Of a stretch of DNA of 64,000 bases, positions 1 through 64,000 are shown one piece after another. Each line of letters begins with the position of its first letter. Position 1 is the first letter of the stretch. The stretch lies in contig NZ_CP118164.1 of the NCBI RefSeq assembly GCF_028748185.1, positions 3,807,814 through 3,871,813 of the forward strand, written 5' to 3'. Origin of the DNA: Bremerella sp. P1. Its GTDB lineage: Bacteria > Planctomycetota > Planctomycetia > Pirellulales > Pirellulaceae. The notes under the pieces were generated by a model. The model saw only the letters and a program-made list of their open reading frames with translations. It made no database searches and was not told the origin of the DNA. A program made the position numbers and the translations under genes.

Positions 1-86
1 CCCAGCAGCGAATTGATATTCTCGAGCTTGGCTGTCTCGCGATAGTGGTCGCACAGTTGGTCGAAGATTTGCTGATGATCCGCCAT
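1..86 (-). CDS. N-terminus of a probable M32 carboxypeptidase (partial)
   Basis: Only the first 28 codons are inside the window, reading leftwards from an ATG at 86. The visible residues end in a pattern like ETAKLENINSLLG. This resembles the N-terminus of M32 (Taq-type) metallocarboxypeptidases, where a similar helix precedes the WD.xT.MP segment. The zinc-binding HEXXH motif would lie outside the window, so the assignment is an inference from a short stretch. The gene follows pheT on the same strand after 56 bp and may be co-transcribed with it. Confidence 0.4.
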   Translation of the reverse strand, partial: MADHQQIFDQLCDHYRETAKLENINSLL

Positions 87-142
87 GGTCTTTGCCTGGG
101 CTAGAGATTAAATCGGTTTGCCGTGGGTTTTTAACGCAGGGC

Positions 143-2158
143 TTAGGCCAGCAACTTCGCGCCGGTTTCCTTGTCGCAGGCCGCCAAAATCTGGGCGATG
201 GTCGCATCGGCTTCTTCGCCTGTCAGTGTGCGGTCGTAGGCCTGAAGGGTGACCGTAAAGAGGACACGCTTCTTGCCAGGGCCATCCTTCTTCGGATCGC
301 GGAAGATCTCTTGGAACGTAACGACTTCCACCAGATCGCCTCCGGCCGAGTAACTGATGTCTTGCAGCTTCGACCAGCTGACGTCTTCATCGACGATCAA
401 GTTCAAATCGCGATTCATCGCCGGGTGAGTGCTGAAATCTTGATGCTGTGGAATGAGGACAGCCAACTTCATCAACGCACCCAAGTCGAGTTCTGCGACC
501 GTCGCTGGCTGCTGAAGGCCGAATGCCTTACGTGCCTTATCGCACACGACTCCGATGTAACCGAGCGTCGTGCTGTTGATCGTCAGATGAGCCCCCTGCC
601 CTTCGGCGAAGATCGGGTCCGTGTAAGGAATCGTGTTGATCTTCACGTTCGGGTTGAGCATTCCGACCAGCCCTTCGATGACTCCCTTCAGCTCGAAGAA
701 GTCACGTCCGCTGGTGATACCTACCATGTAACGCTCGTCCGGCAGCGCCTTGGGCTTGGGAAGGTAAACCTTGGCGATCTCATACAAGTCGATGTGGGTG
801 TAGCTGAACTTCTCGTTGTTGCGACGTGCACCCAAGAGGCTCGGGATCAAACTCACGCGAAGGCGATCTTCCCCTTTGACCATCGGCATGCTGGTCGTCA
901 GCGGCTCAGCGAGAGACCAGCCTTGGAAAGCTTTGGACCAGATGTCACTCACGATGCTACGGGTCAGGGTTTCATCAAAGCCCATCCCCAGCATGCCCAT
1001 GCGAATCTTGTTGCGCACGCGATCCAAGTCGCTTTGATGCGATGCACTGAGGGAAACACCAGCGTGTTCGGGAATCTGGTCGTAGCCGTGGATACGAGCC
1101 ACTTCTTCGACCAAGTCGACTTCGCGTTCGATATCGCGTCGCCAACTGGCCGGAATCACGGTGATCGCCTTTTCGCTTTGCTGCGTGACTTCGTTGCCCA
1201 GGCGTTCCAGGATGCGGCGAACTTCGGGCTGGTAAACATCAATACCCAAGATTCGCGGGATCTGCGACAGACGCAAGGTGACCGACTTACGGGCACTCGG
1301 CTGCGACCCGGCATAGACGTGGCCTTCACACACTTCGCCGCCAGCCGTATCGACGATCAGTTCGCAGCAGCGTCGGCTGGCCCAGTCGATCATCTCAGGA
1401 TCGACCCCTCGTTCAAAACGATACGAAGAGTCACTCTTCAGTTTGAGCCGGCGCGAGGTTGTGCGTACCGGCAAAGCAGCGAATTGAGCCGCTTCGATTA
1501 AGAGGTCGGAGGTCATCTCGGTAACTTCCGTCTCTTTGCCACCCATTACGCCGGCCAGAGCGACGGCACCATTCTTGTCGGCGATTACATAGTCGTCGGT
1601 ACTCAACAGGTACTCGCGATGATCGATCGCCAGGAACTTCTCGTCGTGCTCGGCCTTGCGAACGCGAACGGTGTCTCCGGTGAGCTTGTCCATATCGAAC
1701 GCATGGAGCGGCTGACCGATTTCCATGAGAACGTAGTTGGTGGCGTCGACCACGTTGTTGATGGTGGGAATACCGATCGTACGCAGGCGATTGACCATCC
1801 AGGCTGGGCTGTCCCCAATGGTCACGCCGGTGATGCTTCGGGCGATGTACCGTGGACAGAACTCTTCGTCTTCGATTTGAACGATCTTAGAGCAAGCTCC
1901 CCCGGTCGAAACTTTCGAGATGTCGGCGCTGGGGACCTTCAGGTCGAGGTCGAACAGCACGCCGACTTCGCGGGCGATCCCGATATGGCCGAGCCAATCG
2001 GGACGGTTGCTGGTGACTTCCAGGTCCAGGCAGCGGTCGTTGTCGACCGTCGAGGAGCCGTCGAAATTCAAACCCGCCAAGGTCAAACGATCGCAGACTT
2101 CCGCTTCGCTAACGTCTAGATCGAGGTACTGCTTCAGCCAATCCCAGGAAACGAGCAT
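143..2158 (-). CDS. pheT: Phenylalanyl-tRNA synthetase beta subunit, short form
   Basis: Beta chain of the cytoplasmic alpha2beta2 enzyme that charges tRNA-Phe. The chosen ATG at 2158 gives 671 residues starting MLVSWDWLKQYL, the usual PheT opening; an earlier in-frame start would add 19 residues unlike the family. The B3/B4 editing region, the SSYRFERGVD motif and a C-terminal ferredoxin-fold anticodon-binding domain (about residues 580-671) are present. The EMAP/tRNA-binding OB domain that follows about residue 40 in the 795-residue E. coli protein is missing: the sequence runs directly from AGLNFDG into LEVTSNRPDWLGH. It lies 75 bp downstream of pheS on the same strand, as in most bacteria. 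No strong Shine-Dalgarno is visible. Confidence 0.95.
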   Translation of the reverse strand: MLVSWDWLKQYLDLDVSEAEVCDRLTLAGLNFDGSSTVDNDRCLDLEVTSNRPDWLGHIGIAREVGVLFDLDLKVPSADISKVSTGGACSKIVQIEDEEFCPRYIARSITGVTIGDSPAWMVNRLRTIGIPTINNVVDATNYVLMEIGQPLHAFDMDKLTGDTVRVRKAEHDEKFLAIDHREYLLSTDDYVIADKNGAVALAGVMGGKETEVTEMTSDLLIEAAQFAALPVRTTSRRLKLKSDSSYRFERGVDPEMIDWASRRCCELIVDTAGGEVCEGHVYAGSQPSARKSVTLRLSQIPRILGIDVYQPEVRRILERLGNEVTQQSEKAITVIPASWRRDIEREVDLVEEVARIHGYDQIPEHAGVSLSASHQSDLDRVRNKIRMGMLGMGFDETLTRSIVSDIWSKAFQGWSLAEPLTTSMPMVKGEDRLRVSLIPSLLGARRNNEKFSYTHIDLYEIAKVYLPKPKALPDERYMVGITSGRDFFELKGVIEGLVGMLNPNVKINTIPYTDPIFAEGQGAHLTINSTTLGYIGVVCDKARKAFGLQQPATVAELDLGALMKLAVLIPQHQDFSTHPAMNRDLNLIVDEDVSWSKLQDISYSAGGDLVEVVTFQEIFRDPKKDGPGKKRVLFTVTLQAYDRTLTGEEADATIAQILAACDKETGAKLLA

Positions 2159-2233
2159 GTCAAAGTTTTTCTTTACAGGGTCGTGTGTTCGAGGTTTCGT
2201 AGCGATTCCGTGCAAACGTGTCGCCGGCCAGAT

Positions 2234-3265
2234 TTAGAACTGGGCCAGGAACTTCGTATTGCTGTCGTACAAATAGCGGATGTCGTTGATACCGTGACGT
2301 CGCATGCAAAGACGCTCGACGCCTAAGCCAAACGCGAACCCGGTCACTTCTTCGGGATCGTAACCGACGGACTTGAGCACGTTCGGATCGACCATGCCGG
2401 CTCCGCCAAACTCGAGCCAGGTGTCTTGCCAACGCATATCGACTTCCACACTCGGTTCGGTGAATGGGAAGAACGAAGGGCGGAAGCGGATTTCGACGTC
2501 ATGGCCAAGGTAGCTCGAAGCGAACAACCGGAGCACATACTTGAGGTCTGCCATCGTGACGTTCGTGTCGACCAGCAGCCCTTCGATCTGATGGAACATT
2601 GCGTAATGGGTCGCATCGATTTCATCGGGACGATAAACGCGGCCCAGCGAGACGATCCGAATCGGCGGCTTCTCGTTTTCCATTACGCGGATCTGAACGG
2701 TCGACGTCTGGCTCCGCATCAACTGATTGCCGCCACCGGTACCGGTCGAGGCGACATTCAAATAGAAGTTGTCCAGCGGATCGCGTGCCGGGTGTTCCAG
2801 GGGAATGTTGAGAGCCTCGAAGTTGTGCCAGTCGTCTTCGATTTCGGGGCCTTCGACGGCGGAGAATCCGAGCCGACCCATGATGTCCTTAAGCTCATCA
2901 ATCGTTTGGGTGATCGGATGGATATGACCGAGTCGAGGGCGTCGGCCGGGAAGGGTCACGTCCAGGGCTTCGACTTTCCCTTTCTTTCCGCCGCCACCGG
3001 TAATGGCATCGGCAGCCGATTGGAAAAGTTCTTCCAGACGCGTCTTCACCTCGTTGAAGCGTTTGCCCGCGACCGGCTTGTCTTCCTTGGCGACTTTGCC
3101 GAGTCCCTTCTGAACTTCTTTGAGTTTGCCGCTCTTGGCGCCCAGGTACTCGATCCGAGTCTCTTCCAAGACCTCTTGATCGACCGAGTTGATGGCGTGC
3201 TCGAAACGTGTTGACGCGGCTTCGACCAGATCGTCCAGTTGTTTGATGAAATCGTTGAGTGACAT
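2234..3265 (-). CDS. pheS: Phenylalanyl-tRNA synthetase alpha subunit
   Basis: Catalytic class II subunit of Phe-tRNA synthetase, 343 residues. The ATG at 3265 gives [13 protein letters not shown]; an upstream in-frame start adds 11 residues with no family resemblance. An N-terminal coiled coil of about 90 residues that contacts tRNA is followed by the class II core, with [18 protein letters not shown], the RTQTS-like motif (here [10 protein letters not shown]) and a C-terminal [15 protein letters not shown] motif 3. Length matches the family. It is separated from rplT by a strong perfect hairpin (3295-3325) that may control read-through, and it is followed by pheT. Confidence 0.97.
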
Positions 3266-3294
3266 GATGCCTGTGAATTTAGTGCGTTCATGAA

Positions 3295-3325
3295 ACAAGC
3301 CGCCGAGTCATCCTCGGCGGCTTGT
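3295..3325 (-). terminator. Strong hairpin between rplT and pheS
   Basis: A perfect 13-bp stem (3295-3307 with 3313-3325) with a 5-nt loop lies in the 107-bp gap between rplT and pheS. Neither side has a clear U tract, so it may be an attenuator, a processing site or a partial terminator rather than a standard intrinsic terminator. pheST is regulated by attenuation in some bacteria; no Phe-rich leader peptide was seen here. Confidence 0.5.
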
Positions 3326-3372
3326 ATTATTGCATCTGTGTTGGTTGCTGCCCATCCAAGGTGGGCAGGCAC

Positions 3373-3729
3373 TTAGGCAGCCAGGGCAGCCTTGACTTCT
3401 TCCGCCACGGCGTCGAATGCACCTGGATCGTGGATTGCCATTTCCGACAGAACCTTTCGATCCAAGGTGATACCAGCCTTCTTCAGGCCGTAGATGAATT
3501 CGCTGTAACGCAGGCCACGTTCGCGAGCGGCGGCGTTGAGACGGATGATCCAGAGCTTGCGGAACTCACGCTTGCGGACCTTACGGTCGCGATAGGCATA
3601 TACGCCAGCACGGACCAGGGTTTCCTTAACGGTACGCAGCAGATTACCACGTCCACCGCGATTACCCTTGGCCTTCTTAAAAAGACGCTTCTTGGCCTTA
3701 TGGCGTGCCTTGCCGTAAGTAGTTCTCAT
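3373..3729 (-). CDS. rplT: 50S ribosomal protein L20
   Basis: 118-residue large-subunit protein that binds 23S rRNA early in assembly. The N-terminus [20 protein letters not shown] is basic and leads into the GYRGGR-like GNRGGRGN segment. The C-terminal half carries [20 protein letters not shown], diagnostic for L20. It lies downstream of rpmI (132-bp gap) and upstream of pheS, the conserved order. L20 often autoregulates this operon in other bacteria; no L20-binding leader could be identified by eye. Confidence 0.98.
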
Positions 3730-3861
3730 CGTATTACCTGACTTTCGTCCACTGGGCCCCCACTCGCTAAGAATGGATGTTTGTTGCCCGTGTACTGAAA
3801 AATGACACTTGAGAGGTGATCACACGCTGTGAATCAGTTCAAAGTGCCGCCTGAGTTGTGT

Positions 3862-4065
3862 CTAGTAGCTGTACTTGCCCAAAGCTTCACGCAGAGCCAC
3901 CGATTCGGCTTCGGCCAAAACGGTTGTGCCGCGGAGGTTTCGCTTCCGCTTGTGGCTCATGCGGTTAGCCAAGTGGCTCGTGCCGCACTGACGGTGCTTG
4001 ATCTTGCCCTTCCCGGTGATGCGGAAGCGCTTCTTGGTACCCTTGTGGGTCTTCATCTTAGGCAT
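3862..4065 (-). CDS. rpmI: 50S ribosomal protein L35
   Basis: 67-residue basic large-subunit protein. The start at 4065 gives MPKMKTHKGTKKRFR, the standard L35 N-terminus; an in-frame ATG five codons upstream is unlikely. It carries the typical KHRQCGTSHL and MSHKRKRNLRG segments. It is followed by rplT. Its usual upstream partner infC is more than 3 kb away, because other genes lie between them. Confidence 0.97.
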   Translation of the reverse strand: MPKMKTHKGTKKRFRITGKGKIKHRQCGTSHLANRMSHKRKRNLRGTTVLAEAESVALREALGKYSY

Positions 4066-4356
4066 GATGCCATTCCCCAATGAATATCTGGGACGTCATG
4101 TCCTTTAGTGGACATTCTTCTGATACATGGAAACCCAATATTCTAGAGATTTCGCTCCGCAAGCGGTAGGGGGACGCGAAGGATTTTGAAAATCGCCCCT
4201 GCCAGACAAGCTATTGACGCAACTTATTGTCGCAATTGGTTTTACCGATACGGTTTTCGGCCCGTTTCAGCCAATGCGAGGTCGAATATCCGTGCGGGCC
4301 TACCTAAAATATGGATTACCCCACAACGATTCCCTCGAAAGCGGCCTGCTTACCTA
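4066..4356. other. Intergenic region between divergent rpmI and a membrane-protein gene
   Basis: Divergent spacer of 291 bp that should carry the rpmI-rplT-pheST promoter on the minus strand and a promoter for the plus-strand genes. An in-frame extension of the downstream gene is open back to 4186, but its basic, non-hydrophobic translation looks like non-coding sequence. No clear promoter hexamers or repeats were identified. Confidence 0.4.
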
Positions 4357-4890
4357 ATGGATGGTCCCCAGATCACTGCCTGGACGATTCGCCTTGCCTT
4401 ATTGGGTTTGATGGCCAGTATTGTGCTGCGAATGGTGCGTCCCTGGCTGACCACCAACGTGGGAGTGCAGCGGATGCTCTGGACCGTTGCGTGCGTACTT
4501 TTTCTGGCCCATATCGTCGCCGGCATGCATTATTACCACGATTGGAGCAACGCCCAGGCCTACGCGGACACCGCCCAGCAAACGTACGACAAGCTGGGTG
4601 TGCGGTTTGGTGGAGGGATCTACGTGAATCACTTCATGGCCGTGCTGTGGGTGGCGGATGTTTTGTGGTGGTGGATGGCACCGCAAAGCTACGCGGCGCG
4701 AAGCCCTCGCTGGGAACAGTGGATCGTGGGCTTCTTCCTGTTCATCGCCTTCAACGGCTTGGTGGTGTTCAAGGATGGTCCGCTGCGTGTGTCCGGACTG
4801 ATTGGTTTTGCCGTTTTGGGGCTCGTCTGGCTAACGGTTACTTTCCTGCCCACTCCAAGGGCCGAACTGGCCGAGTCCTCCGATTTGTAA
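4357..4890 (+). CDS. Hypothetical multi-pass membrane protein
   Basis: 177 residues from the ATG at 4357, chosen because the membrane-protein pattern begins there. About five hydrophobic segments are visible: residues roughly 5-27, 42-62, 88-106, 118-136 and 143-164. The second is followed by a His-rich HYYHDW stretch and the third contains WVADVLWWWM. I do not recognise a family. The gene ends 7 bp before the GT4 glycosyltransferase on the same strand, so the two are probably co-transcribed. Both sit on the plus strand inside an otherwise minus-strand translation cluster. Confidence 0.7.
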   Translation: MDGPQITAWTIRLALLGLMASIVLRMVRPWLTTNVGVQRMLWTVACVLFLAHIVAGMHYYHDWSNAQAYADTAQQTYDKLGVRFGGGIYVNHFMAVLWVADVLWWWMAPQSYAARSPRWEQWIVGFFLFIAFNGLVVFKDGPLRVSGLIGFAVLGLVWLTVTFLPTPRAELAESSDL

Positions 4891-4897
4891 CAAGCTG

Positions 4898-6238
4898 ATG
4901 CATCAAGCGAACGATTCCAACTCCGATCCGCTCACCATCGCCTACCTGACCGCTGGCGGGGCAGGCATGTTTTGCGGGAGCTGCATGCGCGATAACACGG
5001 TAGCCCGGGCCATGCATCACCTGGGGCACGATGTGCATCTTCTGCCGATGTACACGCCCATTCGCGTCGACGAAGAGGACGTCAGCGAGAAGACGCTCTT
5101 CTACGGCGGCATCAATGTGTACATGGAACAGAACGTGCCTGGGTATCGGTTTCTGCCTGACCTGGTGACACGTTGGCTCGACCAGGAGTGGATCATCCGC
5201 TGGGCCACCTCCCGCGGAATCGAGACGAGCGCCAAGCAGTTGGGCGCGTTGACTCTGTCGGTCCTCAAGGGGAAAGAGGGCAACCAGCGAAAGGAAGCCC
5301 AGCGTCTGGCGAAGTGGGTTTCCGAGCATCTGAAGCCGCAGGTAATCAACTTCAGCAACATGATGATCGCCGGCACGGCGCCGCTGCTGAAGGAAAAAGT
5401 CGACTGTCCGATTCTGGTGACCCTGCAAGGGGACGACATCTTCATGGATGATCTTCCAGAGCCGTACCGAACGCAGTGCTTTGATCAGATCCGCAAGCTG
5501 GTCGAGCACATCGACGGGTTCATCGTCTTCAGCCATTACTATGCGGATTACATGGCCGAGTACTTTGGCATTCCGCGCGACAAGTTCCACCTGGTGCCGC
5601 TGGGCATCGATTTGAGTGACTTCCCAGACGAGCCCAGGCCGCAGCACGATCCGGATCGCCCGCCCACCATTGGCTATCTCGCGCGGATGGCTCCTGAGAA
5701 GGGCCTGCACGTGTTGGTCGATGCGTTCATGCACTTACGAGAGATTCCCGGCTTGGAGGACGCCCAGTTGAAGATCGCTGGTTGGGCTGGTCCTCAGCAA
5801 CAGGCCTATCTCGATGAGCAGTTCGCAAAGCTGAAAGATGCGGGACACTTCGGTGGATGCGAGTACCTGGGAACGGTCGATCGAGCCGGCAAACTGGACT
5901 TTCTGCAATCGATCGACGTTCTATCGGTGCCGACGGTCTACCGCGAGCCGAAGGGGCTGTTCGTGCTGGAAGCCTGGTCGGCAGGCGTTCCGGTGGTACA
6001 GCCCGATCATGGGGCATTTCCCGAGTTGATCGCCGCGACCGGAGGTGGGCACCTGGTGCGTCCTGACGATCCAATCTCCTTGGCGGAAAAGCTGTCGGAG
6101 GTGCTCGCCAATCGAGAAGCCTTGCGAGCCCTGGGTGCGTCGGCGTCGGAAACGGTCCGTACGAAATTCGGAGCCGATGTCGCCGCGGCCGAAACGATTG
6201 AAATCTATCGTTCGATGTTGGCTCGCTCGTCCGGCTGA
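4898..6238 (+). CDS. GT4-family glycosyltransferase (GT-B fold)
   Basis: 446-residue cytoplasmic or peripheral membrane retaining glycosyltransferase. The N-terminal acceptor domain has a glycine-rich loop (TAGGAGMFCGSCMRDN), and the C-terminal nucleotide-sugar domain begins near IGYLARMAPEKGLHVLVDAF. The GT4 E-x7-E signature is present in EPKGLFVLEAWSAGVPVVQ (about residues 350-368). Donor and acceptor cannot be told from the sequence. The start lies 7 bp after the preceding membrane-protein gene, with little Shine-Dalgarno. It ends 24 bp from the convergent GT2 gene, so two glycosyltransferases face each other here. Confidence 0.9.
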   Translation: MHQANDSNSDPLTIAYLTAGGAGMFCGSCMRDNTVARAMHHLGHDVHLLPMYTPIRVDEEDVSEKTLFYGGINVYMEQNVPGYRFLPDLVTRWLDQEWIIRWATSRGIETSAKQLGALTLSVLKGKEGNQRKEAQRLAKWVSEHLKPQVINFSNMMIAGTAPLLKEKVDCPILVTLQGDDIFMDDLPEPYRTQCFDQIRKLVEHIDGFIVFSHYYADYMAEYFGIPRDKFHLVPLGIDLSDFPDEPRPQHDPDRPPTIGYLARMAPEKGLHVLVDAFMHLREIPGLEDAQLKIAGWAGPQQQAYLDEQFAKLKDAGHFGGCEYLGTVDRAGKLDFLQSIDVLSVPTVYREPKGLFVLEAWSAGVPVVQPDHGAFPELIAATGGGHLVRPDDPISLAEKLSEVLANREALRALGASASETVRTKFGADVAAAETIEIYRSMLARSSG

Positions 6239-6262
6239 ACTGAAGCTGCGATACGTCTCGCG

Positions 6263-7108
6263 CTACGCAGCCTTTCTGATAGACGTAGTCGGGGCAGTGT
6301 TTTCCGAGGTAATCGGCTGCAGGCGGGGCGGTGGCATCATCCCCTTCTCAATGTAAATCGGGCCTGTCTTCGACTTTTCCCACAGAGCGTTGTTGCGGTC
6401 GAAGTCTTCCTGGTTGAAGAATTTCTCGTGCTCCATGTGAAACACGATCGCCGAATAGCGTGCGTTGCGACGCTTGACGCCGGTTCGCATCAGGCGCGTA
6501 ACGAACTCGCTGTCTTCACGCCAGAAGCCGACGAACTCTTCGTTCCAGCCATTGATGGCCTCGACGTCGCATCGCCATGCGGCGAGGTTGCAAGCCCGGA
6601 TTCCTTTCATGCCACGGCTGCGAACGGCAAATCCGGGAATGTGAACCAACAGGTGAAGCTTGGTGAGTCCACCATTGAGCCAATGCTTGAAGAGCTGCCA
6701 GGTGTTCTCGGTGCCTTTGAAGGTATCGAACGCTTTGTAATTCAGGAAGTTCCGGCGACCTTGCATGAAGAAGCCAGGCTTGGCCAGCTTCTGATGGTCG
6801 GAAACGAACATCGGTCCAGGAATACAGTCGCCGTCTGTGTAGATCAGGTAATCGCCGGTGCATTCACGCGTTGCCGCGTTGCGAGCCTTACTGATCTGAG
6901 GCATTCCGCCAAAGGGTTGCCAGGCATGAATGATTGGGAAGTCGGCCTGTTGTTGATACTTCTGAACAATCTCAGGCGTATCGTCCGTCGATCCGTCGTC
7001 CGCGATCACAACCTGGTGTGGCTTGACGACTTGATGCAGATAGCCGTACAGCACCTTATCGAGATAAAACGACCGATTGTGCGTAGTGATGATGACCGAA
7101 GATTTCAT
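6263..7108 (-). CDS. GT2-family glycosyltransferase with galactosyltransferase-like C-terminal domain
   Basis: 281 residues from the ATG at 7108, which gives MKSSVIITTHNRSFYL, the normal beginning of a GT-A family 2 enzyme; an upstream in-frame start adds an unlikely leader. VIADDGSTDD supplies the nucleotide-binding Asp residues and TDGDCIP is the metal-binding DxD-like motif. The region around GIRACNLAAWRCDVEAINGW and GFWREDSEF resembles the Glyco_transf_7C domain of galactosyl/chondroitin-type polymerases. It shares strand with infC, 184 bp upstream, and interrupts the usual infC-rpmI order. The substrate is unknown. Confidence 0.9.
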   Translation of the reverse strand: MKSSVIITTHNRSFYLDKVLYGYLHQVVKPHQVVIADDGSTDDTPEIVQKYQQQADFPIIHAWQPFGGMPQISKARNAATRECTGDYLIYTDGDCIPGPMFVSDHQKLAKPGFFMQGRRNFLNYKAFDTFKGTENTWQLFKHWLNGGLTKLHLLVHIPGFAVRSRGMKGIRACNLAAWRCDVEAINGWNEEFVGFWREDSEFVTRLMRTGVKRRNARYSAIVFHMEHEKFFNQEDFDRNNALWEKSKTGPIYIEKGMMPPPRLQPITSENTAPTTSIRKAA

Positions 7109-7292
7109 GGGTTTGCCTTCCGGGGTGGCGCAGCGGGGCATCCTTGCCAACAGCGACGCGGAACACTACCAGAGGGGAAACCGACTCAGCAAGAGCATTC
7201 GCGAATTTTGATGGGTGCTAGCAAAACAACATCGGCGCATGAAAAGAGGCTACTTCATTTGGGAACTAGCCTCTTTGTCGATACGTTTGCTG

Positions 7293-7841
7293 CTAGCCAG
7301 CTTTCGGAGAAACGGTCGCCATGATTCGGCGTCCCATTTGTTTCGGTGGTGATTCGACCTTCCCAACTTCCGAGAGAAGTTCGATCACTTGGGCCATGAC
7401 GCGATGACCTTCTTCGACGTGAGCCATTTCGCGACCCTTGAACTGGATCGAGACTTGGACTTTGTCTTTGTGCTTCAAGAAGCTAATCGCTTGCTTGACC
7501 TTGAACTCGATATCGTGGTCGCCCGTCTTAGGACGCAGACGAATTTCCTTCGTCTTGGTGTGATGCGACTGGTTCTTATGTTGCTTCTTGCTTTGTTGGT
7601 ACTTGTACTTGCCGTAGTCCATGATGCGGCACACCGGCGGTTTAGCGCCAGGAGCAACTTCGACAAGATCCAGTCCTGCTTCTCGAGCAATGGACAAGGC
7701 TTCGTCAGTGGGCAGAACGCCTAACTGTTCTCCTTCAGCAGAAATGACTCGAATGGGCGAGATTCTAATGCGATCGTTGATTCGAGTCTGGTCGCGATTT
7801 TGATCGCGGTCTCGATCGCGAGACGTATTTCGCAGGGCGAT
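7293..7841 (-). CDS. infC: Translation initiation factor IF-3 with a probable ATC start
   Basis: IF-3 binds the 30S subunit and checks start-codon and tRNA choice. The frame encodes the N-domain ([15 protein letters not shown], then [20 protein letters not shown]) and the C-domain ending [11 protein letters not shown]. The first in-frame ATG/GTG/TTG is well inside the N-domain, so it cannot be the start. A stop codon lies at 7857-7859; an AAAAGGA-like Shine-Dalgarno precedes an ATC at 7841 with about 9-nt spacing. Starting there gives 182 residues, the usual length, with an RDRDQNRDQ linker before the conserved region. Rare start codons on infC are known (AUU in E. coli) and allow IF-3 to regulate itself. 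A CTG two codons later is the alternative. Confidence 0.93.
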
Positions 7842-8080
7842 GGCTAGTGATCCTTTTTAGGCTAGGAAACGGGTAGAGAAAACATATCGACTTCGTGGCC
7901 AACCCGTAAAATCGTACCACAGTGAAAACATTCTATCGTCAACTTACCGCCACGTTAACGCACGAAAATAGGAATCGGCGAATTTTGCCACCTTTCCGGG
8001 TGGTAATGGCTGTTCATGTTCCCTTTGGAGGGCAATCCGCCCGGCATCAAACTGGACTCTTTTCCTGGGTGATGACAGCT

Positions 8081-8100
8081 CGCCCCCTTGTTTGGGGGCG
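8081..8100 (-). other. GC-rich hairpin after thrS
   Basis: A perfect 7-bp GC-rich stem (8081-8087 with 8094-8100, loop 6) begins 20 bp after the thrS stop, in the 280-bp thrS-infC gap. No U tract follows it on the minus strand. It could be a weak terminator or part of the infC leader. A smaller CCACC/GGTGG hairpin lies near 7988-8003 in the same leader. Confidence 0.35.
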
Positions 8101-8120
8101 ATGGTTGTGTCACCTGGCAG

Positions 8121-10130
8121 TTAATAGCCTTCGCTGATGGTGGCGGTTCCGGAGGTACCGAGCCCGGACGATCCTTTGAAGACTTGGCGAACCACACGAT
8201 TGGCCATTTCTTCCTTTAGCTTGTCGATTGCCTGGGGGATCTTCATGGAACCCAAGTCGCCATCGATCCGGTCGCGGACCGAAACGGCTTCTTCTTCCAT
8301 TTCACGACCCCCGATGATGAACATGTAAGGGATCAGTTCCAACTGAGCGGCACGAATCTTGGCGCCGATCTTTTCAGGTCGGTAGTCGCCACTGACTCGG
8401 AAGCCGGCAGCTTGCAGTTCTTTCTCGACCTTCTGGGCATACTCGTCAAACTTCTGGCTGACGGTCAGGATACGAACCTGCTCGGGGGCAAGCCACAGCG
8501 GAAACGCCCCGGCGAAGTGCTCGATCAGCACGCCCATGAAGCGTTCCAGCGAGCCAAACGGAGCACGGTGAATCATGACCGGTCGGTGCGGCTGGTTGTC
8601 CTTGCCGATGTACTCCAGATCGAAGCGCTCGGCACTCGGCAGGTTGTAGTCCAACTGGACGGTACCCAGTTGCCATTCACGGCCCAGACAGTCGTTGACC
8701 ACGAAGTCGGCCTTCGGTCCATAGAACGCAGCTTCGCCCGCTTCGGCAGTCGCGGTGATGCCCATATTCTTACAGACGCGGACCAATGCCTCTTCGGCCT
8801 GATCCCAGACCGCTTCTTTACCGACGTACTTGCCGCTATCGGGATCACGGAAACCCAATCGCACACGGTAGTCGGTCAGGCCCAGGCTGCTCAGCACGTA
8901 CTGAGTCATCTGGATGCACTTGCGGAACTCGTCTTCGACTTGCTCGTCGGTGCAGAAGATGTGGGCGTCGTCCTGGGTAAACCCACGAACGCGAGTCATC
9001 CCGTTCAACTCGCCGGACTGCTCGTAGCGATAGACGGTACCGAACTCTGACAAGCGGTACGGCAGTTCCCGGTAACTACGCGGCCGCGACTTGTAGATCA
9101 TGATGTGGTGCGGGCAATTCATTGGCTTGAGGAGGTATTCCTCGTCTTCTGCCTGATGAATGGGCGCGAACTGGCTGTCCTTGTAGTAAGGATAGTGCCC
9201 CGAGATCTTGTACAAGTCGACCTTGCCGATGTTGGGAGTTACGACCGGAAGGTACTCGAACTTCTTGAGCTGTTCTCCCACGAACTCGGTCAACAAGTTG
9301 CGGATGATGGTCCCCTTGGGAGACCAGAGGATCAGCCCCTGCCCTACCAGCGGATTGATCGAGAACAGATCCAACTGTTTGCCCAGCACGCGGTGGTCGC
9401 GACGCTTGGCTTCTTCGATCTTGGTCAGGTGCGCTTCCAGGTCTTCTTTGTTAAAGAAGGCGGTTGCATACAGCCGCTGAAGCTGGCGATTGTTGGAATC
9501 TCCTTTCCAGTAAGCGCCGGCGACCGAAAGGATCTTGTAGGCCCCGATCGCTTTGGGGCGAGGGATGTGGGGGCCGCGGCACAGGTCGACGAACTCGCCC
9601 TGCTGGTAGAACGACATCGACGGGTGATCTTTGAGCCCAGTCTCGATGTGCTCGATCTTGTACTGCTGGCCCAGGTCTTTGACGACCTGCAGCGATTCTT
9701 CGCGGCTGCGTTCGATCCGCTCGAAGGGCTCGTCCTGCTTGATGATCTTCTTCATCTCGGCTTCGATGGCCGGGAAATCCTCTTCGGAAAGCTTGTGCTC
9801 GAGATCGAAGTCGTAATAGAAGCCCCCTTCGATGGTCGGCCCGAAAGCAAGTTGCACTCCATCAAACAGCCGCATGACGGCCCGGGCCATGATATGGGCA
9901 CAGCTATGCCGCATGACTCCCAGGGCTTCTTCGTCCTTCTTAGTCAGTAGTCGCAGATTGACGCTGCCTTCGTCAGGCAGCTTGGTATCAAAGGCAACGA
10001 CATTACCGTCGATCTCGCCTGCCAAGGTAGCTTTGGCCAGGCCGGGGCCGATGTCGGCGGCGACCTCCATCGGGGTGACTGCGTGATCGAATTCTTTCTT
10101 GGATCCGTCGGGAAGAATAACCTCGAGCAT
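8121..10130 (-). CDS. thrS: Threonyl-tRNA synthetase
   Basis: 669-residue class II synthetase. The N-terminal TGS domain (about 1-60) is followed by the editing domain with [11 protein letters not shown] (HxxxH zinc-like editing motif) and YYDFDLE. The catalytic core has the zinc-binding [12 protein letters not shown] segment, motif 2 around [21 protein letters not shown] and motif 3 [18 protein letters not shown]; the anticodon-binding domain is C-terminal. Length is slightly over the usual 640, with a small Gly/Ser-rich tail ([17 protein letters not shown]). It precedes infC on the same strand, as in many bacteria. No T-box leader was seen in the 433 bp upstream. Confidence 0.98.
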
Positions 10131-10563
10131 GGTGTGTTCGGTTTCTTATCCTAATGGCGATTTCCAGGCTCACGAGGACATCGAAACAAAGGATGTCGCT
10201 AAAACCGTGAGGATGGATCGGGCCGATGAAGTCGTTAAAGCGGTCATCGGCCAAGGTGAACCTTCTGCCGGCTGCAGGGCTCTCCCTATCATGTGATGGT
10301 AGAGACGGCCTTCACGCCCAGCGGGTTCACTGCAAGAAGCGTATAGATTGACAGGAGTTACGCATTAGGAAAAGTCCAGGTTCTCCTTCGATCGGTGAAA
10401 TGAGTCGTAAGTCTGCGATATAGGCAGCTTGAGTGAGGGGGCATAATCGCAATTTTCGTTCTAGCCCCTTGACGATTCGACGGTTCTAATGGCAAACTAC
10501 GCGTTTGGTTAACCTCTTCGGGGGTGAATCACAGATAATTGCTTGCACACGACAAGCGAAAAC
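10131..10563. other. Intergenic region between thrS and tRNA-Val
   Basis: 433 bp between divergent thrS (minus) and tRNA-Val (plus). I see no open frame with family resemblance, no T-box features and no clear repeat. A small CTTG/CAAG hairpin lies near 10541-10557, just before the tRNA. Promoters for both neighbours must be here, but none could be assigned with confidence. Confidence 0.4.
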
Positions 10564-10637
10564 GGGCGATTGGCTCAGTTGGTTAGAGCACTACCTTGAC
10601 ATGGTAGGGGTCACAGGTTCGAATCCTGTATCGCCCA
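10564..10637 (+). tRNA. tRNA-Val (GAC)
   Basis: 74-nt cloverleaf read by eye. The acceptor stem GGGCGAT pairs with ATCGCCC, followed by discriminator A. The D arm is GCTCAGTTGGTTAGAGC, the anticodon stem is CTACC/GGTAG with loop TTGACAT (anticodon GAC, Val), and the T arm is ACAGG TTCGAAT CCTGT. CCA is not encoded. An intrinsic terminator begins about 12 bp downstream. Confidence 0.96.
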
Positions 10638-10648
10638 CTCAAAACGAA

Positions 10649-10684
10649 AAAAGGGAACCCACTTCTGCGGGTTCCCTTTTTTGC
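10649..10684. terminator. Bidirectional intrinsic terminator
   Basis: A 10-bp stem (10651-10660 with 10669-10678) is followed by a T run on the plus strand and preceded by an A run, which becomes a U tract on the minus strand. It sits between tRNA-Val (plus) and bcp (minus) and probably ends both transcripts. Confidence 0.85.
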
Positions 10685-10703
10685 TGGCTTCATCGGGTGC
10701 GAA

Positions 10704-11180
10704 CTAGCCTTTCAGCTTGGCCACTTCTTCAAGCACCTTCTCGTCGTGTCCGTCGACCTGGACACGTTTCCATACCTTCGCCACTTTACCATCGGCGTCG
10801 ATCAGGAACGTGCTGCGCTGGATGCCCATGCTTACCTTGCCGTACATGTTCTTCTCGCGCCAGGCACCGTACTTGTCGGCCAGCTTGTGGTCTTTGTCGA
10901 CCAGCAAAGGGAAGTTGAGCTTGTACTTCTCTTTGAACTTGATGTGACTGTCTTTGTCGTCCGGGCTTACCCCAAGTACCGTAACGCCGTGCTTTACCAG
11001 CTCGCTTTGGCGATCGCGAAAAGCGCAAGCTTCTTTCGTGCAGCCAGGAGTATCGTCTTTGGGATAGAAGTAGAGGACGACAATCGATCCCTTGAGGTCC
11101 GAAAGCTTCACTTTGGAACCATCGTCTGCCGTCAATGTGAAACTGGGGGCTTTAGAGCCGGCTTCAACCCATTCTGCCAT
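10704..11180 (-). CDS. bcp: Thioredoxin-dependent peroxiredoxin, Bcp type
   Basis: 158-residue cytoplasmic thiol peroxidase that reduces hydroperoxides using thioredoxin. The thioredoxin fold begins with APSFTLTADDGSKVKLSDLKG. The peroxidatic Cys is in YPKDDTPGCTKEACAFRD, with the second Cys five positions later (Cx4C), as in Bcp/PrxQ proteins. The start at 11180 is supported by an AAGGAG Shine-Dalgarno 8 nt upstream; a GTG three codons earlier is less likely. It is a single gene ending at a shared terminator. Confidence 0.95.
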   Translation of the reverse strand: MAEWVEAGSKAPSFTLTADDGSKVKLSDLKGSIVVLYFYPKDDTPGCTKEACAFRDRQSELVKHGVTVLGVSPDDKDSHIKFKEKYKLNFPLLVDKDHKLADKYGAWREKNMYGKVSMGIQRSTFLIDADGKVAKVWKRVQVDGHDEKVLEEVAKLKG

Positions 11181-11652
11181 TAAAGTCACTCCTTAGGGCT
11201 ATAGTGAGGCGAAAAGCCTCAAAGTGTAGGATTTAGCGCACTGCGTAATTGACCTAAGTCATGAACCGCAAACTGCTTTACGCGCAACCGACCATATCAA
11301 AAAGTCAAACGGGATGTCGGATAATCCATTCAAAATCTTGAATGATTCCGACACTTATTGGTTTTTTTCGGGTTGTGAGTTGTATATAACAAATGGGGTA
11401 GCGAATGAGCCATTGTTCGTCGAAGGGGCAACTCGCGAATTGATGATTGCCGGCACGTGGCCAAGGTTGGATTGGTTGGTCATTGCTGATTCGCTCACCC
11501 GATTTAGGAACACCTCAATCCCTCGCTGGTTTGATTGCCCGTGTTCAAACCACGCTTTTCCCATTCAAAACACCTTCTTGATAACGAGCGATTTGCCTGA
11601 TTCAAGGTAGATCTGCCGTGATCAAAACACGTGTGGTTTCGAGAAGAGGCGG
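11181..11652. other. AT-rich intergenic region
   Basis: About 470 bp between divergent bcp and the LEPR-XLL protein gene. An unremarkable 98-codon open frame at 11314-11610 has no recognisable domain, no Shine-Dalgarno and codon use unlike its neighbours; I do not call it. A weak TGAGGC/GCCTCA hairpin lies at 11205-11221. AC-rich words such as CAAACCACG and CAAAACAC recur near 11540-11640, but no ordered repeat is clear. Confidence 0.35.
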
Positions 11653-12933
11653 ATGAATTCTCGTCAAATCAGGTCGAATCCTCTCGCTCGGCGTAGGTCA
11701 GCGTTTCAGCTATTGGAACGTAAGGATCTTTTGGCCGGCGATGCCGCTATTGCGGTAGAGTTCGCGGTGTTCTCTGATGCATCGCGGCCGGATGACTTGG
11801 TCGCCGATCGCATGGGCGTGTTGCCCGAAAGCATGAAGCGGACCCACGAATGGGATCGCTTTGTTGTCGAGGTCTGGCTGCGTGGCGAAGGGCAAGAGCC
11901 TGTTGATATCCAGGAAATGAAACTCGACCTGGGCTATCGCACCGATTTGACCTCTGCCGTTGATGTGGAGTTTGGTCGTTCGTTCGAGGGCCCTGGCACG
12001 TTCCAACTGGATGACGAGACAGGGCACGTCCGCGATATCCACAGTAGCACGGTCGGCGTTTCGCTTACCGACGCCGATCGCGTGCTCTTTGCTCGTGTCC
12101 ACTTCCAGGCCGTTCCGCAGTACGGCGATAACGTCCGCCTGGACATGGAGACCGGCATCGTCGGACCACACTCACTGGAACTGGCCACCGAAAACTTCGG
12201 AGCTAGATCCGCTGGACTGGATGTGATTACCACCGCCGATAAGATGCCGGAAATGGGCCTCTTTCCGGTGATTTACGATCTTAACGACGATCAGAAGATC
12301 GGACTGGCTGACTTCTCCCAATTCATCCAGTCATTCGGTGAAAAGACCGAAGCAGCCACCGACGGATTGAAGTGGTATTCCGACTTTGACAAGTCGTATG
12401 CCGTTGGGTTATCGGACTTCACCCACTTCATCGGCAATTACGGCAAGACCTACGCTGACGAGAACATCGCCTTCCCGACCAATTACCCTGAGGATTGGGT
12501 TGAGCCTGCCGGGTCCAATGGTGGTGGCGGAGGGGGTGTTGTCGACCCTGAAGATCCCAACGGCGGGCAAGATCCACCACCACCGCCAGTGTTCAATCTG
12601 GGCCAATTCCAGGTGGGTGTCATCTTGCCAGGTGCGAACGATGTCTTTCAGTTGATGATCGCCGGCGTGAATTGGAACGGCATTCAAATCGACCGACTGA
12701 CCGGCGCCGCCTCGCTCAGCGAAGATGGTGGAGTTGTCGACGGCGATGTCGTGCTGTCGATTGTGCTCGAAGATGAAGAGCTCTTTGAAACCGAGATCGA
12801 GCTGGTCTTTGAGGGCGAGCTGATCGATACGGTCGAGGAGTTTAACGATTACTCCCTCGTGATCACGGCTTACGTTTCCGAGGTGATGAACTCGCTCAAG
12901 AGCATGCTGGGCGAAGCGCTCGACGGCGAATAG
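11653..12933 (+). CDS. Secreted protein with LEPR-XLL-like N-terminus and dockerin-like repeats
   Basis: 426 residues. Near the N-terminus, FQLLERKDLLAGD (about 18-30) resembles the LEPR-XLL motif at the start of many large planctomycete surface proteins; its role is not established. Residues about 30-190 form a beta-rich region like cohesin-type carbohydrate-binding modules. Two EF-hand/dockerin-like repeats follow: DLNDDQKIGLADFSQFI (about 209) and DFDKSYAVGLSDFTHFI (about 243). A Gly-rich and Pro-rich linker (about 290-315) leads to an acidic C-terminal domain of about 110 residues that I do not recognise. It is probably extracellular and calcium-binding. It precedes the convergent slyX gene by 23 bp. 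Confidence 0.8.
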   Translation: MNSRQIRSNPLARRRSAFQLLERKDLLAGDAAIAVEFAVFSDASRPDDLVADRMGVLPESMKRTHEWDRFVVEVWLRGEGQEPVDIQEMKLDLGYRTDLTSAVDVEFGRSFEGPGTFQLDDETGHVRDIHSSTVGVSLTDADRVLFARVHFQAVPQYGDNVRLDMETGIVGPHSLELATENFGARSAGLDVITTADKMPEMGLFPVIYDLNDDQKIGLADFSQFIQSFGEKTEAATDGLKWYSDFDKSYAVGLSDFTHFIGNYGKTYADENIAFPTNYPEDWVEPAGSNGGGGGGVVDPEDPNGGQDPPPPPVFNLGQFQVGVILPGANDVFQLMIAGVNWNGIQIDRLTGAASLSEDGGVVDGDVVLSIVLEDEELFETEIELVFEGELIDTVEEFNDYSLVITAYVSEVMNSLKSMLGEALDGE

Positions 12934-12956
12934 ATTTGGCCTGTCGGGATCTCTGA

Positions 12957-13178
12957 TTAATAGTGGGGTGGACGCTCGTCCGCCGCGGACCGCGGTTGTT
13001 CAATCGCGACACTCAATCGTTCGATCCGGTCATCGGCCCGGCGCAGCAAAGACTCTAATCGCGTGATTCGCTTCTGTTGATCCAGAATGACCTCGTTCAG
13101 ATCCGCAATAATGCGCTCTTGGTGGGCGTGTTTTTCTTCAAGTGATGTAATTCTTTCGACAACGTTTTCTTCTGGCAT
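12957..13178 (-). CDS. slyX: SlyX-like coiled-coil protein
   Basis: 73-residue protein. SlyX family members are small, mostly helical and of unknown function. The sequence VVERITSLEEKHAHQERIIADL followed by LNEVILDQQKRITRLE matches the SlyX pattern of paired Leu/Ile heptads. The C-terminus ends in a Pro-rich ERPPHY segment (SlyX proteins often end in PPHY), which supports the call. It is convergent with the preceding LEPR-XLL gene. Confidence 0.85.
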   Translation of the reverse strand: MPEENVVERITSLEEKHAHQERIIADLNEVILDQQKRITRLESLLRRADDRIERLSVAIEQPRSAADERPPHY

Positions 13179-13350
13179 TCTGGACGCCCTTTCGAGATGG
13201 GGGAAGATTTCCGTCTTTAACTCCCTTTTAGGGACCTTCGAGTCCTATTTCAGGGCGGACGCTTCTCCATAACTTCATTCAAATCGATTTTATGCCGTTT
13301 TGATAGGGTGCCGCGGCGATTCGCAAACCCATACCGCGGCAACCGTTGCG

Positions 13351-13380
13351 TTGACTTCCGAGTTCTTTTGGATTTAAAAT
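13351..13380 (+). promoter_or_regulatory. Candidate sigma-70 promoter for tkt
   Basis: TTGACT at 13351-13356 and TAAAAT at 13375-13380 are separated by 18 bp, about 140 bp before the transketolase start. This is a match by eye only. The rest of the 342-bp gap between slyX and tkt shows no gene. Confidence 0.45.
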
Positions 13381-13520
13381 GCTTGACTTATGTGTCCGCG
13401 TCGCAGCGGGATCGCCAGGGTAATTCACGCTGATCCAACAAGCGTTCCACGAGTGCTCCGGCTTGTCTAGGTAGCCTGCGACTTCCGTTTCTAAGTTGGC
13501 TAGAGAGTCCCGAACGAAAT

Positions 13521-15551
13521 ATGTCTACATCCACGACCAGTATTGAGCAATTGTCGATCAACGCCATCCGTACCTTGTCTATGGATGCCGTTCAGCAAGC
13601 CAACAGTGGACACCCTGGCACGGCGATGGCCCTGGCACCGGTCACCTACACGTTGTGGAACAAGCACCTGAAGTACGATCCGGCCAACCCAAGCTGGCCT
13701 GCCCGCGATCGATTCGTCCTCTCGTGCGGCCATGCTTCGATGCTGCTTTACAGCACGCTGCACGTTGCCGGCGTGAAGAAGGCAGACGGGGCCAGCGAGC
13801 CTTCGATCACTATCGACAACATCCGTAACTTCCGTCAGCTTCACAGCCCATGTGCTGGTCACCCGGAAGTTCACGAAGCCGCCGGCATCGAAACGACCAC
13901 CGGCCCACTCGGTCAAGGCGTCTCGAACAGCGTTGGTATGGCAATCGCCGGTAAGTGGTACGCAGCCCGCTTTGGCGAAATGTTCGGGTACGACACCTAC
14001 GCCCTGTGCAGCGATGGCGACCTGATGGAAGGGATCGCCTCGGAAGCTGCTTCGGTCGCCGGTCACTTGAAGCTGTCGAACCTGTGCTGGGTTTACGACG
14101 ACAACAAGATCACGATCGAAGGGGACACCGATCTCGCGTTCAGCGAAGACATCCCTGGCAAGTTCCGTGCACTCGGCTGGCACGTGATCGATATCGAAGA
14201 TGCCAACGATCTGGCCGCTCTCGACAGCGCCTTTGCTGAGTTCAAGAAAACGACCGACAAGCCGACCCTGATCGTCGTACACAGCATCATCGCCTGGGGT
14301 GCCCCGAACAAAGCCAACACGCACGGTGCTCACGGTGCTCCGCTTGGCGAAGACGAAATCTCGGCAACTAAGGAAGTCTACGGTTGGACGTACGACAAGT
14401 TTGAAGTGCCTGCCGAAGTGTACGAAGACTTCAACGCGAACCTGGGTGCTCGCGGTGCCGAAGCTAAGGCCCAATGGGACGCCGACTTCGCGAAGTTCAG
14501 CAAGGAAGACGCTGAAAAGGCGGCGACCTGGTCGTCCATCAATTCGGGCGAACTGCCTACTGGTTGGGATGCCGACGTCCCCACCTTCCCAGCCGACGCC
14601 AAGGGTGTCGCCACGCGTGCTTCCAGCGGTAAGGTTTTGAATGCCATCGCCGCCAAGGTGCCTGGTCTGCTCGGTGGTTCGGCTGACTTGGAGCCTTCGA
14701 CCAAGACGGGCCTGACCTTTGAAGGCGCTGGCGACTTCGAGGCTGGTACCTACGGTGGTCGTAACTTCCACTTCGGTATTCGCGAACATGCGATGGCTGC
14801 GATCGGTAACGGCATGGCCCTCAGCGGTCTTCGTCCTTACGTCTCGACCTTCTTCGTCTTCAGCGACTACCTGCGACCTTCGCTCCGCTTGTCGGCGATC
14901 ATGAGTGCTCCGGTCATGTACATCTTCACGCACGACTCGATCGGTGTCGGTGAAGACGGTCCGACGCACCAGCCGGTTGAACACCTGTCGGCCATTCGCG
15001 CGATTCCTAACGTCGCCGTGTTCCGTCCTGGCGATTCCAACGAAGTGGGTGAGTGCTACAAGACGGCGATGCAGTTGACCGATCGTCCTTCGGTGCTCGT
15101 CCTGACCCGTCAGAACCTGCCGACGCTGGATCGCGAAAAGTACGCTTGCCCAAGCGGTTCCTCGAAGGGTGCCTACATCATCGCCGACTGCGAAGGTACG
15201 CCGGAAGTTCTGCTGATGGGTACCGGTAGCGAGCTGTCGCTGGTGGTCGAAGCTTACGAAAAGCTGACCGCCGAAGGCGTCAAAGCCCGTGCGATCAGTG
15301 TTCCTTGTCTGGAACTGTTCTACCAGCAAGACGCTGAATATCAGAAGTCGGTCATGCCTTGCGGCGTGACGGCTCGTGTCGCCGTCGAAGCCGGTATTCG
15401 CCAGTGCTGGGATCGCATCCTCGGTCTGCAGGGCGAGTTTGTCGGTATGAAGAGCTTCGGTGCCAGTGCACCGGCGGAAGAGCTATTCCCATACTTCGGC
15501 ATCACGACCGATAACGTGGTGGAAGCCGCGAAGAAGTCGATTGGCAAATAG
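13521..15551 (+). CDS. tkt: Transketolase
   Basis: 676-residue thiamine-diphosphate enzyme of the pentose phosphate pathway that moves two-carbon ketol units between sugar phosphates. The N-terminal domain contains NSGHPGTAMALAPV, GPLGQGVSNSVGMAIAG and the ThDP/Mg motif GDGD-like CSDGDLMEGIASEAA followed by YDDNKITIEG. The middle domain has GGSADLEPSTKT and FGIREHAMAAIGNGMAL, and the C-terminal domain has VPCLELF. Length matches the family. It is monocistronic, with a candidate promoter upstream and a strong terminator 30 bp downstream. A 609-codon antisense frame here is a coding shadow. Confidence 0.98.
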   Translation: MSTSTTSIEQLSINAIRTLSMDAVQQANSGHPGTAMALAPVTYTLWNKHLKYDPANPSWPARDRFVLSCGHASMLLYSTLHVAGVKKADGASEPSITIDNIRNFRQLHSPCAGHPEVHEAAGIETTTGPLGQGVSNSVGMAIAGKWYAARFGEMFGYDTYALCSDGDLMEGIASEAASVAGHLKLSNLCWVYDDNKITIEGDTDLAFSEDIPGKFRALGWHVIDIEDANDLAALDSAFAEFKKTTDKPTLIVVHSIIAWGAPNKANTHGAHGAPLGEDEISATKEVYGWTYDKFEVPAEVYEDFNANLGARGAEAKAQWDADFAKFSKEDAEKAATWSSINSGELPTGWDADVPTFPADAKGVATRASSGKVLNAIAAKVPGLLGGSADLEPSTKTGLTFEGAGDFEAGTYGGRNFHFGIREHAMAAIGNGMALSGLRPYVSTFFVFSDYLRPSLRLSAIMSAPVMYIFTHDSIGVGEDGPTHQPVEHLSAIRAIPNVAVFRPGDSNEVGECYKTAMQLTDRPSVLVLTRQNLPTLDREKYACPSGSSKGAYIIADCEGTPEVLLMGTGSELSLVVEAYEKLTAEGVKARAISVPCLELFYQQDAEYQKSVMPCGVTARVAVEAGIRQCWDRILGLQGEFVGMKSFGASAPAEELFPYFGITTDNVVEAAKKSIGK

Positions 15552-15577
15552 TTGCCGCTATCGCACTAAATGCTCAG

Positions 15578-15616
15578 CAAAAAAGGCCCCCTCTGCTTAC
15601 GGAGGGGGCCTTTTTC
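15578..15616 (+). terminator. Intrinsic terminator of tkt
   Basis: A 14-bp stem, AAAAAGGCCCCCTC paired with GAGGGGGCCTTTTT, has an 8-nt loop and ends in a T run. It starts about 30 bp after the tkt stop. Confidence 0.9.
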
Positions 15617-15704
15617 ATGCGCCTGCATAATCCTTACATCTCGCACATGTCTTCAGTTATTCGTCGCTGAGGGACTGCACTTTGCCGCAGAATGCCTCAG
15701 GCTT

Positions 15705-15733
15705 TTGACCGGTCGCTGGTACTAACCTATAGA
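15705..15733 (+). promoter_or_regulatory. Candidate sigma-70 promoter for the coiled-coil gene
   Basis: TTGACC at 15705-15710 and TATAGA at 15728-15733 are separated by exactly 17 bp, 120 bp before the start of the coiled-coil gene and after the tkt terminator. The position and spacing fit; it has not been tested. Confidence 0.5.
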
Positions 15734-15852
15734 ACAGTAGGCCGTTCCGCGCAACCGATTGGCAGCATTGCATAAGATTGGCAGCAGCGTGGAAGGGCGT
15801 GAGAAACGCATGAAGTTGTGGACACGTCTCATTTAATGAAATCGATTAGGAC

Positions 15853-18252
15853 ATGGAAGGCGTAAACTCTCACCCTCACGACATCGCGAATTTGGAAGAG
15901 ATTGCAAGCAAAGCTTCGTTGCAGCGGGAGCAAGCGCGCGAATTCCTAGAGCGTCACCGCCAGGGAATTAGCGAAATTGAGCAGAGCATCTCGCAGCAGT
16001 TGAAGCAAATTTCGCAAGGGCTTCTCGAAAGAGAGAGTCAGCTCAACGACCGCACCTCGGAAGTTGAGTCCTCCAATTCGCAACTCGAAAACCAGTCTTC
16101 CGAACTGGCTGCGTCAATCGATGCGCTGAAAGCCGAGAAAGAAGCGTTCGAGGTCGAGCTGGGCCGCTTTGAAGAGCAAAAGGGAAATCACCAGGCATGG
16201 GATGCCGAACGCAATGAACTAGTATCGGTACGCGACCGACTTCAGACCGAGCTTCGTGCCGCTAACGAAGCCAAAGCTTCGCTTCAACAAGATATTCTCG
16301 ATCAACAGGCCAAGCACAGCGAAGCACTTCAGAATCTTCAGGCCGCACAGCAGAACGGCCAAGCCGCCCAGGAGATGCAAAACCAGCTCAATGCTCGCAT
16401 CTCTGAACTCGAAAAGCAGCTCTCGCAAGTCTCCGAGGAACGTGACGGAGCACGAACCGAGCTCGATCAGCTTCGCCAAGAGTCGCAGGCAACCAACGAA
16501 CATATCACCGAACTGGAAGCCGAGCTTACCAGCGAACAGAATCGGTCTGAGGACCTAAAGGGTCAACTCGATGCCGCGGAGGGCGAGAAGTCGCAGCTGG
16601 CTGAAGAGCTCAATTCGATCCGCTCGCAAAATGCCGATCTGGAAGGTCGTCTGCAGGAAGAGAAGATGCGAGCCGACGAGTTGTCCGGCAAGCTGAATGA
16701 AGCCCAGCAGCAGCGCGACGAAGCCAGTGCCCGCCTCTCGGAAAGTGAAGCGGATCAGCAGCAGCAAATTGCCCAGTTGCAAACGCAGTTGGAAGCAGCC
16801 CAATCATCGGCTGCTGGACTGGAAGAAGAACGCAGCAAGCTTACCGAGCAAGTCCAACAGCTCGAAGGGCAGATCGAAGCACTCAACGCTGCAGCGGCGG
16901 ATAGTTCCCAGCTCGAAGCTCAGCAGGCCGAATTCAAGAAGACGCTCGAAGCGAAAGATGAGGAGCTGGCCAAGTTCACGGAGCAGCTCAAGTCGATCGG
17001 AAGTGAACGCGATCAGACGCGTGGTGATCTGGACCAAGTACGTGACGAGCTCGAACAGGCCCGTGGCGAGCTGGATCAAGCAACCGGTGAACTCGAGCAA
17101 GCACGCGGTGAACTTGACCAGGCCCGAGGCCAACTTGAAGGCTCGACCGAGTCGCACGAAGCCCTGGCTCACTTGGAACACGAGCTTGAGCACCTCAAGC
17201 ACGAACGCGATGCGCTGGCTGAGAAGCTCGAGAAGCGACAGTCGGAGCATGGTGAGCTAAGCGATTCGCAGGAACAGCTGCGAGTCGAGAACGAGTCGCT
17301 CAAGAAGCAGGTCGAAGATGCTCAGGGCGAACTGGAAAGCCAGTTGGCTGCTTCGCAGGTCGCCTTGTCTCAGGCTCGTTCCGATCACGAACAAAGCCGC
17401 GAACAAGTCGGTGGCTTGCGACGTCAGGTCGAATCGCTGCAGGAAGAGACGAACAAGCTTCGCGAAGAGAATGAAACGCTCAAGACCGAAGGTGGCGGCG
17501 GTGCCGATGAAGAGGCCTTCGCTCAGCTTCGCCAGGAACGCGACTCGCTTCTGGAAAAAGTCAGCGATCTCAAGCATCAAATCGAATCAGGTGAAATGCC
17601 TGATGACGAACGCGTGCAGTCCCTCGAAAGTCGTCTGCAGCTGACCCTGGACGACCTCAAAGATCTGAAGAAGGAAAACGCGAAACTCGCCAAAGATCTT
17701 GAGAACGCGAAGAAGTCCGGCGGAGCCGTGGTCGACGATAGTGGCAGCGATTGGGAAGCCACCAAGCGTCGTATGCTCGCCCAGTTGGAAGCGGATTATG
17801 GTGATGGCGACGAAGAAGAAGCTGCCGAGAGGCTCTCGATCCAAGAGGCAATCGACAGCGGCAACGCAGCCGTCGAAGCCAAGCAGCGTGAAATCGAAGA
17901 ATTGCGCGAGCAGCTCGAACAATTGGAATCGAGCAACAACGATGCAGGCGTTGCCCACGGGGCCAACGCGATCGCACAAATGTTGGACCAGGACGAGTTG
18001 ATCGCACAAGAACGCGAGAATCTGAAGACGCTCCAGGAGCAGTGGAAAGAAAAGCTGCGGAAGGCCGAAGTTGATATTTCGGTCGAACGAGCCAAGATCG
18101 CCCGCGATCGGGCCGAACTCGAAGAAAAAATCAACCAGCTTGAGATCGAAAAGTCCAGGCTGTCCAAGGCAGCCCCCGCGAATCCGGGCAATGAGAAGGC
18201 GGCCAAGGGAAATTGGCTGTCGCGTTTAGGCCTGAAAGAAGGCGACACTTAA
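15853..18252 (+). CDS. Long coiled-coil protein of unknown function
   Basis: 799 residues, almost entirely charged helix (Glu, Gln, Lys, Arg, Leu) with heptad spacing from about residue 10 to 780. No signal peptide or membrane segment is visible, so it is probably cytoplasmic. Around residues 396-430 there are consecutive seven-residue units of the form [E/D]L[E/D]QA[R/T]G, probably produced by duplication. Breaks in the coil occur near the glycine cluster GGGGADEE (about 550) and a Gly/Asp-rich segment near 630. The C-terminus ends in a short basic NWLSRLGLKEGDT tail. SMC- or myosin-like similarity here would be compositional only; I do not assign a function. A candidate promoter lies 120 bp upstream. 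Confidence 0.85.
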   Translation: MEGVNSHPHDIANLEEIASKASLQREQAREFLERHRQGISEIEQSISQQLKQISQGLLERESQLNDRTSEVESSNSQLENQSSELAASIDALKAEKEAFEVELGRFEEQKGNHQAWDAERNELVSVRDRLQTELRAANEAKASLQQDILDQQAKHSEALQNLQAAQQNGQAAQEMQNQLNARISELEKQLSQVSEERDGARTELDQLRQESQATNEHITELEAELTSEQNRSEDLKGQLDAAEGEKSQLAEELNSIRSQNADLEGRLQEEKMRADELSGKLNEAQQQRDEASARLSESEADQQQQIAQLQTQLEAAQSSAAGLEEERSKLTEQVQQLEGQIEALNAAAADSSQLEAQQAEFKKTLEAKDEELAKFTEQLKSIGSERDQTRGDLDQVRDELEQARGELDQATGELEQARGELDQARGQLEGSTESHEALAHLEHELEHLKHERDALAEKLEKRQSEHGELSDSQEQLRVENESLKKQVEDAQGELESQLAASQVALSQARSDHEQSREQVGGLRRQVESLQEETNKLREENETLKTEGGGGADEEAFAQLRQERDSLLEKVSDLKHQIESGEMPDDERVQSLESRLQLTLDDLKDLKKENAKLAKDLENAKKSGGAVVDDSGSDWEATKRRMLAQLEADYGDGDEEEAAERLSIQEAIDSGNAAVEAKQREIEELREQLEQLESSNNDAGVAHGANAIAQMLDQDELIAQERENLKTLQEQWKEKLRKAEVDISVERAKIARDRAELEEKINQLEIEKSRLSKAAPANPGNEKAAKGNWLSRLGLKEGDT

Positions 18253-18393
18253 GGCGTTTCTTCGCAAATGGCCCCCAGGCAGCGGGTGGGGGGCCCGAAA
18301 TGGGCTAGTAAGCACGCTCTGAAATCGTAGGATGGTAAGCTTTCTGTTGTTTTCTTAGGAAAGCAACTTCCGAGTGTCTTCACCTCGTGCTGT

Positions 18394-18771
18394 ATGTCAA
18401 AGTTCACGCATCACATTTTTGTCTGCAATAAGTGCAAGCCCCCTAAGCATCTACGGGATGGGAAGCACGATTCCGCAAAGCTGCGGGCCGCCCTCAAGAA
18501 AGAGATCAAACGCCTGGGGCTCAAAGCTCAGGTCCGTGCCAACGACTCGGGTTGTCTCGACCAGTGCGATGACGGTCAAGTGGTTGTGATCTATCCCCAG
18601 GCCATCTGGTATGGCGGAGTCACCGAGGGTGATGCCGAGCGAATCATCCACGAAACCATTCTTGCAGGAAAGGTTTTAGAAGATTTGCAGATTCCCGACG
18701 AACGACTTAGATGTGGCAAGGCTGCCAAGAAAATGGAACCTGAGTCTTCCGCACCCTCCCCTTCAAACTAG
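18394..18771 (+). CDS. Thioredoxin-fold [2Fe-2S] ferredoxin
   Basis: 125-residue protein of the (2Fe-2S) ferredoxin family with a thioredoxin-like fold. The cluster ligands are visible as CNKCK (residues 11-14) and GCLDQC (about 53-58). The motif VVVIYPQAIWYGGV and the following DAERIIHETI helix are typical. The C-terminal 20 residues are a Ser/Pro-rich extension. It lies 12 bp upstream of trkA on the same strand and is probably co-transcribed. The partner of this ferredoxin is not known from the sequence. Confidence 0.9.
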   Translation: MSKFTHHIFVCNKCKPPKHLRDGKHDSAKLRAALKKEIKRLGLKAQVRANDSGCLDQCDDGQVVVIYPQAIWYGGVTEGDAERIIHETILAGKVLEDLQIPDERLRCGKAAKKMEPESSAPSPSN

Positions 18772-18783
18772 AGGCGATCTTTC

Positions 18784-20121
18784 ATGCGAATCGTAATTCT
18801 GGGTTCGGGAACGGTCGGTACGTGGATTGCGGACTTGCTATGTCGCAATAACCATAGCGTGACGGTCGTCGAATCGAACGTTGAAACGGTACGTGTCATC
18901 AACGCGGAACTCGATATTCGTGCCATTCATGGTTCGGCATCCGAATCGGCCATTCTGTTTCAAGCCGGGATCATCGGTTGTGACCTGTGTCTGGCAGTGA
19001 CTGGCGACGACGAAGTGAACATCGTTGCCGCGAGTATGGCCAAAGCCATGGGGGCCCGCCGCTGTGTTGCGCGCGTGTACGGTCGCGTGTTTCGCGACCT
19101 GAGTACGTTCGACTACCAGCGGCACTTTCGGATCGATCGTTTCCTCAGTCTTGAACATCTTTCTGCGGTTGAGTTCGTCCGCGCGATTCGCTCGCCCGGT
19201 AGTGCAGTGCTGGAAAACTTTGCTCGAGGCGAGCTCGAAGTTCAAGAAATCATTTGCGACGATCCGGCACCTGCGACCGGTAAAGAGCTCAAAGAAGTGA
19301 AGCTGCCCAAGGGCGTGCGTGTCGGAACGATTCAGCGGCAAGGCAAGACCTGGATTGCCGGGGCAGGCGACTCGATTGACGTGGGGGACCATATCACGTT
19401 GATCGGAACACGCGAGGAAATCGACTCGGTCAAATCGAAGTTTCAGGTTAAAGCGGCTCCCGTCCGATCGGTGGTGATCGCCGGTGGTGGTGAGACAGGC
19501 CTGGCGTTGGCTCGCATGTTGGAAGGCCAACGTTACCATGTCACGCTGATGGAAGAGAACATGGAACGCTGCGAGTTCCTGTCTCGTCTGCTTGAGCACA
19601 CAACCGTCGTTCATGCCGATGCCACGCGCCGCGCGATTCTGGAAGAAGAACGCGTCGGGAACATGGATGTCTTTGTGGCGTGTACCGGCGATGACGAAAA
19701 CAATATCATGGCCTGTGTCGAAGCCCGTGAAATCGGTGCCAAGGAGTGCATGGCCATCGTCCAGCGCCCTGATTACGCCAACGTGGTCGAGAAGCTGGGC
19801 ATTAACCTGGCCGTGAGCCCGCGAAACGTGGTCGCGCGACAGGTGCTTGGTTTGCTCAACAGCGGACCGATCATTTCCAAGAAGAACTTGCCAGGCGGCG
19901 GGATCGCGATCGTCGAGTTCGAGGTCATGCCTGGTGTTGTGGCGACGGAACACGTGATCGCCAACCTCAAGCTGCCGCCGCATTGTTTGATCGCGGCCAT
20001 CATGAGTTCTGACTATGTGCGTGTGGCATCGGCAGACGATCGTCTGACGCCGGGCGATACGGTGGTCGTACTTGTGGAAGAGTCGACCTTGGATGCGGTC
20101 GTCAAACTGTTTGAAGAATAA
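18784..20121 (+). CDS. trkA: Trk potassium uptake regulatory subunit TrkA
   Basis: 445-residue cytoplasmic NAD(H)-binding subunit that gates TrkH. It has two RCK units: an N-terminal Rossmann fold (MRIVILGSGTVGTWIADLL) with a TrkA-C domain, and a second Rossmann fold near residue 235 (VVIAGGGETGLALARML) with its own TrkA-C domain (to 445). Conserved ADATRRAILEE and CTGDDENNIMAC segments are present. Length matches full-length two-domain TrkA. It is preceded by a ferredoxin (12 bp) and followed by trkH (59 bp), forming a K+ uptake operon. Confidence 0.97.
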   Translation: MRIVILGSGTVGTWIADLLCRNNHSVTVVESNVETVRVINAELDIRAIHGSASESAILFQAGIIGCDLCLAVTGDDEVNIVAASMAKAMGARRCVARVYGRVFRDLSTFDYQRHFRIDRFLSLEHLSAVEFVRAIRSPGSAVLENFARGELEVQEIICDDPAPATGKELKEVKLPKGVRVGTIQRQGKTWIAGAGDSIDVGDHITLIGTREEIDSVKSKFQVKAAPVRSVVIAGGGETGLALARMLEGQRYHVTLMEENMERCEFLSRLLEHTTVVHADATRRAILEEERVGNMDVFVACTGDDENNIMACVEAREIGAKECMAIVQRPDYANVVEKLGINLAVSPRNVVARQVLGLLNSGPIISKKNLPGGGIAIVEFEVMPGVVATEHVIANLKLPPHCLIAAIMSSDYVRVASADDRLTPGDTVVVLVEESTLDAVVKLFEE

Positions 20122-20180
20122 TCGTAGCGTGGCATTTCCCGTCAACGAATTAGCCCTGGCAACACCTAACTAGCAGCAAC

Positions 20181-22091
20181 ATGAATTATCGTCTGGTGTG
20201 CCGACTTCTGTCGATCGTCTGCCTGATTATCGGGGTGACGATGGTCTTCAGCCTGCCGTGGGCCTGGCCAACGATTGGGCATCGTACGGACGAGAACTTT
20301 CAGCAGTTTGAAACGCACGGTTTTCTCGGGCTGGTCTATTCGATCCTGTTAAGCATTATCTGCTGGGCCGTTCTCTGGCGCATCGGACGCAAGTCGAAAG
20401 GGGAACTTTACCGCCGTGAAGCGATGGCGATCGTGGGGCTCAGTTGGTTGATCGCCACTATCTTGGGCGCGATGCCGTACCTGTTATCCGGTTCGTGCAA
20501 CAAGCTCTCGGTGCGGTTGTTCAATTCTCATCAGCATGCACCTCAGGTGTATCGTGACGCGGTGTCACCTCTTTCGGAAGATCAGTACGCGCTGGTGCAG
20601 TCGCTGGTCGCCGCCGGTGCACGAGGTCTATCGAAAGAAAAACTGGCCGAACAGTACAATGCCAAAGTTACGAAACTGAATAAGGGAGAAAGCCCGGAAC
20701 GCCCTTTCGACCAGGTCTTTGATGAACTGCGAGAACTGCCGCACTGGCGCGGTGCGTTGATCGAACCGGACGAAGAACCCGACGCGCCAAAGGATAGGCG
20801 TAACAACTATCGAATACGCGCCGTTCCGATGAGCATCGCGGACGCCATTTTTGAATCGCAGTCGGGGTTTAGTACGACCGGAGCCACGGTGATTGCTGAC
20901 TTGGAAGATCCGGTCAGTATTCCGCATTGCATTCTGTTTTGGCGAAGCAGTACGCACTTTCTCGGCGGCTTGGGTATCATCGTGCTCTTCGTGGTGATCC
21001 TGGGGCAAGGCTCTGCGGGAAAGGCTCTGATGCGGAATGAGATGCCTGGCCCTAGTAAGGAAGGATCGCATTCACGTATGCAGCATACGGCCTGGATGTT
21101 TGCTGGGCTGTACTGCGGGCTGAATCTCGTCCTGACCGTGCTGCTGTGGCTGTTGGGCATGAATTTTTACGACGCGGTGTGTCATGCGTTCGGAACACTA
21201 GCCACCGGTGGCTTCAGCACCTACAACGCCAGTCTCGGACACTTCGTCCAGGCCGATCCTGTCAGTGGAGCCTGGATCGAGTACGTCGTGATCGTCTTCA
21301 TGGTTTTGGCAGGCACGAATTTCACGCTGCTGTACTTCATGATGATCGGTCAGGCCTTTCGCTTAATCGAAGATATCGAATGGCGTTATTACATGGGAAT
21401 CATCGTGGGCGTCACGATCGCCGTGATGACCTTCGGGATGTTTTACGATGACTTTGTCATCGATCCCGAAACCTCACTGGTGAACGAGTTCCTTTATGCC
21501 CTGCGTTACGGTTTGTTCCAGGTTGTTTCGATCATCACGACGACCGGTTACGGGACGCATGACTTTGATCAATGGAATAGCTTTGGGCGTGGTGTGCTCT
21601 TCCTGTTGATGTTCGTCGGCGGATGTGCCGGTAGTACCGGCGGTGGCTTGAAAGTGATTCGCCACATCTTGTTCCACAAGATTCTCTTCCTGCAGCTTGA
21701 AAAATCGTACCATCCCACGGTGGTGCGTCCGCTGCGTCTGGGTGGCAAACCGGTGGATGATCCGGAACTACAGAACAATATCTTGATCTACTTCTCGCTG
21801 ATTCTGGTGCTGTTTGTCTTCGGCTGGTTGTCGGTTGTGACGTTGGAGCCTGATTCGACCTGGGGAGCCTCGGAAGAGCACATCGAACACAAGCTGATCG
21901 ATAGCGCGACCGCTGTTGCGGCTACGCTTAACAACGTGGGCCCGGGTCTGGGGATTATCGGGGCGACGCAGAACTACGCCAATTTCACCTCGTGGACCAA
22001 GCTGCTGTTTACCGCGTTGATGATGATTGGACGACTGGAAATTTTTGCGGTTCTGGTTCTGTTTATGCCGCGATTCTGGCGTTCTCGCTAG
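20181..22091 (+). CDS. trkH: Trk potassium transporter TrkH with an extra domain
   Basis: Inner-membrane channel-like subunit of Trk K+ uptake, 636 residues against about 480-500 for most TrkH. Four P-loop/selectivity repeats are visible: SGFSTTGATVI (about 228), FGTLATGGFSTYN (about 336), ITTTGYGTHDFDQ (about 455) and TLNNVGPGLGIIG (about 585). The extra length is a hydrophilic insert, about residues 105-217, between the membrane helix ending LLSG and the first P-loop (MSIADAIFESQSGF). The insert is rich in charged residues (for example LSKEKLAEQYNAK and EPDEEPDAPKDRR) and, by topology, should face the periplasm. Whether the insert gates, binds ligand or is only a linker is unknown. Confidence 0.95.
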   Translation: MNYRLVCRLLSIVCLIIGVTMVFSLPWAWPTIGHRTDENFQQFETHGFLGLVYSILLSIICWAVLWRIGRKSKGELYRREAMAIVGLSWLIATILGAMPYLLSGSCNKLSVRLFNSHQHAPQVYRDAVSPLSEDQYALVQSLVAAGARGLSKEKLAEQYNAKVTKLNKGESPERPFDQVFDELRELPHWRGALIEPDEEPDAPKDRRNNYRIRAVPMSIADAIFESQSGFSTTGATVIADLEDPVSIPHCILFWRSSTHFLGGLGIIVLFVVILGQGSAGKALMRNEMPGPSKEGSHSRMQHTAWMFAGLYCGLNLVLTVLLWLLGMNFYDAVCHAFGTLATGGFSTYNASLGHFVQADPVSGAWIEYVVIVFMVLAGTNFTLLYFMMIGQAFRLIEDIEWRYYMGIIVGVTIAVMTFGMFYDDFVIDPETSLVNEFLYALRYGLFQVVSIITTTGYGTHDFDQWNSFGRGVLFLLMFVGGCAGSTGGGLKVIRHILFHKILFLQLEKSYHPTVVRPLRLGGKPVDDPELQNNILIYFSLILVLFVFGWLSVVTLEPDSTWGASEEHIEHKLIDSATAVAATLNNVGPGLGIIGATQNYANFTSWTKLLFTALMMIGRLEIFAVLVLFMPRFWRSR

Positions 22092-22128
22092 AAACGGCAC
22101 GCCAATTCAGGGCATCTAGGCCAATCAC

Positions 22129-22157
22129 TTGCAAGCGACACGAGCTAGAATTTAAAT
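22129..22157 (+). promoter_or_regulatory. Candidate sigma-70 promoter
   Basis: TTGCAA at 22129-22134 and TTAAAT at 22152-22157 have a 17-bp spacer, 43 bp before the next gene start. The spacing is good and the hexamers are imperfect. Confidence 0.4.
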
Positions 22158-22199
22158 AGTGTCTTGCCCTTAGCGCGCTTCTCTCGAGGATCCCCCCCC

Positions 22200-22838
22200 A
22201 TGCGACTTGCCCTCTTTTTAATGTTCGTGGCCATCGGTCTTTGCCCGTCCGATGCCTTCGCCCAGCGGAAGCCCAAAGAAGAGCCGCTGGAACTGCCGAC
22301 CGATCCACGCCTGGTCGAGATCCATCGCGAGTTCGTTACCAAGGCCGAGAAGCTCGGTGACGAATATGCTCGGAAGAAAGATTGGGAAAAGGCACGCATC
22401 GTTTTCGGCGAAGTTCTCAAGCTGGTGCCCAACTACAAACCGGCCGTTGAAAAGATGAAGGTGATCAACGGAGAGCTTTCCAACGCCAACAAAAAACTGG
22501 TGACCGTCGAAGCCAGCGAAGGTTGGCAAGACACCGGCATCAATGTCATTGAAGGCAGTCCGATCGCGTTTCGCGTCGAAGGTGAATGGCTGTTAGTTCA
22601 CCCGAGTGACGCGAATGGATTGGAGATACCCCGAGAAATCCGTGATTACAAGCTTGGTTCCTTGATTGGGGTTGTTGCCAAATCGGCCACGCCTGATAAA
22701 GATACGGTCCCTTTCACCATCGGTACCCAAAAGCGAATGAACGTTCCTCAAACGGGACGTTTGCTGCTCAAGATGCACGACCTGAACAACGAAGATAATC
22801 GTGGTCAGGTTCGCGTCGAGATCACGGGCAACTTCTAG
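22200..22838 (+). CDS. Secreted protein with a LecA-like (PA-IL) C-terminal domain
   Basis: 212 residues from the ATG at 22200, supported by GAGGA about 9 nt upstream. A signal peptide (1-21, cleavage after AFA) is clear. Residues about 40-95 are helical and TPR-like (KKDWEKARIVFGEVLKLVPNYKPA). The C-terminal 110 residues follow the PA-IL galactose-lectin pattern: WQDTGINVIEGSPIAFRVEG, YKLGSLIGVV, FTIGTQKRMNVPQTGRLLL, and MHDLNNEDNRGQVRVEI. In PA-IL these last residues bind Ca and sugar, and a DNN-like pair is kept here. It is probably periplasmic or extracellular; sugar binding is an inference. Confidence 0.8.
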   Translation: MRLALFLMFVAIGLCPSDAFAQRKPKEEPLELPTDPRLVEIHREFVTKAEKLGDEYARKKDWEKARIVFGEVLKLVPNYKPAVEKMKVINGELSNANKKLVTVEASEGWQDTGINVIEGSPIAFRVEGEWLLVHPSDANGLEIPREIRDYKLGSLIGVVAKSATPDKDTVPFTIGTQKRMNVPQTGRLLLKMHDLNNEDNRGQVRVEITGNF

Positions 22839-22873
22839 TCTGCGAAGAGAGACGTCCATTGACGGTAGATACA

Positions 22874-24364
22874 ATGCCACCCCCGACCTTGGCCGCCAGG
22901 ATCGGATTGTGGCTAGGACCAATATTCGCGCTCTCTCTCTGGTTGTCGCCTGGCTTGGGGTTTTACCTCGATGCTGAGCAGCCGCAATTAAATGCGATCG
23001 CGGGGGCATTCATCTGGATGGGCGTGTGGTGGCTCACCGAAGCTGCCCCACTCGCCGCGACGTCTCTCTTGCCGCTGGTGTTGTTTCCGCTGCTGGGAAT
23101 TCAGTCGGTCAAAGAGGTCGCCTCAAGTTATGGCGATCAGAACGTGTTTCTGTTCCTGGGCGGCTTTCTGGTCGCCCTAGCCATCGAACGCTCGGGGCTT
23201 CATCGCCGCGTGGCTCTTTCGATTGTGTACGTGATGGGCGACAACCCGGCGAAGCTGCTGTTAGGCTTTATGGTCGCGACCGGGCTCATGTCGATGTGGA
23301 TCTCCAATACTGCCACAACGCTGCTCATGCTGCCGATCGCCGGTAGTATTCTTGCCGTGGCTGATATGCGCTTGACCGACGATTCTGCCCGGCGAAACCT
23401 GGGTGTCGGATTGATGCTGGGCATTGCCTACGCGGCAAGTATCGGCGGCGTGGCAACGCTGGTTGGTACGCCACCCAATATCGCGTTCTCGTCCTTCTAC
23501 AGCCAAACCTATCCGGACCTGCCGCAGGTATCCTTCCTGGCCTGGATGCTGATGGCCCTCCCCTTCTCGCTGGTCTTCATGCTGATTACCTGGGGCGTTC
23601 TGGCGTACATGCTCTTCCCTGTGCATAGCTCTGACTCGCTCGGTGGGCGAACGGTGATCGCCGATGAACTACAAAAGCTAGGCCCCATTCACGCTGCCGA
23701 ATGGCGGTCAGGCATTATCTTCTTCGCGACGGCGTTGCTGTGGATTCTGCGAGAACCGGTTGAAGGCTGGGGCTGGGGTGTTTTCTTCGTCGACGAAAAT
23801 GGAAAGACCTTCGTCAGCGACGCTACGACGGCTATGGCGATGGCAATCCTGTGCTTCATTATTCCGCGCGGCGGTAAAGAGCACGGTGCACTTTTGGATT
23901 GGCCCACGACCGTCAAAGTGCCCTGGGGCGTGCTGCTGCTGTTCGGGGGCGGTATCGCGTTGGCTCAAGCCGTGAATGCCTCGAAGTTCGACCTTTACCT
24001 CGGGTCGCACATGGCCAACGTGATGAGCCAGATGTCGCAGTCGGCCATGGTGATCGTCACGGCGACCGGCATGGTGTGGCTGACCGAGTTCACCTCGAAC
24101 CTGGCCAGTGTGCAAACGTTCAATCCAGTGCTTGGCAGTGCCTCGGAGGAACTGGGTGTCCCGCCGTTGCTCTTGTTGGTCCCGGCGACGCTGGCAGCCA
24201 GCTGCGCGTTCATGATGCCGGTCGCTACGCCTCCCAACGCGATCGTCTACGGCTCGGGCCGGGTGCCGATCGGCAGCATGATCAAAGCCGGGATCGTGCT
24301 GAACATTCTCTCGATCATCCTCGTTTCGATCACCGTGCTGGTGCTCGGACGACTGCTCATTTGA
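22874..24364 (+). CDS. SLC13/DASS-family sodium:anion (dicarboxylate) symporter
   Basis: 496-residue inner-membrane transporter with about 11-12 hydrophobic segments. Both family hairpin motifs are present: MWISNTATTLLMLPIAGSIL (about 140-160) with the SNT sodium/substrate-binding motif, and the second copy with TEFTSNLASVQTFNPVL plus MMPVATPPNAIVYGSG near the C-terminus. Substrate could be a dicarboxylate, citrate or sulfate. A TTG 15 bp upstream at 22859 is an alternative start. It ends before a terminator shared with the convergent sppA gene. Confidence 0.93.
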   Translation: MPPPTLAARIGLWLGPIFALSLWLSPGLGFYLDAEQPQLNAIAGAFIWMGVWWLTEAAPLAATSLLPLVLFPLLGIQSVKEVASSYGDQNVFLFLGGFLVALAIERSGLHRRVALSIVYVMGDNPAKLLLGFMVATGLMSMWISNTATTLLMLPIAGSILAVADMRLTDDSARRNLGVGLMLGIAYAASIGGVATLVGTPPNIAFSSFYSQTYPDLPQVSFLAWMLMALPFSLVFMLITWGVLAYMLFPVHSSDSLGGRTVIADELQKLGPIHAAEWRSGIIFFATALLWILREPVEGWGWGVFFVDENGKTFVSDATTAMAMAILCFIIPRGGKEHGALLDWPTTVKVPWGVLLLFGGGIALAQAVNASKFDLYLGSHMANVMSQMSQSAMVIVTATGMVWLTEFTSNLASVQTFNPVLGSASEELGVPPLLLLVPATLAASCAFMMPVATPPNAIVYGSGRVPIGSMIKAGIVLNILSIILVSITVLVLGRLLI

Positions 24365-24373
24365 GCACGCGCA

Positions 24374-24407
24374 GAAAAAAAGGAAGACCGGCTCGCGGTC
24401 TTCCTTC
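24374..24407. terminator. Terminator between the convergent DASS transporter and sppA
   Basis: A 10-bp stem AAGGAAGACC paired with GGTCTTCCTT has a 7-nt loop and an A-run on its left. Read on the minus strand, that A-run is a U tract, so it is a good intrinsic terminator for sppA. It probably also stops plus-strand read-through. Confidence 0.8.
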
Positions 24408-24430
24408 GGATAAACTCCGCTGGCTACCGG

Positions 24431-25501
24431 TTATCGCGAACCCAAAGGAAACGTGCTCACGACCGGCGGCAAATAGCTGGACATGTAATACGCCTTGGGA
24501 GCGGACATCTCCAGCATCTTGTCGAAGCTGAGGGCCTGGTTCTGAGCGAGTCCCAGGTCGAACAGTGCCACAGGCTCTTCATAGGTGACCACGCGCGTCT
24601 TCTTCGAGTCGATGTCGGCGAGTTCGGCCGCACGGTCAATGGCTTCTTCGATGAAGCCGATCTTGTCAACCAAGCCGTTAGCTAGTGCCTGGTTGGCGGT
24701 GAAGATCTCTCCAGTGGCCAGGACGTCGAGCTTGGCAGGATCCTTCTCAAACGCAGGACGGCCTTCCTTGACGATGTCTTTGAATCGAGTAAATGCCTGG
24801 TTCACGTATTCCTGCAGTATCTCGCGATGTTCCTCTGGCATCTCGCGGGTCATGGTCAGCATCTGCTTCCGCGGATGACTCATGATCGAGTCGTCCTCGA
24901 TGTTGTACTCCTTCATCAGGCCCGCGATGTTGTAGTGAGGAATGATCACGCCGATCGAACCGGTGGTGGTGGTCGGTTCGGCATAGATCGAGTCCTCTTC
25001 GTCTTCGACCGCCATGGCGACGTAGTAGCCGCCTGAGGTGGCCATCGCACCCATGCTGACGACCAAAGGAATGTCGCGTTCTTCCTTGAGCTTCTTCAGG
25101 TGGTGCAGAATGTAATCGGAACCGGTCACTGTACCGCCAGGCGAGTCAACGCGGACGACAACCGCTTTCACGTTCTTGTCTTCCCGCACCAGGTCGATCT
25201 GTTTGCGAACGTAACCTTGGCCTTCCATGATGAGGCCGGTGACATTGATCACGGCAATCTTGTCGCTGGCCGTCTTGCTGCCAGCAAAGTATTTCTCCGA
25301 TACCCCTTCGGTGGTGTTGTAGTAGCTGGCCGAACTGATCATCAGGCCGAGAATGATCGGCACGCAGAAGAACAGCCCGAGCCAGCCGATCGCGGCCACA
25401 ATTCGCCACAGGATACTTCCCGAGTGGTGGTTTTGGATGATGATCGGTTGAGGTTGGTTGTGAATCGGTTGGACCATGTCCGAGGAATTTTGATCAGCCA
25501 T
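24431..25501 (-). CDS. sppA: Signal peptide peptidase SppA (short type, S49)
   Basis: 356-residue inner-membrane serine protease that degrades cleaved signal peptides. A single membrane anchor occurs at about residues 32-58, preceded by a Pro/Gln/His-rich cytoplasmic leader. The Ser nucleophile fits the ATSGGYY motif (S156). The upstream RVDSPGGTVTGSDY and the PTTTTGSIGV segment are conserved S49 features. The catalytic Lys should lie in the following 50 residues, likely in the region near MSHPRKQMLTM. Length matches the short SppA rather than the 67-kDa double-domain form. It is a single gene. Confidence 0.92.
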   Translation of the reverse strand: MADQNSSDMVQPIHNQPQPIIIQNHHSGSILWRIVAAIGWLGLFFCVPIILGLMISSASYYNTTEGVSEKYFAGSKTASDKIAVINVTGLIMEGQGYVRKQIDLVREDKNVKAVVVRVDSPGGTVTGSDYILHHLKKLKEERDIPLVVSMGAMATSGGYYVAMAVEDEEDSIYAEPTTTTGSIGVIIPHYNIAGLMKEYNIEDDSIMSHPRKQMLTMTREMPEEHREILQEYVNQAFTRFKDIVKEGRPAFEKDPAKLDVLATGEIFTANQALANGLVDKIGFIEEAIDRAAELADIDSKKTRVVTYEEPVALFDLGLAQNQALSFDKMLEMSAPKAYYMSSYLPPVVSTFPLGSR

Positions 25502-25664
25502 ATTTCAGAGGTCCTGCCTTGCTAAATGAGGAATCGATCTTTGTAGGCCTGTGCTCAGGGTGGCATCAGGCACTGATATTCTACGTTCCGCTTGAACTAG
25601 GGCAATTTGAGGGGCGAAATCTCCAGGCAATTCACCCAAATTGGGGCCGGATGGGAGTCTGGTG

Positions 25665-25694
25665 TTGTCAAATTGCCCCTAATCCCGGTAAGCT
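25665..25694 (+). promoter_or_regulatory. Weak candidate promoter for the isomerase gene
   Basis: TTGTCA at 25665-25670 and TAAGCT at 25689-25694 have an 18-bp spacer, 70 bp before the next start. The -10 hexamer is a poor match. Confidence 0.3.
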
Positions 25695-25764
25695 ACGCCG
25701 GATTGTAGCAGATCTGCGTTTATCTCTAGCTGAACATCCCCCAGGCAAGTGAAGGAGTCGAGCC

Positions 25765-26514
25765 GTGTTCGTTTCCGCGTCGACCGAGTGTTTTCCCGAG
25801 TTACCCCTGCGTGAGTGCATGGAAAAGCTGGTCGATCTGGAGTTCAGCGCCGTCGACATGACGCTGGACGAAAACAGCGAGCATCTGCGCCCCTCCGACG
25901 TGCTTAGCAACCTGCAGCGGGCCATCGACATTTGCCACGACACGCAGCGTTTGGTGATTTCCAACTTTCGCCTGCTGTCGTCCGCCCAAGGAAACGATCG
26001 CTACACCGAGTACGAAGCGATCTGCAAGTTGGCCAAAGCGGTCAAGGTTGCCTCGATCACGGTCCCCAGCGGTGAGTTCGGTACCCCCTTCAACGAAGAG
26101 GTCGAGCACCTGCGTGAGTTGGTTGCGATTTCCGCTACCGAAGGGATCGTCACTAGCATGCACACCCACGTCGGTTGCCTGTCGCAAGACTGCGACACGA
26201 TTCAAGTGCTATGCGACAATGTCAAAGGCCTCGGCATCACGCTCGACCCGAGCCACTTCATCTGCCGCGAAGACGGCGAGAAGAGCTACGACAAGGTTCT
26301 GAAGTATGTCCGTCACGTCTATCTTCGCGACACCAGCAAAGACGCCATGCAAGTCCGCGTCGGCCAAGGCGAAGTCGAGTACGGCCGCCTGATCCAGCAG
26401 CTCGAACAAACCGGCTACAACCGTGCTCTTACGGTTCACATGCCACCTCTGCCCGATACCGACCAGATGGCAGAAATGCGAAAGATCCGCCTGCTGCTGG
26501 AAAGCTTGCTGTAA
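25765..26514 (+). CDS. Sugar phosphate isomerase/epimerase-like TIM-barrel protein
   Basis: 249 residues from a GTG start at 25765, backed by GAAGGAG 7 nt upstream. The pattern fits the xylose-isomerase-like TIM barrel (AP endonuclease 2 family): FPELPLRECMEKLVDLEFSAVDM, MHTHVGC, GITLDPSHFIC and HVYLRDTSKDAMQVRVGQGEVEYG. His and Asp/Glu residues at these strand ends would bind a divalent metal, as in the family. The specific substrate cannot be read from the sequence. A REP-like repeat follows about 60 bp after the stop. Confidence 0.85.
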   Translation: MFVSASTECFPELPLRECMEKLVDLEFSAVDMTLDENSEHLRPSDVLSNLQRAIDICHDTQRLVISNFRLLSSAQGNDRYTEYEAICKLAKAVKVASITVPSGEFGTPFNEEVEHLRELVAISATEGIVTSMHTHVGCLSQDCDTIQVLCDNVKGLGITLDPSHFICREDGEKSYDKVLKYVRHVYLRDTSKDAMQVRVGQGEVEYGRLIQQLEQTGYNRALTVHMPPLPDTDQMAEMRKIRLLLESLL

Positions 26515-26574
26515 CAGCGAGCGTTTCGATGGATCACGTTCCTCGCAAATATGGACAGCGCATGCGCGCGCATT

Positions 26575-26621
26575 CCAGTCCCCTCTCCACCGTCTGTGGG
26601 GGAGAGGGTTAGGGTGAGGGG
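26575..26621 (-). repeat. REP-like palindrome, copy A (inverted orientation)
   Basis: Reads on the minus strand as CCCTCACCCTAACCCTCTCC, then an 8-nt non-matching centre, then GGAGAGGGGACT. It lies 60 bp after the isomerase gene. It matches copies B and C and the interrupted copy at glnA, so it belongs to one dispersed family. Confidence 0.75.
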
Positions 26622-26714
26622 GCGTCTCGCTCCTTCGTAGCGCATGCCCAAGTCGTGTTCTAATCAGTTCGGAACATTGTTCTCGTCATATTGAGTGAAG
26701 GGTCGCTCAGGAAA

Positions 26715-26753
26715 CCCTCACCCTAGCCCTCTCCCTGCGAGGGAGAAGGGACA
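26715..26753 (+). repeat. REP-like palindrome, copy B
   Basis: CCCTCACCCTAGCCCTCTCC with a short loop, then GGGAGAAGGGAC. It lies 4 bp beyond the 3' end of the minus-strand gene that ends at 26757. One arm is slightly diverged from copies A and C. Confidence 0.75.
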
Positions 26754-26756
26754 AGA

Positions 26757-27449
26757 TTAGCGTGGTGGGCCGCGTTCGTTGGCGTGATTCTCGTTCCTTG
26801 CAAGACGGGGTGCCACGCCCAAGTCTGCTTGGGCGTGTCTTTGAAGCGCGTGGCGAACGCGTTCTCGTCGCCGTGGCGTGATGGCCTGCTTGGTCTCTCG
26901 ATGAGCAACCACCTTCTGCAGTGTCTTGCTGGGCGAACCTACTCCGTGCGAAGACGTTTCCTTCCGGCCATCCAGTTCCTGCTGCAACCGGTCGATTTCT
27001 TCCTGCTTCTCGCAGATCTCTCGGTGCAGTTGCCGATCAAGGGCCTGCAGGCGATAGAAGGTGTACGCGAACAGTCGGGCAGCCTCGTAGGTGAGCGGTT
27101 CTCGCAGGGGGCGTTTGGAGCGATAGAGTTCGCGTTCACGAGCCCGGGTGGCTTCGTCGCGCTCGCGCGGTTCGCGCTGATCGAGGGACGCAGGCCGAAG
27201 CGTGGTTGGCCGCCGAGTAGGAATCTGCGGAGGCGGATCTTCGGGGAACTCGTGCGCGGCGGTCTCTGGATCGATGTCAACGACCTGGCGATTGGCTCCA
27301 TAGGAAGGAGGCGTCTCCGGCAGGACCAGCAACACTTCCCCACAGCAGGGACACAGAAGCCGGTTCCGATCGCGCACGGCAACCTGCGGAGCGTGGCCTT
27401 TTGAGCCAGCTCCGTGTGTTTCCAGTTGTGGTGCGTGGTGATGGGACAT
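26757..27449 (-). CDS. Hypothetical zinc-ribbon-like, coiled-coil protein
   Basis: 230 residues. CPCCGEVLLVLPE (about 33-46) looks like half of a zinc ribbon. A helical segment follows (YEAARLFAYTFYRLQALDRQ, then REICEKQEEIDRLQQELDGRK), probably a coiled coil. The sequence between them is rich in Pro and Arg. The C-terminal 50 residues are very Arg/His-rich and contain the perfect palindrome at 26814-26837, so the end may be eroded or run into repeat sequence. The antisense frame of similar length has no convincing family pattern. I do not recognise a family, and the gene might be a decaying remnant. Confidence 0.5.
   Translation of the reverse strand: MSHHHAPQLETHGAGSKGHAPQVAVRDRNRLLCPCCGEVLLVLPETPPSYGANRQVVDIDPETAAHEFPEDPPPQIPTRRPTTLRPASLDQREPRERDEATRARERELYRSKRPLREPLTYEAARLFAYTFYRLQALDRQLHREICEKQEEIDRLQQELDGRKETSSHGVGSPSKTLQKVVAHRETKQAITPRRRERVRHALQRHAQADLGVAPRLARNENHANERGPPR
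26814..26837. repeat. Palindrome with CACGCCCAAG arms
   Basis: Perfect 10-bp inverted repeat CACGCCCAAG / CTTGGGCGTG around TCTG. The same arm core occurs at 27485-27523, which suggests a second small palindrome family. It is inside the C-terminal part of the adjacent hypothetical gene. Confidence 0.6.
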
Positions 27450-27484
27450 GACGTTTGTTGTGTGTTGATGATTGGTTACAAGTT

Positions 27485-27523
27485 CGCACGCCCAAGAAGC
27501 AAGATTGCTTCGTTGGGCGTACG
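27485..27523. repeat. Palindrome with ACGCCCAA arms
   Basis: Inverted repeat with arms ACGCCCAA...AAGCAA and TTGCTT...TTGGGCGT, with a one-base bulge and a 2-nt centre. It is related to the palindrome at 26814-26837. Confidence 0.55.
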
Positions 27524-27574
27524 TGCAATCTATCAGCGAAGTGCTTCAGCGAGATAGTGCGCGAGATTTTTTGT

Positions 27575-27640
27575 AGGGCCCGCGCCAGCTCGGGTCGGAA
27601 CCCTGGTACCCACTTCGCGACCCGCGCTGGCGCGGGCCCT
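27575..27640. repeat. Long palindrome, 23-bp arms
   Basis: Arms at 27575-27597 (AGGGCCCGCGCCAGC...) and 27618-27640 match with one mismatch in 23 and a 20-nt spacer. This would form a very stable hairpin. No matching copy was seen elsewhere in the window. Confidence 0.65.
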
Positions 27641-27713
27641 GCTTTTATTCGTGACCATCGGTGAAATCTGTGGTTGGTCCTCTCTCGAGACTTCGACGCT
27701 GGTGCCCGGTTCG

Positions 27714-27758
27714 CCCCCTCACCCTAACCCTCTCCCCTAAGGGGCGAGGGGACTGGAT
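27714..27758 (+). repeat. REP-like palindrome, copy C
   Basis: CCCTCACCCTAACCCTCTCC, short loop, then GGGGCGAGGGGACTGGAT. It is only 3 bp beyond the sirtuin gene's 3' end. The right end (GAGGGGACTGGAT) is the same as in the copy interrupted by the IS near 38010. Confidence 0.8.
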
Positions 27759-27761
27759 TTG

Positions 27762-28506
27762 TTATAACGCTGCATCGATCGCGGCGAGTGCTTCGCCGCA
27801 ACTTCCGGGGATCAGCATGTCGGCGATCATGTCGAGACCCGTTTCGTCTCGGTTGATGAGCACGAGTTTGCCGCCGCTGCGTTTGCCTGCTTCTGGCAGG
27901 CCTGCGGCTGGGTAGACGACCAGGGAGGAGCCGACCGTGATGATCAGGTCGGCTTCCAGGCACCATTGGTGAGCACGGTTGAGCGTTTCCTCAGGCAAGA
28001 CCTGTCCGAACGAAACGGTGGCGTGCTTCAAGCGGCCGTCGCCACATTCAGGGCACAGTGGGACTTCATTGGTCTCGCGAAACTGCACGACTAGCGGGTC
28101 GACGGGCGCACGCCAGTCGCAGTCCAGGCAGGTCACTTCCCGGGCGGTGCCATGCAGTTCCAGCACATCCTGGCTGCCAGCGATCTGGTGCAGTCCGTCG
28201 ATGTTCTGGGTGATTACGCCGCGGACCTTCCCCTTCTCTTCCCACTTGGCAATCGTCTGGTGACCGATGTTGGGCTCGGCAGCGGCGAACGCGACATGAG
28301 CTTCAGTCTTCTGCTCCCAGTACTCGTGCCGTGCCTGGGCCGATCGGCAGAACTCGTCAAAGTAGACGGTGCGATACTTCGACCAGACACCGCCAGGCGA
28401 ACGAAAGTCAGGGATGCCACTTTCCGTACTGATTCCGGCACCGGTGAAGACAACAACCGATTTTGCGGCGCAGCCAGTTGGCAGTGAGTTCGATGTCGGA
28501 AGACAT
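27762..28506 (-). CDS. Sirtuin NAD-dependent protein deacylase (one-base frame break near the start)
   Basis: Sir2/CobB-type enzyme that removes acyl groups from lysine using NAD. Motifs: FTGAGISTESGIPDFRSPGG, TQNIDGLHQIAG, ELHGTARE, zinc pairs CLDC and CPEC, and GSSLVVYPAAG. The catalytic frame is open only from a TTG at 28520, with an odd leader (GKHTCLPTSNSLPTG). The ATG at 28506 gives the better N-terminus, MSSDIELTANWLRRK, if one base is removed from the A4 run (minus strand) at 28461-28464; the protein would then be 247 residues, normal for the family. I favour the ATG and a frame error. A REP-like repeat adjoins the stop. Confidence 0.85.
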
Positions 28507-28676
28507 GTGTGTTTCCCCAAAAAAGTGGATTCAATTGGCTCATCATACCGTCGATCGGTGGGGGAAGACTTGTATTTGCCATAGAGTTATGGCATCTTCA
28601 ACGAAATCTTTCTTGAAGAAAAGAAAGCTTTTCGTACGACTCCCCTGCCCTGCCCCAGCTAGTCGAGATCCCCGGA

Positions 28677-30512
28677 ATGATTCCGTTTGATATCTCTCTT
28701 TTCGCTCAATCTGCCATCACGCCAGACCAATATTCCCTGCTTTGCTTGTTCGTAGGCATGGCAACGGTGTTGGGCTTGATTATCTTCATGCGGGCCAATG
28801 CCTTTTTGGCACTGATCACCGCCGCGATGGTTGTCAGCTTGATGGCCGACGGAGCGATCCAAGACAAGTTCTCGCGTGTCGCTTCCTCGTTTGGCGGAAC
28901 GGCGGGCGGCGTCGGCATTGTGATTGCCCTGGCTGCGATCATCGGCAAGTGCATGTTAGATAGTGGCGCTGCCGACCGTGTGGTTCGGGCATTCATGTCG
29001 GTCTTTGGCGAGAAACGTTCGCCGATCGCATTGATGGGTAGCGGTTTCGTGCTGGCCGTGCCGGTGTTCTTCGATACGGTCTTCTACTTGCTCGTGCCGC
29101 TGGGTCGGTCGATGTTTCGCAAGACGCAGAAGAACTACCTGTTGTACGTGATGGCGATCGCAACCGGCGGTTGTATTACGCATACACTCGTGCCACCGAC
29201 GCCAGGTCCGCTGGTCGTGGCCGATCAGTTGAATGTCGACAAAGGTCTGATGATCTTGATCGGTGCGATGATCGCATTTCCAGCAGCGTGTGCGGGGCTG
29301 TGGTTTTCGGCATTCATGAACCGCTTGATGCCACTTCCGATGCGTCCTTTGGGTAGCGAGCCAGAACCAGAAGCGATTCCGGACGACAAGCTTCCTTCGC
29401 TGTGGATTTCGCTCGCCCCCGTTTTGCTGCCGGTGCTATTGATCTCGACCAATACCGTGTTGACCACGATGGCCGACGCGGAACGCGCGCGCAGCTGCGT
29501 GAAGGCGATATTGCGGACTGGAGTACGTTTCGTAGTCGGATCCAAGATGACAACGTTGCGGACGCCGAGACGAACTTCGGTAAGCACGTGCTGGGCACCA
29601 TTCGCGGCGATGGAAGCGATGCCGAACGAGCACGCATCGCCGAGCTGATTCTGCAAGAGAGGAGACCTCAACGGCGAAGAGCAAAACGAACTTCGTGCCG
29701 GGCTGAACCGATTTCTGCTATTGGACAAAAGCTTTCCGAAGAACCGGGACGCATTCCTTGGTGTGAAGCTTTCGGGTACGGCCATGTCGTTGGCTGGCAA
29801 GAACCCGGCACGCATGGCGCCCGTGACTGCAGAACGGATGAACCGCGAAGTGTTGGAATCGGCGTATGGTGCCGACGTCGTGAAGCCGTACACCTGGGAA
29901 ACGCCGAACCGTAAAGCAGCCAACGTGACTTCGATGCTGGGCGATCCTAACTTCGCCCTGCTGATCTCGGCGGTGATCGCCATGTGGACGCTGGCCGTAC
30001 AGCGATCGTTGTCGTTGAAAGAGCTCGCCTCGTCGGTGGAAGTCTCGCTGATGAGTGGTGGTCTGATCATTCTGATCACCGCTGCTGGTGGTGCCTTCGG
30101 TGCGATGCTGACAGTGGCCAATGTGGGCGACGCCATTCAGAACATGTTCCCGGTCGGGTCAGACGCGGCTTCGGCCAAGCTGATGATTCTGTTCCTGGGC
30201 TTTGGGATCGCGTCGGTGTTGAAGGTCGCCCAGGGCTCGAGCACGGTGGCGATGATCACCTCGAGTGGTATGCTCGTCAGCCTAGCCAATCCGGAAGTGC
30301 TCGGTTTTCACCCGGTCTACCTGGCGGCCAGTATCGGGGCTGGTTCGCTGTTCGGTTCGTGGATGAACGACAGCGGGTTCTGGATTTTCGCGAAGATGAG
30401 CGGCTTGACCGAAGTCGAAGCGCTCAAAACGTGGACGCCGCTGTTGATGGTGCTGGGCGCAACCAGCTTTGTCTGTGCGGTGATAATGGCGATCGTTCTT
30501 CCGCTGGCGTAG
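28677..30512 (+). CDS. GntP-family gluconate-type permease (two compensating frame breaks)
   Basis: Proton-coupled sugar-acid permease of the GntP family; gluconate is the type substrate, but others are possible. The first frame (28677-29648) has the family pattern AAIIGKCMLDSGAADRVVRA and GCITHTLVPPTPGPLVVAD. The frame changes near 29484-29492 (CG run) and again near 29662, then the C-terminal half continues to 30512 with GASTVAMITSSG-like segment GSSTVAMITSSGMLVSLANP. Correcting one missing and one extra base gives about 611 residues. GntP proteins are usually about 450; the extra 130 residues form a hydrophilic loop containing both breaks, upstream of MLGDPNFALLISAVIAMW. Probably functional if the breaks are errors. 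Confidence 0.8.
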
Positions 30513-30787
30513 TTTGCCCAGTCGGACTGATTCCGCCATCAATGCTGGCATTTTCGGCCATTTTCAGGCGTTTTTGACCTGAAAACGAACCTTTTGAGGG
30601 TCTTCTGCATACAATACAGTGCGATAGGAAGCCCAGATGTAGGATCGGTTCAGGAAGTACCGCGCAGCGCCAGGAAGCGCGATCGACGCAAAACTCGAAA
30701 TTAGGCTCAACCCGACTCACCGGAACCCGGAAGTCAGGCTGTAGCGTTTCTAGGGAAAATATCCCGCCAAAAAGAGTCGTCGATTTT

Positions 30788-30816
30788 TTGACCAGGGCAT
30801 TTTCGTGATCTATAGT
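30788..30816 (+). promoter_or_regulatory. Candidate sigma-70 promoter for ctpA
   Basis: TTGACC (30788-30793) and TATAGT (30811-30816) with exactly 17 bp between them, 155 bp before the ctpA start. It is the best promoter match in the window. The 458-bp gap from 30513 to 30970 shows no gene. Confidence 0.55.
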
Positions 30817-30970
30817 GGACTGGGTCGAAATGATGGCCCGTCCTTCACGAGATTTACTCCCCCAAGTTGCCGGTACTTCGACCCGCTCTCAGTCCTTGCC
30901 AATTTCTAATTGGGCTGATGATTAATGCGTCGTGGCTGGTGACTACGGACACTGGACGCTGCGACGGATC

Positions 30971-32651
30971 ATGCAAACAGTAAACAAATCATACAAGTTG
31001 GCGATTGCTCTGCTGATCGCCCTGCTCTCTTTAGCTCCGGCGACTGTCTACGGTCAGATCCGGATTCCCGACGAAGCTCGTATCGACGAGACCGCCGTTC
31101 GCGAGGTAATCGCCAACGGTGAGCAGCTCGAACGACAGGGCCGTTGGGGTGAAGCACTCACCTTCTACGAAGACGCACTGCGCCTGCACGGCTTCGATTC
31201 CAGCGTGCAGCGAAAGGCGAACCTCGCTCGACTTCACTATGATGTCGGTCGACGTTATACCGATCAAAGCTTTGTTCGCTCGATCGATACGATGTCTCGC
31301 GACGAAGCGTTGCGTCTGTATGACGGTGCTGCGTAAGGTTCAGGCCAGCTACGTCGACTCGCCCCGCTGGAGCGATGTCAGCCGCGAAGGCGTCAAGCAA
31401 TTGGACGTGGCTCTGAAAGAAGACGTCTTCAATAAGAAGAACCTGAAGGACGTCGATCGCAACCGTATCGATCAAGTTCGCCGCATGCTGAACGAGAACG
31501 TGAACTGGCAGAACGTCAGTTCGCCTCAGCAAGCGATTGAAACGGCCAACTACGCCGCCGAACTGATGTGGCAAAACCTGGGCGTGAAGCCGACCGCGAC
31601 GATTCTCGAATTCGCTTGCGGAACGGCTGCTTCGCTCGATCCATATACCAGCTTCCTCACGCAAGATCAGCTGACGGAAGTCTACTCACAGATCGAAGGT
31701 AACTTCGTTGGTCTGGGCGTCGAGCTGAAGGCCGATTCCGGCAACCTGTTGATCGTCCATGCGATCGACGGCAGCCCTGCTCACCAGGCTGGTATCCGCT
31801 CGGGCGATCGCATCATCGCCGTCGACGGTCACCTGACTGAAGTGATTTCGACCGACAAAGCCGCCGACATGCTGAAAGGCCCGATCGGTTCCAGCGTCCG
31901 CGTGACGGTTGTCAGCCCTAATCAGCCTGCCCGCGATATGATGGTGCGTCGCGATCGCGTCGAAGTGCCCAGCGTCGACAACATCCACATCATGGATACC
32001 GAGTCGAAGGTTGGCTACTTGAAGATCACGAGCTTCCAGAAGAACACCCCGGCCGATCTCAGCCAGGCGATGTGGAAACTGCATCGCGATGGCATGCGAG
32101 CCCTGGTGATTGACCTTCGCGGCAACCCTGGTGGTTTGCTGACGGCAGCCGTCGACATGGTCGACCTGTTTGTCGAGCAAGGCACGATCGTCTCGACCCG
32201 CGGTCGCAACGCTCGCGAAGACTTCGACTACACCGCTCATATGCCCGGTACCTGGCGAGTGCCGCTGGTCGTGCTGATCGACTCGAACTCGGCCAGTGCC
32301 AGTGAAATCTTCGCCGGTGCGATTCGTGATCATCGTCGCGGAACGGTTGTCGGACAGCGTAGCTACGGCAAAGGCTCGGTGCAGGGGATCTTCCCGCTGG
32401 CAACGGCCGGAACGGGGCTTCGCCTGACGACGGCTAAGTTCTTCTCGCCTAGCGGACGAGCGATCAGCCGCAACGGCGTGATGCCGGACGTGAACGTCCG
32501 CGTCGCCGGGAAGCCTGATCTTGCCGAAGTGAAAGCGGCTGTCGATCAAGCCGCCTCGCAGGCCGATCCCGTGATGGACGCTGGCCTGGTTGCTGCTCGC
32601 CAGCTTCTGGGCGTGCCAGGGTTGTCGACCCGCACGCAAGATCAGCGATAA
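30971..32651 (+). CDS. C-terminal processing peptidase CtpA, S41 family (frame break)
   Basis: Periplasmic serine protease with a signal peptide (1-29, ending VYGQ), a TPR-like helical stretch (EQLERQGRWGEALTFYEDALRL), a PDZ domain (about 215-290, GNFVGLGVELK and GIRSGDRIIAVDG) and the S41 catalytic domain. The Ser/Lys pair fits DSNSASASEIFAGAI and QRSYGKGSVQGIFPL. The start is the ATG at 30971 before the signal peptide. The frame shifts at 31325-31326, where one extra G moves YDGAA* into VLRKVQASYVDSPRW; correcting it gives about 559 residues. Tail-specific proteases cut proteins at the C-terminus; the target here is unknown. Confidence 0.85.
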
Positions 32652-32805
32652 CGCGATTGGTTCTTCATCCACTGCCACACTTCTACGTGGCGGTGTCTGG
32701 TTGGCGACACCTGGGGTAACCGCTACGATTAATTGGGTTGGGTAAGTCACGTAGACCCGTGGCTTCGCGCTCTGCTCGTATGACTCGTGGCGAAGGCCTC
32801 GTATC

Positions 32806-35450
32806 TTGTTGTTCCAAAAGCTTGGGAAGTTCGTTGTCCGCTATCCCATTGCCATCCTTTGCTTTTGGATGGTATTCGCGGTTGCGGCCGCCCTTCTTCC
32901 GCCGCATTGGAACGATGTCACGCTGGACGGGGACTTGGCGTTCCTGCCTGCCGGACTTCCCAGCGTCGAAGCCGAACGACTCTACCGCGAAGCGTTTCCT
33001 CAGCGTCAGGCCAAAAGCCAGTTGGTGTTCGCCATCAGCCGGAAAGACGAGCCGCTGACCGAGGATGATCTTCGCTTTGCCGACAACATGGCCTCGCCGC
33101 TGCAAAACGCCCAAGGCGTAATCCTGTACAAAGCGGCGATCGCGGATGAAGTTCCGCCGACCAAAGAGCCAGAGGACGACCTATCGGCCCCGTTGCAGTA
33201 TGCGATGGATGCTTGGGAAGAGTCGGCGCTACTCGACTCGAAGAACTGGCATCCGCTGTGGAACATGGCCTACGCGAGCAAGCAGCATGGGGATGCCGAT
33301 GCCGAGCAGCAGTTTCTCGAGCACGCGATGACGCTACGTCCGGAGCTGAAGGACGAAACGCTGGAGCTGGTCCCGGAAGATCCTTTCAACTGGAATCAGT
33401 TCGATGTGCTGACGCGGCACACGATGGTGTGCGGCGACATGCTGACGAGCAAGAACGGACACGCGGTCCTAGTCGTCGTTGAGTCGCGCAACGAATTCAT
33501 GGCGACCGATAATATTCGCGTCCTGCAAGAGGCGACGCAGTACGTCGATACATGGCGTGAGCGCGCCCAGGAAGCAGGATTTATGCATCTCGAGATCGGC
33601 GTGACCGGCAACGCGGCGATCGGTGGCGAAATGCTGATGGCGGCGAAAGAGAGTATCGCCAATACCGAGCTTTACACGATTGTGCTGGTGATCGTCATCC
33701 TCCTGCTGATCTACCGCACGCCCATGCTTTTGGCCGTGCCGCTGTTATCGATTGCGGTGTCGTTCATTATTTCTTCGTGGCTGGTCGCTTCGCTCACGCA
33801 AGTGCATCTGCTGCCAGGCATGGAGTGGTTCGACTTCAAGGTCTTCAAGACGTCGCGGATCTTTATCGTCGTGATCTTGTTTGGGGCAGGGACCGACTTC
33901 TGTCTGTTTCTGATTGGACGTTACCGAGAAGAACTCGCTCGCTGCCGCGATCATGAATTGGCGATTGCCCAGGCACTAGCCGGGGTAGGGGAGGCCCTTA
34001 CGGCCAGCGCCATGACAACGGTCGTGGGGCTGGGGATGATGTTCTTCGCCGATTTCGAGAAGTACCGAAACAGCGGTCCGGCAATTGGGCTGTGCCTGTT
34101 AATCACGCTACTGACCTGTTTGACCTTGGCCCCTGCGATCATGCGATTCCTGGGGCAGGTGTTGTTCTGGCCATGGGGCGATACGCAGAGCTTCGTCGAG
34201 AAAAGCCGCCCCGTTTCGGCTGGATGGTGGGATCTCATTTCCCGCTTAGTTTGTGCCCGGCCAGGCCTCACGTTAACCGTTGTGGTGCTGCTTTTGGGAA
34301 TCGTAGGCTTTCCCAGTCTCTACAAGCAAGCATCACAACCGGCAGGGCGGTGGAGGTGTCGTACGACTTGTTCGGCGATCTCGGTAACGACCGCATGGCC
34401 AAGCAGACGGCGCTTCAGATCCGCGATTACTTCCCCTTAGGGGAAAGTGGGCCGCTGACGATCTTGGCGGTGAACCCGGCTGGCCAGTTCATGGAGACCG
34501 ACGGTCAGGCCATCACCAACCAACTTGCCGAGACCATCTTCGATACCAACAAAGACGTGGAACGCGTCTTCACCAGCGAGCAGCCACTGGGCGATCGGCC
34601 CGCAGGCTTCTCGATTTCCTCGCGCGGACGACATATTTGGATGCTCAAGAAGCATCGTCGTACGAAAGAGTTTTTCCTGGCCCAAGAGCCCACCTTGAGT
34701 GGCCAAATCACGTTGTTTCGCGTGCTGACCGATCGCAATCCGTTCTCGAATGAAGCCATCGCGCTGATGGATAACATCGAGACGAACCTCAAGGAAAAGA
34801 TCGCCACGCTGCCGCCACCCTGGAATGAAACGAAGATCTATATCCAAGGGACAACGCCATCGATCCGCGACCTGATGAAGGTGACCACGCAAGATCAAAG
34901 GCGCATCGAACTAGGCGTGATCGTGGCCGTCTTTATGGTGCTGCTGGTAATCCTTCGCAGGCCGATGGTGTGTGCGTATATGATCCTCTCGGTGCTGTTC
35001 AGTTATTACGTCACGCTGGGAATCACCGAAATGTTCTTTCGCACTGTCTATGCCGATTCGTATCAGGCACTGGACTGGAAAGTGCCGTTGTTTTTGTTTG
35101 TGATCCTGGCGGCGATTGGCCAGGACTATAACGTCTACCTGGCCACACGCGTCTTTGAAGAGCAAAAGAGACTAGGGTTACGCGACGGTTTGCTGCGAGG
35201 CATGACGACAACCGGTGGCATCATTACCAGTTGCGGTCTGGTGATGGCCGGTACGTTTGCGTCGATGTGTATGGGAACACTACTTGGGGTGATCGAAATT
35301 GGATTTGCCCTGACGGTGGGTGTTTTGCTCGATACGTTTGTCGTCCGCACGATCATGCTCCCGAGCTTTCTCGCCCTGATGAATCGCTTTGCTGATGAAG
35401 AAACTCATCCTCAATCTGGGCAGCCGCCGGAAGAAAATGTTCCGGTCTAA
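32806..35450 (+). CDS. MMPL/RND-family transporter (one-base frame break)
   Basis: Large inner-membrane exporter of the MMPL type, two repeats of about six membrane segments separated by large periplasmic domains. The sequence opens FQKLGKFVVRYPIAILCFW. The family motif GAGTDFCLFLIGRYREEL (about 365) is in the first half, and AIGQDYNVYLATRVFEEQ is its equivalent in the second half. The frame changes in a G run at 34345-34347, where one missing base accounts for it; the corrected protein has about 881 residues. The start is a TTG at 32806 with GAAGG about 10 nt upstream. Substrate is unknown; related proteins export lipids. It follows ctpA by 154 bp. Confidence 0.8.
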
Positions 35451-35590
35451 TTGAATCGCAGCAGTGAAAGCGCCATATTACGGATTCATGCAGGAGTCGT
35501 GACGCCACTTAGCTCGTAATGCGGTAAGTGGTGTCTCGGTTCCCGTTTCGACTGCCCTGCGTCACCATTGTTATGAAAGGGAGCCCCAAC

Positions 35591-37002
35591 ATGACGCCCA
35601 AAGAAGTCTTAGCCCTGTGCCGTGAAAACGACGTGAAAGCGGTCGATTTCCGCTTTATGGATTTTCCCGGCCTCTGGCAGCATTTCACGATCCCTGTCAG
35701 CCATTTGAGCGAAGATACCTTCTGAAGATGGCCTCGGTTTTGACGGTTCCAGCATCCGTGGCTGGCAGGCCATCAACGAGAGCGATATGCTCGTTGTGCC
35801 GCAGCCCGATACGGCTTTTGTCGATCCGTTTACGCAATTGCCCACGCTGGTGTTGATTTGCAACATCCAAGATCCGATCACGCGTGAAGACTATTCCCGC
35901 GATCCACGCAATGTGTGCCGCAAAGCGGCCAACTACTTGAAGAGCACTGGCATCGCCGATACCTGCTTCATCGGCCCGGAAGCCGAGTTCTTCGTCTTCG
36001 ATGACGTCCGCTTCGATCAACGACCTCAACACGGTTTCTATTACATCGATAGCGTGGAAGGGGAGTGGAACGCGGTCGCGACGAGGGACCGAACCTCGGT
36101 TACAAGCTGCGTCACAAGGAAGGCTACTTCCCGGTGCCGCCTGCTGATTCGCTCATGGATCTGCGTAACGAAATGATGCAGACGATGATCGAGTGCGGCT
36201 TGAATGTCGAAGCCCAGCACCATGAAGTGTCGACCGCCGGTCAGTGCGAAATTGACATGCGGTTCAATGAAATGGTGAAGATGGCCGACGATCTGTTGAT
36301 CTACAAGTACGTGATCAAGAACGTCGCAAAGCGCAACAACCGAACCGCGACGTTCATGCCCAAGCCGGTCTTCAGCGACAACGGCAGCGGCATGCACACG
36401 CACTTCTCGTTCTGGAAAGACAACGAACCACTCTTCGCAGGTAGCGGCTACGCTGGCCTCAGCGAAACGGCCTTGCATGCCATTGGTGGCCTGCTGAAGC
36501 ATGCTCCGGCGGTGCTGGCATTCACCAACCCGACAACCAACAGCTACAAGCGATTGGTCCCTGGTTATGAAGCTCCGGTGAACCTGGCGTACTCGCAGCG
36601 GAACCGCTCAGCATCGTGCCGCATTCCGATGTATAGCCCGAGCCCGAAGGCCAAGCGGGTTGAATTCCGCTGCCCCGATCCGACCTGTAACCCTTACCTG
36701 GCGTTCGCCGCGATCACCATGGCGGCGATCGACGGGATCCAAAACAAGATCGATCCGGGGCAACCGCTCGATAAGGACATCTACGACCTGCCGCCGGAAG
36801 AAGCAGCCGCCGTGCCGAAGACGCCAGGCTCGCTTGATGCAGCGCTAGACGCCTTGGCAGACGATCACGAATTCCTGCTTCGTGGTGACGTCTTCACAAA
36901 GACGTGATCGAAACGTGGATCGAGTACAAGCGAAAGAACGAAGCCGACGCGATTCGTCTGCGTCCGCATCCTTATGAGTTCTGCTTGTACTACGACATTT
37001 AA
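35591..37002 (+). CDS. glnA: Glutamine synthetase, type I (three frame breaks)
   Basis: ATP-dependent ammonia assimilation enzyme, cytoplasmic dodecamer. The segments are unmistakable: [71 protein letters not shown], and [31 protein letters not shown]. The frame is broken at about 35722 (one extra T), 36071 (one missing C) and 36900 (one missing G). Correcting these restores one 470-residue protein, the GSI length. The ATG at 35591 has AAAGGGAG upstream. The adenylylation Tyr region near the C-terminus would be in the [10 protein letters not shown] neighbourhood. Such a key enzyme with three breaks points to sequence error. A REP-like hairpin, interrupted by an IS, follows the stop. Confidence 0.88.
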
Positions 37003-37008
37003 GAGAAT

Positions 37009-37034
37009 CCCTTACCCTGACCCTCTCCCTTCAA
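37009..37034 (+). repeat. Left half of REP-like palindrome, copy D, interrupted by an IS
   Basis: CCTTACCCTGACCCTCTCCC followed by TTCAA, then the IS begins. The right half, TTCAA followed by GGGAGAGGGGACTGGAT, resumes after the IS at 38003. Without the IS and one TTCAA, the two halves form a hairpin whose loop is exactly TTCAA. It is 7 bp beyond the glnA stop. Confidence 0.85.
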
Positions 37035-38002
37035 CAACATTATTCACCAGCTAGCAATAAAAGGAGTTCACGTACTAGGCTAGGTAGTTGTGTACGAATT
37101 CCCAAATTGGGAGCCAAGCCATGGAACGTGAACTCTGGATTGCATTATACAAATTGGCTCGCCAGTGCGACGCCAATCCCTGGTGGGCGATGACAAAGTT
37201 TTTTCGATTGGGAGATCGTGAGCGTCTACTTGTGGGCGGTTATTCACGATCGACCAACCTGCTGGGCATGCGAGCCGGGCAACTGGCCTGACGATCTCAG
37301 GCCTCGGAAATTACCGTCTCAACCGACGATGAGCCGACGCTTGCCAACCACGGAAGTTCAGGCACTGCTCGCTCAAATGGAACGGTGCATGATCGCGGTG
37401 GACGATTTCGGTTTTGTCATGCTCGTTGATGGCAAGCCGCAAATGGTGAGTCATTGCAGCAAGGATCCCGATGCCCGTTGGGGCCGCGCACGACGCGGCT
37501 ACGGCAAGGGCTACAAGGTCCACGCGATCTACGGCTCGAGCAGCATGCCGCTGGCCTGGGATGTCGAACCGCTCAACGTGGCCGAAACGCCGGTTGCAGT
37601 TCGGCTTCTCCCGATCCTAGGGAGAGGCGGAGGCTATCTAGTGGCTGATCGTGGATACGACAGCAACCAGCTCCACGACGCGGCGATGGAAGCCGGTTAT
37701 CAACTGGTGGCCGAAAAACTGCGACCAGGAAAAGGCTTGGGGCATTGCCGCCACAGCCCAGGACGAATTCGCTGTTTCGCCCTACTAGAGCAGGAGTTCG
37801 GTCGCGCCCTAATACGGTTCCGGAACCAGGTCGAACGAAGATTCGCCTGGCTTGGCAATCACGCCGGAGGCCTCGAACCACTACCCAACTGGGCTCGACG
37901 AATACACCGCGTCCGCGAGTGGGTTCAAGCCAAACTTCTGATCCATGCCATGTACATGCTCCTCAACCTTCATCCTCCACCGCTAGCTGGTGAATAATGT
38001 TG
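37035..38002 (+). mobile_element. 968-bp insertion sequence with 21-bp terminal inverted repeats
   Basis: The element is bounded by perfect 21-bp terminal inverted repeats (37035-37055 and 37982-38002, beginning CAACATTATTCACC). Both ends are flanked by the 5-bp direct repeat TTCAA (37030-37034 and 38003-38007), a target duplication. It carries one DDE transposase on the plus strand. The family could be IS4- or IS5-like; I cannot decide between them by eye. The target is the loop of a REP-like hairpin beside glnA. Confidence 0.92.
37121..37997 (+). pseudogene. DDE transposase with a frameshift at a T6 run
   Basis: The ATG at 37121 (GGGAG upstream) starts MERELWIALYKLARQCDANP; the frame then changes at T6 (37199-37204) to FDWEIVSVYLWAVIHDRP and runs to 37997. 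With T5 instead of T6 the protein would be one 291-residue DDE transposase. DDE candidates are the Asp in VDDFGFVMLVD, the Asp in VADRGYDSN, and the Glu in NQVERRFAWLGNHAGGL. Slippage at the T run could allow expression in vivo, or the extra T is a mutation or an error. The terminal inverted repeats overlap the stop region. Confidence 0.85.
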
Positions 38003-38023
38003 TTCAAGGGAGAGGGGACTGGA
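38003..38023 (+). repeat. Right half of REP-like palindrome, copy D
   Basis: TTCAA duplication (38003-38007) then GGGAGAGGGGACTGGAT, the same right end as copy C (27714-27758). It lies between the IS and the 3' end of mtnA, which reads towards it. Confidence 0.85.
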
Positions 38024-38059
38024 TAAGGCGGCTGCCGTGTATCGTAATCGCCTCTCGTT

Positions 38060-39139
38060 CTAACCTGCGATGGTTTGGGCGATGTTCTCTGGCGTGACGG
38101 GCGAGATGACCCCTTTCTCGGTGATGATCCCGGCGATCAGTTCGGCTGGGGTCACGTCGAAGGCAGGGTTGTAGACCTGTACGTTTTCTGGAGCGGTCTG
38201 CTTGCCCATGCCGTTGATGATCTCGACGGCGTCGCGCTGTTCGATGGGAATGCCTTCGCCGGTGGGCAGGGTGAGGTCGAACGTGCTGATTGGTGCGGCG
38301 ATGTAGAACGGAATGCCGTGCGCCTTGGCCAGCAGGGCCACGCCGTACGTTCCGATCTTGTTGGCCGAATCACCATTGGCGGCGATGCGATCGGCACCGG
38401 TGATCACCGCATCCACGCGGCCTTCTTTCATGACCTGGGCGGCCATGTTGTCGCAGATCAGCGTCGCCGGAATGTCTCGCTGCACTAATTCCCAAGCCGT
38501 CAGACGCGAGCCTTGCAGTAGCGGGCGCGTCTCGTCGACGTAGACATGGATGTCCTTGCCTTGGTCGTGGCAGGTAAACATAACTGCCAGGGCCGTGCCG
38601 TAGTCGGCAGTGGCCAGGCCGCCAGCGTTACAGTGGGTGAGGATTCCGTTGCCGGACTGGATCAGCTCGGCACCATGACGGCCGATGGCTCGGCAGACCT
38701 GACGATCGTCTTCGTGGATGAAGCGAGCTTCGGCCAACAGTGCCGCGTGGATCTCAGCAGGCGACTTGCCTGCTTCCTTCTCGGCAGCGTAAGTGGCTTT
38801 CAGACGATCGAGTGCCCAGAACAAGTTGACCGCCGTAGGGCGGCTGCCTGCGAGGTACTCGACCACTTCGTGGAAGCGGGCCTCGAACTGTTCCGCCGCT
38901 TGATCCACGGCCGTTTGCAGGCCAACGATTACCCCGTACCCGGCAGCAATGCCAATTGCCGGTGCCCCACGGACACGCAGCATCTTGATGGCTTCCCAGA
39001 CGGTTTCGACATCGCGACATTCAATGTGAACCAGGTCGACCGGCAACTTGGTTTGATCGATCAGAACGAGATGGCCGTCCGTTTCGCCGACAAAACGAAT
39101 CGGATCAGGGGCGGTCGTTTCGGGCGTGGAAGTGGTCAT
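38060..39139 (-). CDS. mtnA: S-methyl-5-thioribose-1-phosphate isomerase
   Basis: 359-residue enzyme of the methionine salvage pathway; it isomerises the aldose to the ketose sugar phosphate. The start at 39139 (MTTSTPETTAPDPIRF) excludes a long, Arg-rich upstream extension. Family signatures: RVRGAPAIGIAAGYGV, AVNLFWALDR, ILTHCNAGGLATADYGTAL with the catalytic Cys, and GADRIAANGDSANKIGT with the catalytic Asp. It starts 2 bp after the ald stop on the same strand, so ald and mtnA form an operon. A REP copy and IS lie just downstream. Confidence 0.95.
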   Translation of the reverse strand: MTTSTPETTAPDPIRFVGETDGHLVLIDQTKLPVDLVHIECRDVETVWEAIKMLRVRGAPAIGIAAGYGVIVGLQTAVDQAAEQFEARFHEVVEYLAGSRPTAVNLFWALDRLKATYAAEKEAGKSPAEIHAALLAEARFIHEDDRQVCRAIGRHGAELIQSGNGILTHCNAGGLATADYGTALAVMFTCHDQGKDIHVYVDETRPLLQGSRLTAWELVQRDIPATLICDNMAAQVMKEGRVDAVITGADRIAANGDSANKIGTYGVALLAKAHGIPFYIAAPISTFDLTLPTGEGIPIEQRDAVEIINGMGKQTAPENVQVYNPAFDVTPAELIAGIITEKGVISPVTPENIAQTIAG

Positions 39140-39141
39140 GG

Positions 39142-40248
39142 CTAAGCAGTCAGGGGTTGATAGGGAAGATCGAAGGTTCCGGCAACCGCCTGGTTGGTGA
39201 TTTTGCCGGAATGGATATTCAGGGCTGTGAGAAGTTCTGGCGAGTTGGCCAGCGACTTCTCGATGCCTTCGTTCGCGACACGCAGTGCCCAAGGCAGCGT
39301 GACGTTGCAAAGCGCGAACGTACTGGTACGTCCCACGGCACCTGGCATGTTGGCGACGCAGTAGTGCAGCACGTCGTCGACCAGGTAGGTGGGGTCACTG
39401 TGGGAAGTCGGTTTCGATGTTTCGATGCAGCCACCTTGATCGACGGCGACATCAATGATCACGCTCCCAGGCTTCATTAGTTTAAGGTCTTCACGAGATA
39501 CCAGCATGGGGGCTTTGGCTCCCGGAATCAACACCGAGCCGACCACCAGGTCGGCCAGTTGCAGCTGGTGGCGGATCACGTGGCGATCGCTGAACAGCAC
39601 GTTCACGTTCGGCGGCATCACGTCATCGAGGTATCGCAACCGGTCCATGTTGATATCGAGGATGTTGACGTCGGCGTTGAAGCCAGCGGCAATCTTCGCG
39701 GCGTTCGCTCCGACGATCCCACCACCAAGAATCGTAATGTGTGCTGGGGCCACGCCTGGCACGCCACCGAGCAAGATGCCTTGTCCCATCTGTGGCTTTT
39801 CCAGGTACTTGGCGCCTTCCTGAATGCTCATACGCCCGGCAACTTCGCTCATGGGAGTTAGCAGCGGAAGCGTGCCGCGCTTGTCGCGGAGCGTTTCGTA
39901 CGCCAGGCAGATCGAACCGGAATCGATCATGCCTTGGGTCAGGTCACGGCTGGCAGCGAAGTGGAAGTAGGTGAAGACGATTTGCCCGGGACGGATCAGG
40001 GGAAATTCCTCAGCCTGAGGTTCTTTCACCTTGAGGATCATATCTGCCTGGGAGAAAACTTCTTCTGCCGTATCGACGAGCGTGGCACCCGCTTCCTGGT
40101 ACTGCTCGTTGGTTAAGCCGGAACCGATTCCGGCGTCTTTCTCGATAACGACAGTATGGCCTGCTCGAACCAGTTCTTCGGCACCGACGGGCAAGATGGC
40201 AATGCGGTACTCGTCTTTTTTGACTTCTTTGGGAATGCCAACGATCAT
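39142..40248 (-). CDS. ald: Alanine dehydrogenase
   Basis: 368-residue NAD-dependent enzyme interconverting L-alanine and pyruvate plus ammonia. The N-terminus MIVGIPKEVKKDEYRIAI is typical, with catalytic Lys in IVLKVKEPQ-like ILKVKEPQAEEF and His in VFTYFHFAAS. The NAD-binding Rossmann fold is HITILGGGIVGANAAKIAAG. RTSTFALCN near the C-terminus is conserved. It is followed after 2 bp by mtnA. Two hairpins lie in the 174-bp gap upstream towards der. Confidence 0.96.
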   Translation of the reverse strand: MIVGIPKEVKKDEYRIAILPVGAEELVRAGHTVVIEKDAGIGSGLTNEQYQEAGATLVDTAEEVFSQADMILKVKEPQAEEFPLIRPGQIVFTYFHFAASRDLTQGMIDSGSICLAYETLRDKRGTLPLLTPMSEVAGRMSIQEGAKYLEKPQMGQGILLGGVPGVAPAHITILGGGIVGANAAKIAAGFNADVNILDINMDRLRYLDDVMPPNVNVLFSDRHVIRHQLQLADLVVGSVLIPGAKAPMLVSREDLKLMKPGSVIIDVAVDQGGCIETSKPTSHSDPTYLVDDVLHYCVANMPGAVGRTSTFALCNVTLPWALRVANEGIEKSLANSPELLTALNIHSGKITNQAVAGTFDLPYQPLTA

Positions 40249-40321
40249 CTGGTGATCCCTACGTTTGTTTCATTAGCTTGAGTGCGAAGCGCACGAAGAT
40301 TAGGGGCATTCGCTATTGAAA

Positions 40322-40381
40322 CATGTCCACGCAGATGTGGACATGGTACCCGAGGGGCGAAATGACGAGAAATCTCGCCCC
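40322..40381. other. Two hairpins between der and ald
   Basis: Two inverted repeats lie between the der stop (40423) and the ald start (40248). The first has perfect 9-bp arms (40322-40330 with 40337-40345, loop 6). The second has 7-bp GGGGCGA/TCGCCCC arms (40354-40360 with 40375-40381, loop 14) and T5 on the plus-strand side. They may be a der terminator, part of the ald leader, or both. Confidence 0.4.
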
Positions 40382-40422
40382 AATTTTTCGATAGAAAGAA
40401 TCGATTTCTGCTAGGTAGTCGA

Positions 40423-41883
40423 TCAGGCTTCCTCGTTGGCATCGTCGTATTGCTCGACGATGGCGCTATCGCCTGCCTCGTCAATTTCCGGCAGAAATTC
40501 ATCCGACGTGTCTTCTTCGTAGACCGGCTTGCCGACCTTGCCGAAGTCGTCCCGTTCGTCCGAGGACTCGCGCTTCTTCAAGTAAAGCTTGATGGGGACT
40601 TCGGGGAAGGGGACCGCGTCGCGGAACGACGAAATCAGGTAACGCTGATAGCTCTGCGAAAACGCCTTGGGCATGTTCACCATCAGCACGAAGGTCGGGG
40701 GCTGAACCCCAACTTGCGTGGCGTAGTAAACCTTCGGCTTGCGATTCTTGTGCAGCGGTGGCGGATGATGGGCGATGATCTCTTTCAAGATCCGGTTCAA
40801 CTCGCCGGTGTTGATTCGCGAGAGAGACTGCTTGTACAGCATCTGGGCGTGGTTGAGCAGCGTCTTGACGTTCTTGCCCGTTTTGCCGGTGATAAACGCA
40901 ATTGGGACGTGCGACATCATCGGGAATGTCTCGTGCAGGTACGTCGCCCAACGCTCAGTCGGCATCTGCGTGTTGTACAAATCCCACTTGTTGACCACGA
41001 AGATGCACGGCTTGAACTCGTCGCTGATGTAGCGGACCAGTTGTTTGTCGACCTTGCTGATCTGCTGCGACGCATCGAAGAACATCAGCGTCATGTCCGC
41101 GTGGCGGATGCTTCGCTCGGCGCGGTGGGTGCTGTAATAGTCGATGTCGGTCTTTACGCTCACACGGCGGCGGAGACCTGGTGTATCGATCGCGACGAAC
41201 GACTTGCCGTCCATCTCGAAGCGAACGTCGACACTATCGCGTGTCGTCCCGGCCACTTCGCTGACGATCATGCGATCGGCCTGAGCGAGCGTGTTGACGA
41301 AGGTGCTCTTGCCGACATTACGGCGGCCCACGATCGCCACTTTCATTTCCGGCAGCCCGTCGTCGGCATCCTGAGGGGCTTCCGTGTCGGGCAGACGATC
41401 GGCGATGACGTCGAGCAGGTCGCTCTTGTTGCGATTTTGCAGGGTGCTGACGGCAACCAGTTTGCCCCGTCCTAGGCGATAGAACTGGTCGGCTTCGACA
41501 TCCATGTGCGGCGAGTCGGCTTTGTTAGCGACCAGCACGACGGGTTTGTCGATCTTCCGCAGACGCTGGGCGACCTGTTGATCCAGCGGCAGCATACCGC
41601 TGCGGACATCAACCACAAACAGGATGATGTCGGCCGAGTCGATGGCGATTTGGATCTGGCGTTCGATTTCGTCGGTGAGATTATCGACGTCATTGACGCC
41701 AATCCCGCCGGTATCGACGATCTCGAAGAAGCGGTCGTTCCACTTCTGCAGATGGACCATCCGGTCACGGGTGACGCCTGCGACGTCGTCGACAATGGCA
41801 AGCCGACGACCGGCCAACCAGTTAAAGATGCTGGATTTACCGACGTTCGGGCGTCCGATGATAACTACTTGGGGTACCGCCAT
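40423..41883 (-). CDS. der: Ribosome-assembly GTPase Der (EngA)
   Basis: 486-residue double GTPase that acts in 50S assembly. The start at 41883 (MAVPQVVIIGRPNVGKSS) places the first P-loop near residue 10; an upstream in-frame ATG adds five residues. First G domain: GRPNVGKSS, DTGGIG, NKAD. Second G domain: GRRNVGKSTFVN, DTPGLRRR, NKWDLY. The C-terminal KH-like domain has RYLISSFRDAVPFPEVPIKL. The tail (about 450-486) is an acidic extension, EEDTSDEFLPEIDEAGD. It is divergent from the uracil-DNA glycosylase gene. Confidence 0.97.
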   Translation of the reverse strand: MAVPQVVIIGRPNVGKSSIFNWLAGRRLAIVDDVAGVTRDRMVHLQKWNDRFFEIVDTGGIGVNDVDNLTDEIERQIQIAIDSADIILFVVDVRSGMLPLDQQVAQRLRKIDKPVVLVANKADSPHMDVEADQFYRLGRGKLVAVSTLQNRNKSDLLDVIADRLPDTEAPQDADDGLPEMKVAIVGRRNVGKSTFVNTLAQADRMIVSEVAGTTRDSVDVRFEMDGKSFVAIDTPGLRRRVSVKTDIDYYSTHRAERSIRHADMTLMFFDASQQISKVDKQLVRYISDEFKPCIFVVNKWDLYNTQMPTERWATYLHETFPMMSHVPIAFITGKTGKNVKTLLNHAQMLYKQSLSRINTGELNRILKEIIAHHPPPLHKNRKPKVYYATQVGVQPPTFVLMVNMPKAFSQSYQRYLISSFRDAVPFPEVPIKLYLKKRESSDERDDFGKVGKPVYEEDTSDEFLPEIDEAGDSAIVEQYDDANEEA

Positions 41884-42020
41884 AGGGGCAGAATTCAATC
41901 AGGGGTGCGAGTATGGATGACAGGAAAGCATGAATTACTTACCCTAATATGGATTAACTTCATTTTACGTGCTAGGTCTCGCCTGAGTAAGGGAAAACTT
42001 CTTAGCGTTCCCATTCCTGC

Positions 42021-42941
42021 GTGAATTCTGAGTACCCAAGCCACCTATTTAACTCCGCAACATCCGGCATGGACGAGCCTGAAATTCGCCGAGTTCTTCT
42101 TCAACAGGCTCAAGCCTGGCGCTCGTCCGGTGTGCAGTTCCTGGCCAAGCAGGCCGGTATTGAGCTTCCCCATACGCCTGACGCACCACCCCCAATTGAA
42201 CCGGAAATGCCCGCACCGCAAGGAGTCAGCGAGATGCCCAAGCCGAAGAAGACGGAGACCATTTCCGCAGCCAAGACCGCCATTAAACCGGCCGCCATGC
42301 CCACGCTGCCCAGTTCGTCGGACGAGCCGTGGCCAGCCCCATACGCCAAGCTCTCGAAGGCAAAACGGCAGGAAGAACTCGATCAACTCCAAGCGACTGT
42401 GGCTGGATGTACTCTTTGCGCAGAACTGGCGAAAACGAGAACGCAGACCGTCTTTGGCGTGGGGAGCCCTAAGGCGCGGATTGCATTTTTCGGCGAAGCC
42501 CCAGGGGCGGACGAGGACCGGCAAGGAGAGCCGTTTGTGGGGCGAGCAGGCAAACTGCTGACGCAGATCATCGAGGCTTGTACGTTCCAGCGAGAGGACG
42601 TGTACATCCTCAACACGCTCAAGTGCCGCCCTCCAGGCAATCGAAATCCGACCACGGAAGAAAATGAGAACTGTCGACCCTATTTTGAGAGACAGTTAGA
42701 AATCATCCAGCCAGAGTACATCGTTTGCCTGGGACGATTCGCGATCACGAATTTGCTTCAGTCGACTGCGCCGATCGGCAAGCTACGTGGCCAGTTCCAC
42801 CCTTACCGTGGCAGTAAGGTGGTGGTGACGTATCACCCGGCCTACCTGTTGCGGAATCCCTCGGCCAAGAAGGACGTGTGGGAAGACATGAAGATGATGC
42901 TCAAGGATATGGGAGTCGCGATTCCCAAGCCTGCCAAGTAG
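42021..42941 (+). CDS. Family-4 (4Fe-4S) uracil-DNA glycosylase
   Basis: 306-residue DNA repair enzyme that removes uracil. An N-terminal 90-residue Pro/Ala-rich region precedes the catalytic domain. Cluster ligands: CTLC (about 130-133), the Cys in [13 protein letters not shown], and the Cys in [10 protein letters not shown]. The catalytic motif is [20 protein letters not shown], and [10 protein letters not shown] is the His loop. The start is a GTG at 42021 or the ATG at 42069; both are possible. The N-terminal region is longer than in the minimal family and may be a flexible linker or interaction region. Confidence 0.93.
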
Positions 42942-42948
42942 ACGGCTG

Positions 42949-44484
42949 CTACTTGGCAGCTTCCGTTTCGGCGTCTTCTTCTTCGGGATCGAGCGGATCT
43001 TTGAGCAGTTCGTGAATCAACTTTCGAAGTTCGCGAACTTTGACCGGCATCGTCATGATGGCTCGGTTCTCGCCCAATTCGGCGGCTTCTCGAATGGCAG
43101 TCTGGCGTTCCTTCACGATCAACACCGCAGGTTTATCCTTGGTGTGGATGTCTTCGGCGAATTGATTGAAGCCTTCCAGGGCTGCCTCACCCATGTCGAT
43201 GGCGCTGAAGACAATGATGTCGGCCGGTGACGCATCTTCGGCAAAACGACTCAGAGCTCGCTGTGGATCACTAATGACCAGCACGCGGTAGCCGTACTTC
43301 TTCAGGCGATCCCGCAGGACATTTTGCATGTCCATGTTCGACTCGACGATCATGATCGTCTTGTTGTAGCCCTCAAACTGCTTGGCGATGCGGGCTTCGT
43401 TTTGTGCTTCGATCTTTCCACGGATTTCGCCAGCGGTAGAATCGTCCCCGAGTTCCAGCCGTTTGGCGGCCATCTTCAGGTCCATCAGCATCTGGCCGGT
43501 GGTTTGATAACGACGATCCGGGTTGGTTTCCATCGCCTTCATCACGACCGAAGCGACCGAACGCGGCAGGTCAGGAGCGACCTTGGCAATTGGTTCGACG
43601 TTTAAATAGCGGCTGGCAGCCAGACGTTTCTGGCGATCACGCGTCTCGTAAAGAGGAAGTACGCCGGTGAGCATGTGGTAGTAGATGGCCCCGGCAAAGT
43701 AGATATCGCTGCGTGGATCGTCACGTGGCGCATTGGTCGCAATTTCGAGACCGGCGTAGTCGACCGTACGCGGGTTCGATGCTTGTCCATCTTCGTTGAC
43801 TTGTTCGGCAAATGCGGCCAGACCAAAGTCGACCAGCTTGGCACGACCACGCGCCGAGATCAGCACGTTGGAGGTCTTCAAGTCGCGGTGCGTCAGGCCA
43901 CGTTCGGAAGCGTAGGCCAAGCCTGAGGTGATATCGATCATCAACTGCGTTGCTTCTTTCGGGTTGAATTTGCCCCGAATTCGCAGCAAGTCACGCAGAT
44001 TTTGCCCTTCGATGAATTCAATGATCAGGAAGTAGCTGGTTCCATGCTGGTACATCGAAGTTTCCGAGTGCACCTCATAGATCGGACAGATGTTCGGGTG
44101 ACGCAGCCCCTTGCCGAGTTCCCCTTCCGTCATGAACTGCGACGCACGCTTGGGATCTTCGCTGAAACGACGACGCAGCACCTTGGCGGCCACCACTTTA
44201 CCGGTGTCCTTGTGCACCGTGCGGAACACCCGCGCGAAGGTGCCGGTACCGATCATGTACAGAACTTTGTAGTCACCGTAGAAGTATCCAGTACGCAGAC
44301 CTTTAACGACGCGTTCGACCTGATAATTGGTCAAAAGCTCTTTGCGTAGCATCAAGTTTTGGATTTCGCCCAGCGAGACTTCTCGGGTTCCGAGTTCGCT
44401 CCAGACCTGTTCGACCTGGTGATGTTCGAGAAGGTTAAAGTCGATGACGCGCTGCGCAAATTCTTCAGCGGTGAGATCAGCCAT
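42949..44484 (-). CDS. Ser/Thr protein kinase with a degenerate receiver domain
   Basis: 511-residue cytoplasmic protein. An N-terminal 70-residue helical segment precedes a Hanks-type kinase (about 71-345) with GTGTFARV (79-86), Lys101, HRDLKTSN (199-206) and DFG (219-221). The activation-loop end is RTVDYAGLEIAT, an unusual variant of the GTPxYMAPE region. Residues 376-495 follow the receiver fold: TIMIVESNMDMQNVL, then ADIIVFSAIDM and IMTMPVKVREL. The phospho-acceptor Asp is Ser427 and the conserved Lys before Pro is Met479, so phosphorylation as in normal receivers is unlikely. An acidic tail ends the protein. It is convergent with the uracil-DNA glycosylase gene. Confidence 0.9.
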   Translation of the reverse strand: MADLTAEEFAQRVIDFNLLEHHQVEQVWSELGTREVSLGEIQNLMLRKELLTNYQVERVVKGLRTGYFYGDYKVLYMIGTGTFARVFRTVHKDTGKVVAAKVLRRRFSEDPKRASQFMTEGELGKGLRHPNICPIYEVHSETSMYQHGTSYFLIIEFIEGQNLRDLLRIRGKFNPKEATQLMIDITSGLAYASERGLTHRDLKTSNVLISARGRAKLVDFGLAAFAEQVNEDGQASNPRTVDYAGLEIATNAPRDDPRSDIYFAGAIYYHMLTGVLPLYETRDRQKRLAASRYLNVEPIAKVAPDLPRSVASVVMKAMETNPDRRYQTTGQMLMDLKMAAKRLELGDDSTAGEIRGKIEAQNEARIAKQFEGYNKTIMIVESNMDMQNVLRDRLKKYGYRVLVISDPQRALSRFAEDASPADIIVFSAIDMGEAALEGFNQFAEDIHTKDKPAVLIVKERQTAIREAAELGENRAIMTMPVKVRELRKLIHELLKDPLDPEEEDAETEAAK

Positions 44485-44867
44485 AAAAACTTCCTGGGCC
44501 CGAACCGTCCAGCAGCGATCTGGGCACCTCTTCCGTCTGGGTAAGAATGCGGGGATAAGACTTTTCTGTTCCGCACGTTATGTTATTCGACTTTTCGCGT
44601 GAAAGCAAATTCCAGCCGCCCAAATTAAATCGCCTGTCAAACAACTCAGATGGGTGGAAGTCGGTGTAACCGTTAAGGCCGTTAAATTTTCTTGCCGGGT
44701 TCCTAAGTCTTGACGATTAAATAGGTTCCGATCGATCCATTTTCCGGCTTAGCCGTTCGTGCCACTGGAACTCAAAGCCAAAAAATGCCAAGATACGACC
44801 GTTTACGGACGGATTCCTGCCCTGTCCATTGGTCATATGTGCTTTGAGGCCGAAGCGAGTAGGCAAC
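44485..44867. other. Divergent intergenic region, kinase and glmU
   Basis: 383 bp between the kinase and glmU genes. It should carry both promoters. No repeats, gene or convincing hexamer pair with a 16-18 bp spacer was found. Confidence 0.35.
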
Positions 44868-45620
44868 ATGGGAAAGCGGATTGCAGTTGTTCTGGCTGCT
44901 GGTAAAGGGACCAGAATGCAGTCAGAGATGCCCAAGGTGCTGTTTCCAGTCCTGGGACGTCCGATGATCGAGTATGTCCTGGACGCGCTGCGCGAGGTCG
45001 GGGTTGAAAAGATCGTCTGTGTTGTCGGATATCGAGCCGACGACGTGCAAAAGGCCCTTGAGTCGCACGATGATCTTGTTTTCGTCGAACAGAAAGAACA
45101 GCTGGGCACTGGACATGCCGTTCAGATGTGCCTGGACGAGTTGAGGTCTGCCGATGGAAGCGTGGTCGTTCTGGCCGGAGACTCGCCCCTGGTTCAGTCT
45201 TCGTCGCTAGGCGAACTGTTCGAGGCCTTCGAGGTCGATGGACATGCTTGCCTGCTAGGGACGCTGAAGCGGGAAGATCCGACCGGTTTGGGCCGCATCG
45301 TTCGTGATGCTTCAGGCGTGTTCGAGGGGATCGTCGAAGAGAAAGACGCCACGCCGGATCAGCGGAGTATTAACGAAGTCAACATGAGCACTTACGTGTT
45401 CCAGGCTCCGCGGCTGGTCGAGGCACTTTCGCGACTCACCAACGACAACGCCCAGGGAGAGTATTATCTCACCGATTGCCCGAAGATTCTCAAAGAGCTG
45501 GGCGACAAGGTAGATGCCCTACCCGTGCTGAAAGCATGCGAGGCTTATAGCATTAACTCTCGCGAGCAATTAGCTGAGGTAGAGCGTGTGATGGCGGAAA
45601 TTGGTTACAATAAGTCCTGA
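44868..45620 (+). CDS. GlcNAc-1-phosphate uridylyltransferase domain (GlmU-type, no acetyltransferase)
   Basis: 250-residue nucleotidyltransferase. The start at 44868 (MGKRIAVVLAAGKGTRMQ) matches GlmU. Motifs: GKGTRMQSEMPKVLFPVLG, EQKEQLGTGHAVQM, VLAGDSPLV, and NEVNMSTYVFQ followed by NDNAQGEYYLTDC. The full GlmU has a further left-handed beta-helix acetyltransferase domain of about 200 residues, which is absent here; acetylation would need a separate enzyme. UDP-GlcNAc for cell-wall or lipopolysaccharide synthesis is the likely product. It is the first gene of a block leading to prs, as glmU-prs in many bacteria. Confidence 0.9.
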   Translation: MGKRIAVVLAAGKGTRMQSEMPKVLFPVLGRPMIEYVLDALREVGVEKIVCVVGYRADDVQKALESHDDLVFVEQKEQLGTGHAVQMCLDELRSADGSVVVLAGDSPLVQSSSLGELFEAFEVDGHACLLGTLKREDPTGLGRIVRDASGVFEGIVEEKDATPDQRSINEVNMSTYVFQAPRLVEALSRLTNDNAQGEYYLTDCPKILKELGDKVDALPVLKACEAYSINSREQLAEVERVMAEIGYNKS

Positions 45621-45632
45621 CGGAAGCGGTTC

Positions 45633-45656
45633 GAGGGGCACTCGCCCCTTTCTTGG
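45633..45656 (+). terminator. Candidate intrinsic terminator after glmU-type gene
   Basis: Hairpin AGGGGC/GCCCCT (45634-45639 with 45644-45649) with a 4-nt loop and a T-rich tail, 13 bp after the stop. It is short, so it may be partial, with read-through to prs. Confidence 0.5.
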
Positions 45657-45705
45657 TTCGTAGCACCTTTTTCGACAACTCTCAGCCGGTTGCCCAGTTT
45701 ACGTC

Positions 45706-46662
45706 ATGCGTGAGATCAAAATCTTTAGCGGTCGCGCTAACACCAAGCTTGCCGAAGATGTCTGCAACTTCCTGCATCTTAAGCTGGGACGCGTTTCTCT
45801 GGGCGAGTTCCCGGACGGCGAAATCCAATGCAAGATCGAGGAAGACGTTCGCGGTCGCGATGTGTTTCTCGTGCAGCCGACCTGTCCTCCAGTGAACAAC
45901 AACCTGATGGAACTGCTGGTCATGATCGACAGTTGTCGTCGGGCCAGTGCCGAGCGAATCACGGCGGTTATCCCGTACTACGGTTACGCACGTCAGGACC
46001 GCAAAGACGAAGGCCGCGTGCCGATTACCGCCAAGTTGGTCGCCGACCTGATTACCAGTGCTGGAGCAGACCGCGTGCTGACGATGGATCTGCACGCCGC
46101 CCAGATTCAGGGCTTTTTCAACGTCCCGGTCGATCACCTGAATGCTTCGCCGGTGCTGAATCAGTACTTTCTCAGCCTAGGAATTCCGACGGAAGACCTC
46201 TGCGTTGTGAGTCCCGACGCAGGGAGTATCAAACGCGCCGTGACCCATAATCGTCGTTTGGATGGGAAGCTGGCTATTGTCGACAAGAGACGAACCAGTG
46301 CCAGTGAAACGACGTCGAAGAACATCATCGGTGGGCCGGTAGAAGGCAAGACGGCGGTCATCTTTGATGACATGATCAGTACGGCCGGCTCGATCTGCGG
46401 GGCGGCCAAAGTCGTTCACCAAGCCGGCGCAAAAGAGATTTATATCGCGGCCACCCATGGTGTTCTTTGTGGACCAGCCGTGGCTTACTTGCAGGCAGCA
46501 CCCATCAAAGAGCTGATCCTGACCGATACGATTCCCCAGAAATCGCAAGATCTGCTGACCAATATGCGTGTGCTATCGGTCGCTCCACTTCTGGGGGAGG
46601 CCATTAAGCGTATTCACAACGACGAGTCGATTAGCGCTCTGTTCCGCGAGAGCATTGCCTAA
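45706..46662 (+). CDS. prs: Ribose-phosphate pyrophosphokinase
   Basis: 318-residue enzyme that makes PRPP from ribose 5-phosphate and ATP, for nucleotide, His and Trp synthesis. N-terminal EIKIFSGRANTKLAEDV and SLGEFPDGEIQCKIEEDVRG; then DLHAAQIQGFFNVPVDHL, VVSPDAGSIKRA, and the PRPP-binding loop VIFDDMISTAGSI. Length matches class I. Its stop overlaps the stop of the convergent GroES-like gene by 4 bp. Confidence 0.98.
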   Translation: MREIKIFSGRANTKLAEDVCNFLHLKLGRVSLGEFPDGEIQCKIEEDVRGRDVFLVQPTCPPVNNNLMELLVMIDSCRRASAERITAVIPYYGYARQDRKDEGRVPITAKLVADLITSAGADRVLTMDLHAAQIQGFFNVPVDHLNASPVLNQYFLSLGIPTEDLCVVSPDAGSIKRAVTHNRRLDGKLAIVDKRRTSASETTSKNIIGGPVEGKTAVIFDDMISTAGSICGAAKVVHQAGAKEIYIAATHGVLCGPAVAYLQAAPIKELILTDTIPQKSQDLLTNMRVLSVAPLLGEAIKRIHNDESISALFRESIA

Positions 46663-47000
46663 TCTTCTTTAGAGGCCTTACTGCCCGTTTCACGGCGAAA
46701 TACGGCCACAACATCCTCGACGGGGACAACAAACAGCTGGTTGTCGGTCTCGAAGTCGACCGGAATTGCTTCCTTCGGATGAAAGAGGATCTTGTCGTAC
46801 TGGCGAAGAGGGAAGTCTTCGTCGTTCTCGATCCGCGTGGAAATAGCCACGATTCGCCCAGTGATCGTCGGAATCTCGGCTTGATCCGGCAGCGCAATGC
46901 CCCCCTTGGTTGTCCGTTTCGGTTCATCCTTGCGGACAAGAACACGGGCACCGATGGGTTCGACGTACTCGATGACTTTACTGCGGGACGATTTGGCCAT
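46659..47000 (-). CDS. GroES-like co-chaperonin
   Basis: 113-residue Cpn10-family protein. It has the barrel core IGARVLVRKDEP, a mobile loop RTTKGGIALPDQAE that contacts GroEL, and the C-terminal strand FVVPVEDVVAVFRRE. It is longer than usual by a short basic N-terminus (MAKSSRSKVIEYVE) and a charged tail. No groEL is adjacent, so it may be a second copy or an orphan. Its 3' end overlaps that of prs by 4 bp. Confidence 0.85.
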   Translation of the reverse strand: MAKSSRSKVIEYVEPIGARVLVRKDEPKRTTKGGIALPDQAEIPTITGRIVAISTRIENDEDFPLRQYDKILFHPKEAIPVDFETDNQLFVVPVEDVVAVFRRETGSKASKED

Positions 47001-47472
47001 GGATTTCCGATTTCAGGGTTGCGATGCGGGGACTGACAGGGGCTCTGTTCAATTGTTCTTAAAGAAAACGGATTAGCAATCCCCCGGGATGTTTCGGCTT
47101 TCCGGTGTGGGGGCCAGTTGTGGCAAACTTTATCGGTTGGCGGAAGGATGTGCCTAACTTCCCCTTGATACTTGCTTTATGGCGTGGAGATTCGGTCTTT
47201 TACGGGGAGGATCATGCCTGGCTGGGTCTGGCTTTGCGCTGCCGGTTGCCGTGACTGGCAGTCCACTTGGCATGAAATAAGCCGAGAGGGCTGGGTTTGG
47301 ACTTGCCAACGGCAGATAGTTTGGCAAAATAACCAGTTTCCAAAATTACGAAGTTGGTCCCTAGGGAACACCCGTTCCTTTGCCAGATCACTTTTGATTC
47401 ATACGAAACGACCAGACGCACCTTTGCCCGGTCGCCCCTAGACAACACTTACTGACTGCGGAACAAGTTTTC
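47001..47472. other. Intergenic region between the GroES-like gene and rplY
   Basis: 472 bp with divergent flanking genes. An 89-codon Trp-rich frame at 47172-47441 has no Shine-Dalgarno or recognisable domain; I do not call it. No repeat or clear promoter was found. Confidence 0.35.
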
Positions 47473-47754
47473 ATGGCCGAAACACTCAAAGCCACGAAGC
47501 GAGAAAAGACCGGCAAGATTGCCAATCGCAACCTGCGCCTGAACGGGAAAATTCCCGCCGTTTTGTACGGTGAAGGCAAAGACGTCGTGCATTTGGAACT
47601 GTGTGCGGATCAATTCAATACGATTGTTCGCCACGGTGTGAAGAACATTACCCTGGAAGGGGACGTGTCCGAGAGCGTTGTGATGCGAGAGGTCCAATGG
47701 GACACTTTCGGCACCGAAGTTCTCCACGTCGACTTCTTCCGAGCCGGAAACTAA
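47473..47754 (+). CDS. rplY: 50S ribosomal protein L25, short form
   Basis: 93-residue protein that binds 5S rRNA. The sequence AETLKATKREKTGKIANRNLRLNG and KIPAVLYGEGK is typical, and it ends VLHVDFFRAGN. The longer Ctc type has a further 100-residue beta domain after this point; E. coli L25 ends here too. It lies 41 bp upstream of pth, as in the classic ctc-pth pair. Confidence 0.93.
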   Translation: MAETLKATKREKTGKIANRNLRLNGKIPAVLYGEGKDVVHLELCADQFNTIVRHGVKNITLEGDVSESVVMREVQWDTFGTEVLHVDFFRAGN

Positions 47755-47794
47755 GACGGCGGACTGTCGTAAGCGTTGTGCTGACTGACTGGAT

Positions 47795-48358
47795 GTGATG
47801 AAACTCGTTGTCGGGCTCGGAAATCCAGGTAAGAAGTACGACGGTACGCGGCACAATGTCGGCTTCGACGTGTTGGAAACGCTGTCCAAGCGACATGCGG
47901 CCTCCCAACCCAAGTCGAAGTTCAACGGTCAACTGACGGAAGTGGGGGTAGGTGGCGAAAAGCTGATGTTGCTTTGGCCGCACACCTTCATGAACAAAAG
48001 TGGAAACAGTGTTCGACCGGCGTTCGATTTTTATAAACTGACGCTGGAAGACGTTTTGATCGTCTGCGATGATTTCAATCTTCCTTTGGCCAAATTGCGG
48101 CTTAAGGGGAAGGGATCGGCAGGCGGGCAGAACGGGTTGGCCGATGTGATTCAAAAGCTCGGCTCGGATGAGGTTCCTCGACTGCGTGTCGGAATTGGAC
48201 CTCCCCGTGAAGGAGCGGATGTGGCCGGATATGTCTTGAGCAACTTTGCCAAGGCAGAAAAGCCAGAGATAGATGTGTGTGTTGAGCGGGCCGCTTCAGT
48301 CGTTGAGGACTGGGCCAAGCACGGTCTCGTGCACACCATGAATCAGTACAACGGATAA
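47795..48358 (+). CDS. pth: Peptidyl-tRNA hydrolase
   Basis: 187-residue enzyme that rescues tRNAs released with a peptide. Signatures: VVGLGNPGKKYDGTRHNVGF with the catalytic His, HTFMNKSGNSVRPAFDFYKL, VCDDFNLPLAKLRLKGKGS, and GGQNGLADVIQKLGSDEVPRLRVGIG. Length is normal. It follows rplY and precedes rpsF (96 bp). No Shine-Dalgarno stands out. Confidence 0.97.
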   Translation: MMKLVVGLGNPGKKYDGTRHNVGFDVLETLSKRHAASQPKSKFNGQLTEVGVGGEKLMLLWPHTFMNKSGNSVRPAFDFYKLTLEDVLIVCDDFNLPLAKLRLKGKGSAGGQNGLADVIQKLGSDEVPRLRVGIGPPREGADVAGYVLSNFAKAEKPEIDVCVERAASVVEDWAKHGLVHTMNQYNG

Positions 48359-48454
48359 CAAATCATTTAATCATGTGGTTGGCTTATCGGCCCAGCAAGT
48401 TGCGGCCAGCCACTCACCGATCATTTTGACGTCGACATTCGAGGAGTAGAAACC

Positions 48455-48889
48455 TTGGCGGCTTACGTTTATGAGGGGATGTTCATTCTGGACTCCAATC
48501 GCTATGGAAAAGACCCCAGTGGGGTCTCCGGAAAAATCAACGCCCTGGTCGAAAAGCTGGGCGGCGAAATCCTGGTCAGCCGCATGTGGGCGGAACAGCG
48601 CCTGGCGTACCCAATTGAAGGGCATCGTCGTGGTACCTACTGGTTGACCTACTTCCGCTTGGATAGCTCCAAGATGGAAGAGTTGAACTACGCATGTAAC
48701 ATCAGCGATGACATGCTGCGTTACCTCTTCATCAAGCAAGATCCACGCCTGGTCGACATGCTGATCGCCCACGCCGAAGGACATGAGTTCGCCGGCGACG
48801 GCGATTCGGAAGACACCGGTTCGGATGAATCCGATGACGATGAAGCATCGTCGGAAGATGAAGAAGAAACTGTAGAAGCTGCCGACTAG
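48455..48889 (+). CDS. rpsF: 30S ribosomal protein S6 with an acidic tail
   Basis: 144-residue protein of the 30S platform. The start is a TTG at 48455 with GAGGAG 8 nt upstream. The N-terminus AAYVYEGMFILDSNRYG and ISRMWAEQRLAYPIEGHRRG segment fit S6. Residues about 105-144 are an extension rich in Asp, Glu and Ser (for example DSEDTGSDESDDDEASSEDE), not found in minimal S6. E. coli S6 has a different tail that is modified with Glu; whether this is comparable is unknown. It leads the rpsF-ssb-rplI group. Confidence 0.94.
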   Translation: MAAYVYEGMFILDSNRYGKDPSGVSGKINALVEKLGGEILVSRMWAEQRLAYPIEGHRRGTYWLTYFRLDSSKMEELNYACNISDDMLRYLFIKQDPRLVDMLIAHAEGHEFAGDGDSEDTGSDESDDDEASSEDEEETVEAAD

Positions 48890-48954
48890 TTCGTCGTCAG
48901 TCATCTGCGGTAAAGACTCAAGTCGATTTTGATTTCCCTTGAAGGAGCGTCACG

Positions 48955-49461
48955 ATGGCAAGTTTCAACCGAGTTATTCTGGTCGGGAACCTGACACGGG
49001 ACATTGAAGTCCGCTACGTTTCCAACGGGGGACTCGCCGTTACCGAGCTGGGCTTGGCGGTGAACGATCGACGAAAGAACCAAAGCGGCGAGTGGGTCGA
49101 TGAAACGACCTTTGTCGATGTGACCCTCTGGGGACGCACGGCAGAAATCGCCAGCGAATATTTGAGCAAGGGCTCGTCCGTGTTGATTGAAGGACGACTT
49201 AAGCTCGACACGTGGGAAACGGACGGACAGAAGCGATCCAAGCTTCGCGTTGTCGGCGAGAAGATGCAAATGCTCGGCGGCCGTGAAGGTGGCGGCGGCG
49301 GTGGTAGCCGCGGTGGATCGCGACCTCCCCAGCGTCAATCGCAGCCACAAGGTGGTGGCGGTTACAACCAGGGCGGTTCCAGTGACTACGATTCCTACGA
49401 TGACGGCAGCTTTGGCGGACCTGGTTCGCAAGGGGCAGCCGACGACGACATCCCGTTTTAG
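48955..49461 (+). CDS. ssb: Single-stranded DNA-binding protein
   Basis: 168 residues. The OB fold (1-110) starts [20 protein letters not shown] and includes [14 protein letters not shown] and [16 protein letters not shown]. The Gly/Gln/Ser-rich linker (about 112-155) ends in the acidic tip DDDIPF, which recruits partner proteins. AAGGAG is upstream. It follows rpsF by 65 bp and is followed by rplI at 87 bp. rpsR, often next here, is absent. Confidence 0.97.
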
Positions 49462-49548
49462 TGGCTGGCGGTCGACCCGAGTCGACGTCACCGAGACATT
49501 CAAAACAAGATCGCCAAACCACTGGCTATTATTGGAAATAGTAAGACC

Positions 49549-50073
49549 ATGCCAACTCGATCTGAAAAGCACAAAGCACGTCCTTGGAAGCGTTTGCCAA
49601 AAGGCAAGCACGGCGGCATCGAACTGTTGTTGATCCAATCGGTGGATCACTTGGGTAAGCCTGGCGACGTTGTCGAAGTTCGTCCTGGTTATGCCAACAA
49701 CTACCTGATCCCACAGGGTCTGGCTACCATCGCGACCACGCACCACAAGCGAATGGTCGAAAAGCACAAGGCTAAGCTGGCGGAGATCGAAAAGTCGCGT
49801 CTGGCTGGTCTGCGTGCCATCGCAGATCTGTTGAACCGTCAAAGCGTTACCATCGAAGCCAATGCCAACGACGAAGGCCACTTGTATGGTAGTGTCGGTC
49901 AGGCTGAGATCGTGGCCGCTTTGAAGGAACAGAACTTCACCGTGACCCCAGACCAGGTTCGCCTGCAGGGTCCGCTGAAGGAACTCGGTTTGTATACCGT
50001 CAAGATTCACCTTCATGCCGAAATCGAATCGGAATTGAAGGTTTGGGTTGTTCCGACCGTCTCCGGCGACTAA
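49549..50073 (+). CDS. rplI: 50S ribosomal protein L9
   Basis: 174 residues, longer than the usual 150 by a basic N-terminus (MPTRSEKHKARPWKRLPKGKH). The N domain IELLLIQSVDHLGKPGDVVEV and RPGYANNYLIPQGLA, a long helix to about residue 110, and the C domain GHLYGSVGQAEIVAALKEQN match L9. It is separated from dnaB by 423 bp containing a candidate structured RNA. Confidence 0.95.
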   Translation: MPTRSEKHKARPWKRLPKGKHGGIELLLIQSVDHLGKPGDVVEVRPGYANNYLIPQGLATIATTHHKRMVEKHKAKLAEIEKSRLAGLRAIADLLNRQSVTIEANANDEGHLYGSVGQAEIVAALKEQNFTVTPDQVRLQGPLKELGLYTVKIHLHAEIESELKVWVVPTVSGD

Positions 50074-50132
50074 TTCGCCCAGACAGTCAAATGTGCGAGA
50101 TTCGCACTGAGTTTAACTGTGCAAACGTTTGT

Positions 50133-50358
50133 GTTTCAGGCACGGCATCGCTCTGAAACGCATAACGCATAGCACGCTACGGCAGGCACCTTGAGTCCCG
50201 TTCCCTTGGACTCGGAGCTTGCTGGTCTTAGTAAGTCGCACTCCCTTTTTCCAACGGTGACGAAGCTCGGTCGGCCCTTTGGCGAGAACGCCGGCCTTGT
50301 TAGCTTCCCCTGCGGACAATCCCAAAAAACTCCTCGGCCTCCCCGAGGAGTTTTTTTT
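50133..50358 (+). ncRNA. Candidate structured RNA with its own terminator
   Basis: Between rplI and dnaB lies a 423-bp non-coding stretch. It contains several hairpins: GTTTCAG/CTGAAAC (50133-50139 with 50153-50159, loop 13), GAGTCC/GGACTC (50193-50198 with 50208-50213) and a GGC/GCC hairpin near 50280. It ends in a strong intrinsic terminator (50324-50358). The 250-bp distance from the rplI stop to the terminator is longer than expected for a simple 3' end, which favours an independent RNA. The family is not recognised; a 6S-like RNA is possible but unproven. Confidence 0.4.
50324..50358 (+). terminator. Intrinsic terminator before dnaB
   Basis: AAAAAACTCCTCGG pairs with CCGAGGAGTTTTTT with a short loop and a T run. 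It would end either the rplI transcript or the candidate RNA upstream. Confidence 0.9.
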
Positions 50359-50496
50359 ATGCCGCGGCGTCTATTTTGTGATGCCCGTAAATCCGATCCC
50401 TAAATCTGCGGATGTCGTTGTTCTGAGTTAGCTCCGTGGTAACATGGAAATCGAAGTCAGGCAGACGTATTCACAACCTACGGATGGAGCACATCC

Positions 50497-51939
50497 TTGG
50501 CCACCGGTAGTAAATCCAAGAAGCGGCGATTCGATGATCGTGAAGAGGTAACAACCAACCTTCTCGATAACCAGCCGCCGTGCAGCATCGAGTCCGAACA
50601 GTGTGTGCTAGGCAGTATCATTCTGCTGCCAGATTGTCTGGACGACGTGATCATGGTCTTGCGTCCCGAGGACTTCTACGACGAGGCAAACAAAAAGCTC
50701 TTCGAGCACATGGTCGACCTGCACAACAGCGGTCGCAAGATCGACATCACGCTTCTCAGCGAGCATCTGCGTGATGCTGGCGACTGGGAGTTCTGCGGTG
50801 GTGCCGCCTACCTGGCAACGGTCGCTCGAAGTGTTCCGCACGCGGCCCATGCCGTCAGCTACGCCGAAATCGTGCGGAAGAAAGCGACGAGCCGAAACCT
50901 GATCATCGCGGCGACCGATATCCTGCAAGATGCCTACCAGGAAGCAGGGAAGCCCGAAGAGCTTATCGGTAGGGCGGAACAGAAGATCTTCAGCATCCTC
51001 GATGGTCGCGACAGCCGCAGCATGGCCAGCATGCGCGAGATCGTGACCGAAGCGATGGAACGCATCGATGCTCGTCTGCGTGGCGAAGCGAACGAAGACG
51101 GCGTTCTGACGGGCTTCAACGATCTCGATGAAATGACCAGCGGTTTCCATGGCAGCCAACTACTGATTCTCGCGGCTCGCCCGGCCATGGGTAAAACGGC
51201 GTTCGCCATGAACATTGCCGAAAACGTTGCTGTGCATGATAAGGTCCCGGTGCTGTTTGTCAGCTTGGAAATGGGATCGGTCGAACTCTGCGATCGTCTG
51301 CTGTGTAGTGTGGCCCGCGTGAATGGCCATCGATTGCGAAACGGAACGCTCAGCAATGAAGACCGGGCCCGCTTGATCGAGAAGTCGTCGCTTGTGGGGG
51401 AAGCACCCCTGTTTGTTGATGACTCGCCCAGCCGAACAGTGGCGGAAATCGCCGCCTCCGCTCGACGCATCATTCGCAATGAGAAGCGTCTGGGCCTGAT
51501 CGTGATCGACTATTTGCAGCTCATCGAGCCTGACAATGCGGACGATCCTCGACAGGAGCAGGTCGCCAAGATTGCCCGGCGTCTGAAGGGTTTGGCGCGT
51601 GAAATGAACGTGCCGATTCTTTGTCTGGCACAGCTCAATCGTCAGGCGGAAGTTTCCAAAGATAACAAGCCGAAGTTGAGTCACCTCCGCGAATCGGGGG
51701 CTATCGAACAGGATGCCGACGTTGTCATGTTCGTTCACCGTGAAGAATATTATCACCACGGCGAGGAACGCGAGCAGTACGCCGGTCAGGCCGAAATCAT
51801 CATCGGTAAACAGCGTGCAGGCCCGGTGGGTGAAGTCAAACTGACGTGGCTCAAGGACTTTACGCGATTCGAGAACGCGTTTGACCGCGAGCCTGATGAT
51901 TTCTCGGCATTCAACCAAGGGGGCGAGGGAGGCTTTTAG
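50497..51939 (+). CDS. dnaB: Replicative DNA helicase DnaB
   Basis: 480-residue ring helicase of the replisome. It starts at a TTG (50497) with GGAG upstream; the N-terminal domain follows PPCSIESEQCVLGSIIL, and the C-terminal RecA-like domain has LTGFNDLDEMTSGFHGSQL, Walker A AARPAMGKTAFAMNIAEN, the EMGSVELCDRLL segment and Walker B LGLIVIDYLQLI. HLRESGAIEQDADVVMF is typical, and the end is FTRFENAF. Length is normal. It sits downstream of rplI, as in many bacteria, behind a terminator. Confidence 0.97.
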   Translation: MATGSKSKKRRFDDREEVTTNLLDNQPPCSIESEQCVLGSIILLPDCLDDVIMVLRPEDFYDEANKKLFEHMVDLHNSGRKIDITLLSEHLRDAGDWEFCGGAAYLATVARSVPHAAHAVSYAEIVRKKATSRNLIIAATDILQDAYQEAGKPEELIGRAEQKIFSILDGRDSRSMASMREIVTEAMERIDARLRGEANEDGVLTGFNDLDEMTSGFHGSQLLILAARPAMGKTAFAMNIAENVAVHDKVPVLFVSLEMGSVELCDRLLCSVARVNGHRLRNGTLSNEDRARLIEKSSLVGEAPLFVDDSPSRTVAEIAASARRIIRNEKRLGLIVIDYLQLIEPDNADDPRQEQVAKIARRLKGLAREMNVPILCLAQLNRQAEVSKDNKPKLSHLRESGAIEQDADVVMFVHREEYYHHGEEREQYAGQAEIIIGKQRAGPVGEVKLTWLKDFTRFENAFDREPDDFSAFNQGGEGGF

Positions 51940-51981
51940 CCTTCCTCTCTTTTTTGGGAAGTTGCCACCCATTTTGAGAGG

Positions 51982-51987
51982 TATAAT
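51982..51987 (+). promoter_or_regulatory. Perfect -10 element upstream of the transferase gene
   Basis: A consensus TATAAT lies at 51982-51987, 70 bp before the start of the next gene. The -35 is weak (AAGTTG at 17-bp spacing). It suggests an independent promoter after dnaB. Confidence 0.4.
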
Positions 51988-52056
51988 TTAGACGGTGGCC
52001 TGCGTCATGTTTCCAGCATGCCATGCTTTGTTTGTGTCATGGTGTAGAGAGCTCGA

Positions 52057-52764
52057 ATGAGTCATCGCTACGGGGCGAAATTTATCGACGTCGAAGAGAC
52101 GTGCCCCTACCTGCCCAATCGGCTGGCGGTGCTCCCGTTCTATCTAACCGACTTTCGGGCCGAGCCTGAAGCATTCGACGAGGCATTAGAAGAAGGCGTC
52201 CGTCGTTCGGGGATTTTCATCTATCACACCAATTGCCCTGGCTGCAATGCATGTGAGCCGATCCGCATCCCTGTCGAAGATTTCGTTCCGCGTCGGCGCC
52301 ATCGTCGTGTTTTGAAAAGGGCAGAGGCCGAGCTTCGTGTCGAAATTGGTGAACCGATCATCGATCGCCAGCGAGTCGAACTCTATAACAAACACAAAGT
52401 AGGGCGGGGGCTCGGCGAGCCAGGCAGCGAGGTCGATCTGCGAAGCCTGAAAGAGTTCATCGGCATCACTTGCTGCGATAGCCGCGAGTTCCGTTACTAT
52501 CGCGGTGACGACCTGGTTGGGGTAGCCATTGCCGATGTCGGTTACGAAGCGATGTCGGCCGTCTATTGCTACTTCGATTCGGAGTTATCCGAGTTGGGCA
52601 TCGGCAACTTCTCGGTTCTCAAACAGATCGAAGCATGTCGCGAGTGGGGGATCAAGTATCTGTACCTCGGCTTCTACGTCGCGGGGAATGCTCACATGAA
52701 ATACAAAGCCAGCTACCTGCCGCACGAACGGCGGATCGGTGGGGTTTGGCAGCGGTTTGAGTAG
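52057..52764 (+). CDS. Arginyl/leucyl-tRNA-protein transferase (Bpt/Ate type)
   Basis: 235-residue enzyme that adds an amino acid from a tRNA to the N-terminus of proteins as a degradation tag. The family signs are ETCPYLPNRLAVLPFYL, RRSGIFIYHTNCPGCNACEPIRI with three Cys, FVPRRRHRRVLKRAE, and near the C-terminus YLYLGFYVAGNAHMKYKASYLP. Bacterial Bpt uses Leu-tRNA on acidic N-termini, eukaryotic Ate1 uses Arg-tRNA; residues shown here do not settle the donor. It is followed 5 bp later by a membrane-protein gene. Confidence 0.9.
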   Translation: MSHRYGAKFIDVEETCPYLPNRLAVLPFYLTDFRAEPEAFDEALEEGVRRSGIFIYHTNCPGCNACEPIRIPVEDFVPRRRHRRVLKRAEAELRVEIGEPIIDRQRVELYNKHKVGRGLGEPGSEVDLRSLKEFIGITCCDSREFRYYRGDDLVGVAIADVGYEAMSAVYCYFDSELSELGIGNFSVLKQIEACREWGIKYLYLGFYVAGNAHMKYKASYLPHERRIGGVWQRFE

Positions 52765-52769
52765 CGGCC

Positions 52770-53519
52770 GTGAATGAGGTAAAAGTGAGCGAAACGACGA
52801 AGCCCCTTTCAGGCACGCCGAGGTTCTCGCTGGCGATTCTGTTTCTTTGGGTAACCCTGGTCTCGGTATCGGTCGGTGCCTGGCTGATGCTGCTTCAAGG
52901 ATTCTTTGAAGACGACTTCACCGGACTGCTCGATTGGTTTTCGATGCTGTTCTACGGTACCAGCGCGATTGTCTTAGGGACGGGCGTCACAGTTGCAGCG
53001 TTGATTGGGTTCTGGTTTTACCGAGGTCACTGCTGGGCATGGCAGCCAGGGCATATTCTGCCGCCCGCGATGAGTTTCTACGAACTGGTCACGATGTTAG
53101 CAGTCGCAGTCGATCTCGTGATGTTCGATGAAGAAGTCGGATATTCTTCGTTTCGGCAGAGCATCTACGCATACGAAGGACTCGTCCAGTATACGGGCAT
53201 CACATTGATGCTTTCAGCTTACTTGTGCCTGATCCGTACGACGCGGTTTTGGCAATTCGTCTTTGGAATGTTGATTTTCGAGAATCTCTTGATTCTCTGC
53301 ATGATCAATCCATTTGAGTTAGCCATGGGGCAGGTCATTTCATTTGAAACGCTTCGCTGGTCGAGTGTCGTCACCAGGATTATCATCTTTGTCTTGATGC
53401 TTCTGCTGACCGTGTGGGAATTGATTCAGCGTGAGTGGCGAGACTGGCTCCACTGGGTTGGACTTGCCGTCGCACTGATCTACTTCTTCGTGCGAACGAA
53501 CATTCTCGCCTGGTCCTAA
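52770..53519 (+). CDS. Hypothetical multi-pass membrane protein
   Basis: 249 residues, starting at GTG 52770 or at a second GTG at 52785. About six or seven hydrophobic segments are visible: roughly 22-44, 54-78, 95-117, 135-160, 165-185, 198-220 and 226-244. No motif or family is recognised. It starts 5 bp after the transferase gene and is probably co-transcribed. The protein is rich in Trp and Phe in the membrane parts. Confidence 0.7.
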   Translation: MNEVKVSETTKPLSGTPRFSLAILFLWVTLVSVSVGAWLMLLQGFFEDDFTGLLDWFSMLFYGTSAIVLGTGVTVAALIGFWFYRGHCWAWQPGHILPPAMSFYELVTMLAVAVDLVMFDEEVGYSSFRQSIYAYEGLVQYTGITLMLSAYLCLIRTTRFWQFVFGMLIFENLLILCMINPFELAMGQVISFETLRWSSVVTRIIIFVLMLLLTVWELIQREWRDWLHWVGLAVALIYFFVRTNILAWS

Positions 53520-53631
53520 CGTAGGAGCGCAATCCTGGTGGAAGCTCTGGGGGGGATGTTTGGAACCCCGACGTCGATTGGACTACAATATCGAGGCCAC
53601 CCATTTCCTGCCTTTAGCTTCTGCCAACACC

Positions 53632-55701
53632 ATGAACAGATTTCCCTTCCCCCTTTTTGCCCTTCTGTGTATCTCGCTTGCCTGCGTCTTCAGCAATTCG
53701 CTTCAAGCGGAAACCAAGTCGGCGGATGTGATCGTCTACGGTTCGACCCCTGGCGGCTTCTGTGCGGCGATTGCGGCTGCTCGGGAAGGGGCTTCGGTCA
53801 TTTTGTTAGAGCCTACTTCGCACGTCGGTGGCGTGAATACGGGCGGGCTGAGTTTTAGCGATTCCAACCAAACCGTACGTTCGACCGTCATGGGCCTGTT
53901 CGACGAATGGCACCGACGGATTGAAGCAGACTATACGGCTCGCGGAGTCAAGTTGCCGTACGACGTGAGCGTGAAAGATAACGCGAAGTGGACCTATGAA
54001 CCGCATGTTGCGATGCAGGTCACGATGGCGATGCTCAACGAAGCTGGCGTTGAGGTCTTGCCAGGGCACGTCCTTGAGTCGGCAACGATGCAGGGGGCAA
54101 CGATCAAACAGCTTGAGACCAACAAAGGAACCTTCCAGGCGAAGACCTATGTCGACGCAACCTACGAGGGTGACTTGTTGGCGGCGGCGAATGTCAGCTG
54201 GACGATCGGCCGCGAAGGCAAAGCCGACTTTGGCGAATCGCTCGCCGGGAAACGTTATCCCAAGGGAAAGATGAAGATCGACGGTTTCGCTGCGGACGGA
54301 AGTCTGCTTCCTTTGGTAACGACGGATCAGCCAGGCGAAGAAGCGGCCGGTGATGATTTGGTGATGGTCTACAGCTTTCGGCTTTGCTTGACCGCCGAGG
54401 CGGATAACAAGGTTCCCATGCCCAAGCCTGATAACTACGATCCGGCTCGGTTCGAAGCGATCAGGCGCTACATTGCTACGGGTGGTCGCAGCTATGGTAT
54501 CGACCTGTATCCACTGCCAGGCAACAAATTCGACGGTAACAACTCGATTGGCGGGCAGTTCTCGTTGGGGCTCGTCGGGGCTTGCAACGGCTGGAGCGAA
54601 GCCGATCAGGCGGGCCGCGATAAGATCTTCGAACAGCACAAACAATACACGCTCGAGTTCTATCACTTCCTGACCACCGATCCTGCTGTGCCGCAGGATG
54701 TGAAGGACAAGTACGCCCGACTTGGCTTATGCAAAGACGAGTTCGCTGCGACTGATCACTTCTCGCCGCAATTGTATGTTCGTGAAGGACGACGTATGCA
54801 GGGGATGTACGTCGTCAGTCAGAAGGACATTCTTGAGGCGCCGGAGCAGGAAGACCCGATCGCAATCTCGTCTTTTCCAATTGATTCCCACGATTGCCAA
54901 CGTGTGGCCTTTGCCGATGGGACAGTCGCTGACGAGGGGACGATCTTTCCGGTTCGTATGCCTGGCCGACGACATGGTTACGCATATCACATCCCTTATC
55001 GGTCGATTCTGCCGAAGCCAAGTGAGTGCGACAACTTGCTGGTGCCGGTGGCCATGTCATGCACGCATGTTGGGATCTCTTCGATTCGGGTCGAGCCTAC
55101 CTGGATGATCATTGGGCAGAGTGCTGGCATTGCTGCTGCGATGTCGGCGAAACAAGGGACGACTGTTCAGACGTTGCCCTATGCGGATCTTCGTGAGCGT
55201 CTCGTGGCGCAAGGCCAAGTCCTGGAACTACCGGAGTTGGCCGAACTTCCTCGTCCTTCAGTTGCCGGTGGTATCGCTTCGAAGAGCCTGCCCGGCATTG
55301 TGCTGGACGATTCGGCGGCCAAATTAGAGGGAACGTGGGCAAGTTCTTCCAACTTCAAACCATGCATCGACGGCAGCTACGTGCACGACGAGGCCAAGGG
55401 GGACGCCACATCGGCCGCGACGTTCCAGGTGAAGGTCCCCAAAAGTGGCAAGTACGAGGTGCGGATGGCTTACTCAGCTCATCCTACCCGGGCCAAGCAG
55501 GTCCCGGTGACGTTTATCAACGGATCGGAAACCTTTGCGTTATCGGTCGATCAAACGGTACCGCTGCCTAGTGGCGAGGCCTTTCGGAAGATCGGTACCG
55601 TGAATCTTACGGCTGACCAGCCAACCACCATTGTGATACGGAATAAAGATACTGATGGGTTTGTCATTTTGGACGCGATTCAGTTGCTGCCGGTGCAGTA
55701 G
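53632..55701 (+). CDS. Secreted FAD-dependent oxidoreductase with a C-terminal beta domain
   Basis: 689 residues; the start at 53632 gives a signal peptide ending LQAE. The N-terminal nucleotide-binding loop (ADVIVYGSTPGGFCAAIAAA) and HVGGVNTGGLSFSD fit the FAD_oxidored family seen in many planctomycetes and Bacteroidetes. SMSCTHVGISSIRVEPT-like segment (AMSCTHVGISSIRVEPTWM) is close to the active site region in relatives. The last 130 residues (FQVKVPKSGKYEVRMAYSAH and TIVIRNKDTDGFVILDAIQL) resemble the golvesin/xanthan-lyase-type beta-sandwich. It is probably periplasmic or exported and acts on carbohydrate-linked substrates, which is an inference. Confidence 0.85.
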   Translation: MNRFPFPLFALLCISLACVFSNSLQAETKSADVIVYGSTPGGFCAAIAAAREGASVILLEPTSHVGGVNTGGLSFSDSNQTVRSTVMGLFDEWHRRIEADYTARGVKLPYDVSVKDNAKWTYEPHVAMQVTMAMLNEAGVEVLPGHVLESATMQGATIKQLETNKGTFQAKTYVDATYEGDLLAAANVSWTIGREGKADFGESLAGKRYPKGKMKIDGFAADGSLLPLVTTDQPGEEAAGDDLVMVYSFRLCLTAEADNKVPMPKPDNYDPARFEAIRRYIATGGRSYGIDLYPLPGNKFDGNNSIGGQFSLGLVGACNGWSEADQAGRDKIFEQHKQYTLEFYHFLTTDPAVPQDVKDKYARLGLCKDEFAATDHFSPQLYVREGRRMQGMYVVSQKDILEAPEQEDPIAISSFPIDSHDCQRVAFADGTVADEGTIFPVRMPGRRHGYAYHIPYRSILPKPSECDNLLVPVAMSCTHVGISSIRVEPTWMIIGQSAGIAAAMSAKQGTTVQTLPYADLRERLVAQGQVLELPELAELPRPSVAGGIASKSLPGIVLDDSAAKLEGTWASSSNFKPCIDGSYVHDEAKGDATSAATFQVKVPKSGKYEVRMAYSAHPTRAKQVPVTFINGSETFALSVDQTVPLPSGEAFRKIGTVNLTADQPTTIVIRNKDTDGFVILDAIQLLPVQ

Positions 55702-55925
55702 GCGGAAAATGGGCCTTCTGCAGGCATCGCTAGCGTCACATTTTGCCTGAACCATAAACTTTTCCGATGCGTATCTCAGCTCATCGTAACTCCTAGGCGA
55801 TATTCGTCTTGCCAGGAGTCTGGCGTTTCAGTATTTCTCCACATTGCGTCCCAAAGCTTTGCGCGAAAGGGACGCGATGGTAGGCACGGAAGCCAGCCAG
55901 AGAAGTTGATAAAGGGATTTAACGC

Positions 55926-57515
55926 ATGCAGTGGATACGCCACGGGCTGACGAGCGTCGTTATATCGGCCACGCTAAGTTATCTCGGCTTAGCACAGGGA
56001 CAGGTTGCAGCACAGGACATTGTGCCGCAACTCACCGCTCCATCGCCGATTACACCCAGTGTTCCGACTCGACCTCTGATTACCGGGATTCGCCTTCAGG
56101 GGAATGCCCAAACGGAAGAGACTCGGATTCGTTCGATGATCAAGTCACGCGTTGGTCGTGAGTTCGATCCGGAACAGATCCAATCTGATGTTCGCCGTTT
56201 GGCCGCCTCGGGATTGTTTCGCGATGTTCAGATTCTGACCGACAAGTCGGCCGAGGGAATCTACGTCACGTTCCAATTCGAGGAACGCCCGCGGATTGCC
56301 TACATCAAGTTTCTCGGCAACGAATCGGTACGCGACAAGACGCTGCTGAAGAAGTCGGAAATGAAGTTAGAAGGCACCCTCAATAAGTACGTGATCGAAG
56401 AAGCTCGGCTGAAGCTGGAAGATTACTACCATACCCGCGGACACGGCAAAGCGACCGTTCAGGTGGTCGAAGGATTAAAGCCGGAAGACAAAGGCGTCGC
56501 GTTCATGATCCACGAAGGGCCGCTGGCTCGAATTGGCAGTACGAACTTTGTTGGCAATTCGATTGCGTCGGATTCACGCCTGAAAACACAGATCAAAAGC
56601 AAGCCTGGCTTGTTTTATCTAATCAATGGCGAACTCGACAAGACTCAGGTCGAACAGGATGTCGACAGTTTGACGGCATACTATCGAAGCCTTGGGTTCT
56701 TTAAAGCTCAGATCAATCGAATCATCAAGTACAGCGACAGCGGCAAGTGGTCCTATGTCACGTTTGTCATTGACGAAGGTCCACGCTACGAAGTGCGAAA
56801 CATCTCGTTCGTGGGCCAGACTCGGTTTGACTCTGAACAACTATTCTCGCAGATCAAGATGGAACGCGGAGAGTACTTCGATCAAAAGAACATGACCGCC
56901 GATGTGCGTGCGATTTCCGATTTGTATGGTTCGCAGGGTTACATCCACGCGGACGTGAAAGCGGAGCCACGCTTCTTGGAAACGCCAGGTACCTTGGACC
57001 TGGTGTATGACATCCGAGAAGGGGATCAGTATCGGGTTGGTAACATCAACATCGAGATCTCCGGTGATTTTCCTCACACGAAGCACGCCGTGATTTTGAA
57101 TCGCATGTCGCTGCAGCCTGGCGACATCATCGACATTACGAAGATTCGCGACGACGAACGCCGCATCAAAGCTTCGCAATTGTTTGTCAACGAACCGCAT
57201 CGCGGCGTGGCCCCTTCGATTACCGTGGCTCCACCTGAGCTGACGGATGTCGAAACTCAGGTTGCCGAGCGAGGCGGAAGCCAGACCTACCGTGGTCAGA
57301 GCCCAACTTCGAACTATCAGCCGCAGGCCTATCCGCCCCAGCAATACGCAGGGCAGCCCAGCGGCTATCAACCGGCTCCAACGCAGCAAATGCCTCCCCA
57401 GCAGGCGGTGCCGCAAGTGAGTCGCTATTCGCAGCCTATTTATCGGGAAGCTGCTGTGCCTACACCGCCGCAGCAACATCCTACTTCCGTTTATTCATCC
57501 GTGCCCAGCAACTAA
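55926..57515 (+). CDS. POTRA-domain half of a split BamA/Omp85 protein
   Basis: 529 residues with a signal peptide (1-30, ending VAAQ). Five POTRA repeats follow: about 50-120, 122-197, 199-285, 286-366 and a fifth from 367 that lacks its last strand. Typical motifs are GNAQTEETRIRSMIKSRVG and RVGNINIEISGDFPHTKHA. From about 440 the chain is a Gln/Pro/Tyr-rich linker and then stops. There is no beta-barrel. The next gene encodes that barrel with the missing POTRA5 strand, so the two are read as two halves of one protein. In the BAM complex POTRA domains bind incoming outer-membrane proteins in the periplasm. Confidence 0.9.
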   Translation: MQWIRHGLTSVVISATLSYLGLAQGQVAAQDIVPQLTAPSPITPSVPTRPLITGIRLQGNAQTEETRIRSMIKSRVGREFDPEQIQSDVRRLAASGLFRDVQILTDKSAEGIYVTFQFEERPRIAYIKFLGNESVRDKTLLKKSEMKLEGTLNKYVIEEARLKLEDYYHTRGHGKATVQVVEGLKPEDKGVAFMIHEGPLARIGSTNFVGNSIASDSRLKTQIKSKPGLFYLINGELDKTQVEQDVDSLTAYYRSLGFFKAQINRIIKYSDSGKWSYVTFVIDEGPRYEVRNISFVGQTRFDSEQLFSQIKMERGEYFDQKNMTADVRAISDLYGSQGYIHADVKAEPRFLETPGTLDLVYDIREGDQYRVGNINIEISGDFPHTKHAVILNRMSLQPGDIIDITKIRDDERRIKASQLFVNEPHRGVAPSITVAPPELTDVETQVAERGGSQTYRGQSPTSNYQPQAYPPQQYAGQPSGYQPAPTQQMPPQQAVPQVSRYSQPIYREAAVPTPPQQHPTSVYSSVPSN

Positions 57516-57573
57516 GAAGCCTGGTTCAGCTCGATTTCCCCCCCGAGCGCCAACGCTGAATGAGGACCCCTAG

Positions 57574-59193
57574 GTGGACAGAAGCGGACAACTGCTGAAG
57601 ATAACCCTCGCTCTGAGTCTCGTCACAGGTCTATGTGCCGGATGGAACTCGGCTTCGGCTCAGGATTGGACTGGCGGAAGCTACGGGCAACAAGCGGCTC
57701 CCAACTGGAATGTGCAGGGACGCGACAATCAAGGTTATCCTGGAAGCGCACAGAACTGGGATTCGTACGATCGCACAGCTTACGAGTCATCACCCGGCAA
57801 TCCGAACCAGTACCGAAATGGCATGCCAGCTTCCGGTGCTCCGGTTGGCAACTACGATCCCTATCAGCAGTACCAGCAACCGGTCCAACCGGTTCAGTAC
57901 CAGCAAGGATATCCGTCGCCATCCAGTCCCGAGACAGGCATGTATAGCCAGGACCCATCCGGGTACGGTAGTCCTCCGATTCCGGCACCTGTTACCAGGC
58001 CTATGAATCCTTATGGCTACCCACCAGTTAACGGTCGACCACTGGGTGGTGCTCGTATCTACGATCCTCCGCTGGGTCCTGATGCGATCATTTCGCCGAA
58101 CCCTTACTACGATCCTGGTCGTACGGCCGACCTGACGATTCGTGCAGAAGAAGCTCAGACCGGGCGTTTCCAGTTTGGCGTGGGTATTAACTCCGACGCT
58201 GGTGTGACCGGTAATATCGTGATCGACGAACGAAACTTCGACTGGCGACGATATCCGTCCAGCGTGGACGACATCTGGAATGGCCGCGCGTGGCGTGGGG
58301 CAGGGCAGGGGTTCCGAATTGAAGCCATGCCAGGTACCCAGGTTCAGCGATACATGGTCAGCTTCAGCGAACCTTACCTGTTTGATACGCGGGTGAGCCT
58401 GAACTTGAGTGGTTACTTCTTCAACCGAATTTACCGCGACTGGGACGAACAGCGCGTCGGTGGCCGAGTGGGTCTTGGCTATCGGTTGACGCCTGACCTT
58501 TCGACGGCAGTTAGCTTGCGTATGGAGGACGTCGAGATCAGTGATCCACGCGTCCCAGGCGTACCTGAACTGGATGCTGTGTTGGGTCACCAGGATCTCT
58601 ACACGGGAAGTTGGAGTGTCACGCACGATACGCGCGACACGGCATTCGCCCCAACCGAAGGTCACTTGTTTGAGATCAACCTGGAACAAGCGTTCGGCGA
58701 ATACAGCTACTCGCGGGCGGAATTCGACTTCCGACAGTACTTCCTGCTGGGTGAACGCCCCGACGGTTCCGGGCGGCATACGTTGGGCTTCTCGACGCGA
58801 GCCGGTTTCTCGGGAGCCGACACACCGATCTTCGAAAACTTCTACGCTGGTGGTTTCTCCACCTTGCGTGGTTTCGACTTCCGACGTGTTGGTCCGAAAT
58901 CGGGTGACGTGTTTGTCGGTGGTCCGTTCCGTGTGTTGGGATCGGTGGAATACACCTTCCCCATTACCGCCGACGACATGGTCAAAGGTGTGATCTTCAC
59001 CGATGTGGGTGCGGTGGAAGAATCCACCAAGATCGTCTGGGACGACTTCGACGTCGCACCAGGTTTTGGTCTCCGCATTTCGGTACCCGCCTTGGGGCAG
59101 GCTCCGATCGCGTTGGACTTCGCCTTCCCAGTCAATCACGCCGATACCGATCAGACGCAGGTCTTCAGCTTCTTCGTGGGTGCAGCTCGCTAA
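57574..59193 (+). CDS. Beta-barrel half of a split BamA/Omp85 protein
   Basis: 539 residues. The start is a GTG at 57574 with GAGGA 7 nt upstream, followed by a signal peptide (1-30, ending SASAQ), so it is translated and exported separately. A low-complexity region rich in Gln, Pro, Tyr and Gly (30-180) precedes ADLTIRAEEAQTGRFQFGVG (185-204). That stretch is the last POTRA strand plus the first barrel strand in intact BamA. The rest is a 16-stranded surface-antigen barrel with the L6-loop motif LRGF (431-434) and FTDVGA (475-480), ending FSFFVGAAR. It lies 58 bp after the POTRA gene. Confidence 0.9.
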   Translation: MDRSGQLLKITLALSLVTGLCAGWNSASAQDWTGGSYGQQAAPNWNVQGRDNQGYPGSAQNWDSYDRTAYESSPGNPNQYRNGMPASGAPVGNYDPYQQYQQPVQPVQYQQGYPSPSSPETGMYSQDPSGYGSPPIPAPVTRPMNPYGYPPVNGRPLGGARIYDPPLGPDAIISPNPYYDPGRTADLTIRAEEAQTGRFQFGVGINSDAGVTGNIVIDERNFDWRRYPSSVDDIWNGRAWRGAGQGFRIEAMPGTQVQRYMVSFSEPYLFDTRVSLNLSGYFFNRIYRDWDEQRVGGRVGLGYRLTPDLSTAVSLRMEDVEISDPRVPGVPELDAVLGHQDLYTGSWSVTHDTRDTAFAPTEGHLFEINLEQAFGEYSYSRAEFDFRQYFLLGERPDGSGRHTLGFSTRAGFSGADTPIFENFYAGGFSTLRGFDFRRVGPKSGDVFVGGPFRVLGSVEYTFPITADDMVKGVIFTDVGAVEESTKIVWDDFDVAPGFGLRISVPALGQAPIALDFAFPVNHADTDQTQVFSFFVGAAR

Positions 59194-59197
59194 TCGT

Positions 59198-59437
59198 TTA
59201 GCGAAACGTCCAATCGACGTACGTGTTTTGATACCCGTGATGGTAGCCTGCGGTTCGATAGGGCTGGCTCACTCCGAACCAGCCATACGAATAGCGCGTT
59301 TTTGGGCGTGGTGTCAGTATGGGCGAAGCCGTCGATTCTGGTGCGATAATCCAGTATTGAGCTGGACCAGCGGCCTGGGCGGATGATCCTACGACCGAGC
59401 TAGCAAGCACGGCAAATGCCAGCATCCACTTTCGCAT
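59198..59437 (-). CDS. Small secreted protein
   Basis: 79 residues; a GGGAG-like Shine-Dalgarno precedes the ATG at 59437. A signal peptide (1-22, ending AQAA) is clear. The mature 57 residues are Tyr- and Pro-rich (SYGWFGVSQPYRTAGYHHGY, then TYVDWTFR). No domain is recognised. It is convergent with the barrel gene, 4 bp apart, and is likely a small envelope protein. Confidence 0.7.
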   Translation of the reverse strand: MRKWMLAFAVLASSVVGSSAQAAGPAQYWIIAPESTASPILTPRPKTRYSYGWFGVSQPYRTAGYHHGYQNTYVDWTFR

Positions 59438-59518
59438 GCGTTCTCTCCCTGCAGCAGAAACCTAATGTGTCGACTCCTCTATTGTCGACCGATCGCAGGT
59501 GATAGCACGCAGTGAAAA

Positions 59519-60382
59519 TTAACCCTCGAGCTCCATTCCCAGGGCGAAGATCTCCTCCGCGTTCAGAACTTGGTCGTTGCGGCTGAAAAGACGCTCGATG
59601 GCTGCTCTGTGAATGGCCATTTTGGTGCCACCCACGCCGATCGCTCCGTAGCAGATCTGGCCGAGGTTCTCCGCCGCTTTGTCTTGGAAATCGATTCCCT
59701 CAATCCCCAGCGGTGGAACGGCATTCAAATCGATCGCGACCTTAAGGTCCTTGGCTTCTCGGCGAACAGCATGCGGGACCAAGGTTACACCGGCAGCTCC
59801 GGCCGAGATCAATAGCTGCACCCCTTCAAGTGCCGATGCAGTCGAATCGGGATCGTTTGCGGCAACGGGTTCGGGAGAGCCGATCTGGATGTCTTCGGCA
59901 ATTTGTTTAGCGGCTGCTTGTGCTTTCTCCAACGACCGTGAAGCGAGTCGGACGTTGGCACCTGCCCGAATCAAGAGTCGAGCGGCACGCTGTCCAACGG
60001 GACCTGTGCCGCCCAAGACCAGTGCCTGAGCCCCTTCGAGTTCAAGATGGCGAGCACCGCAGATGACCGCGGCCGCGGCCGTCGTGTTGGCGCCGTTTCC
60101 GTCCATCATGACCGAGACGCGCATGGGACCAAAAAAGCTTTTGGTAACCGCAGTGAGCAACTCTTCGGCCTTGTCCACATTTGAGCCACCTACGTAGATG
60201 GCCGAATGTTTCAGCTTGCTTGGCGCACGGGTGAAGATGAGCCCGTGCACAAGTCCGGCGACTTGATCTGGGCTGACTCCACCATGGCGGAACATGATGT
60301 CGGCACCAGAGTCGACGGCGACGACCGAATCAAAGGTACTTGGTTGGGTATCGGTATCTAGCTGAAGTAGGATGTTTTTCAT
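59519..60382 (-). CDS. Methylene-tetrahydromethanopterin dehydrogenase, Mtd type
   Basis: 287-residue NAD(P)-dependent enzyme of the H4MPT C1 pathway that oxidises methylene-H4MPT after formaldehyde activation. The N-terminus MKNILLQLDTDTQPSTFDSV and the VMMDGNGANTTAAAAVIC segment are typical of MtdA/MtdB. A Rossmann loop follows: ALVLGGTGPVGQRAARLLIRAGA. GGTKMAIHRAAIERLF is conserved at the end. Whether it uses NAD or NADP (MtdB or MtdA) cannot be set. It is downstream of fae, behind a terminator that may be partial. Confidence 0.92.
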   Translation of the reverse strand: MKNILLQLDTDTQPSTFDSVVAVDSGADIMFRHGGVSPDQVAGLVHGLIFTRAPSKLKHSAIYVGGSNVDKAEELLTAVTKSFFGPMRVSVMMDGNGANTTAAAAVICGARHLELEGAQALVLGGTGPVGQRAARLLIRAGANVRLASRSLEKAQAAAKQIAEDIQIGSPEPVAANDPDSTASALEGVQLLISAGAAGVTLVPHAVRREAKDLKVAIDLNAVPPLGIEGIDFQDKAAENLGQICYGAIGVGGTKMAIHRAAIERLFSRNDQVLNAEEIFALGMELEG

Positions 60383-60454
60383 CGGGGGTGCTCAATGAAA
60401 AGGGACTTCGATTGTCGTGCAGGCTCATCGGGAAGGATTTCGAACAGCACCGAT

Positions 60455-60500
60455 ACAAAAAAGTCCCGCGTGGCCATCGATGAGGCCTCGCGGGACTTTG
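60455..60500 (-). terminator. Terminator between fae and mtd
   Basis: Stem AAGTCCCGCG/CGCGGGACTT (60461-60470 with 60489-60498) with an 18-nt loop and an A-run on the left, which gives a U tract on the minus strand. It lies 30 bp beyond the fae stop, so mtd may depend on read-through or on its own promoter. Confidence 0.75.
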
Positions 60501-60527
60501 ATAACGGTGCCGTAACTGGACACTTAT

Positions 60528-61025
60528 TTAGAAACCGCGGAACGGATGTGCCGCTTGTTCCTTGCCAGCGATGACTTCATCGGCAGTCGGCTTGCCAGCC
60601 ATGGCGTTCTTGATCGACTGCAGCGTTGCTTCGTAGTTGTAGTCGTAGATCTTTTTGTCGTCCTGGGCTTCCCAGTGGATGAAGACACCGCAGACGATCA
60701 CGAGATCTTCGCACTGATCCTTAGGAATGACGCCTTCTTCAACAGCGTCAGCAACAGCCTTGGCGACGGCAGCCTGGGCTGGACCGAACATTTGAACGGC
60801 TTGCTTCGAGTTCTTGATGGTGACCTTGGTGATGGTCACAGTGGCTGGCTTAACAGCCAGGTTGGGGGTCAAAACGGCCAGCAGGTTGGAGTGACCGGCG
60901 GTTTGATTGACCAGCGCCGAAGCAAACGCATGGCCGACAGGGCCATCCTTGGAACCGATCATCAGATCGATATGCGCGACTTCGTTGCCATCGCCAGCGA
61001 GGGCTTCTCCGATATACATCGACAT
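60528..61025 (-). CDS. fae: Formaldehyde-activating enzyme
   Basis: 165-residue cytoplasmic enzyme that condenses formaldehyde with tetrahydromethanopterin. The N-terminus MSMYIGEALAGDGNEVAHID contains the catalytic His (H18). Further conserved segments are DGPVGHAFASALVNQTAGH, LLAVLTPNLAVKPATV, and VCGVFIHWEAQD. Length matches the single-domain Fae. With mtd next to it, it marks the H4MPT pathway known in planctomycetes and methylotrophs, where it can serve detoxification. Confidence 0.96.
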   Translation of the reverse strand: MSMYIGEALAGDGNEVAHIDLMIGSKDGPVGHAFASALVNQTAGHSNLLAVLTPNLAVKPATVTITKVTIKNSKQAVQMFGPAQAAVAKAVADAVEEGVIPKDQCEDLVIVCGVFIHWEAQDDKKIYDYNYEATLQSIKNAMAGKPTADEVIAGKEQAAHPFRGF

Positions 61026-61448
61026 CCGGGATTCTCCGTGCGGGAACTAAGAAGATACGGGGTGATGCCCGCGACGACTTTCATGCAAAGACGTCAGTGC
61101 GCAGGCTTATTGGATTTGTCCAATTTAACGAGGCCCAAGGCGCATCGAAAGCCCCGGCAAGCCGAGGTACGAAAAGACTTTGGGCCAGCTGACAGCCAAG
61201 ACGATAGCAAACTATGCCCGAATTGCAAGTAGTGGGGCTCGTCAACGTTTCGACATCTCGCGGGTGGATATTCGGCTTTCGGAGGGAGTTCTTGGCGTTC
61301 AGTCTTCAGTAGAGAGAAGCTTCCGCGCCCAACTCATGCTTCAAATCGCTTGTGATGAGGGGTGGGGCAGGAATCACGAGACTCATTTTGCGTGATTCTT
61401 GATCGAACCCTGGAAAAGGTGAACGCCGCAATCAGCGGCTTCGAAAGG
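61026..61448. other. Intergenic region between fae and the VWA gene
   Basis: About 420 bp upstream of fae and downstream of the VWA gene. No gene, repeat or convincing promoter was found; the fae promoter must lie here. Short open frames at 61180-61577 look random. Confidence 0.35.
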
Positions 61449-61490
61449 AGAAGAGGCCGTCGCGCGGGCAGCGGTGCACGACGGCCTCTG
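61449..61490 (-). terminator. Candidate terminator of the VWA gene
   Basis: Perfect 10-bp stem GAGGCCGTCG / CGACGGCCTC (61453-61462 with 61479-61488), 16-nt loop, 33 bp after the VWA stop. The minus-strand tail is pyrimidine-rich but not a pure U tract. Confidence 0.5.
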
Positions 61491-61520
61491 GCGGGAAGAG
61501 TCGATTTCCCTGCGACGGTC

Positions 61521-63251
61521 TTATTGGACGAGTCGCAGTGGGCGATATCCGGCGATTTGCTGGAAGACTTGCGTTAGCTCTTCCGCATACTCATCGCCAG
61601 TCTTACCACCGGGAATATTGAAATGTGAACCTTGGGTGATGTCGGCCACTTGTTGCATGAGATCTTTGTCGGCACCAGTTCCCATGCTGATCGTGACGAT
61701 CACATAGCCCTTTTCTGCGGCCAGGTGAGCTTCGTTGATCACCGCGTCACGAGCCGCCGAGCTATTAACACCACCGTTATGCCAATTGGCCACTCCATCG
61801 GTCATCAGAACCATCATCTTGTAAGCACCAGGACGTGCTCGAGCGTCTAGTTCTTCACGAGCGACCGTCATGCCGCCGGCAATGTTGGTGTAGTTGTGGT
61901 AGTAACCAGCTTGGCGTTGATTGGCCTGAGCTGTGATGAAGCCAAAGTCATCCGACAGGGTCGATTCGAGAATGCCTTCTCCACCGGGGCCGTTGTACAT
62001 CGAAAGGCCCATTTTGTCGTCGGAGTCGGCTTGTTGAATGAAGTTGACGAACATCGCGACCGAGGATTTCAAAGCCGTGATTGGTTGAGCACTGGCTTTC
62101 CACATATCGGTAGACTGTGCGTGCAGGGTTCGTTTTTCCAGCAAGTAGACGATAAAGTTCTGATAGCCGAACTTGTAGCGGAAGCCAGCGTTGTTGTTCT
62201 GGCCACTGCTGGAAGTGCAGTAGTTGATGTAGCTGTCCCAACTGCCGCTGTAGGGATAGTCAACCGTATCGAGTCCCAGGGCAGAGAGGAATGTATCGCG
62301 GCGAGTAAAGTCAAAGTAGTGAATCTGGTTGGAGCCATCCGCGTTCTTACCGCTATAGGCCCAGACTTCCCGAACCTGGCCACCAGGGCTGTAGGTACCG
62401 GTGGTGCCACTTGGGTAGTAAGTGATGATGTCTCCATTGCCTCGACGAACGCGAATTCGGTTGTACGATTTCGTCGAATTGACGACGACCGTGTCGTACT
62501 GGTATTCGACGGTGACTTGAGCTTGGGCATCGATTTGAGGAACCGGTCCCTTGGCGACTGCCCACTGCGGGTCAAATTCCAGGTTTCCGTAAATCGGAGA
62601 ACCTAGTTCTTCGTACATCTGGAACTGATTGGCAGTAACATGGCCAGCACCAAGTGTATTGAAGGCTTTGAATTCACTGTCATCGTTCATCGACCCGGAG
62701 AGATCCAGCACCACCATAATATCGCGTGGCTGGTAGGCCGCGGCACTTTGAGCCTGGATACTGAAGGTATCGCGACCCAGCAGATGACCAAAGAAGAAAG
62801 GCATGTTGTCGTACCGCATGCTCACTTTGACGGTGGACGCGGGCCGATCCGAGGGGACAACTTCTTTGGTGGTGTCATCCCATTCACCGAAATTAACGTC
62901 GAGCCCTTGGGCGTAGTGGTCCATGAAGTGGGCCACACTTTCTTCGACCGCTTGGTTTTCGTATTCTCTCCATTGAGTCCCGACCGGATTGCGAACAAGA
63001 TATTCGTGAACGGCGTCGGTGGCCGCGTCTTCGCCGTTGATCAGCGAGCCAGCACCGGCCAAGGTGGCCGCGTCGACGCTGCGTTGCAGCTGGGATTGCA
63101 AAGTATACATGTAGCCGACGTCGATGCTGAACGCGAGCATGGCCATCATGACGATCATGAGTACCGCGGACAGGACGACAATGATGCCACGTTTTCGGTG
63201 GGAACCTACGTATGACATTTCCTCGTCGGGGGAAGTAGATCGGCGAAACAT
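61521..63251 (-). CDS. TadG-like pilus-assembly protein with a VWA domain
   Basis: 576 residues. The ATG at 63251 has AGGAG 8 nt upstream. A short basic start (about 1-21) precedes one membrane segment (22-44), typical of the TadE/G-like (Tad_N) family: RGIIVVLSAVLMIVMMAM, then AFSIDVGYMYTLQSQLQRSV. The VWA domain begins near 175 with MIDAS DLSGSMN (183-189) and continues past a 200-residue Tyr/Gly/Ser-rich insert to MVLMTDGVANWHNGGV and VIVTISMGTGADKDL. It probably sits in the inner membrane with the VWA domain outside. The insert is long compared with ordinary VWA domains. Confidence 0.88.
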   Translation of the reverse strand: MFRRSTSPDEEMSYVGSHRKRGIIVVLSAVLMIVMMAMLAFSIDVGYMYTLQSQLQRSVDAATLAGAGSLINGEDAATDAVHEYLVRNPVGTQWREYENQAVEESVAHFMDHYAQGLDVNFGEWDDTTKEVVPSDRPASTVKVSMRYDNMPFFFGHLLGRDTFSIQAQSAAAYQPRDIMVVLDLSGSMNDDSEFKAFNTLGAGHVTANQFQMYEELGSPIYGNLEFDPQWAVAKGPVPQIDAQAQVTVEYQYDTVVVNSTKSYNRIRVRRGNGDIITYYPSGTTGTYSPGGQVREVWAYSGKNADGSNQIHYFDFTRRDTFLSALGLDTVDYPYSGSWDSYINYCTSSSGQNNNAGFRYKFGYQNFIVYLLEKRTLHAQSTDMWKASAQPITALKSSVAMFVNFIQQADSDDKMGLSMYNGPGGEGILESTLSDDFGFITAQANQRQAGYYHNYTNIAGGMTVAREELDARARPGAYKMMVLMTDGVANWHNGGVNSSAARDAVINEAHLAAEKGYVIVTISMGTGADKDLMQQVADITQGSHFNIPGGKTGDEYAEELTQVFQQIAGYRPLRLVQ

Positions 63252-63554
63252 AGACTCTCTCCTGGACGTTGGAAGAAGTTTGTTGGGTCGCGGCGAGCCG
63301 ATGGAAATTCGTGCTGGCGTGCTCGGGGCAACTGAACTATTTAAAAGGGGCTGAAACGAGATTTAGAGAGTTCGCTTCCATCTGATCGATGATGCTTTTT
63401 CGCAACATGTGGTGATCAGCTTTCTGCGGTAAACCTCTCTGAAGGAGAGAGATGACGAGTGTCCTTGCTAATTAAAAACGTAGGTTACGTCTGATCTCGA
63501 GGTCGGAAAAACCTTTCAGATTGCGCGAAATGTGGACACGAATTTGGGAAGAGC
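63252..63554. other. Divergent intergenic region
   Basis: 303 bp between the VWA gene (minus) and the ATP-grasp gene (plus). It is somewhat AT-richer, with no repeat or gene seen. Promoters for both must lie here. Confidence 0.35.
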
Positions 63555-64000
63555 ATGGTACAGCGAATCGGATTGATCGGTGCTAGTTGCCGAGCCATGG
63601 CCGCATCTCTTGTGCGTGGCGGGTTTTCCGTCACCGCTGCCGATATGTTTGCCGACTATGACTTGGGGCAGATCGGTGAGGTCAAGGGCTTGCGCAACTA
63701 TCCCTGGTCGGCTCGAAGATGGCTGCGCGAGACGGAACTGGATGCTTGGTGCTACACAGGTGGGCTAGAGAATTACCCCCGGTTAATCGAGCGGATGGCC
63801 GCCGAGAAGCGGTTGCTGGGTAATTCGCCGCAGACACTGCGAATGGTTCGCGATCCGTTCTGGCTGGCGGACTTAGCAAAACGCTATGGTTTTGAATTTC
63901 CGGAAACGTGTCGTGTTCATGATCCGGACTATGATCCCATCCATCCCAGGCCAAGTGATCAGTGGCTGCTCAAGCCGTATCGATCGGCCGGCGGATTAAA
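63555..64000 (+). CDS. N-terminus of an ATP-grasp protein (partial)
   Basis: The frame from the ATG at 63555 is open to the window edge (148 codons). It starts VQRIGLIGASCRAMAASLVR, then GFSVTAADMFADYDL, a pre-ATP-grasp Rossmann-like domain. It continues to DQWLLKPYRSAGGL, the start of the ATP-binding lid. An ATP-grasp gene of this kind is found next to fae and mtd genes in the C1 clusters of methylotrophs; the link is an inference from position. Shine-Dalgarno is GGGAAG with a short spacer. Confidence 0.75.
   Translation, partial: MVQRIGLIGASCRAMAASLVRGGFSVTAADMFADYDLGQIGEVKGLRNYPWSARRWLRETELDAWCYTGGLENYPRLIERMAAEKRLLGNSPQTLRMVRDPFWLADLAKRYGFEFPETCRVHDPDYDPIHPRPSDQWLLKPYRSAGGL

Follow-up and report, generated by a model that had tools for sequence, protein, structure and literature searches.

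BamA is commonly treated as a single chain in which movements of the POTRA domains are passed to the barrel. In the donor-strand complementation of chaperone-usher pili, an unfinished fold is completed by a strand of another protein; the fold concerned is unrelated, and here the completion of a POTRA sheet is proposed. The window analysed in this study is a stretch of 64,000 nucleotides from Bremerella sp. P1 (contig NZ_CP118164.1, positions 3,807,814 to 3,871,813), and it contains two genes, designated gene 1 and gene 2, that carry the N-terminal and the C-terminal half of BamA, respectively. No earlier report of a split BamA was found in the open literature searched. We consider it likely that these genes encode a two-subunit BamA, that a linker was gained in a turn of POTRA5 and the gene was cut inside this linker, and that strand beta3 of gene 2 completes POTRA5.

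Two adjacent genes carry the halves of BamA

A reading made from the sequence alone had described gene 1 as encoding a signal peptide, four whole POTRA domains, a fifth that lacks its last strand, and a tail that ends in a stop. The open reading frame, Pfam matches and a structural model all agreed with this description (Table 1). Pfam identified five POTRA stretches, the fifth of which covers only profile positions 1-45 of 79. In an AlphaFold2 model of gene 1 alone, four beta-alpha-alpha-beta-beta units are followed by a fifth unit of the order beta-alpha-alpha-beta (E370-379, H387-392, H404-416, E431-434), from which the third strand is absent. The same reading had assigned to gene 2 a GTG start, a GAGGA element, a signal peptide of its own, a low-complexity stretch, the last strand of POTRA5, and a whole barrel with LRGF and FTDVGA motifs. 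The start elements are present, and the POTRA5 strand and the barrel were borne out by alignments and by the single Omp85 barrel that Pfam places in gene 2, respectively; the signal peptide and the two motifs were read from the sequence. LRGF, which we take to lie in loop 6 of the barrel, has R, G and F invariant among 16 aligned barrels.

Both proteins were compared with the NCBIfam model of BamA (TIGR03303). Gene 1 matched model positions 3-395 with 245.6 bits and gene 2 matched positions 386-738 with 168.7 bits, both scores falling short of the curated cut-off of 297.15. The halves adjoin on the model, and its full coverage was reached only when they were combined.

Table 1 Features of the split BamA locus (window positions)
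Feature	Position	Strand	Basis and remarks
Gene 1, exported POTRA protein, BamA N-terminal half	55926..57515	+	529 aa; stop TAA 57513-57515
Gene 1 signal peptide	55926..56012	+	By reading of sequence; apparently signal-peptidase-I type, cleavage between AA and QD
POTRA1 to POTRA4, complete	56076..57017	+	Pfam PF07244; strand and helix order in AlphaFold2 model
POTRA5 without last strand (beta1, alpha1, alpha2, beta2)	57033..57227	+	Partial PF07244 match; model
Gln/Pro-rich tail of gene 1	57237..57512	+	pLDDT below 50 from residue 448; counterpart of fused linkers
RGQSP motif, common to linkers of fused relatives	57291..57305	+	Motif counts against shuffled linkers
Spacer, 58 nt, with Shine-Dalgarno-like GAGGA (57562-57566)	57516..57573	+	Sequence
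Gene 2, exported barrel protein, BamA C-terminal half	57574..59193	+	539 aa; GTG start; other frame than gene 1
Gene 2 signal peptide	57574..57660	+	By reading; cleavage between ASA and Q
Low-complexity linker of gene 2	57661..58119	+	Sequence comparison
POTRA5 last strand (beta3), within gene 2	58120..58152	+	Alignments; counterpart is strand 700-710 in model of a related pair
Omp85 beta-barrel	58153..59190	+	PF01103, E=2e-53; 16 strands in model of the related pair, not of the window's
LRGF motif	58864..58875	+	Read from sequence

The pair is the only BamA found in the genome

An intact single-chain BamA elsewhere in the genome, which would recast the pair as TamA-like or decaying paralogs, was sought with Omp85 and POTRA searches. 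A PF01103 search of the 6.96-Mb single-contig genome (99.68% complete) recovered no second Omp85 barrel at E ≤ 1, and no POTRA match was found outside gene 1; on the basis of these searches a second intact BamA was rejected. The TamA model scored 24.8 bits with gene 1 and 44.5 bits with gene 2 against a cut-off of 625, and the TamL model scored 50.3 and 33.6 bits, respectively, against a cut-off of 400. The ratio dN/dS, assessed against three close congeners, was 0.024-0.031 from POTRA1 to beta2 of POTRA5 and 0.036-0.048 across beta3 and the barrel. Low ratios on both folds and the low TamA and TamL scores speak against decaying or TamA-like paralogs. As far as these searches show, gene 1 and gene 2 are likely to encode the two subunits of the only BamA that this organism makes.

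A search for BamD returned 16 matches of the YfiO family, all in frames of at least 501 aa (best E 6e-9), and a classical BamD was recognised in none of them. A promoter scan returned 0 sites, compared with 2.2 expected by shuffling. Three terminators were found (3.7 expected), none of them between gene 1 and gene 2.

The split is uniform within the family

The identical split was present in all 35 loci of the window's family that have both sides on the contig (37 loci examined), and in all 69 loci classed as split, homologues of gene 1 and gene 2 lie next to each other. Both the spacer length and the relative frame vary among the family loci. Of five congeners, two have spacers that depart from the window's length by 1 and 3 nt, whereby the relative frame was changed or kept, and neither gene was affected. 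A candidate gene-2 start overlaps the stop in five other split groups (f69, f73, f77, f78 and one genus of f2).

Two frames might also result from a sequencing or assembly error or from a decaying gene, and one locus of the set (L104, genome G360) seems to be such a case. There, however, the frames overlap and continue one another, no signal-like start is present and the congener L105 is fused; this locus was rejected as split and classed as a frameshift. That a true frameshift looks different, that every assembled family locus is split despite varied spacers and frames, and that the window combines a second signal peptide and low dN/dS with a single-contig genome together uphold the earlier judgement that a simple frame error is unlikely. 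We regard an error or decay as having a negligible chance of explaining the locus. L232 was likewise treated as a frameshift because it has no signal-like stretch.

A fused protein could in principle be produced by programmed frameshifting or stop read-through, which the overlapping candidate starts and stops of the five other split groups would favour. In the window, however, 58 nt lie between stop and start, the spacer varies among congeners without effect, and read-through would leave a signal peptide inside the chain. Such a mechanism is very improbable.

Forty of the loci were chosen in part because their frames are short and do not represent random sampling; a separate even sample was used. 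Outside the window's family, frames of fewer than 780 aa among the matches listed comprised splits in G344 and G380, the frameshift in G360 and a frame cut by the contig end in G322. A second match in G388, of 622 aa, also appeared among the short frames listed there. An Omp85 match was absent from 9 of 297 genomes, including one of the window's family (G513). Loci with the barrel frame off the contig were left unclassed (L076, L077, L125, L133, L134, L136 and L138); L139 is fused even though its 5' end is cut, and L143 was classed as split although one scan did not find its signal-like start, since a hydrophobic stretch is present (2.17). The set holds two repeats (L225 = L067 and L183 = L137).

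The break coincides with a linker in fused relatives

When a profile of the relatives was aligned with a solved BamA (9pxj chain A), the match extended to residue 404 and resumed at 407, which places the break in a short turn. A fused BamA that contains a long low-complexity linker (median length 226 aa) is found in most of the remaining families examined in the order and in two families outside it. This linker sits in the beta2-beta3 turn of POTRA5, the same place as the break. In four further families the turn is compact, without such a linker. The gain of the linker therefore probably preceded the cutting of the gene within it. The earlier proposal of fission of an ancestral gene with a long disordered linker thus finds its counterpart in the fused long-linker genes of related families.

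A motif of the form R[GAMF]Q[SND] occurred in 68 of 76 long fused linkers, compared with 2.4 on average and at most 6 when the linkers were shuffled, and in 37 of 44 gene-1 tails of at least 15 aa. The Gln/Pro-rich tail of gene 1 is probably a remnant of the ancestral linker.

The BamA tree required five changes, and a single split clade was rejected (p-AU 0.00016). One ancient split followed by repeated re-fusion, in place of repeated fission, would accommodate the scatter of split lineages through one order. The outgroups are nevertheless fused, as is the family that branches deepest within the order in the tree (f79), and a signal-like hydrophobic stretch is rare in fused linkers, of which 8 of 76 reach the level attained by 67 of 71 gene-2 starts. 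We therefore consider an ancient split with re-fusion to be quite unlikely, and retain repeated fission.

Strand beta3 is conserved at the head of the barrel protein

The gene-1 alignment reaches beta2 in 30 of 33 split rows, and throughout the 33 listed rows the folded part of gene 2 opens with beta3. Gene-1 tails past beta2 are as short as 3 residues, indicating that gene 1 of those species lacks a third strand. Conservation of beta3 was similar in the two forms, with a mean pairwise identity of 48% in split and 53% in fused forms, compared with 41% and 47% for POTRA1-4 and 49% and 59% for beta1 of POTRA5. The POTRA5 helices were less conserved in split forms (38-41% versus 57-64%), suggesting that POTRA5 may have partly changed its role there.

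A related pair was modelled as one read-through chain (pTM 0.56), from an alignment of 26 fused planctomycete, 4 gammaproteobacterial and 3 read-through sequences that favours the fused fold. In this model beta3 forms strand 700-710 within a block of pLDDT 93, the barrel has 16 strands, and the best PDB matches are BamA chains.

If the two proteins did not rejoin, the POTRA protein would be a soluble periplasmic chaperone and the barrel would work without POTRA domains. Separate signal peptides and the drift of the gene-1 POTRA5 helices in split lineages are compatible with this arrangement. Against it, the genes adjoin in every split locus, and beta3 stays conserved although it would be left without a pairing partner. 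We regard independent proteins as unlikely, though less so than the other alternatives, and favour strand donation between the chains.

A regular-expression search found a lipobox pattern behind the signal stretch in 54 of 71 two-frame loci, of which L078, L142 and L213 look like false positives. In many other species the barrel subunit thus probably carries a lipid anchor in addition. The pattern is absent from gene 2 of the window and from all six loci of the window's genus.

Discussion

Comparison supports a history in which the BamA of a planctomycete ancestor acquired a long low-complexity linker in the turn from beta2 to beta3 of POTRA5. In several lineages, including that of the window, the gene would then have been cut inside this linker, with the downstream half having its own signal peptide. 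We further propose that both proteins are exported through Sec. The POTRA protein would remain in the periplasm, retained through its contact with the barrel protein. The barrel protein would fold into the outer membrane, its N-terminal strand facing the periplasm, and this strand would complete the POTRA5 sheet between chains. The complex would match ordinary BamA in shape and task, with the linker as a tether whose continuity is no longer needed. The fuller form of this proposal is an obligate two-subunit BamA in which a lent POTRA5 strand joins the barrel protein, with a lipid anchor in many species, to a soluble POTRA protein, and which evolved several times by cutting the same linker; in our judgement it is slightly favoured.

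If this is true, the POTRA arm of BAM could be released or swapped for another, and BamA could be opened with its function kept at the turn that links strands 2 and 3 of POTRA5. A natural two-chain BamA with more than one evolutionary origin would reveal which joint tolerates cutting, and would offer a test system for how the barrel is driven by its POTRA domains. Should many of the barrel halves be lipoproteins, their route to the outer membrane may differ. For annotation, a single-chain model of BamA can miss the gene, as in the window, where neither half reaches the cut-off.

Among known systems, the TamL lipoprotein (NF052279) is, judging from its model name, an Omp85-type lipoprotein, as many of the split barrel halves seem to be; the match to TamL is weak, however, and the window's own barrel half does not carry the lipobox pattern. 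Compared with BamA of E. coli and Neisseria (TIGR03303), the pair taken together would provide the five-POTRA array, the fifth domain being divided between the genes, has the Omp85 barrel with LRGF and is the sole Omp85 found, but it differs in having two genes and two signal peptides, with the break in the beta2-beta3 turn of POTRA5 and each half below the cut-off. The fused long-linker BamA proteins of related planctomycetes, among them Adhaeretor mobilis (L200) and Aeoliella straminimaris (L194), have the same domain order and a linker at the same place, in which the motif is common, and differ from the pair in that the fused form lies in one open frame.

A single bamA divided between two genes

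The genome of Bremerella sp. P1 is one contig of 6,955,728 bases and is 99.68% complete. Two adjacent genes in the window encode an exported POTRA protein (gene 1) and an exported barrel protein (gene 2).

Features of the divided bamA locus
Feature	Position	Strand	Remark
Gene 1	55926-57515	+	TAA stop
Spacer, gene 1 to gene 2	57516-57573		58 nt
Gene 2	57574-59193	+	frame other than that of gene 1
Neighbouring gene, presumably a dehydrogenase	59519-60382		

Profile search identified five POTRA matches in gene 1, the fifth covering only profile positions 1-45 of 79, and gene 2 matched the Omp85 barrel profile (E=2e-53). Against the 741-position BamA model TIGR03303, gene 1 occupied positions 3-395 (245.6 bits) and gene 2 positions 386-738 (168.7 bits); each falls below the curated cut-off of 297.15 bits, and thus neither alone would receive the name BamA. 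The closest solved structures by sequence were BamA (YaeT) entries for gene 1, and TamA, BamA and 4n74 (entry name: predicted outer membrane protein and surface antigen) for gene 2. The sequence-only reading had left room for an intact BamA elsewhere in the genome. None was found: in a six-frame search of the whole genome, gene 2 was the single Omp85 barrel match at E<=1, and no POTRA match lay outside gene 1. No classical BamD was recognised in the genome, all 16 YfiO-family matches being in frames of at least 501 aa.

A homologue of the neighbouring gene shares a fetched stretch with split bamA (two frames) in the window's genus, in its sister genus and at locus L158, and with fused bamA (one frame) at two loci of family f6. 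This shared context supports the orthology of split and fused bamA.

Position of the break in POTRA5

A single-chain AlphaFold2 model of gene 1 (25 sequences; mean pLDDT 78.8, pTM 0.62) had BamA entries as its best PDB matches. In it, POTRA1 to POTRA4 each had the order beta-alpha-alpha-beta-beta; POTRA5 ended after beta-alpha-alpha-beta, and from residue 448 on the chain was modelled as a tail of low confidence. When a profile of relatives was compared with the solved BamA 9pxj, the match ran to residue 404 and resumed at 407, the intervening linker taking up about 160 profile positions. The alignment and the model together put both the insertion and the break into the turn that joins strands 2 and 3 of POTRA5. 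These results, with the two TIGR03303 halves, confirmed the earlier claim that BamA is split into two genes with the break inside POTRA5.

The last strand, beta3, was readable at the start of gene 2's folded part in 33/33 split rows listed. The gene-1 alignment extended to beta2 in 30 of these, ending before it in L084, L132 and L128. Between 3 and 122 gene-1 residues followed the aligned part; at L081, L140 and L146 there were 3, so gene 1 there lacks a third strand of its own.

Sequencing error and gene decay

Of the 101 loci surveyed (the window plus 100 fetched stretches), 44 were split, 49 were fused, 7 ran off a contig end and 1 was frameshifted. The window's family, f1, contributed 37 loci: 35 split, and 2 that left the contig before any POTRA gene. 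Barrel frames of this family measured 438-707 aa in an even class sample of 148 genomes (n=19), and 438-720 aa in at least 55 genomes among the matches listed in an order search. In comparisons with three close congeners, the POTRA fold had a dN/dS of 0.024-0.031 and beta3 together with the barrel 0.036-0.048, tail and linker being higher. With three relatives at greater distance, dN/dS of the folds was 0.052-0.174, and several estimates for tail and linker were not computable. Two of five congeners had a spacer of a different length, by 1 nt in one and 3 nt in the other. The frameshifted locus, L104, belongs to another order and has two overlapping frames that each continue the other, lacks a signal-like start, and has a fused congener; it looks like a fused bamA whose linker was hit by a frameshift, through error or gene breakage. 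A sequencing error in the window was rejected, since 35 loci of the family share the split, dN/dS is low, the spacer differs and the L104 type of frameshift is unlike it; the earlier judgement that a frame error is unlikely was therefore upheld. The split bamA is real and common to the window's family.

The window's spacer is well conserved in five congeners, while the adjoining coding tails drift, and it includes seven consecutive C (eight in L071). At E<=0.001, 9/297 genomes of the order gave no Omp85 match, among them one of the window's family (G513); assembly gaps are the likely cause.

Linker and origin of the split

Linkers of at least 80 aa were present in 40/49 fused loci of the survey, providing the fused planctomycete homologues for which a search had been proposed; the other 9/49, from families outside the order (f8, f74, f75, f76), had a turn of 5-23 residues. 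With named genomes included, long linkers (n=76) had a median of 226.5 aa and a range of 104-883 aa, the maximum arising from partial POTRA duplication in L093. The 1429-aa frame of L093 (genome G353, f71) encodes a fused BamA in whose N-terminal part the end of POTRA5 and the linker start, RGQSPD, appear once more ahead of the full POTRA set; either partial tandem duplication or misassembly would explain this.

The motif R[GAMF]Q[SND] occurred in 68/76 long linkers, compared to a mean of 2.4 and a maximum of 6 across 200 shuffled sets. In two-frame loci (71, including the frameshift-like L104 and L232) it was found in 37 gene-1 tails, or 37/44 of tails of at least 15 aa, and in 31/71 gene-2 N-terminal parts. 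Because fused forms carry motif-bearing linkers, also outside the order (f6 and f7), linker and motif seem to predate the split, and the cut to have fallen within the linker, in agreement with the proposed fission of an ancestral long-linker gene. Several linkers of fused relatives (for example L090, L099 and L150) have a strand-like stretch (IDVHL, MDVHL, VIDVAL and the like) between the first and second RGQ motif, which might serve as an alternative third strand for POTRA5.

Distribution and number of origins

Split bamA occurred in f1, f69, f73, f77, f78 and one genus of f2. On an IQ-TREE mixture-model tree of 67 rows (POTRA plus barrel without linker), split and fused states required five changes, at least 3 forced by well-supported branches; a quick tree gave four, at least 2 forced. 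A single clade of the 33 split rows was rejected (p-AU 0.00016), and the rejection stood when the two f2 rows were removed (p-AU 0.00096). Some branches separating the split groups are weak, and the tree is that of BamA itself, leaving room for transfer between lineages. On this tree the split, although shared across the window's family, is not of single origin.

A scan of named genomes retained 80 loci, 66 titled planctomycete (26 two-frame, 36 fused, 4 cut off). Split examples include Blastopirellula sp. NORP48, Rhodopirellula sp. SM50 and Stieleria tagensis TO1_6, as well as MAGs with Rubripirellula or Pirellula in the title; fused ones include Adhaeretor mobilis HG15A2, Aeoliella straminimaris and a Thermoguttaceae MAG (L196). 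MAG titles are not always reliable, some fused MAGs being titled Kuenenia, Rhodopirellula or Blastopirellula.

Export signals

Gene 2 had a signal-like start in 43 of 44 split loci, the exception, L143, having a hydrophobic stretch. A hydrophobic stretch of signal strength preceded the barrel in 67/71 two-frame loci, compared to 8/76 fused linkers. By pattern reading, a lipobox followed it in 54/71 two-frame loci (at least 3 doubtful) and was absent from all six loci of the window's genus. L176 and L190 have a lipobox-like signal at the start of the POTRA gene as well, and both halves may be lipoproteins there.

Proposed rebuilding of POTRA5 and comparison with known BamA

In the related pair L187, only one stop codon separates the two genes, which share a frame; the pair was read through and folded as one chain, with an alignment of 32 others (26 fused planctomycete, 4 gammaproteobacterial, 2 read-through pairs). 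The model (mean pLDDT 72.0, pTM 0.56) had POTRA5 strands at 397-407 and 461-464, a mostly low-confidence stretch, a strand at 700-710 (block pLDDT 93) and then 16 barrel strands. This agrees with POTRA5 rebuilding, though such a fold can be expected when the alignment consists mostly of fused proteins.

Among rows of the order, mean pairwise identity in split versus fused forms was 48% and 53% for beta3, 49% and 59% for POTRA5 beta1, 38-41% and 57-64% for helices alpha1 and alpha2, and 41% and 47% for POTRA1-4; beta2 (43%) and barrel (56%) were the same in both. Thus beta2 and beta3 are conserved to a similar degree in both forms and the helical face of POTRA5 has changed, perhaps reflecting a changed partner surface in split species.

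The best reading, which we consider probable, is that the two proteins form one BamA by strand donation; our confidence is lowered slightly by the lack of a recognised classical BamD and by the weaker tree branches. The accessible part of PMC3422733 (2012) has no wording for split, fused, truncated, adjacent or two-gene forms or for a barrel domain, and that of the Omp85/TpsB survey PMC4104836 does not mention planctomycetes. PMC3422733, as far as available, gives one BamA accession apiece for Pirellula staleyi, Blastopirellula marina and Rhodopirellula baltica, and PMC8871954, in the portion available, classes BamA by POTRA number. The top PDB matches of the L187 model were BamA chains, over about 1030-1060 alignment columns.
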